DNA of 24,451 nucleotides, taken from the NCBI GenBank assembly GCA_002712305.1, contig PATE01000052.1, positions 1 through 24,451 on the forward strand. The letters run 5' to 3'. The notes under the pieces were generated by a model. That model had not been told where the DNA came from. It saw only the letters and a program-made list of their open reading frames with translations, and did no database searches. This document shows positions 1 to 24,451 of the stretch, piece after piece (the first letter of the stretch is position 1; the number at the start of each line of letters is the position of its first letter). A program made the position numbers and the translations under genes. Origin of the DNA: Gemmatimonadota bacterium (GTDB lineage: Bacteria > Latescibacterota > UBA2968 > UBA8231).

Positions 1-275
1 CGCCGATGAGTCATCGCTTCGACGGCGGGTAACTTTACCTCCCTGGGAGGCACTCGCAGGTCGATCCATGGGGACATTTCGGCGACTTCGAGGTTTGGAT
101 CGCCTCCAAACAACATCTGTGCGATGATCTGCTGCATCCACGTCGTGCCCGATTTGGCGTACGTGGAAATCACGATGTCATCATCGCGAAAAGGGAAATC
201 GTTCCACCCCGTAGAGTCGAAGTGATGGTTGTGCATGTCCCTCGTTTTTTGTGGCCACTGGATGTTGTCCGTCAC
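1..275 (-). CDS. Sulfotransferase family protein, N-terminal part (runs off left edge)
   Basis: Sulfotransferases of this fold (Sulfotransfer_1 type) move a sulfuryl group from PAPS to an alcohol or amine; the acceptor cannot be told here. The frame is open from a GTG at 273-275 to the left edge, giving about 91 residues. The diagnostic part is the 5'-phosphosulfate-binding loop at residues 38-46, read as STYAKSGTTWM, which closely matches the family's TYxKSGTTW motif and carries the Lys and the Ser/Thr residues that bind the PAPS phosphate. The GTG start is chosen because GAGGAGGG lies 8 nt upstream (284-291). The acceptor site, catalytic His and 3'-phosphate-binding region would lie beyond the edge. 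The gene is divergent from the cNMP-binding gene, with 180 bp between them. Family call is firm; specificity is unknown. Confidence 0.88.
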   Translation of the reverse strand, partial: MTDNIQWPQKTRDMHNHHFDSTGWNDFPFRDDDIVISTYAKSGTTWMQQIIAQMLFGGDPNLEVAEMSPWIDLRVPPREVKLPAVEAMTHR

Positions 276-455
276 AGCTCGTTCCCTCCTCAGATTGCAG
301 CTAGGTGGGTAACATTCTCGCACGATGTGGGATGCCGATTTGGCACCTGGCGTCGCAAACGATAGAGTTGTGTTCACTGAGCGAGCAAGCTAGGATTGAT
401 GGTGCGTCCGTGGCCATGATGAAATCTCACTGCGATTGCCAGGTGGAGCTCATCC
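276..455. other. Divergent intergenic region, sulfotransferase / cNMP-binding gene
   Basis: These 180 bp must hold the promoters of the leftward sulfotransferase and the rightward cNMP-binding/enolase/PhyH set. I found the two ribosome binding sites (284-291 minus; GGAG at 445-448 plus) but no convincing -35/-10 pair and no clear CRP-type dyad. No other gene is visible here. Confidence 0.5.
284..291 (-). promoter_or_regulatory. Ribosome binding site fixing the sulfotransferase GTG start
   Basis: On the minus strand GAGGAGGG lies 8 nt before the GTG at 273-275. It is one of the best Shine-Dalgarno matches in the window and supports GTG over the internal ATG at codon 14. Confidence 0.7.
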
Positions 456-1136
456 ATGTCTAAAGACCGGATGAAGGTGCTTAGCCAGACGGTGAAGAAG
501 ATCCCTCTCTTCGTTGGCCTGTCCCCGTCACAGATCAATGCTGTGTTGGGGGTCTACAATTGGAAGTAGTTTGATTCGGGGACGGTGATCTGCGCCGCCG
601 GTTCTCAGGCGTCGGAGATGTTCATCCTGCTGTCGGGCGAGTTGGCCGTCAAAACGCAGGACGGTACCCAGGTTGCCACACTGAGTCCGGTCACGACGGT
701 GGGCGAACTCGGAGTCCTCACCAATCAGGAACGCAAGGCGACGGTAGAGACGGTGGGCTCCAGCGCCCTGCTGCAGATCACGAGGACTGGATTCGAAAAA
801 ATGCTGCAGGCCAATCTGGCCGTGCAGGCGAGGGTGTTTCGCAACATCGTCGAAATCCTGGCAGACGAGACCGTCGGTGACAATGTCCGTATGCGAGACC
901 ACGTTCGTGAGCAGGTGGAACACGAAAAACGTTTGCGTGAGCACCGCCGGCGCTCAGAACTGGCCATCGCCATGCTTGTGGATGGGGGGATCGATCGCGA
1001 CCAGGTGATGGCCAAACTCGACGATCAGATGCTGCACGAAGAGCGGATACGAATCCCCATCGTCGATACCGTGGCTCCTACCACCTCGTCTTCAGAAACC
1101 GACTTGTTAGCCGTTCACTGGAGCCCTCCCGCGTGA
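456..1136 (+). pseudogene. Cyclic-nucleotide-binding (CRP/FNR-like) domain protein interrupted by an in-frame TAG
   Basis: From the ATG at 456 (GGAG 7 nt upstream) the frame reads 37 residues typical of the start of a cNMP-binding domain (KIPLFVGLSPSQINAVL), meets TAG at 567-569, then continues in the same frame with the rest of the beta-roll: FDSGTVICAAGSQASEMFILLSGELAV, then a phosphate-binding-cassette-like VGELGVLTNQERKATV. Read through, it would be about 226 residues. No helix-turn-helix is recognisable after the beta-roll; the tail (about residues 150-226) is charged and probably helical. It may therefore be a stand-alone sensor domain, not a transcription factor. The 3' end overlaps the next gene by GTGA. 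Internal initiation at GTG 585 or ATG 618 would lose the first strands of the domain. TAG is a normal stop in at least six other genes here, so routine recoding is unlikely. A recent nonsense mutation or a base-call error fits best. Confidence 0.75.
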
Positions 1137-2302
1137 AAATCACCGATATCCGTTGCCACGTGATGTGTCCGATCCAGGACGATCTCGGTGGGCCACGTAG
1201 CCGGTCCTTCGTGGAAGTCGAAACGGATGAGGGACTCATCGGCATTGGCGAAGCGACGACCGAGTTCCACGAGATGGCCGTGAAGGCACAGATCGAAGTG
1301 GAACTGAAGGGTCGATTTGTCGGCCAGGACCCCACCGATGTGGAACGGTTGTGGCAAGTTGGTTATCGGGATTTCTGGTGGCGACGGGGTGTTGTGCATA
1401 CCAGCGCCATGAGTGGTCTCGACATGGCGCTGTGGGATCTCAAGGGCAAAGCGGCTGGACTGCCGGTGTTCAAACTTTTGGGCGGCAAGGTCCGCGATCG
1501 TGTTCGTTGCTATATCCGTTATGGTGTTGAGTTCTACGGCCACACGCTGGAGGAAGCTGCAGCAGAAACGTTGGCGCGAGGGCTCGATGCCCTCAAACAC
1601 GGCGTCGGTGATCGACCGGTCCCCTTCGACCCCGATGTTCAGATCGAACGGGCCATCGATCAACACCAACGACTCCGACAATGCTTGGGACCTGACGTGG
1701 CGCTCATGTGTGACGCCGCCGGCATGTTCACGCCAACTGAAGCGTACAGATTGATTGAAGCCCTGCGCCCCCTCGGGATGCACTTCGTCGAAGAGCCGAC
1801 CAATATGGACACGGTAGAACCGACACTTCGGCTGAAGCGCGACTTTCCCGATGTGCCGATCGCTGTGGGGGAACGATTGATCACGCGGTGGGACTGTCGT
1901 CCCTGGTTCGAGCAGCAGGCCATCGACGTGTGCCAGGCGGATATCAGTCATACGGGTGGGATCAGCGAATTGATGAAGATCGCTCACTTCGCAGAGGTCT
2001 ACGGCATTCGGTTGGCTCCGCACAACCCCTATGGCCCTGTCGCGCTGGCTGCCGTCGCCCATGTGGCCGCCTCGATCCAGAACTTCGACATCGTCGAGCA
2101 CTGCCCCATTCAGCCATGGTTCGACGATGTGCAGACGCTGAAAGTCCCCCTGGAAGCCGGCTACATCGACATGGACGAGCTCGGCACGAGACCAGGACTG
2201 GGCGTCGAACTCGACATGGACTTCGTCCGTTCCCGTAACCAACATGTACCGGCGGGTGGGCAGGGATATGAGCAGGCTGATGGCTCCTTACCCCTCATCT
2301 AG
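1133..2302 (+). CDS. Mandelate racemase/enolase superfamily protein, sugar-acid dehydratase-like
   Basis: A full-length 389-residue member of the enolase superfamily, whose enzymes abstract a proton alpha to a carboxylate using a Mg2+ site. The capping domain is about residues 1-125, followed by a TIM barrel. Metal ligands are visible on successive strands: D194 (MCDAAG), E220 or E221 (FVEEP) and E247 (AVGERL). H297 in APHNP and the K155-H156 pair in ALKHG resemble the catalytic pattern of galactonate/mannonate dehydratase-like members, so dehydration of an aldonic acid is a reasonable guess; the substrate is not determinable. The start is GTG at 1133, overlapping the upstream TGA as GTGA, which implies translational coupling to the broken cNMP-binding gene. 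A PhyH oxygenase follows after 30 bp, probably in the same transcript. The stop is TAG. Confidence 0.9.
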   Translation: MKITDIRCHVMCPIQDDLGGPRSRSFVEVETDEGLIGIGEATTEFHEMAVKAQIEVELKGRFVGQDPTDVERLWQVGYRDFWWRRGVVHTSAMSGLDMALWDLKGKAAGLPVFKLLGGKVRDRVRCYIRYGVEFYGHTLEEAAAETLARGLDALKHGVGDRPVPFDPDVQIERAIDQHQRLRQCLGPDVALMCDAAGMFTPTEAYRLIEALRPLGMHFVEEPTNMDTVEPTLRLKRDFPDVPIAVGERLITRWDCRPWFEQQAIDVCQADISHTGGISELMKIAHFAEVYGIRLAPHNPYGPVALAAVAHVAASIQNFDIVEHCPIQPWFDDVQTLKVPLEAGYIDMDELGTRPGLGVELDMDFVRSRNQHVPAGGQGYEQADGSLPLI

Positions 2303-2332
2303 CGCCGGACGCCTCACCCGTGTGAAAGAGCC

Positions 2333-3151
2333 ATGAACCCATCGATCACCACAGATGATCTCAGCCGGTATCATGAAGAAGGGTATCTCATTCTTCGCGA
2401 GGCGTTCAGCAGCGACCGCATCCTGTCACTTCGGGATGCCTTGGAACGCCTGATGGATCGCGCCCTGGCGGGAGAGATCGAAATCGGCTGGATTAACCAG
2501 GAACGCCGCCTGTTCAGTCGTACGGGTCACCTGATGTCACCGGATCGATACGATCCGGCGTATGGTGATTGGCTCGCGGAGGATCTCGATCCCCATTTAC
2601 AGACGCTATTGGGCGCCACACCGCGCCACAGCCTCTTCGGCACGCTGGCGGGCGGCGGGGGTCAATCGTACAAGCAGGCATGGCATCGTGATCTGGGCAG
2701 GCCCGGTGCAGATGACGAAGCTGAATACTATCGCCGCCATCACGGCACGTTCGTGCAGTTCAATGCGCCCATCCTGCCCGGGGATCGATTCCTCAACATC
2801 GTCCCCGCGAGCCATCTGCGAGCCTCAACTCCGGCGGAGATCGACGCCGCCGCTGCGGGCGACGAAGCCCAGATGCCGAACGCCCTCGTCGTCGAACTCG
2901 AACCGGGTGACATCGTCTATTACGACGCGAATCTCTGGCATCGGGGTTGGAACCCGGAGGGGGTCAATCGCTGGTCGATGCACTGTGCGTTCTGGCGTGC
3001 CGAATGTCCTGTCATGGCCCACGAGACCGGCCAGCAGGAAGACCTGCAACGCGCCGGTTACCTCGAGAGCATGCCGGCTATCGCTCGGGAGTATGTCGAG
3101 CGTTATCTGAGCAACCACCCCGATGAGCCGGCAAAGATGCAGGACCTGTAG
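2333..3151 (+). CDS. Phytanoyl-CoA dioxygenase (PhyH) family protein
   Basis: A 272-residue Fe(II)/2-oxoglutarate-dependent oxygenase of the PhyH superfamily, which hydroxylates or otherwise oxidises small molecules while converting 2-oxoglutarate and O2 to succinate and CO2. The N-terminus has the family opening (YHEEGYLILREAF, residues 13-25). Iron ligands are H118 and D120 in AWHRDLG and H203 in LWHRGW; R213, ten residues after the distal His, is placed to bind the 2-oxoglutarate carboxylate. The jelly-roll is complete, so the protein should be active. ATG at 2333 lies just after a purine-rich GAAAGAG. It is 30 bp downstream of the enolase-superfamily gene, suggesting the two act on related substrates. 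It ends 25 bp from the convergent PhyH gene on the other strand. Substrate unknown. Confidence 0.9.
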   Translation: MNPSITTDDLSRYHEEGYLILREAFSSDRILSLRDALERLMDRALAGEIEIGWINQERRLFSRTGHLMSPDRYDPAYGDWLAEDLDPHLQTLLGATPRHSLFGTLAGGGGQSYKQAWHRDLGRPGADDEAEYYRRHHGTFVQFNAPILPGDRFLNIVPASHLRASTPAEIDAAAAGDEAQMPNALVVELEPGDIVYYDANLWHRGWNPEGVNRWSMHCAFWRAECPVMAHETGQQEDLQRAGYLESMPAIAREYVERYLSNHPDEPAKMQDL

Positions 3152-3176
3152 CGGGCTGGATCTCTGATAGCTCCGA

Positions 3177-4373
3177 TCACGACCATTGAGCGATGAAGTT
3201 GTCCACCGTCAACTCGGCCGGTACATCGTTGAAGAAGTAACTCGTCGGCCCGCCCTGGAAGCCCGGACAGGTGGCGTCCTGATCGCCCCTCAGCCGGTCG
3301 TCGACCCATCTGAATCGCTCCCACAACCGACCAGCCTCGGCCACAGAGAACCGATCTGCCATGGGCTGCCCACACTGCATGGTCATGGGATGGATTCCAG
3401 TGGCGTAGGAGAGTTCCTCCTCGGACACGCCGCTTGCCGGTCTCTTTAGGTCTTGAATTCGTTTGGCCGATTTGCTCAGCAGGATGGTGGACTGGCGCAT
3501 TGCCATGGAGCCGCTTTCCGGATGCAGATCCTGTAAGGCCTGCTGATACGCCGCCCCATCCGCTTCGAGAGCGGCCCTGAGGGCGATCTCGGTACGGGTC
3601 ATGGTATCATCGCTACGTTTGACCCAGCGCCCGAACGTCTCACGTGCTTGGGGCGAGAGTTGTTTGAGATACGACAGATTGGGATAGTGGGTGAACATGG
3701 AGAACCCACCGTGAATAGTGCGTCGCATTCTCGTGCTGTAGTTGCTCGCCCAGTGCAGGATCGGGAGGATGTACGCGACCCCATCCCCCGCCTTGAGATG
3801 CGTCTGAACACCGCTGCTCAGCGGTGCTTGGGCGTCTCGCTCCAATTGTGCGTTTTCATCCGACGTCAGGCAACGCACGTGGCTGCCGGGCACGACCCAC
3901 AGAACATCGTCGTCATACAGAGAGAGATTCCACTGTACATAACGAGGGCCGTTGTCGAGGATGTCTTCAGCATACCCCATCACGGGTGAGCTATGGGCCG
4001 GTGCGAAGTCACGGTGCCATCGTGCGGGACCGTGGTCTGAGACGGGACTGCACATGAGCATCATCTCCGTCACAGCGGCGTCCTCGACGCCGAGCAATTG
4101 GCTACTGGCGCCTTGCGTATTCTCGTGTAGCCAGATTTCGATGGTGCTCGCCGTGCTCTCGTCGATCTGATCGGCCAGACTCGTCAGGTTCAGACGTGGC
4201 TGCGCGGCCCTTCCCCACACGCCGTCCGGTGGATCCTCCTGTGCCCAGGTGGCTCGCTGGCGATCCACCATGATCTCGTAGCTGTGTCGTAAGCTGTCAA
4301 GTTGGTCGGGAGGGATGACTTGACGCAGAATCACATAGCCATCTTCGAGGAACTGCTGTCGATTCACGTCCAT
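3177..4373 (-). CDS. Phytanoyl-CoA dioxygenase (PhyH) family protein, long form
   Basis: A 398-residue PhyH-type Fe(II)/2-oxoglutarate oxygenase. Residues 6-20 (QQFLEDGYVILRQVI) are the usual family start. Iron ligands are H120 and D122 in ARWHRDF and H207 in ILHWAS, and R217 or R218 follows for 2-oxoglutarate. It is about 125 residues longer than the PhyH gene at 2333; the extra C-terminal part (about 235-398) is not recognised and includes a tail ending in a WS dipeptide. The frame stays open upstream to 4661, but that extension is low-complexity and arginine/serine-rich with no family similarity, so I start at ATG 4373 although its ribosome binding site (AAGGGCAG) is only moderate. It is last in a leftward gene set. 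Stop is TGA. Confidence 0.88.
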   Translation of the reverse strand: MDVNRQQFLEDGYVILRQVIPPDQLDSLRHSYEIMVDRQRATWAQEDPPDGVWGRAAQPRLNLTSLADQIDESTASTIEIWLHENTQGASSQLLGVEDAAVTEMMLMCSPVSDHGPARWHRDFAPAHSSPVMGYAEDILDNGPRYVQWNLSLYDDDVLWVVPGSHVRCLTSDENAQLERDAQAPLSSGVQTHLKAGDGVAYILPILHWASNYSTRMRRTIHGGFSMFTHYPNLSYLKQLSPQARETFGRWVKRSDDTMTRTEIALRAALEADGAAYQQALQDLHPESGSMAMRQSTILLSKSAKRIQDLKRPASGVSEEELSYATGIHPMTMQCGQPMADRFSVAEAGRLWERFRWVDDRLRGDQDATCPGFQGGPTSYFFNDVPAELTVDNFIAQWS

Positions 4374-4473
4374 CGTTCTGCCCTTGCAGGAGAGTCCATG
4401 CCGGCTCGAAAACGCAGTATCGTGTGCAGGGTACCCCCTCGGCAAGTCTCTTACCAGCAATGGGATAGAACGA

Positions 4474-4505
4474 GAAACGTCCCCCGAAAGATCGGCGGAC
4501 GTTTC
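4474..4505 (-). terminator. Strong hairpin between the 56-residue gene and the PhyH gene
   Basis: Perfect 9-bp arms GAAACGTCC / GGACGTTTC enclose a single C·C mismatch, a further CCG/CGG 3-bp stem and a 6-nt loop. It lies 32 nt past the stop of the small gene and about 100 nt before the PhyH start. On the minus strand it is followed by TCGTTCT, only moderately T-rich. A terminator or an mRNA-processing/attenuation stem are both possible. Confidence 0.5.
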
Positions 4506-4536
4506 AACCATTGATCTGCGAGAGCGCGCAGATGGA

Positions 4537-4707
4537 TTAGGCGACCAGGTCCAGCACGGTCTCCGCATCCTCCACGGGATGCTTCTGTGGCTCCTGGTCC
4601 TTCTTGCTCTGTTCCCGCCGGCGCCGGCGACGCTCTCGCTCTTCAGGCGTCGAGAGGGCATCGTTCGTGCGCAGTGAACCGGGTTCGATCCGGTTGATGA
4701 GATTCAT
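4537..4707 (-). CDS. Small arginine-rich hypothetical protein
   Basis: A 56-residue protein of unknown family. The start is well supported: a full AAGGAGG (4714-4720) sits 6 nt before ATG 4707. A 10-residue upstream extension is possible in frame but lacks such a site. The sequence has three parts: an uncharged start (MNLINRIEPGS), a middle block with a run of six arginines inside EERERRRRRREQSKKDQE (about residues 32-49 of the protein lie in or next to it), and an acidic, hydrophobic end (VEDAETVLDLVA). There is no cysteine, no signal peptide and no membrane segment. The charge pattern suggests nucleic-acid or partner binding, but this is inference. It sits between an M14 peptidase and a PhyH gene on the same strand, with hairpins on both sides, and may be its own transcription unit. 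Confidence 0.65.
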   Translation of the reverse strand: MNLINRIEPGSLRTNDALSTPEERERRRRRREQSKKDQEPQKHPVEDAETVLDLVA

Positions 4708-4713
4708 CGTCAA

Positions 4714-4720
4714 CCTCCTT
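4714..4720 (-). promoter_or_regulatory. Consensus ribosome binding site of the small arginine-rich gene
   Basis: AAGGAGG on the minus strand, 6 nt before ATG 4707. This near-ideal site is the main reason to believe the 56-residue gene is translated and to choose its start. Confidence 0.75.
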
Positions 4721-4761
4721 GTTGACTGACTCGCCATCCTGGCTTGTCACTGGGAAACATC

Positions 4762-4783
4762 CCGCAGACGCTCAAATCTGCGG
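4762..4783. other. Hairpin upstream of the small gene
   Basis: CCGCAGA / TCTGCGG, a perfect 7-bp stem with an 8-nt loop, in the 145 bp between the M14 peptidase stop and the small gene start. No T-tract follows on either strand. It could be a leader structure of the small gene's mRNA. Confidence 0.35.
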
Positions 4784-4825
4784 CACTGTCTGGTACATCG
4801 GCACTTCGGGGCTGGTCTTGAGAGA

Positions 4826-4848
4826 ATCTGCCTGGCTCTGAGGCAGAT
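4826..4848 (-). terminator. Candidate terminator of the M14 peptidase gene
   Basis: ATCTGCCT / AGGCAGAT forms a perfect 8-bp stem with a 7-nt loop, starting 4 nt after the peptidase stop codon. On the minus strand the stem runs into TCTCTC, which is weakly U-rich in RNA. Its position makes a terminator or 3'-end stabiliser the simplest reading. Confidence 0.5.
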
Positions 4849-4852
4849 CCAG

Positions 4853-5944
4853 TCAGGCGTGCCTCTGAGAAAAGACCTCCACCGCCGTGCGAACGGTGAT
4901 CATCGCCAGATTTACACGGCCATCGAAGGTGCCATACATCCCCATCTCCGTGCCGAAAGCCAGTCCGTAGGTCTGAGAGGCGAAATCCGCCAGATTGTAT
5001 CCTTCCCCACGCCGGCCGGCGTCGAGCCAGCAAACACCGGGTTCGGAGGTATCGAACCAGTTGCCCAAGGCCGATACGTCTTCATCCCTTGCCAGCGTGG
5101 CCCCCGAGTCTGAAATGGCCTGGATCACGGCAGAGGCCGCCTTCTGTTCCCACTCTTCGTTGGTAGCATCCGGTTGTCGCCGGGCCGACAGGAAATAGCG
5201 ATCCTCCATCAGTTGTGACTCGTGCAGATCGAAACTGATGCCCGGATCGATACGCGCCATCAGATCGCGCGTCGCTCGCGGTTCGATCGGTGACCATGGT
5301 GTGTCGTGGAACCGGTTGATGTGCAGAATCTCGCCGTCGAGCGAAATGATCAGCGTGTACGCACGCCCAAGATCACCTGTGCCCGCCACACCGGTCTGTC
5401 CGGGTGTCATCCAGACTCGTCGACCCCGCAGCGGCTCGAGCGCGTCGGGATGCTCCTTGGCCAGACGTTGCAGCCGCTGATAGAAGAAATACTGGGCGCA
5501 GGCACGCTCGGGTGCGGGTCGGGCACTGGCGTAACCATACTCACCGATCAGCGACAGCAGCAGGTCATCCTCTTCAAAGAGGACCTCTCCCTGGTCGCGA
5601 AGAAGCGACTCGACCTGATCGAAATCGTCCGCTTCAGGCCGTTCACCGAGCCCCAGAGACAGAACGTGGGCGAATCCCTGCATCCCCACTGGATCGCGCG
5701 TGGGAATCACGTACACCTGGTGTTCTGTCTCCAACTCTTCGATGCAGGACACGGCCGCACTCACGCCGGCCTGTTCAGTGGAGTGAGACCCGGCAGTGAT
5801 GAAGACCGCCGGTAGTTTGCTTCCCCCGCCCCTGGCGGCCACGATCGGTGATCCGTCTACCGTATGTCCGAGCACTTCGACCGATTGCGCACGTCGGTGC
5901 ACCTCTTCGAGCAGTTCGTTGTACGTCCAGTAGATCTGTGCCAA
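4853..5944 (-). CDS. M14-type zinc metallopeptidase-like protein (succinylglutamate desuccinylase/carboxypeptidase fold)
   Basis: A 363-residue protein with the zinc-carboxypeptidase signature: HxxE at H54/E57 in AGSHSTEQAG, the third zinc ligand H241 in FDLHES, and a likely catalytic Glu E333 in FGTEMGMYG. After the first metal motif it has PTRDPVG (81-87), where M14 enzymes usually carry an Arg-containing substrate-binding segment such as NPDG. Substrate could be a peptide or an N-acyl amino acid; there is no signal peptide, so it should act in the cytoplasm. The start is TTG at 5944 with GAAAGGG about 8 nt upstream; no better start is in frame. It follows the phosphoesterase-TIM-barrel gene by 51 bp on the same strand, so the two are probably co-transcribed. 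A hairpin lies directly after its stop. Confidence 0.82.
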   Translation of the reverse strand: MAQIYWTYNELLEEVHRRAQSVEVLGHTVDGSPIVAARGGGSKLPAVFITAGSHSTEQAGVSAAVSCIEELETEHQVYVIPTRDPVGMQGFAHVLSLGLGERPEADDFDQVESLLRDQGEVLFEEDDLLLSLIGEYGYASARPAPERACAQYFFYQRLQRLAKEHPDALEPLRGRRVWMTPGQTGVAGTGDLGRAYTLIISLDGEILHINRFHDTPWSPIEPRATRDLMARIDPGISFDLHESQLMEDRYFLSARRQPDATNEEWEQKAASAVIQAISDSGATLARDEDVSALGNWFDTSEPGVCWLDAGRRGEGYNLADFASQTYGLAFGTEMGMYGTFDGRVNLAMITVRTAVEVFSQRHA

Positions 5945-5995
5945 GGGGGTGGCCCTTTCGTGGTCGTGTCGTGTCGTGCTTGGCGATGTGATGAA

Positions 5996-7534
5996 CTAGG
6001 AGAAGATCTCCTGAAACAACCGAGTTGTGCGCCGGCGCTCCTCGGCAATGCGGACCTCGATGAACAGCGGTTCACGATTGATCAGACGTTTCGACCAGGC
6101 GTGCAGGAACCCGGCGTAGCTGACGGTTCGATCGTATATGTCTTTAATGTCTCGATGATTCGTCAACTTCCCCGTCTCTTCATGGGGGCGCACCTGGTGA
6201 ATGTGATATCCCGTGATCCTGGATCCGATCCGCGCATACCAGTCGCCGATGGGCTGTAGGTTGCCGAGTTCGCCATTGTTGCGCGCATGGCCTACATCGA
6301 AATGGGCGCCGACACGCCCTGCCCCATCAAAGCTGCCGGCCACGGCATCGATCCACGCCAGACATTCACCGATCTCGGTGCCAAATTCGCGGCTGGCCCG
6401 ATCTGCCGGTGTGCCGGGCTGGTTGTGGATATTCTCGATCGAAACTCGAATACCCTCCTCGACGGACTCGCGGAACAGTTCGTGGTAGCAGTCCAGAAGG
6501 ATGCGCCAGGCGTCAGCGGGTTCATCACCCACTCCGTACATGCCCGCCGCTGTAATGCGGGGGACGTGTACCGTAAAGGAGTCGACCCCACAGGCACGGG
6601 CGTCATCGATCTGACGGGAGACCTCGGCTCTGCCGTCGATGTCGCACGACTTGGGGATCCACCTCAGATTCGGCAGATGCCAGGACAGGTAGACCGGTCG
6701 CTCCTGGCGCAGTGCATCCAGCTCCTTCACCGTCGCGGACAGATCGTAGTCGAGTTCGCGCGGGCGCAGTTCGAGGACATTCAGTCCCGCCTGACGTGTC
6801 TTTTTCACCGTCTCGAGGGGATCACCGTGGATCGACCAGCCCACGGGCGACTGATCCGTTGCCGCCGGCAGCAGACTGTGCTCATACGGCCACGGAATCT
6901 CGGTCTGCGACCAGTCGCCCCCGGCCTTCCGTTCGAAGAGGCAGATCCCGGGGGGACCATCGAAAGCCTTGTCGGGGTCGAGACCTCGAGTGATGACCTC
7001 CCAGCAGCCACTCACCGAGCGTGACCGGCTGAAGTGACGATGCCCTGCCAGGTACATCTCGACAGGATGTTTTTGAAGCCACGCTTCGATCCAGGAACGT
7101 GAGTCGGCCTCGAGCACATCGATCGGATAGTGGGTGAGGAGCACTCGGGGGGGCGTATCTGAGGCGCCCTCTCCGGTGAGCCATTCCCTGTCGTAGGGAG
7201 AAATCCGGCCACAGGAGGTGTCGGGCAAGAGAAACCGAACCCCGCCGAGTGACATCGACCGGCGCTCCGTGCATTGGGCCAGGACGCGCTGGGCGCCCGG
7301 ATCTCGCAGTTCGGCATTGCCGGGCGTGAAGACCCAGGGCGACGTCAGGGTACCGGCCTGTTCGAGGAAGTGACGCGCCGACGCCTCGGTGCCATAGGTC
7401 GTCATGTCGCCGGTGAAGGTCACCAGATCGGGAGATGATCTGTTGGATTCGGTAATCGCCCATCGCAGCGCATCGGCTGCAGGTGTGTCTTGCCTGTCGG
7501 ACAGGTGGAGGTCAGTAATCTGAATCAGTCGCAA
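5996..7534 (-). CDS. Fusion: calcineurin-like metallophosphoesterase + sugar phosphate isomerase/epimerase-type TIM barrel
   Basis: A 512-residue two-domain protein. Residues 1 to about 205 look like a metallophosphoesterase: D8-L-H10 (ITDLHLS), G42-D43 (FTGDMTTYG), G72-N73 (TPGNAE), H135 (LLTHYP) and H165-R-H167 (AGHRH). The usual GNH(D/E) motif reads GNAE, so the general-acid His is alanine (A74). Residues from about 228 to 510 resemble an AP-endonuclease-2/xylose-isomerase-like barrel, with candidate metal or acid residues E367 (SIENIH), D413 and H416 (FDVGHA), H444/H446 (YHIHQV) and E493 (FIEVR). The pair suggests a sugar-phosphate or nucleotide-sugar substrate handled by both domains, but that is inference. 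Start is TTG 7534 with AAGG 7 nt upstream. It is first in a leftward set with the M14 peptidase and divergent from an epimerase gene. The stop is TAG. Confidence 0.85.
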   Translation of the reverse strand: MRLIQITDLHLSDRQDTPAADALRWAITESNRSSPDLVTFTGDMTTYGTEASARHFLEQAGTLTSPWVFTPGNAELRDPGAQRVLAQCTERRSMSLGGVRFLLPDTSCGRISPYDREWLTGEGASDTPPRVLLTHYPIDVLEADSRSWIEAWLQKHPVEMYLAGHRHFSRSRSVSGCWEVITRGLDPDKAFDGPPGICLFERKAGGDWSQTEIPWPYEHSLLPAATDQSPVGWSIHGDPLETVKKTRQAGLNVLELRPRELDYDLSATVKELDALRQERPVYLSWHLPNLRWIPKSCDIDGRAEVSRQIDDARACGVDSFTVHVPRITAAGMYGVGDEPADAWRILLDCYHELFRESVEEGIRVSIENIHNQPGTPADRASREFGTEIGECLAWIDAVAGSFDGAGRVGAHFDVGHARNNGELGNLQPIGDWYARIGSRITGYHIHQVRPHEETGKLTNHRDIKDIYDRTVSYAGFLHAWSKRLINREPLFIEVRIAEERRRTTRLFQEIFS

Positions 7535-7555
7535 TGAGTGGCCTTGTCGCCTGGA

Positions 7556-7567
7556 TCAACCGGTTGA
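7556..7567. promoter_or_regulatory. 12-bp perfect palindrome in a divergent promoter region
   Basis: TCAACCGGTTGA lies in the 64-bp gap between the phosphoesterase-TIM-barrel gene (start 7534, minus) and the epimerase gene (start 7599, plus). Its length and central place fit a dimeric-regulator operator controlling both genes, but a palindrome this short can arise by chance. Confidence 0.35.
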
Positions 7568-7598
7568 ACGCTGTCTCTATATCCTACGGAAGCCGGCG

Positions 7599-8420
7599 AT
7601 GCCGTCCACCCGGGACCCGGCTTTCGTGACTACCTTTTCTCGCATGAGAATCCTCATCACAGGTGCATCAGGAACCATCGGCGCCAAGCTCGTACCGGCC
7701 CTCGAACCGGAGCATGAGTTGATTCTGCTCAGTCGCCGGGCCCACGCCGACCCTCGCTATCGGCAAGTCGATGTGTGTGAGATCGACCAGGTGATCGCAG
7801 CCACAGGGGAGGCCGATGCCATCATCCATCTGGCCATCGCCACGGGTCATGAGGGTGACTATGAGAGCCACAACTTCAACAGCGAACGCTTCGATGCCAA
7901 CGTGAAAGGGACCTACAACGTCTTCGAGGCGGCTCGGGTGCAAGGGGTGAAGAGGGTGATCCACACGAGCAGTCTCACCGTGGTCTGGGGATATGTGCAG
8001 CCTGAATGGGTTGACGGCGACGCCGCTGCTCGACCTGTCGGCACCTATGCCCTCACGAAATTCCTGGCCGAGCAGATCGCCCAGCAGTTCGCCATGCAGC
8101 ACGGGATCGAGGTCCTGAGCCTCCGAATCCCCAAGCCAGTCGACATCGACGATCATTCTACGAGGGAAGATCCCATCCTACCCCAGTGGATTGCCTTCCC
8201 CGACCTCATTCAGGCCTACGTCCGAGGTCTGTCGGCTGAGTTCTCGGGTTTCCAACTGGCCACCATCGTCGGTGAGACATCGAAGCGCCGGTGGGATCTG
8301 ACGCGAGCTGAGAAACTTCTTGGTTACCAGCCGACATGTAATCTGGAGAGCATGGGCTACACGCTCCGAGATGAACCGACTGGTTATGGAGGAGCTGGGG
8401 TGGTGTGGGGAGACGGGTGA
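7599..8420 (+). CDS. NAD-dependent epimerase/dehydratase family protein (extended SDR)
   Basis: An extended short-chain dehydrogenase/reductase of the nucleotide-sugar epimerase/dehydratase type. The Rossmann motif GASGTIG is at residues 22-28 of the longer form, the catalytic Ser is S124 or S125 (HTSS), and the YxxxK pair is Y150/K154 (TYALTKFLAEQ). At 273 residues it is somewhat shorter than typical UDP-sugar epimerases (about 310-330), so the C-terminal substrate domain is reduced; a sugar or small polyol substrate is possible. Two starts compete: ATG 7599 with GGAAG upstream, and ATG 7644, which puts the Rossmann strand at residue 2 as in most relatives but has no ribosome binding site. 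I list the longer form. The gene stands alone on the plus strand and converges with the 646-residue gene after 28 bp. Confidence 0.88.
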   Translation: MPSTRDPAFVTTFSRMRILITGASGTIGAKLVPALEPEHELILLSRRAHADPRYRQVDVCEIDQVIAATGEADAIIHLAIATGHEGDYESHNFNSERFDANVKGTYNVFEAARVQGVKRVIHTSSLTVVWGYVQPEWVDGDAAARPVGTYALTKFLAEQIAQQFAMQHGIEVLSLRIPKPVDIDDHSTREDPILPQWIAFPDLIQAYVRGLSAEFSGFQLATIVGETSKRRWDLTRAEKLLGYQPTCNLESMGYTLRDEPTGYGGAGVVWGDG

Positions 8421-8448
8421 TCGATGCTTCAGGTTTCCTGGCCGCCCC

Positions 8449-10389
8449 TTACAACGGTGTCTCGTACGATGGCTCATTCACGTATCGCTGAGTCGCCAGA
8501 TTCAGACGGATCTCCATCGAGGGCGGAAGCTCTACCTGCAGATGGCCATCCACGTCCACAGATCGGCTCTGCCGGGTGACCGGTTCGGCGCTGTAGGTCC
8601 CCGCATAACCACCCAGGTGCCCGGGCCACTCGCTGGTCCGCGACTCGTATTCGGCAGCCGTGAAGCGGTGTTCTCCGAAGGCGCCGGCTTGCAGCAAGAC
8701 AGTACGGGCCTGCGTGGCACTCGTGTTCACGAGTCGCACTACGGTCCGATCCGCCGCCAGGGACTCCACCAGCGCCGCCACGTCGGCGGGCAACCCGGGT
8801 CGCCGACGCTCGACATCGAAGTAACGCACGCGGGCGTGTAGCAGTCCCCCATTGTAGATCGGTTGGGGTGCCCCCATGGTCAGCTGGATCAGGGCTTCTG
8901 AACTGACCGGATTCCCCCATTGCCAGTGGTGAATGTGGTGTTGTGTTCCCACGTCCTGATCGGCGCGGGTCTGGGCCATACGCCGGCACAGTTGCTGATA
9001 GGTAGCCTGCTGAATGCGCTCCGGGTAATCGGAGTTTCGCCCTGCCAGGAAATTCACCCACGGTTGCTCGTGCCCGGCGTCGTGTTTGTCGCGGAAAGAG
9101 TGTACCTGATTCCAGTCGTTGGCTTCTTTCTCCTGCAGTCGTTCGACGCGCTCCCAATCGTCATCTCGCATAGACAGATGCCATAGATACACCGGATAGA
9201 GGGCGCTCATGGGCTGCCAGTCGAACCATCCCGCATCGCCATATCGGTAGGGTACGAGGAAGGTTTTCTCCCCGTGCGGGATCGCATCGAGTTGCTTCTG
9301 CCAGTTGGCGCCGACACTCATGTGCTCGGCACGTGGGTCACGCATCTCACCCAGTTCCAGTATGCGGTCCATCTGCTGTCTCGGCAGATCCAGATATCGA
9401 TCATCGTGCGTCAGCAGAAACGCATTGGCTCCCGCATCCACGGTGGCGAAGTGCATCGTGAGAAAGCCATGTGGAAACGTCCAGCCATAACGGCCCCCGT
9501 ACCACTTGCCTCCGACGAATTCCCCGACCTTTCCTGAGGGCCCCACCTGATCGGGCAGTAGCCCACCATTGGCCTTCCCGCGTTCAAGCCACGCATCGGT
9601 GTATTCCACCACCCACTCGCGGTATTTCTCCTCCCCCGTCATGAGGAAGGCGTTCGTCATCATCGATGTTATCGCGAGATTGGCTGGCGAATCACCTGCC
9701 TGCCATCGATCCTGCATGGCCATGGCCATGCGCTGAGCATTGCCGGGATCCGCCAGATCCTTCACCGACTCGATCCCGGGCAGATCGAAGAAGGGCAACC
9801 CGTACGGCTCCATGGTGGTTCCTACCGGGTTGTAGGGTCGCGGTTGCCCTTCCCGCGGAGCCACAAAAGCGCCCTTGCTGCCGTTGAGCCCTGACAGAAC
9901 CAGTTTCTTCTCGGGGTCGTAGTTGATCGCCTCGGGATCCTCATTCAGATAGAATCCAGCGAACCGCCGAGCCTGGTCGCGTCGACGGTCGTGGCCGGGA
10001 TGGGCCAGACAGAGGTGATAGAACAGAACATCCGCCTCTGATTGGTGCATCTGGTCTTCGCGAAACCCGTATTCCTTGTGGTAGGACCCCAGGCGCATCA
10101 GTTGGCCCGTCACCGCGTCGAACTGACGCTGCGCCAGGGCCAGCAGGCGCTCGCTGCCTCCCATCAGATACACGAGAGGCCAGTTGAAGAAGGGTTCGAA
10201 GTAGTCATCGGGAGACCCACCACCCCAGGCGTCCTCCCAAATGAATTCACCTGTGAACTCACCATCATCTCTCGTGAAATGCTCGAGATAGGGCTCTACG
10301 ACCTGCTCCATCGTGCCCATCAGTTGACGCTGCCAGAGAGCCCACGAGGGCACATTCTCGGCAGGCAGATCGGCGGTGATGTGGGGCAT
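8449..10389 (-). CDS. Hypothetical protein, 646 residues, possible alpha/alpha-barrel glycan-active protein
   Basis: I do not recognise a named family. ATG 10389 has AGGAG 6 nt upstream (10396-10400); the frame is open to 10596, but that extension overlaps the upstream gene's 3' end and reads as noise. The first 500 or so residues are rich in Trp, Tyr, Asp and His with helical spacing (for example WEDAWGGGSPDDYFEPF, about residues 51-67, and FPHGFLTMHFATVDAG), much as in (alpha/alpha)6-barrel glycoside hydrolases and polysaccharide lyases. The last 130 or so residues look beta-rich, as in the C-terminal sandwich of such enzymes. No signal peptide or membrane segment is seen, so a secreted role would need another route. 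It follows the BNR/sialidase-like gene by 46 bp on the same strand, which supports a shared glycan-related task. The stop is TAA. Confidence 0.8.
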   Translation of the reverse strand: MPHITADLPAENVPSWALWQRQLMGTMEQVVEPYLEHFTRDDGEFTGEFIWEDAWGGGSPDDYFEPFFNWPLVYLMGGSERLLALAQRQFDAVTGQLMRLGSYHKEYGFREDQMHQSEADVLFYHLCLAHPGHDRRRDQARRFAGFYLNEDPEAINYDPEKKLVLSGLNGSKGAFVAPREGQPRPYNPVGTTMEPYGLPFFDLPGIESVKDLADPGNAQRMAMAMQDRWQAGDSPANLAITSMMTNAFLMTGEEKYREWVVEYTDAWLERGKANGGLLPDQVGPSGKVGEFVGGKWYGGRYGWTFPHGFLTMHFATVDAGANAFLLTHDDRYLDLPRQQMDRILELGEMRDPRAEHMSVGANWQKQLDAIPHGEKTFLVPYRYGDAGWFDWQPMSALYPVYLWHLSMRDDDWERVERLQEKEANDWNQVHSFRDKHDAGHEQPWVNFLAGRNSDYPERIQQATYQQLCRRMAQTRADQDVGTQHHIHHWQWGNPVSSEALIQLTMGAPQPIYNGGLLHARVRYFDVERRRPGLPADVAALVESLAADRTVVRLVNTSATQARTVLLQAGAFGEHRFTAAEYESRTSEWPGHLGGYAGTYSAEPVTRQSRSVDVDGHLQVELPPSMEIRLNLATQRYVNEPSYETPL

Positions 10390-10435
10390 GGATGGCTCCT
10401 GGATCGGGTGGTTTGGGATGGTGGTGTGTGTCACA

Positions 10436-11884
10436 TCATGTCGTGGGCGGTTCCGCAACCACTTCGCGCACCAACACGGCTTTGCGCACTCGCCCGGTGG
10501 CGTCACGGTGGCCATAGTCTGTGTAGGCGACGAGGAAACGATCTGACCCCAGGACCACATCGCAGCTGTTTGCACACGTTTCCGAGTCCTCAGCAACGAG
10601 AGTTACATCGTTCCCCCACTGTTTGCCTTCACCATCGGCACAGAATGTGATGAATTGGCCCGGTCTGCCGTACATGCGATACGCGACACCATTGGTTAAC
10701 AGACCTCCCGCAGGATTGGTACTGCTGGGGCGGACCGCAACGGGTGAAGTCCAGCTCTGCCCTTCGTCCTGGGACCTCGACATCAGCAAGGGTGAGTCAG
10801 CTGTCCCGCCTCGCCGGTTCCAGGTACGCGCTGCGGCGAGCCAGTTACCTGCAGGCATGTTGGGTGTGATGTGCACCTGGGCGATGGCGTAGTCGCCAAC
10901 CTGGGCATAGGGAAACGTGGAATCGTGCTGCCAGACGAGTCCTTCGTCGCGAGAGCGGAAGACGTGGCAGTGTGTGCGTTTCGTACCGGGTGCCTTCTCT
11001 TCAGCAAGGCGGAGGCGCGTCCCAAAGGCCGAGACGATCAGGTCACCTGAGTCGAGCTCCATGATCGGCTGATACCCTATGTCGTGGAGACGGACGGCAG
11101 AAGGTGTGGGAATCCGAAAGCGAAGCGCGACGTCATCTCTCTGATTCTTCAGATCGTCCGCCGTGGCCCACGTAGCGCCTCGATGCACCCAGATTCCGGG
11201 ATTCGGCAATCGTCCGTCACCCACGTGGTGCACCCACTTACGCAGGCGGGTGGCGATATGGCCATGGGTCAGTTGATCGATGGGGTCTTCATCGACGACG
11301 GTCTCCTTGAAAGCCGGCAGGAGGATATCCGGGTCCATCGTCGCTTGATAAGTAGTCCACTCGTCAGTATCGGGCCCACGCTCGATGAGGATGACAGAAC
11401 GCAATTCCTCAGGGAGATCGCCGAGGCGATAGAGCAATTCGATCCCCTGCATGAATCCGACCTCTGCCTCCGGATTCAGCGGATAGGGCTGGGCATCGAT
11501 CAGATCGAGGCTGACCAACTTCGGTTGATAATAGATCTGCCGACCACTCGGAAGACTGAAGCGCTCCCGCAGCAGCGCCTCTGCTTCGGGAACATCCATC
11601 ACCGTATGGGTCCAGTGTTTCCCATCATCATCGGAGAGGTACCAGAGATAGTGGTAGTCCATCTCCGTCGGCATGTGATCGCCGCCAAGGGTGACGGCAC
11701 AGACCAGTCTACCGTCACGCAGACGCCAGATCGATGGGAACATGAAGAATCCCCACCGATCATCGCCCTCGGGTGCCAGCATGACGGGGACCGGTTCACC
11801 AAGTCGCACCTTGAGCCCCACATCCGGTGCGTCGTGTGGTTGCACGATAGTGTCCTGCAGCGGCGGGTTTGGGTCGGGTTCCAT
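10436..11884 (-). CDS. Exo-alpha-sialidase-like BNR/Asp-box repeat protein
   Basis: A 482-residue protein with the six-bladed-propeller signature of the sialidase superfamily. Asp boxes (SxDxGxxW) are visible at residues 84-91 (SDDDGKHW), 311-318 (SRDEGLVW) and 371-378 (SQDEGQSW), with a degenerate one near 416-423 (ADGEGKQW). The N-terminus has a propeller strand typical of the family (SIWRLRDGRLVCAV, 51-64), and FRIP appears at 256-259. The normal FRIP site is near the N-terminus, so this one may be chance. I cannot assign the Arg triad or the Tyr/Glu nucleophile with confidence, so sialidase activity is unproven. No signal peptide is seen. The frame is open to 12421, but ATG 11884 is the first plausible start; its ribosome binding site is poor. 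It is followed by the 646-residue gene. The stop is TGA. Confidence 0.8.
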   Translation of the reverse strand: MEPDPNPPLQDTIVQPHDAPDVGLKVRLGEPVPVMLAPEGDDRWGFFMFPSIWRLRDGRLVCAVTLGGDHMPTEMDYHYLWYLSDDDGKHWTHTVMDVPEAEALLRERFSLPSGRQIYYQPKLVSLDLIDAQPYPLNPEAEVGFMQGIELLYRLGDLPEELRSVILIERGPDTDEWTTYQATMDPDILLPAFKETVVDEDPIDQLTHGHIATRLRKWVHHVGDGRLPNPGIWVHRGATWATADDLKNQRDDVALRFRIPTPSAVRLHDIGYQPIMELDSGDLIVSAFGTRLRLAEEKAPGTKRTHCHVFRSRDEGLVWQHDSTFPYAQVGDYAIAQVHITPNMPAGNWLAAARTWNRRGGTADSPLLMSRSQDEGQSWTSPVAVRPSSTNPAGGLLTNGVAYRMYGRPGQFITFCADGEGKQWGNDVTLVAEDSETCANSCDVVLGSDRFLVAYTDYGHRDATGRVRKAVLVREVVAEPPTT

Positions 11885-12015
11885 GAGGGTGAGGTCTTCG
11901 TTCCAGGTCTTTTGGTGTGGGGTTCGATCTGCCGAGGGGGTCGTCGTCTTCGGTGACGTCCAGTATCGTCTGGCTCCTGCCTTCGTGGCAAGGTGCCGAG
12001 GATCACCTGCCCGGG

Positions 12016-12021
12016 TATATT
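12016..12021 (+). promoter_or_regulatory. Possible -10 element before the third PhyH gene
   Basis: TATATT stands out in an otherwise GC-rich 186-bp divergent gap (11885-12070) and lies about 50 nt before ATG 12071. No convincing -35 is found 16-18 bp upstream, so this is only a candidate. Confidence 0.25.
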
Positions 12022-12070
12022 TCGCGCTGAGGCTGAAGATGATCCCCTCGCGAAAAGGCCATCGAGCAAC

Positions 12071-12901
12071 ATGCGCATCGATAAAACCAACTTCAGTGCC
12101 CTGACCGTAGGCGAACAGATCCGCCACTTCGAGGTGGAGGGATTCGTCGTGTTGCCCGATTTGCTCGACACGAACCACATACGTCGGCTCAAAGATGAAC
12201 TGGCCGACACACCCATGAAGAGCAAGAGTTATAGCGAGGCGCAGACTGTTTCCGTCACACCTCCACAGTGGGTCAGCCCCGCAGTCGCTGAGCTCATCGG
12301 GCACCCGCCCGTTGTCGAGTTTCTGACGGCGCTCATGGGGCCGGACATCGTGTATACGCGGGGTCACTTTCAGCGCACGAACCCTGGTTCTCCGGGTATC
12401 TCCCTGCACACCGATGGTCAACCCTTTGGTTCTTCACTGTTCGGCTATGAAGGCAGTTCACCGCGTCTGGTGCGGGTGCTCTACTACCTCGACGACCTGA
12501 TTCCGGAAAGGGCACCCTTCCGCCTGGTACCACGGTCTCACCTGTCCTTCCACGCGGATGCGAATCCGTATGGGCGATACGAATCGCACCCGGAGGAGAT
12601 CACCCTCTGTCCAAAGGCGGGTTCGGCGGTGGTGATTCCGAAGGATCTGTTTCATGGGACCCACCCCAATGACTGTACTTCACCAAGGGGCATGATTCAG
12701 ATGGGATATCGCCCTGCATGGGCGGGGCCCGTGCAACCGATGGAGGAGTGGGATTCTGCGTTGGTGGCGCAGATGCCTGAACAGGCCAGACCCTTCATGA
12801 AAAGCCTGAACACCACGGGAGAGCAGTGGGAGCAGGAGCACAAGCCGAAGGGCATGAAGAACGAGGCCCCCGGAATCAATCCGAGCCGATGGGAACGGTA
12901 G
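12071..12901 (+). CDS. Phytanoyl-CoA dioxygenase (PhyH) family protein
   Basis: A 276-residue PhyH-type Fe(II)/2-oxoglutarate oxygenase. The family opening (RHFEVEGFVVLPDLL) is at residues 18-32. Iron ligands are H113 and D115 in SLHTDGQ and H195 in DLFHGTHPN; R206 follows at the usual 2-oxoglutarate-binding distance. The region from 116 to 160 has the RVLYYLDDL and LVPRSH strands seen in this family. The frame is open back to a GTG at 11993, but those 26 residues lack family similarity, so ATG 12071 is preferred; its upstream region is only weakly purine-rich. The gene is divergent from the sialidase-like gene and converges with the CBM9-like pair after only 12 bp. The stop is TAG. Substrate unknown. 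Confidence 0.9.
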   Translation: MRIDKTNFSALTVGEQIRHFEVEGFVVLPDLLDTNHIRRLKDELADTPMKSKSYSEAQTVSVTPPQWVSPAVAELIGHPPVVEFLTALMGPDIVYTRGHFQRTNPGSPGISLHTDGQPFGSSLFGYEGSSPRLVRVLYYLDDLIPERAPFRLVPRSHLSFHADANPYGRYESHPEEITLCPKAGSAVVIPKDLFHGTHPNDCTSPRGMIQMGYRPAWAGPVQPMEEWDSALVAQMPEQARPFMKSLNTTGEQWEQEHKPKGMKNEAPGINPSRWER

Positions 12902-12913
12902 GTCGGTGCAAGT

Positions 12914-13702
12914 CTACGGTCGCAGCTCGACGACGGGATACGCCTCCGGCGCATAGAGCCCGGCATCGCCTGCGGCATGCCATGACCAACACGTCGAGAA
13001 TCGTTGCTGGCGTTGGTCGATGATCTGGTTCCGCGCCAGCGCCATCCGAAGACGATCACCAGCTGCTGGAGATGTCTCATCGTCCAGAAGATGAACCAAC
13101 CCTCTCCAGGGCAGCGCGATCTCGACGGTCCAGTCCTCGTCGAGATCGTGGCGTTCGTTGAGATCGCCAGACACGCGAGCAGCGCACTGCAACCCTTCCA
13201 TCGACCAGTTGTCAAAGAGCCAACGTTGTCCGCGCCGATGGTGGGGACCGCCATCACCACCGACCACGGCGGGGCGACACTGCGCGAGATTCAGATCGGG
13301 CACGTCGTATCGGCCACCCGCTTGATACGCATCCTTCCAGATGAACAGCAGTTCCTCCACATCACCAGCTGGATTGACAGAGAGCTGATATAGCGCCCCC
13401 TCGCTGGCGATGAAAACCTCAAAGGTATTCTCCTGCCAAGTCAATCCTCGACGCGCCTGGCCCGTCGTCCATACATCGTGCTCCTCCAGCCACGCCGCGA
13501 CATAGAGCGCCTCCTCGTCCCAGCTGACGGCCGCTTGTGTGTCAAAGAATGCGACGCCACCTGAGGAACTCGAGACGAAGCGAGTCGTTCGTGCCGCCTG
13601 ATTCCACATCGGTTCGTCGAGACGTCCGCGGATCGTAGACTTTCTGTCGGCGCGCTGCACGGGGTAGATGGCGTGGGGTGCGATGATGGTCACGTCGCTC
13701 AT
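12914..13702 (-). CDS. CBM9-like carbohydrate-binding domain protein (second of a tandem pair)
   Basis: A 262-residue protein made almost entirely of a CBM9/DOMON-like beta-sandwich. The opening strand motif is IRGRLDEPMW (about residues 24-33), equivalent to the family's IDGxLDExxW, followed by AAVSWDEEALYVAAWLEEHD, and ENTFEVFIASEGALYQLSVNP, where the latter matches the family's 'VEvfid..g.y.qf.vn' core. The end has DWTVEIALPWRGL. No catalytic domain, signal peptide or anchor is visible, which is unusual because most CBM9 modules are parts of secreted glycan-active enzymes. It overlaps the upstream gene by ATGA (13699-13702), so translation is coupled. It is a diverged paralogue of that neighbour. 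The stop is TAG. It may bind a sugar or another small ligand in the cytoplasm. Confidence 0.85.
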   Translation of the reverse strand: MSDVTIIAPHAIYPVQRADRKSTIRGRLDEPMWNQAARTTRFVSSSSGGVAFFDTQAAVSWDEEALYVAAWLEEHDVWTTGQARRGLTWQENTFEVFIASEGALYQLSVNPAGDVEELLFIWKDAYQAGGRYDVPDLNLAQCRPAVVGGDGGPHHRRGQRWLFDNWSMEGLQCAARVSGDLNERHDLDEDWTVEIALPWRGLVHLLDDETSPAAGDRLRMALARNQIIDQRQQRFSTCWSWHAAGDAGLYAPEAYPVVELRP

Positions 13703-14559
13703 TCGCCGGCCTCCTCGATCACCGCCTGCATCGCCGTGGCGGTGCTGACCTCCTGCTCGGACATGTGGATGTAGGTGAACTTTTCTGGGATGTGGGAGTC
13801 ATAGACGTGGTGCGAGTTGAAGGCCCAGCCGGGACAGATGCGCCGCCCGTCCTCCTCCATCCACTGAAAGCGTGACAGATCCATACGCCAGACATCGTCC
13901 TGACGGGGAGGCAGACTGCGCCCATCGGCTAGATGGGTCAATCCCGACCAGGGGAAGGAGATCTCGGCACTCCAACCCACATCCACATCGGTGTCGTCGT
14001 TCAACGTCCCCTGAAGGTCGACGGCCCACATGAGGCCGGGCATATCCCAGTTGCGAAAGCACCACCGCCGTCCCCGCGGATGGGCGTGGCCACTCCAAGT
14101 ACCCCCCAGCGTGTCGACAATACCCGGCGCGAGAAGATCGAACTCGGCAAGTTGATCATATCCTCCCGTCACGTAGGAATCCTGCCAGATGTAGAAACGC
14201 TCCATGATCGTGCCCAGCGAATTCAACTCGAACTCGAAGTAGGCATTCTCACCGGCGATGAACACCTCCACGTCGTTCTCTTGGCAGATCATGCAGTCCC
14301 GCTCTGTCTGAGTACCCCGCAGATGGGGTTCGGCACACCAGAACCCGACGTAGAGGTAGTCATCGTCCCACAGCAGCTTCGCCCATGTATCCAGCAGGGC
14401 CGGACGACCGGGCGTCTCCAGATCCTCGAAACGCGGCGACGGGGGCGCCAGCTTCCAGGCCTCGTCGTCGAGACGGCCATCGATCACGATAGGCCCATTG
14501 GCCCGGTAACATGTGTAGTGTTTCAAGTCCGTCTGGCTGTATCCCCAGTGATCCGTCAT
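13699..14559 (-). CDS. CBM9-like carbohydrate-binding domain protein (first of a tandem pair)
   Basis: A 286-residue CBM9/DOMON-like protein. The core begins with IDGRLDDEAW (residues 26-35), then TWAKLLWDDDYLYVGFWCAEP, NDVEVFIAGENAYFEFELN and, near the end, DVGWSAEISFPWSGL, the order of strands seen in the downstream paralogue. It has no signal peptide, no anchor and no catalytic domain. The start is ATG 14559, chosen because AAGGAG lies 5 nt upstream (14565-14570). The frame is open to 15000, but that extra sequence is the remnant of the TonB receptor in the same frame, not part of this protein. It overlaps the next gene by 4 bp. Insertion or deletion that removed the receptor's 3' end placed this gene about 75 bp after the remaining receptor sequence. 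Confidence 0.86.
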   Translation of the reverse strand: MTDHWGYSQTDLKHYTCYRANGPIVIDGRLDDEAWKLAPPSPRFEDLETPGRPALLDTWAKLLWDDDYLYVGFWCAEPHLRGTQTERDCMICQENDVEVFIAGENAYFEFELNSLGTIMERFYIWQDSYVTGGYDQLAEFDLLAPGIVDTLGGTWSGHAHPRGRRWCFRNWDMPGLMWAVDLQGTLNDDTDVDVGWSAEISFPWSGLTHLADGRSLPPRQDDVWRMDLSRFQWMEEDGRRICPGWAFNSHHVYDSHIPEKFTYIHMSEQEVSTATAMQAVIEEAGE

Positions 14560-14564
14560 GGAAT

Positions 14565-14570
14565 CTCCTT
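14565..14570 (-). promoter_or_regulatory. Ribosome binding site that fixes the CBM9-like start
   Basis: AAGGAG on the minus strand, 5 nt before ATG 14559. It shows that translation begins here and that the in-frame upstream receptor sequence is not an N-terminal domain of this protein. Confidence 0.75.
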
Positions 14571-14634
14571 CGTGAGGCGGAGTCAGGCCGACCCGCGAAA
14601 TCGGATAAGGAAACGTGTCCCTGATGAGCGATCC

Positions 14635-16226
14635 AATTTCGACCCCGCGTGCCGTCCCACTGGCCAGGTTGTCGTTCTGCACCGGTACGATCAGATGTAG
14701 CGGCCCCGGTTCATCGATCGTGTAGGGAACGCCCGGTTCCTGCGTGGTGACATCGTCGTATTCGTAGTAGAACAGGGCTGCGTCGAGAAATCCACTTCTG
14801 CCCAGTTGGGTTCGCAGGCCAGCGTCGATGACGAGCAGATCTTCGGCCTCCTCACGATCGCTGCCCAGCAGCGTAACGACGGCCTCGGGGGCTCCGGCAA
14901 ACAGCGAGTCGGGCCCAACAGCACCGATGGCGGCATTGGAATCATGATCTCCGCGGGAAGGTGTGCGCACGGCGCGACTGAGCCCCACCCACATCGACAC
15001 GGATCTGGAGGGTGAACCCCACAGACGCAGATTCGGCTGCCACTCCTACTGGGAAAACTATTGTGCTCCAGCTTCGTACCGGCTGAGATCGCCAGCCTCT
15101 GTGGCACCAGCTCGATGTCATCGTGCACGAGGCCACTGAACAGATGTGTCGTACGTGAAGCGGGATCCAGCTGCATCGTGAACGTGCCGTCGAAATCATC
15201 CCACGTCCGCCGGTATCCTCCGCCCCAGACCAGTCGATGGGAACCAAGGCGGAATCTGTGCTGTAGATCGACATCCGCGTTGTGGATGCGGCCGTGCAGC
15301 ACGGCCTCTTCGCGGTCGAACAGGTCGTAATAGGCCTGGATCTCAAGTTCGTGGTCGTCATCCCAGTGGTGGCGCCAGCGACCCAACACGTCGAGCGCCA
15401 GAAGATCGGCGTCGAAATATTGGGTGCGAGCCACTGCCGGGGAGGCCTGCATCACGAAGGTGACGCTCTGCCCTACACTGCCACCGCGCACATTGCCCAG
15501 AAGGGTCAAATGGTCCGCTGGGCCGCGTTCGACATCTGCGCGGAAGCCGACGCGCTGCATGTGCCAGTCATCCCGCACGGGCTTGTCGCCTGCAGCGGCG
15601 GAGCGACCCCGATCCATTCTCTCCGCATCGAAGCGAAGTCCGCCCCCGGGAATTGGACGACCGTGACGAAGGGCCAGCTGGCGACGTTCACTTCCTGCAC
15701 CCAGGTGCACGAAGGTTTCGGGCGTCGTGGCGGCCGGTCGGGTCACGACGTTGACAATGCCGTTGACCGCGTTGGCACCCCACAGACTACCCCCCGGACC
15801 TCGGATGATCTCGAGCCGCTCGACATCTTCCATCAACACGCCCTGAGATTCCCAGAAAACGCCGGAGAACAAGGGGGTGTAGACGCTGCGACCGTCGACG
15901 AGCACGAGCAGCTTGTTGGCGAACAAGCCTGCAAAACCTCGCGACGCGACGACCCACTTGTTCGCATCGACCTGTCCCACCTGAAAACCGGGAGCCAGTC
16001 GAAGGGCGTCGGGCAGCGAGTGCACGCCGATGCGACGCAACTCGTCACCGGTGAGTATCGCCAGGGCGGCGGGCGTCTCGGTGACTCGCTGAGGACGCCG
16101 TGAGACGAGGGTGACCTCGAGATCCATCAGTTCATCGAGACTGAGATTCGCGAGACCGGTCTTTGCATCTGCGATCAAGATGCTCAGCAGCAGGGCCGCT
16201 GAAGTTACGAGGACCCGATGGGTCAT
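14635..16226 (-). pseudogene. TonB-dependent receptor, frameshifted and truncated at the 3' end
   Basis: The ATG at 16226 starts an outer-membrane receptor with a hydrophobic signal-like segment (residues 6-20), then a clear plug domain: ETPAALAILTGDELRRIG, GFAGLFANKLLVLVDGRS, LEIIRGPGGSLWGANAVNGIVNVVTR. Barrel strands continue to TKLEHNSF near residue 390. There the frame breaks: the following family-conserved sequence (EWQPNLRLWGSPSRSV, then LSRAVRTPSRGDHD) is in another frame. Between the N of EHN and the Q of EWQP there are 20 nt where relatives would need 21, consistent with a 1-nt deletion. The second part continues about 140 residues to GTARGVEI near 14635 and then stops resembling a receptor. 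The last beta-strands, roughly 150 or more residues, are missing. A working receptor is very unlikely. The original substrate is unknown. Confidence 0.85.
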
Positions 16227-16614
16227 AGATGTTCCGCAACGCGCTTCGAGGTGGGCACCGAGCTAGAAGATAACCGAAATGCGAAGAGGCGAGAGTCTGT
16301 TGACCCTCGCCTCTCCATCGGTCCGCTCGGATGTGCTCATACGCGTCCAAACCCTATACCCGCACCCATTTTTCTGGAGACTGCCGAGGTATTTCCCTCG
16401 GGAGATGTCCCTTGTGGTATACCTTGGGGCCCCCGCCAGCCGGGGTGGGACCTGTCGCACGGTATTGAGTAACGTGGAATCATGTCAATGCAGGAAGGTC
16501 GGCGTGCTGGGCCCCTTGCCGATGTGGGGCTGTTTGTGCTTCGTGTCGGACGACGTTGAGTATTCGACACACCTTCCCCGTGACCAATTGTCAGCGCGAC
16601 GGCAGGATGGGCAG
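16227..16614. other. 388-bp divergent intergenic region with several hairpins
   Basis: The gap between the receptor start (minus) and the enolase-superfamily start (plus) holds no convincing gene. The plus frame is open back to 16279, but that extension has no family similarity. Three stems are visible: 16285-16314, 16384-16401 (CCGAGG/CCTCGG with a 6-nt loop) and a GC-rich one near 16430-16445 (CCCCG/CGGGG). A perfect TTGACA lies on the minus strand at 16483-16488, but no good -10 follows at 17 bp. I checked for a cobalamin-riboswitch B12 box because of the receptor and saw none. Confidence 0.45.
16285..16314. promoter_or_regulatory. Strong hairpin in the receptor's 5' region
   Basis: AGAGGCGAG / CTCGCCTCT, 9 perfect base pairs, then one A/C mismatch, then GTC/GAC closing a TGTT loop. 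It lies 59-88 nt upstream of the receptor ATG. There is no T-tract on the plus strand and only scattered T on the minus strand. Possible roles are a leader structure or an operator; evidence is the fold only. Confidence 0.4.
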
Positions 16615-17694
16615 ATGAAGATTACACGAATTGAGCGAATTGCCCTGAACATTCCCTATCAGGAGCATGTCCGCGAACCGCTGCGCAAGGGTTGGGGATA
16701 TGCGAATCGGGCGACGGACGACGAGTTTGCCGCCGATGGCGAGGGCCTGTTGCAGAAGTGGAAGGACACGCCCGTGCCCTCGGTGAAGACGACGCTCTAT
16801 CAGGTCTTTGACGAGCATGGCCGCGTAGGGTTGGGCGAAGGTGCGGCTCGATCTGATGAAGAGCTCGCGGCCTACGTCGGACACAGTCCATTTGAGTATG
16901 TGGGTGACGACAGCGCGGGGCCACTGCAAATCGCCTTCTACGACCTCATGGGACAGATCGTCGGCCTGCCGATTTCGCGGCTGCTGGGGCCGGCACGCGA
17001 CACGGCACCTCTGGCTTGGTGGTCTCATGGTTTCGAGCCGGATGTCCTGCGCAGAGAGGCGAGTCGTGCGCTGGCCGCCGGATACAAGGTGCACAAGTTC
17101 AAACGCCGCGCCCACACCGATGTTGTCGAGCAGGTGGAGGCCATCGCGGAGGTGGCCCCGGAGGACTACGAGATCACCGTCGATGCGAATGAGACCTTCG
17201 GCACCGTCGAGCGAGCCATTGACGTCGGGAAGAAGCTGAAGGCCTGCCCTCTGGTGCACTGCCTGGAGTCACCTGTGACTCAATCGGACATCGAAGGCTA
17301 CCGGCAGATCCGTGCCGCCCTCGACTTGCCACTGGCCCACCACATCGGTGCACCCGATGCGATCGATGCCCTGCACAGCGGCGTGTATGACTACTTCATT
17401 CTGGGCACTACGGTGGCAGCGCTTCAACGAGACGCGCATATCTGCGGAGCTCGAGATCGCCCCTTCTGGATGCAGCTGGGAGGGGATGGTACCGACATCT
17501 CCACCCTTTTCATGATGCATCTGGCTGCCGCCACGCCCAATGCCACCAAGGGGCACGTGTCGATGCAGCACCTGCAGGAAGCGATGTTGCTGGAAGAGAC
17601 GATTCAGGTGAAGGAAGGGATGGTGACGATCCCTACGATACCGGGTCTGGGTGGGACGCTGAATATGGATGTCGTCGATCGGTACCGCGTGTAA
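16615..17694 (+). CDS. Enolase-superfamily (mandelate racemase-like) protein with atypical third metal site
   Basis: A 359-residue enolase-superfamily member. Capping domain about 1-125 (MKITRIERIALNIPY), then a barrel with the KxK lysines K161/K163 (KVHKFKRR), first metal ligand D190 (TVDANE) and second ligand E218 (CLESP). On the next strand, where mandelate racemase-like enzymes carry Glu or Asp, this protein reads LPLAHHIGAP, with H242 and H243. The usual C-terminal catalytic residues are also not obvious. It may bind metal differently, use another chemistry or lack activity. ATG 16615 is preceded by AGGATGGG; the open frame upstream to 16279 is not family-like. It stands alone on the plus strand and converges with a small gene after 30 bp. 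It is only distantly related to the enolase-superfamily gene at 1133. The stop is TAA. Confidence 0.86.
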   Translation: MKITRIERIALNIPYQEHVREPLRKGWGYANRATDDEFAADGEGLLQKWKDTPVPSVKTTLYQVFDEHGRVGLGEGAARSDEELAAYVGHSPFEYVGDDSAGPLQIAFYDLMGQIVGLPISRLLGPARDTAPLAWWSHGFEPDVLRREASRALAAGYKVHKFKRRAHTDVVEQVEAIAEVAPEDYEITVDANETFGTVERAIDVGKKLKACPLVHCLESPVTQSDIEGYRQIRAALDLPLAHHIGAPDAIDALHSGVYDYFILGTTVAALQRDAHICGARDRPFWMQLGGDGTDISTLFMMHLAAATPNATKGHVSMQHLQEAMLLEETIQVKEGMVTIPTIPGLGGTLNMDVVDRYRV

Positions 17695-17724
17695 CCACAG
17701 AGGGGGTCGGCACTCAGGGAACTA

Positions 17725-17976
17725 TCAGAAGTGCGCCCTCATCATGAAACGGGCGTATAGGTCGACATCCACCGCCTGGCGGATGTAGGCCCAGGTCCGA
17801 ATGGGTGATTCTACGACCATACTGCCCTTCGGATTGACCAGTCTTCGCGGGGTCACCAACCAGCGGTGAACCTGCTCACTTTCGGGTGCAGGACCTTCGA
17901 CCGTGACCGTCCGCCGCCGCCCATCGTATTTCACCAGCCACTCGTCGCGTCCGCGAATGAGACGAACTGTCTTCAT
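17725..17976 (-). CDS. Small hypothetical protein, 83 residues
   Basis: I do not recognise a family. The predicted protein is basic, begins MKTVRLIRGRDEWLVKYDGRR and has an alternating hydrophobic/charged pattern (EWLVKYD, RTVTVEG) that suggests a small beta-rich fold, followed by a helical-looking end (AYIRQAVDVDLYARFMM). No signal peptide or cysteine motif. ATG 17976 has no good ribosome binding site. A TATATT on the minus strand at 18046-18051 could be its -10. It lies 122 bp after the flavoprotein gene on the same strand. The protein-like composition and the absence of a competing gene on the other strand favour it being real, but it could be spurious. Confidence 0.5.
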   Translation of the reverse strand: MKTVRLIRGRDEWLVKYDGRRRTVTVEGPAPESEQVHRWLVTPRRLVNPKGSMVVESPIRTWAYIRQAVDVDLYARFMMRAHF

Positions 17977-18098
17977 GGAGCAATCTCGCGCAAGGCATAG
18001 AAGTCGAATCAGAATCCCATGGGCGCCGGTGATTCTCGTTTTTCGAATATAGCGAGGAGGAAGAAAATCCGTGGCCTCATCTGGCCGCTGCGCAGTCT

Positions 18099-20078
18099 CT
18101 AGGCCAGCTCGGTGCGCACCACGTGTGCGCCCTCGTTGATGGCGTTGAAGAAGTTTCGCACATCCACGCAGTCGCCCGCCATCAACACATCACATTTCAG
18201 CGATGACTCCTCAATCAGTTTCGCCAGTTGCTGACGTGGCCGGTAGCCGTGGCTGATGATAAGGCGATCGACGTCTTCTGCCCTTTCCTGTCCGTCAGCA
18301 TCAGCCAGGATTACCCTCTGGCCGTCCACCGCCTGCAGGTGGTGCCCCGCCATGATTTGCACACCGGCATCGCGCGCTCCTTTCAGGAGCAGGGCGAGAT
18401 TCGTGCCGTGTTCATCGAGATGAGCGACCTCTTCGTGAGCGCGGCGCGAAACCATCGTCACGTGACGGCCCTGCTCGGCGGCGTGCCACGCCATTTCATA
18501 CCCTACCAGTCCTGCACCCAGGACCATGATCCGTTCGCCCATGTCTTGTGTTTCCCACCCGACCAGCGCGTTGACGGCCGTCACGACGCAGTCGCTGTCG
18601 ATGCCGGGCACATCGGGGATAATCGGTTCGCCCCCCGTTGCAAGGACGACGGCCTGTGCCCCTTCCGCTTCCAGCGTGTCTATGGACACGTCTACGCCAA
18701 GACGGAGATCGAGACCTGCCTTTTCTACCTCGGTTCTGTAGTAGCTCAACAGTCGTTTGACATCCCACTTGAAGCTGGGAATCGATGCGGAGATCATCTC
18801 ACCGCCGATCGCATCTCTGCGCTCGAAGACCACCACCTCGTGGCCCATCTGCTTGGCCCGCAATCCCGCTTCCAGGCCCGCGGGCCCGGCTCCGATGACG
18901 ACCACCTTCTTCGGCAGCGATGTGGGTGAAAAGGAGACGGTCTTCTCCCGACCCACGATGGGATTGGTCGTGCACTGTATCCCCCCTCGGTCCATGACGA
19001 CGAAGGAATGGCACACATTGCAGCGAATGCATGGGGCGATGTTCTGCCCCGTTCGTGCCTTCCGCGCCCAGTGCCCATCGGCGATGAGTGGTCGGCCCAG
19101 GGCCACCATGTCGGCCTGACCGCGGGCGATGACCTGCTCCGCATCGTCGGGATCGGTGATCCCCCCTGTGGCGATCACCGGTACGCGAGCCCCATTGGCC
19201 TTCACCTCGGTGGCCAGATCGACGAGTGTGTTGGGTTTGACATACATGGGCGGCACCGAGGGATGCGTGCATTCGACGAACCCTTTTACACGCATCAGCG
19301 TCGACGATGTGGTGGCCACATGCAGATACGCCACCCCCTGCGCCTCCATGAATTCAGCCACACGCAGGTGCAGACCGTCCCCCTCCCCCTCGTCGTAGCG
19401 ATCGTTCACGCCCCCGTGCAGGTGCTCGTGGGCGCTGAACTTGAGACCGATAGGGAACGCGTCGCCGCAGACCTGCCGAATGCCGGAAACCACATCGGCA
19501 CCGAATTTCATGCGCCGTTCGAAATCCCCACCATACGCGTCGTCGCGTCGGTTGGTGTGGGGTGAGATGAACTGCCCGGCCAGATAAGAATGGGCACAGT
19601 GGTATTCGACCCCATCGAAACCAGCCTTCTGCGCCCTTCTTGCTCCCGCAACGAAGCTTTCGACCATGCGCTCGATGTCGTCGATGGTCATCTCGCGAGG
19701 CATCTGCTCGTAGAGCTCGCTGTCCACGGCCGAAGGGGCACTGGGCTCCACATAGGACTTTCCGCCCAGAGCTGCGATCTGCAGAAAGATGGGAGGACCC
19801 ACTTTGTGGACCGCATCGGCGATGCGCGCAAGACCGGGGATGAAACGGTCGTCCCAGACGGATGTGGTGATCACTCTTTTCTCCGGCACCACCGACGTGA
19901 ATTCGGTGATCAGCAGGCCCGTCCCGCCGTGGGCGCGATCCAGGAGAAAGTCGATGTAGCGATCGGTAACCTCGCCATTCGGCCCGTGCAGACCGACGTC
20001 GACCGGGGCCAGCACGACCCGATTCTCTACTTCGATCGAGCCGATGCGGATGGGAGAAAACAGATGGGGTCTTGTCAC
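18099..20078 (-). CDS. 2,4-dienoyl-CoA reductase-type Fe-S flavoprotein (OYE barrel + FAD/NAD(P) domains)
   Basis: A 659-residue protein with the complete architecture of the 2,4-dienoyl-CoA reductase/trimethylamine dehydrogenase family. Residues 1 to about 340 form an FMN-binding old-yellow-enzyme barrel, with the active-site stretch EYHCAHSYLAGQF (158-170) and the SPHTNRRDDAYGGDFERR block. A [4Fe-4S] site follows: C350, C353, C356 and C369 (CIRCNVC...C). The FAD dinucleotide motif is VVVIGAGPAG (392-401) and a second GxGxxG (VLGAGLVGYE) near 525 binds NAD(P)H. Electrons go from NAD(P)H through FAD and the cluster to FMN, reducing an enone or oxidising an amine; the substrate is not certain. 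GTG 20078 has AGGAG 7 nt upstream (20086-20090). It is divergent from the fumarase gene. The stop is TAG. Confidence 0.93.
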   Translation of the reverse strand: MTRPHLFSPIRIGSIEVENRVVLAPVDVGLHGPNGEVTDRYIDFLLDRAHGGTGLLITEFTSVVPEKRVITTSVWDDRFIPGLARIADAVHKVGPPIFLQIAALGGKSYVEPSAPSAVDSELYEQMPREMTIDDIERMVESFVAGARRAQKAGFDGVEYHCAHSYLAGQFISPHTNRRDDAYGGDFERRMKFGADVVSGIRQVCGDAFPIGLKFSAHEHLHGGVNDRYDEGEGDGLHLRVAEFMEAQGVAYLHVATTSSTLMRVKGFVECTHPSVPPMYVKPNTLVDLATEVKANGARVPVIATGGITDPDDAEQVIARGQADMVALGRPLIADGHWARKARTGQNIAPCIRCNVCHSFVVMDRGGIQCTTNPIVGREKTVSFSPTSLPKKVVVIGAGPAGLEAGLRAKQMGHEVVVFERRDAIGGEMISASIPSFKWDVKRLLSYYRTEVEKAGLDLRLGVDVSIDTLEAEGAQAVVLATGGEPIIPDVPGIDSDCVVTAVNALVGWETQDMGERIMVLGAGLVGYEMAWHAAEQGRHVTMVSRRAHEEVAHLDEHGTNLALLLKGARDAGVQIMAGHHLQAVDGQRVILADADGQERAEDVDRLIISHGYRPRQQLAKLIEESSLKCDVLMAGDCVDVRNFFNAINEGAHVVRTELA

Positions 20079-20392
20079 GTAACGACTCCTGTAGAGTATG
20101 AATCCGTGCGGTCGCTATGGAACCAGCGGGCCCAACAGCCGGATCTCCCGGGCTCCCGTGTCACGGTGAGGGCTGCCGATGACCTCGGTCAGAACACTTG
20201 AGGTTAGAACCGGATCAAAGTCAAAGCCATAGCGTATCTTTTCTTGAACAGGGCTAAGGTCCATCGAAAATCGAGCGCTGACCAGAAGGTGTGGAAGGCT
20301 GGACGGGCTCCTTGCTCCGACACGCCGGATTCACCAAACTCGATAGGAAATCCTTGCCCAGAGAAAATGAGACAGAAAGAGCGAGAGGCCCC
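20079..20392. other. 314-bp divergent gap, flavoprotein / fumarase
   Basis: Apart from the ribosome binding sites of the flanking genes (AGGAG at 20086-20090 minus, GAGAGG just before 20393 plus) I see no gene or clear promoter. A short dyad CCGTG-T-CACGG lies near 20157. The reverse-strand open frame across this gap (to 20701) continues into the fumarase coding strand in antisense and is not protein-like. Confidence 0.45.
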
Positions 20393-21910
20393 ATGGCTGT
20401 AATCAAGCAGGAAGACGTCATCCAAAGCGTCGCTGATGCGCTGCAGTTCATCTCCTACTACCATCCCGTCGACTTCATCCGCGCCATGCGTGCTGCCTAC
20501 GAGCGCGAACAGTCTCCCGCGGCCAAGGCCGCTCTGACGCAGGTTCTGGTGAACTCGCGCATGTGTGCCATCGGAAAGCGTCCGATCTGTCAGGACACAG
20601 GGATTGTCATCGTGTTCGCTGAGGTGGGCATGGATGTTCAGTGGGAGGCTGAGCTGAGCCTCGAAGACATGATCAACGAGGGTGTGCGGCGTGGTTATCA
20701 ATTCGAGGACAACGTGCTCCGGGCCTCAGTTCTGGCCGATCCCGATGGTACTCGCACCAACACGAAGGACAATACACCTGCCATCATCCACTACAGCGTC
20801 GTTCCTGGGGATGAGTTGAACATCGAGGTCGCCGCGAAGGGAGGCGGCAGTGAAGCGAAAGCGAAGTTCGCCATGCTGAATCCATCCGACTCGGTGGTGG
20901 ACTGGATCCTCGATGTGGTTCCCGGCATGGGAGCCGGATGGTGTCCGCCGGGCGTACTCGGCGTAGGAATCGGTGGCACACCCGAGAAGGCCATGTTGCT
21001 GGCCAAGCAGTCCATGATGGATGCGGTGGACATCCATGAGCTCCAGGAGCGAGGAGCTGCCAATCATCAGGAAGAGATGCGACTGGAGCTGTTTGACAAG
21101 GTCAATGCCCTCGGGATCGGCGCACAGGGCCTCGGTGGGATGACGACGGTCCTCGACGTCAAGGTGAAAGAGTATCCGACCCACGCAGCGAACAAACCTG
21201 TCGCTGTGATTCCGAACTGCTCAGCGACCCGGCACGTGCACTTCAGCCTCGACGGTTCCGGTCCGGCGGCCTTCGAACCACCGGATCTGAGTGAATGGCC
21301 AGAGATCGACTTTGATCTGGGCGACGATGTCAGACGCGTTGATCTCGATACACTCACACCCGAGGATGTGCAGACGTGGAAATCCGGCGAGACATTGCTG
21401 TTATCCGGCAAACTCCTGACGGGTCGTGACGCAGCACACAAGAAACTGATCGACTTGTTGGAGCGTGGTGAAGAAATGCCCGTCGACTTCCGCAATCGCG
21501 TGATCTACTACGTGGGTCCCGTCGATCCTGTGGGCGACGAAGTGATCGGCCCTGCCGGGCCGACGACGGCGACGCGGATGGACAAATTCACGCGGCAATT
21601 GCTGGAGGAAACGGGTCTGCTCGGTATGGTGGGCAAGGCAGAGAGAGGACCCGCTGCCATTGAGGCCATTCGCGACAGCAAGGCAGCCTACATGATCGCC
21701 GTCGGTGGCGCCGCGTATCTGGTCGCCAAGGCAATCACCAGTTCGAAGGTCCTCGCCTTCCCCGAGCTCGGTATGGAGGCGATCCACGAATTCGAGGTGA
21801 AGGACATGCCCGTGACCCTTGCCGTAGACTCGACGGGCCGCTCGGTGCACGAGGAAGGGCCGAAGGTGTGGTCCGGCAAGATCGAAAGCATTCAGGTGGC
21901 CGGCGCATGA
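20393..21910 (+). CDS. Class I fumarate hydratase (Fe-S, fused alpha and beta parts)
   Basis: A 505-residue class I fumarase-type hydro-lyase, which interconverts fumarate and malate in the TCA cycle using an oxygen-sensitive [4Fe-4S] cluster. The alpha part has C66 (ICQDTG), KGGGSEAKAK (149-158), C184 (GWCPPG) followed by VGIGG, and C276 in NCSATRH. The beta part (about 300-505) carries GPAGPTTATRMD (386-397), the family's substrate loop. It is somewhat shorter than E. coli FumA (548 residues) and fuses both parts, as in that enzyme. Related L(+)-tartrate dehydratases share this fold, so the exact substrate is probable rather than certain. ATG 20393 has GAGAGG close upstream; the open frame back to 20291 is not family-like. 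It overlaps the PhyH-HEAT gene by ATGA, so they form an operon. The stop is TGA. Confidence 0.92.
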   Translation: MAVIKQEDVIQSVADALQFISYYHPVDFIRAMRAAYEREQSPAAKAALTQVLVNSRMCAIGKRPICQDTGIVIVFAEVGMDVQWEAELSLEDMINEGVRRGYQFEDNVLRASVLADPDGTRTNTKDNTPAIIHYSVVPGDELNIEVAAKGGGSEAKAKFAMLNPSDSVVDWILDVVPGMGAGWCPPGVLGVGIGGTPEKAMLLAKQSMMDAVDIHELQERGAANHQEEMRLELFDKVNALGIGAQGLGGMTTVLDVKVKEYPTHAANKPVAVIPNCSATRHVHFSLDGSGPAAFEPPDLSEWPEIDFDLGDDVRRVDLDTLTPEDVQTWKSGETLLLSGKLLTGRDAAHKKLIDLLERGEEMPVDFRNRVIYYVGPVDPVGDEVIGPAGPTTATRMDKFTRQLLEETGLLGMVGKAERGPAAIEAIRDSKAAYMIAVGGAAYLVAKAITSSKVLAFPELGMEAIHEFEVKDMPVTLAVDSTGRSVHEEGPKVWSGKIESIQVAGA

Positions 21911-23289
21911 CAGACCAGGCCTTCCGTCTCAGCGATGCACAGATGGCACAGTTCATCGCCCACGGCTACGTGACCATCACGCCCGATCTGCCGGATGAAT
22001 TCCACGCGGAGGTCTTCGCCAAACACGAGGAGGTCTTCGAGCAGGAAGGAAACCCAGGCAACAATCTCCTTCCCCGCATCCCCCTCGTGCGCCAGGTCTT
22101 CGATCACCCTTCCGTCGTCGGCGCTCTGCAAAGCGTGTGTGGTGACGATTACTATCTACAGCCCCATCGTCATCCCCACCACAACAAGGCCCACAGCAAG
22201 GGTCAGAACATGCACCAGGATGGCGGAAAGCGCTGGTCGCACCGTACCCGATATCTGCTGGCCTTCTACTATCCGCAGGATACGCCTCTGGAGCGGGGGC
22301 CCTCGGGAATCGTCCCGGGTAGTCACTACTTCAATACCCCCGAAGGTGCCCGCATTGACGGCGAAGTGCCTCTCGTGACGCCGGCTGGCACGGTGACCAT
22401 CACCAACTATGATCTGTGGCATCGTGCCATGCCCAACACCAGCGATCAACACCGATACATGGTGAAGTTCCTCTTCGCCAGAATGTCCGAACCGGTGTTG
22501 CCTGCGTGGAACAACAGGCGAGCCGGCTGGCCCGGAATCGATCCGGCACTGCCCGGCGACGGGGCTGAACTGCAGAAGATTTACGCCCACGTGTGGCATT
22601 GGAACCTCGGCGACGGCTCAGGCGCCCTGCCCACCCCCGAGGGTTCGCCCGCCGAGTTGTTGGACACGCTCGCAGGGGAAGACGAACGTGCCGGCATCGC
22701 CGCCGCGTACGATCTTGCGGCCCTGGGCCAGGACATGGTGCCGGGTCTCATCGAGAAGTTGGGCGAGGAATCTGAAATGAGCCGTCGAAATGCGGCCTAC
22801 GCACTCAGTGCCATCGGCGCCCCGGCTGTGGGAGCCCTGATCGACGCCCTCGGCCAGACCAACACCAGTACCCGCACCGATGCGGCTACCACTCTCGGTG
22901 ATATCGCGCTGGCCGCCGATGCGGCGCTACCGGCCTTGGTCGCATCCTGCCAGGACAAACACGAGGATGTTCGGAGGGCCGCCGCCGAAGCATTGGGAAC
23001 GGTTGGACAATACGAACCTAATGTGGTCCCCACCTTGATCGACGCCGTCACCGACGACCACGTCGGCGTGCGCACGGCGGCGGTCTTCGCCCTTTGCCGA
23101 CTTGGCCCCCAGGCAGCAGAGGCCGTTGAGGCGTTGGAAGGAGTGCTCGACGATGAGAACCGCTATGTCCGTGGTGACGCTCTCCACGCCCTGCAACGCA
23201 TTGACACGTCTCAGGCCAAGGATGCATTGATCAAACATCTGATGCCGGCCCGTTGGTGTCCGATCACCAGCCCGGAATCCACGTTCTGA
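21907..23289 (+). CDS. PhyH oxygenase fused to C-terminal HEAT repeats
   Basis: A 460-residue two-part protein. Residues 1 to about 230 are a PhyH-type Fe(II)/2-oxoglutarate oxygenase: opening QMAQFIAHGYVTITPDL (12-28), iron ligands H103 and D105 in NMHQDGG, distal H172 in DLWHRAMPN, and R183 (QHRYMVKF) for 2-oxoglutarate. From about 258 to 433 there are roughly five HEAT/PBS-like repeats, recognisable by the recurring pattern RRNAAYALSAIGAPAVGALIDAL, RTDAATTLGDIALAADAALPAL, VRRAAAEALGTVGQYEPNVVPTL, VRTAAVFALCRLGPQAAEAVEAL, which form an alpha-solenoid for protein binding. The start is ATG 21907, overlapping the fumarase stop by 4 bp; the longer frame back to 21868 lies within the fumarase coding region. 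It converges with the FG-GAP gene after 30 bp. Function of the fusion is unknown. Confidence 0.9.
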   Translation: MTDQAFRLSDAQMAQFIAHGYVTITPDLPDEFHAEVFAKHEEVFEQEGNPGNNLLPRIPLVRQVFDHPSVVGALQSVCGDDYYLQPHRHPHHNKAHSKGQNMHQDGGKRWSHRTRYLLAFYYPQDTPLERGPSGIVPGSHYFNTPEGARIDGEVPLVTPAGTVTITNYDLWHRAMPNTSDQHRYMVKFLFARMSEPVLPAWNNRRAGWPGIDPALPGDGAELQKIYAHVWHWNLGDGSGALPTPEGSPAELLDTLAGEDERAGIAAAYDLAALGQDMVPGLIEKLGEESEMSRRNAAYALSAIGAPAVGALIDALGQTNTSTRTDAATTLGDIALAADAALPALVASCQDKHEDVRRAAAEALGTVGQYEPNVVPTLIDAVTDDHVGVRTAAVFALCRLGPQAAEAVEALEGVLDDENRYVRGDALHALQRIDTSQAKDALIKHLMPARWCPITSPESTF

Positions 23290-23319
23290 GATTGCCGGAC
23301 TCTCGAACACTCTGACAGG

Positions 23320-24451
23320 TTACGAGAGCACATCCCGCCGATATAGGTAGATGCGACCGTCCTCGGTTCCCAACACCATGTCGTTGTGAGGCTGGCCGAA
23401 CCAGTTGGTGAAACAGGGATTGAGGGCATGCCCCATCCCACGCCGCAGCACGTCGTCACCCACCCGTATTTCCTGCGGGACCTTGTAGAGAGGTTCGGAG
23501 CGAGTACCGATGTTTTCGAACCGAATCAGCCCGGCCCCTTCCCCACCACCGCCCACGGTCTCGAGGCGATAACGATCTGCCTCGATGATCAATCGATGAC
23601 CGTGTGTTCCCAGGATGAGGTCGTAACGACCGTCTCCATACCAATCCACGACAGCCATGCGAGTCCGGCCATACATATTGTCCGTCACCTGTTGACCACT
23701 CTCCATCAGGAGAGGGCCTTGCTTGGTGAAGGAGAGGACATCGGATCCATGGTTGGTGTACTGGCAGAGCGTGCCGTCAGCTTCCTTGGCGATCATTCGC
23801 GTGACATCTTCTCCCTCGATCTGGAAGAACGCGGGCATGGTGCGCCAAGGATTCTGCATCACCTCGCCAGCAGAATCATCCCTGCGGGAACCATCTGAGA
23901 GATACAGCCTCTCGCCTCGAGCGAAAATCGCCTTCTGCGGCGTGCCGATGTTTCTGTAGAAATTGAGAAACCCTCTGCTCTCGGATACGACCAGATCGAT
24001 CAGACCGTCCTGGTCCAGGTCCACGGCGATGGGTGAACTGTAGCCGTTCTCGTTCTCGAGGATCTGTTTGAAACACCCAGGATATCTGATGACCTCGCCA
24101 CCGGCTCGGACCTTTTCGCCGACTGTGAAGACCGGGGTCTCGGCACTGCCTGCGTTCTCGAAGTAGTGCAACTCGCCCCATTCACTACCAACGATCAATT
24201 CAGGCCGGCCGTCACCATTCCAGTCGGCGCAGGCGGGGACGGCGAAGGCGCCGACGAACATGGAAGGATTCCTGGCGCCAATCACCTCTGCATGGGCAAG
24301 CACCGGTTTCCCGTCGGAGGCGGCCCTGTTGGCGAAGCGCGCCAGATAACCCTCGTTGGTGGCCACCACCAACTCGCGTTTCGAAGTGGGACGCCATCGC
24401 ACGGTCTGCAGGGATGATATCTGGGGCGAGACATCTCGCAGACGAGCGTCC
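23320..24451 (-). CDS. FG-GAP/VCBS-type repeat protein, C-terminal part (runs off right edge)
   Basis: The frame is open from the right edge to TAA at 23320, at least 376 residues, so the true start is beyond the window; the GTG at 24400-24402 is internal. Integrin-like FG-GAP repeats are visible with Ca2+-binding Asp-rich loops: DWNGDGRPELIVGSEWGELHYFEN, DLDQDGLIDLVVSESRGFLNFYRN and DWYGDGRYDLILGTHGHRLI. Each is a blade of a beta-propeller. Such proteins are usually extracellular or outer-membrane-attached and act in adhesion or ligand binding, but the N-terminal signal region is not in view. It converges with the PhyH-HEAT gene. Its ligand is unknown. Confidence 0.85.
   Translation of the reverse strand, partial: DARLRDVSPQISSLQTVRWRPTSKRELVVATNEGYLARFANRAASDGKPVLAHAEVIGARNPSMFVGAFAVPACADWNGDGRPELIVGSEWGELHYFENAGSAETPVFTVGEKVRAGGEVIRYPGCFKQILENENGYSSPIAVDLDQDGLIDLVVSESRGFLNFYRNIGTPQKAIFARGERLYLSDGSRRDDSAGEVMQNPWRTMPAFFQIEGEDVTRMIAKEADGTLCQYTNHGSDVLSFTKQGPLLMESGQQVTDNMYGRTRMAVVDWYGDGRYDLILGTHGHRLIIEADRYRLETVGGGGEGAGLIRFENIGTRSEPLYKVPQEIRVGDDVLRRGMGHALNPCFTNWFGQPHNDMVLGTEDGRIYLYRRDVLS

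Follow-up and report, generated by a model that had tools for sequence, protein, structure and literature searches.

The locus raised the question why an oxygenase of the PhyH type should be fused to a HEAT-repeat solenoid, i.e., whether the repeats hold a protein partner or are built into the enzyme itself. We analyzed a DNA stretch of 24,451 nucleotides, here called the window. At window positions 21907–23289 (plus strand, as are all features of this gene) it contains one uninterrupted open reading frame of 460 amino acids, from ATG to TGA, whose start codon shares bases with the stop codon of the class I fumarase gene upstream (ATGA). The encoded protein starts with a PhyH domain (residues ~1–240), followed by HEAT repeats (residues ~248–445). 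GC3 was similar in both halves (0.73 and 0.72, respectively), and dN/dS relative to the nearest orthologue was about 0.06 for the PhyH and about 0.10 for the HEAT part, both rough values given the high dS. The fusion in a single gene, as put forward in the original prediction, was confirmed by the open 460-residue frame and by both Pfam domains, which occur in the same order in homologues. At the level of sequence, this shows an intact gene under purifying selection for a predicted Fe(II)/2-oxoglutarate (2OG) oxygenase of the PhyH type, fused to a HEAT solenoid.

The PhyH part (residues 1–240, positions 21907–22626) matched Pfam PhyH (PF05721) over residues 49–183 with E=4.2e-10 and 40.7 bits, compared with a curated cut-off of 22 bits. 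In the AF2 model, residues 5–195 superposed on FtmOx1 (7etk) with Z 15.7 and rmsd 3.1 over 187 residues, a match that identifies the predicted fold as the double-stranded β-helix, with moderate local pLDDT. The iron ligands H103-x-D105 (22213–22221) and H172 (22420–22422) make up the 2-His-1-Asp triad, and R183 (22453–22455), eleven residues after H172, is the predicted 2-oxoglutarate-binding arginine. All four residues stand exactly where they had been claimed and were conserved to 100% in 79 aligned family members, as were M185, K187 and R192. The family alignment further contained a W230-x-W232-x-x-G235 motif at the junction of the PhyH and HEAT parts (22594–22611).

The solenoid spans residues 248–445 (22648–23241). 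It matched Pfam HEAT_2 (PF13646) with E=8.6e-27 and 93.7 bits (cut-off 27.7), and its model, built of helix pairs, superposed on the alphaRep structure 4zv6 with Z 21.6 and rmsd 3.1 over 201 residues. HEAT repeats were thus present as predicted; the count of about five was slightly low, since DSSP analysis of the model gave six helix pairs, i.e., six full repeats, plus one helix. N418-R419-Y420 is a conserved mark of the last full repeat in the 79 aligned members. The length from residue 241 to the C-terminal tail described below is nearly fixed: no repeat was gained or lost, save for one extra N-terminal repeat in 13 of 92 tail-bearing members. In 44 of the 92, repeat 2 includes an 18-residue loop that has a conserved motif as well, DNAHGTNP or a variant thereof. 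Sister clades (L036:1480-2937 and relatives) have an 18-residue insertion in repeat 2 after the position of residue 289, in which AKTPDNAHGTNPT, or a variant of it, is the conserved motif. In clades without a tail the repeat-2 insertion is shorter, e.g., HTNPSQ.

If the solenoid bound a protein, its groove might be conserved. We assigned concave and convex positions by analogy with the alphaRep repeat and found the predicted concave B-helix positions more conserved than the convex A-helix positions (JS 0.457 versus 0.328, permutation p 1e-4). When only the orthologue group was considered, identity was 0.53 on the concave and 0.29 on the convex side (p 0.001). The groove check hence turned out positive, but structural consensus residues in HEAT B helices inflate this difference; concave conservation is therefore supportive and not proof of a ligand.

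Gene neighborhoods of family members bear on the same question. Neighboring families were GFO/IDH/MocA (5 of 55), the enolase superfamily (4 of 55), sugar-acid dehydratase and sulfatase. Fumarase adjoins the gene within the genus only; in one orthologue it is a sulfatase gene that shares four bases with the family gene. In the neighborhoods of family members we found no constant partner gene and no neighbor conserved beyond the genus. The nearest solved PhyH domains are those of SptF, FtmOx1, KanJ and SnoK, all small-molecule oxygenases. Because of the sugar and sugar-acid neighborhoods and these small-molecule relatives we lean towards metabolite oxidation, and by this analogy a small molecule is a more likely substrate of the PhyH-HEAT enzyme than a protein, with the caveat that the neighbor genes may be background of genomes rich in these families.

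The window contains three more PhyH genes without HEAT repeats, at 2333–3151 (plus), 3177–4661 (minus) and 12059–12901 (plus). At 5999–7534 (minus) lies another unusual fusion, of a calcineurin-like phosphoesterase (residues 1–167) with a xylose-isomerase-like TIM barrel (residues 244–463). A TonB-dependent receptor at 13699–16226 (minus) is apparently split into a plug (14691–16226) and a barrel remnant in an overlapping frame (13699–15000); the latter frame runs into a CBM9-like domain, and a frameshift or sequencing error is likely.

In the original prediction the solenoid was taken to point to a protein-modifying or protein-tethered oxygenase, where the HEAT groove would bind a protein or peptide that PhyH hydroxylates or that holds PhyH in a complex. 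The concave conservation and the known protein binding by HEAT and alphaRep grooves speak for this. With the B-helix consensus inflating the former, closest PhyH structures that act on small molecules, and no conserved neighbor as a candidate partner, we nevertheless consider it rather unlikely. Of the original proposal, the fusion as a conserved functional unit was strongly supported; the protein substrate or partner was not.

A second feature suggests that the solenoid belongs to the enzyme. The protein ends in an invariant 12-residue C-terminal tail, RWCPITSPESTF (residues 449–460, positions 23251–23286), identified in homologue alignments and by a genome pattern search. In a first set, RWC began exactly 12 residues before the C-terminus in 63 of 63 tail-bearing sequences; place 6 is T, place 9 mostly D or E, and the chain ends in Y or F, rarely in H. 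A larger set of 137 full-length members had the 12-mer in 92, a divergent RWD version in six and no tail in 39. All 92 tail-bearing homologues conform to (R/H)WC[PSA]-[hydrophobic]-T-...-[FY]-COOH with exactly 12 residues at the end, a single one having HWC instead of RWC. This position is exact although the whole proteins are often only about 40% identical. Between the last HEAT helix and the tail there are hardly any residues and no flexible linker. Tail-less paralogues exist and retain the catalytic residues.

The second conserved mark lies in the PhyH domain. The loop EGNPGNNLLPR (residues 47–57, positions 22045–22077), just after helix 2, is conserved as E-GNPGNN-LLPR in the 79 aligned members. 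In the window's genome, GNPGN encoded by GGNAAYCCNGGNAAY was found in five PhyH-HEAT genes, the only further occurrence being a 42-residue frame that is no PhyH gene, and the three nearest stand-alone PhyH paralogues lack GNPGN. N53 within this loop was present in 98 of 98 members with a tail and in 0 of 39 without, and is the sole position of the PhyH domain that separates both groups perfectly. The divergent clade with RWD for RWC near the C-terminus (L091:4009-5604, plus; L038:7506-9164, minus) retains N53. The tree shows three changes of the tail and three of N53, of which a single independent pair falls on strongly supported branches; because only three tree changes underlie the association, it is not statistically independent. 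Mean-field DCA on 92 sequences (Neff 34–55) yielded noise and no coevolution signal.

In PrhA, the loop after helix 2 (Loop A, residues 57–69) and a hairpin at the C-terminus of the other chain are lids over the substrate, i.e., an element of the partner chain helps to close the active site (PMC5760668). Judged from secondary structure and numbering, the GNPGNN loop would sit at about the same topological place as Loop A. Because of the PrhA lids and this like position, our proposal is that the 12-mer is carried to the loop by the HEAT arm. The solenoid would curve and place the RWCPIT...F-COOH peptide onto the GNPGNN loop, either of the same chain or, by a swap, of the partner chain in a dimer, like the partner-chain hairpin of PrhA. 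Paralogues might vary solenoid loops and groove according to substrate; the substrates would most likely be small metabolites from the breakdown of sugars and organic acids. Both AF2 models left the tail at pLDDT <50 and showed no docking; the modelling did not place the tail because the alignment, with 10 sequences, was shallow. We tentatively favor this reading as a whole, i.e., a HEAT solenoid integral to a 2OG oxygenase, a tail that docks on the PhyH lid loop and substrates that are most likely small metabolites. A role within the chain or in a dimer would account for the invariant tail and the marked PhyH loop no less well than a protein partner would. This suggests that the solenoid is probably built into the enzyme, with active-site closure as its likely role, and is not merely a hook for another protein. 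The family could possibly, and here we are more cautious still, represent a new 2OG oxygenase architecture in which a HEAT arm carries an invariant C-terminal peptide to the active-site lid, in cis or in a dimer, with many paralogues in one class.

The nearly fixed solenoid length would also be explained if HEAT repeats and tail formed a dimer interface that only stabilized or oligomerized the protein and contributed to neither catalysis nor specificity. Tail-less paralogues with intact catalytic residues are consistent with this, and some tail-less genes adjoin tail-bearing ones, fitting heteromers. By itself, however, a dimer interface does not account for N53 and GNPGN as marks of the fusion close to the presumed lid, and we regard this explanation as improbable. 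In at least two genomes a tail-less PhyH-HEAT gene lies directly upstream of a tail-bearing one (L084:3989-6741, minus; L136:1435-4181, plus), and such pairs could give a heteromer.

Alternatively, the 12-mer might be a docking or sorting tag for a separate receptor, e.g., a scaffold or microcompartment, with the HEAT part only as spacer. Its exact distance from the chain end and its terminal aromatic residue, which bears the free carboxylate, would agree with this, and microcompartment genes are reported in Poribacteria (PMC3909097). A general tag would be expected to be shared, but in the window's genome only PhyH-HEAT proteins were found to carry the tail: a search with its DNA pattern gave four sites (C21, C57, C73, C83), all of them ends of PhyH-HEAT genes. 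Further pattern sites outside the obviously listed family genes were, among those fetched, family HEAT ends, of which a few lie in truncated frames. One site (G021:C53) ends in TGG without a stop codon and presumably arose by chance, and the reversed pattern as a control gave 0 matches across 40 genomes. As the tail is limited to PhyH-HEAT genes in the window's genome, we down-weighted a general C-terminal tag. Moreover, the missing flexible linker and an N53 that tracks the tail argue against a tag, and we deem it distinctly improbable. Docking of the tail on the lid loop stays our preferred reading.

The fusion is widespread in its class. The window's genome (4.77 Mb, 146 contigs) contains four more clear paralogues (C21, C57, C83, C7) and a distant member of 643 residues (C44), giving at least six PhyH-HEAT genes. 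A strong match with the same domain order was found in 39 of the 40 nearest genomes. Of the 47 class genomes, counting the window's own, 46 have family members, often in three to ten copies. The homologue search thus answered in favor of a conserved fusion. The lone class genome without a match (G003) gave HEAT-region matches only, at a looser threshold. Outside the class, 17 genomes of the same phylum gave one marginal match. Independently assembled named records of Candidatus Poribacteria and 'Gemmatimonadetes' MAGs have the same architecture. Reach outside the phylum was assessed by one genome-collection scan, which extended to close relatives. A scan of viral contigs found no relative, and a plasmid search gave PhyH or HEAT matches only separately, without a fusion. 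That two genes were joined by chance read-through or in the assembly is practically impossible; we rejected this explanation, because homologues in 46 of 47 class genomes, with several paralogues each and in independent assemblies, keep the fused order, and dN/dS is low in both halves.

Both parts have known counterparts. The fungal and bacterial PhyH-type oxygenases SptF, FtmOx1, AusE/PrhA, KanJ and SnoK share the fold, the HxD...H triad and the arginine for 2OG; they are about 20% identical to the window protein, and none has a HEAT solenoid or RWC tail. Repeats of the HEAT/PBS-lyase type (PF13646, PF03130) and designed alphaReps share the repeat sequence and predicted solenoid, from which the window protein differs in its PhyH fusion, nearly fixed repeat number and invariant 12-mer. 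The phycobilin lyases CpcE and CpcF share the use of bacterial HEAT-like repeats in enzymatic work, but lack a PhyH domain. We rejected an assignment as phycobilin lyase, as scores fell far below the NCBIfam equivalog cut-offs (CpcF 35.8 versus 220 bits, CpcE 34.4 versus 330 bits). The C-terminal part of the model for a bacterial enzyme, the PRK13800-type fumarate reductase flavoprotein, also matches these HEAT repeats, but that enzyme has another catalytic domain, and the window protein scored 38 bits against a cut-off of 1196.

Kamke et al. (2014, PMC3909097) describe a poribacterial PhyH expansion, with very many PhyH genes in the same kind of organism. The whole genome of the window (G000, 4.77 Mb) has 152 PF05721 matches, in line with the extreme PhyH abundance reported for Poribacteria. 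Its main text does not mention the HEAT fusion ('HEAT', 0 occurrences). In the open-licence literature we found no paper that joins 'phytanoyl-CoA dioxygenase' with 'HEAT repeats', and no description of fusion or tail. Both domains and the poribacterial PhyH expansion are hence known, while the HEAT fusion and the tail would be new as far as the open literature that we searched shows.

These bacteria have PhyH genes in extraordinary numbers, most of them without a known role. A conserved subfamily with an invariant C-terminal peptide is a concrete and easily tested handle on PhyH function. If the proposed docking is true, it could be a new way of completing the active site of a 2OG oxygenase with an α-solenoid.
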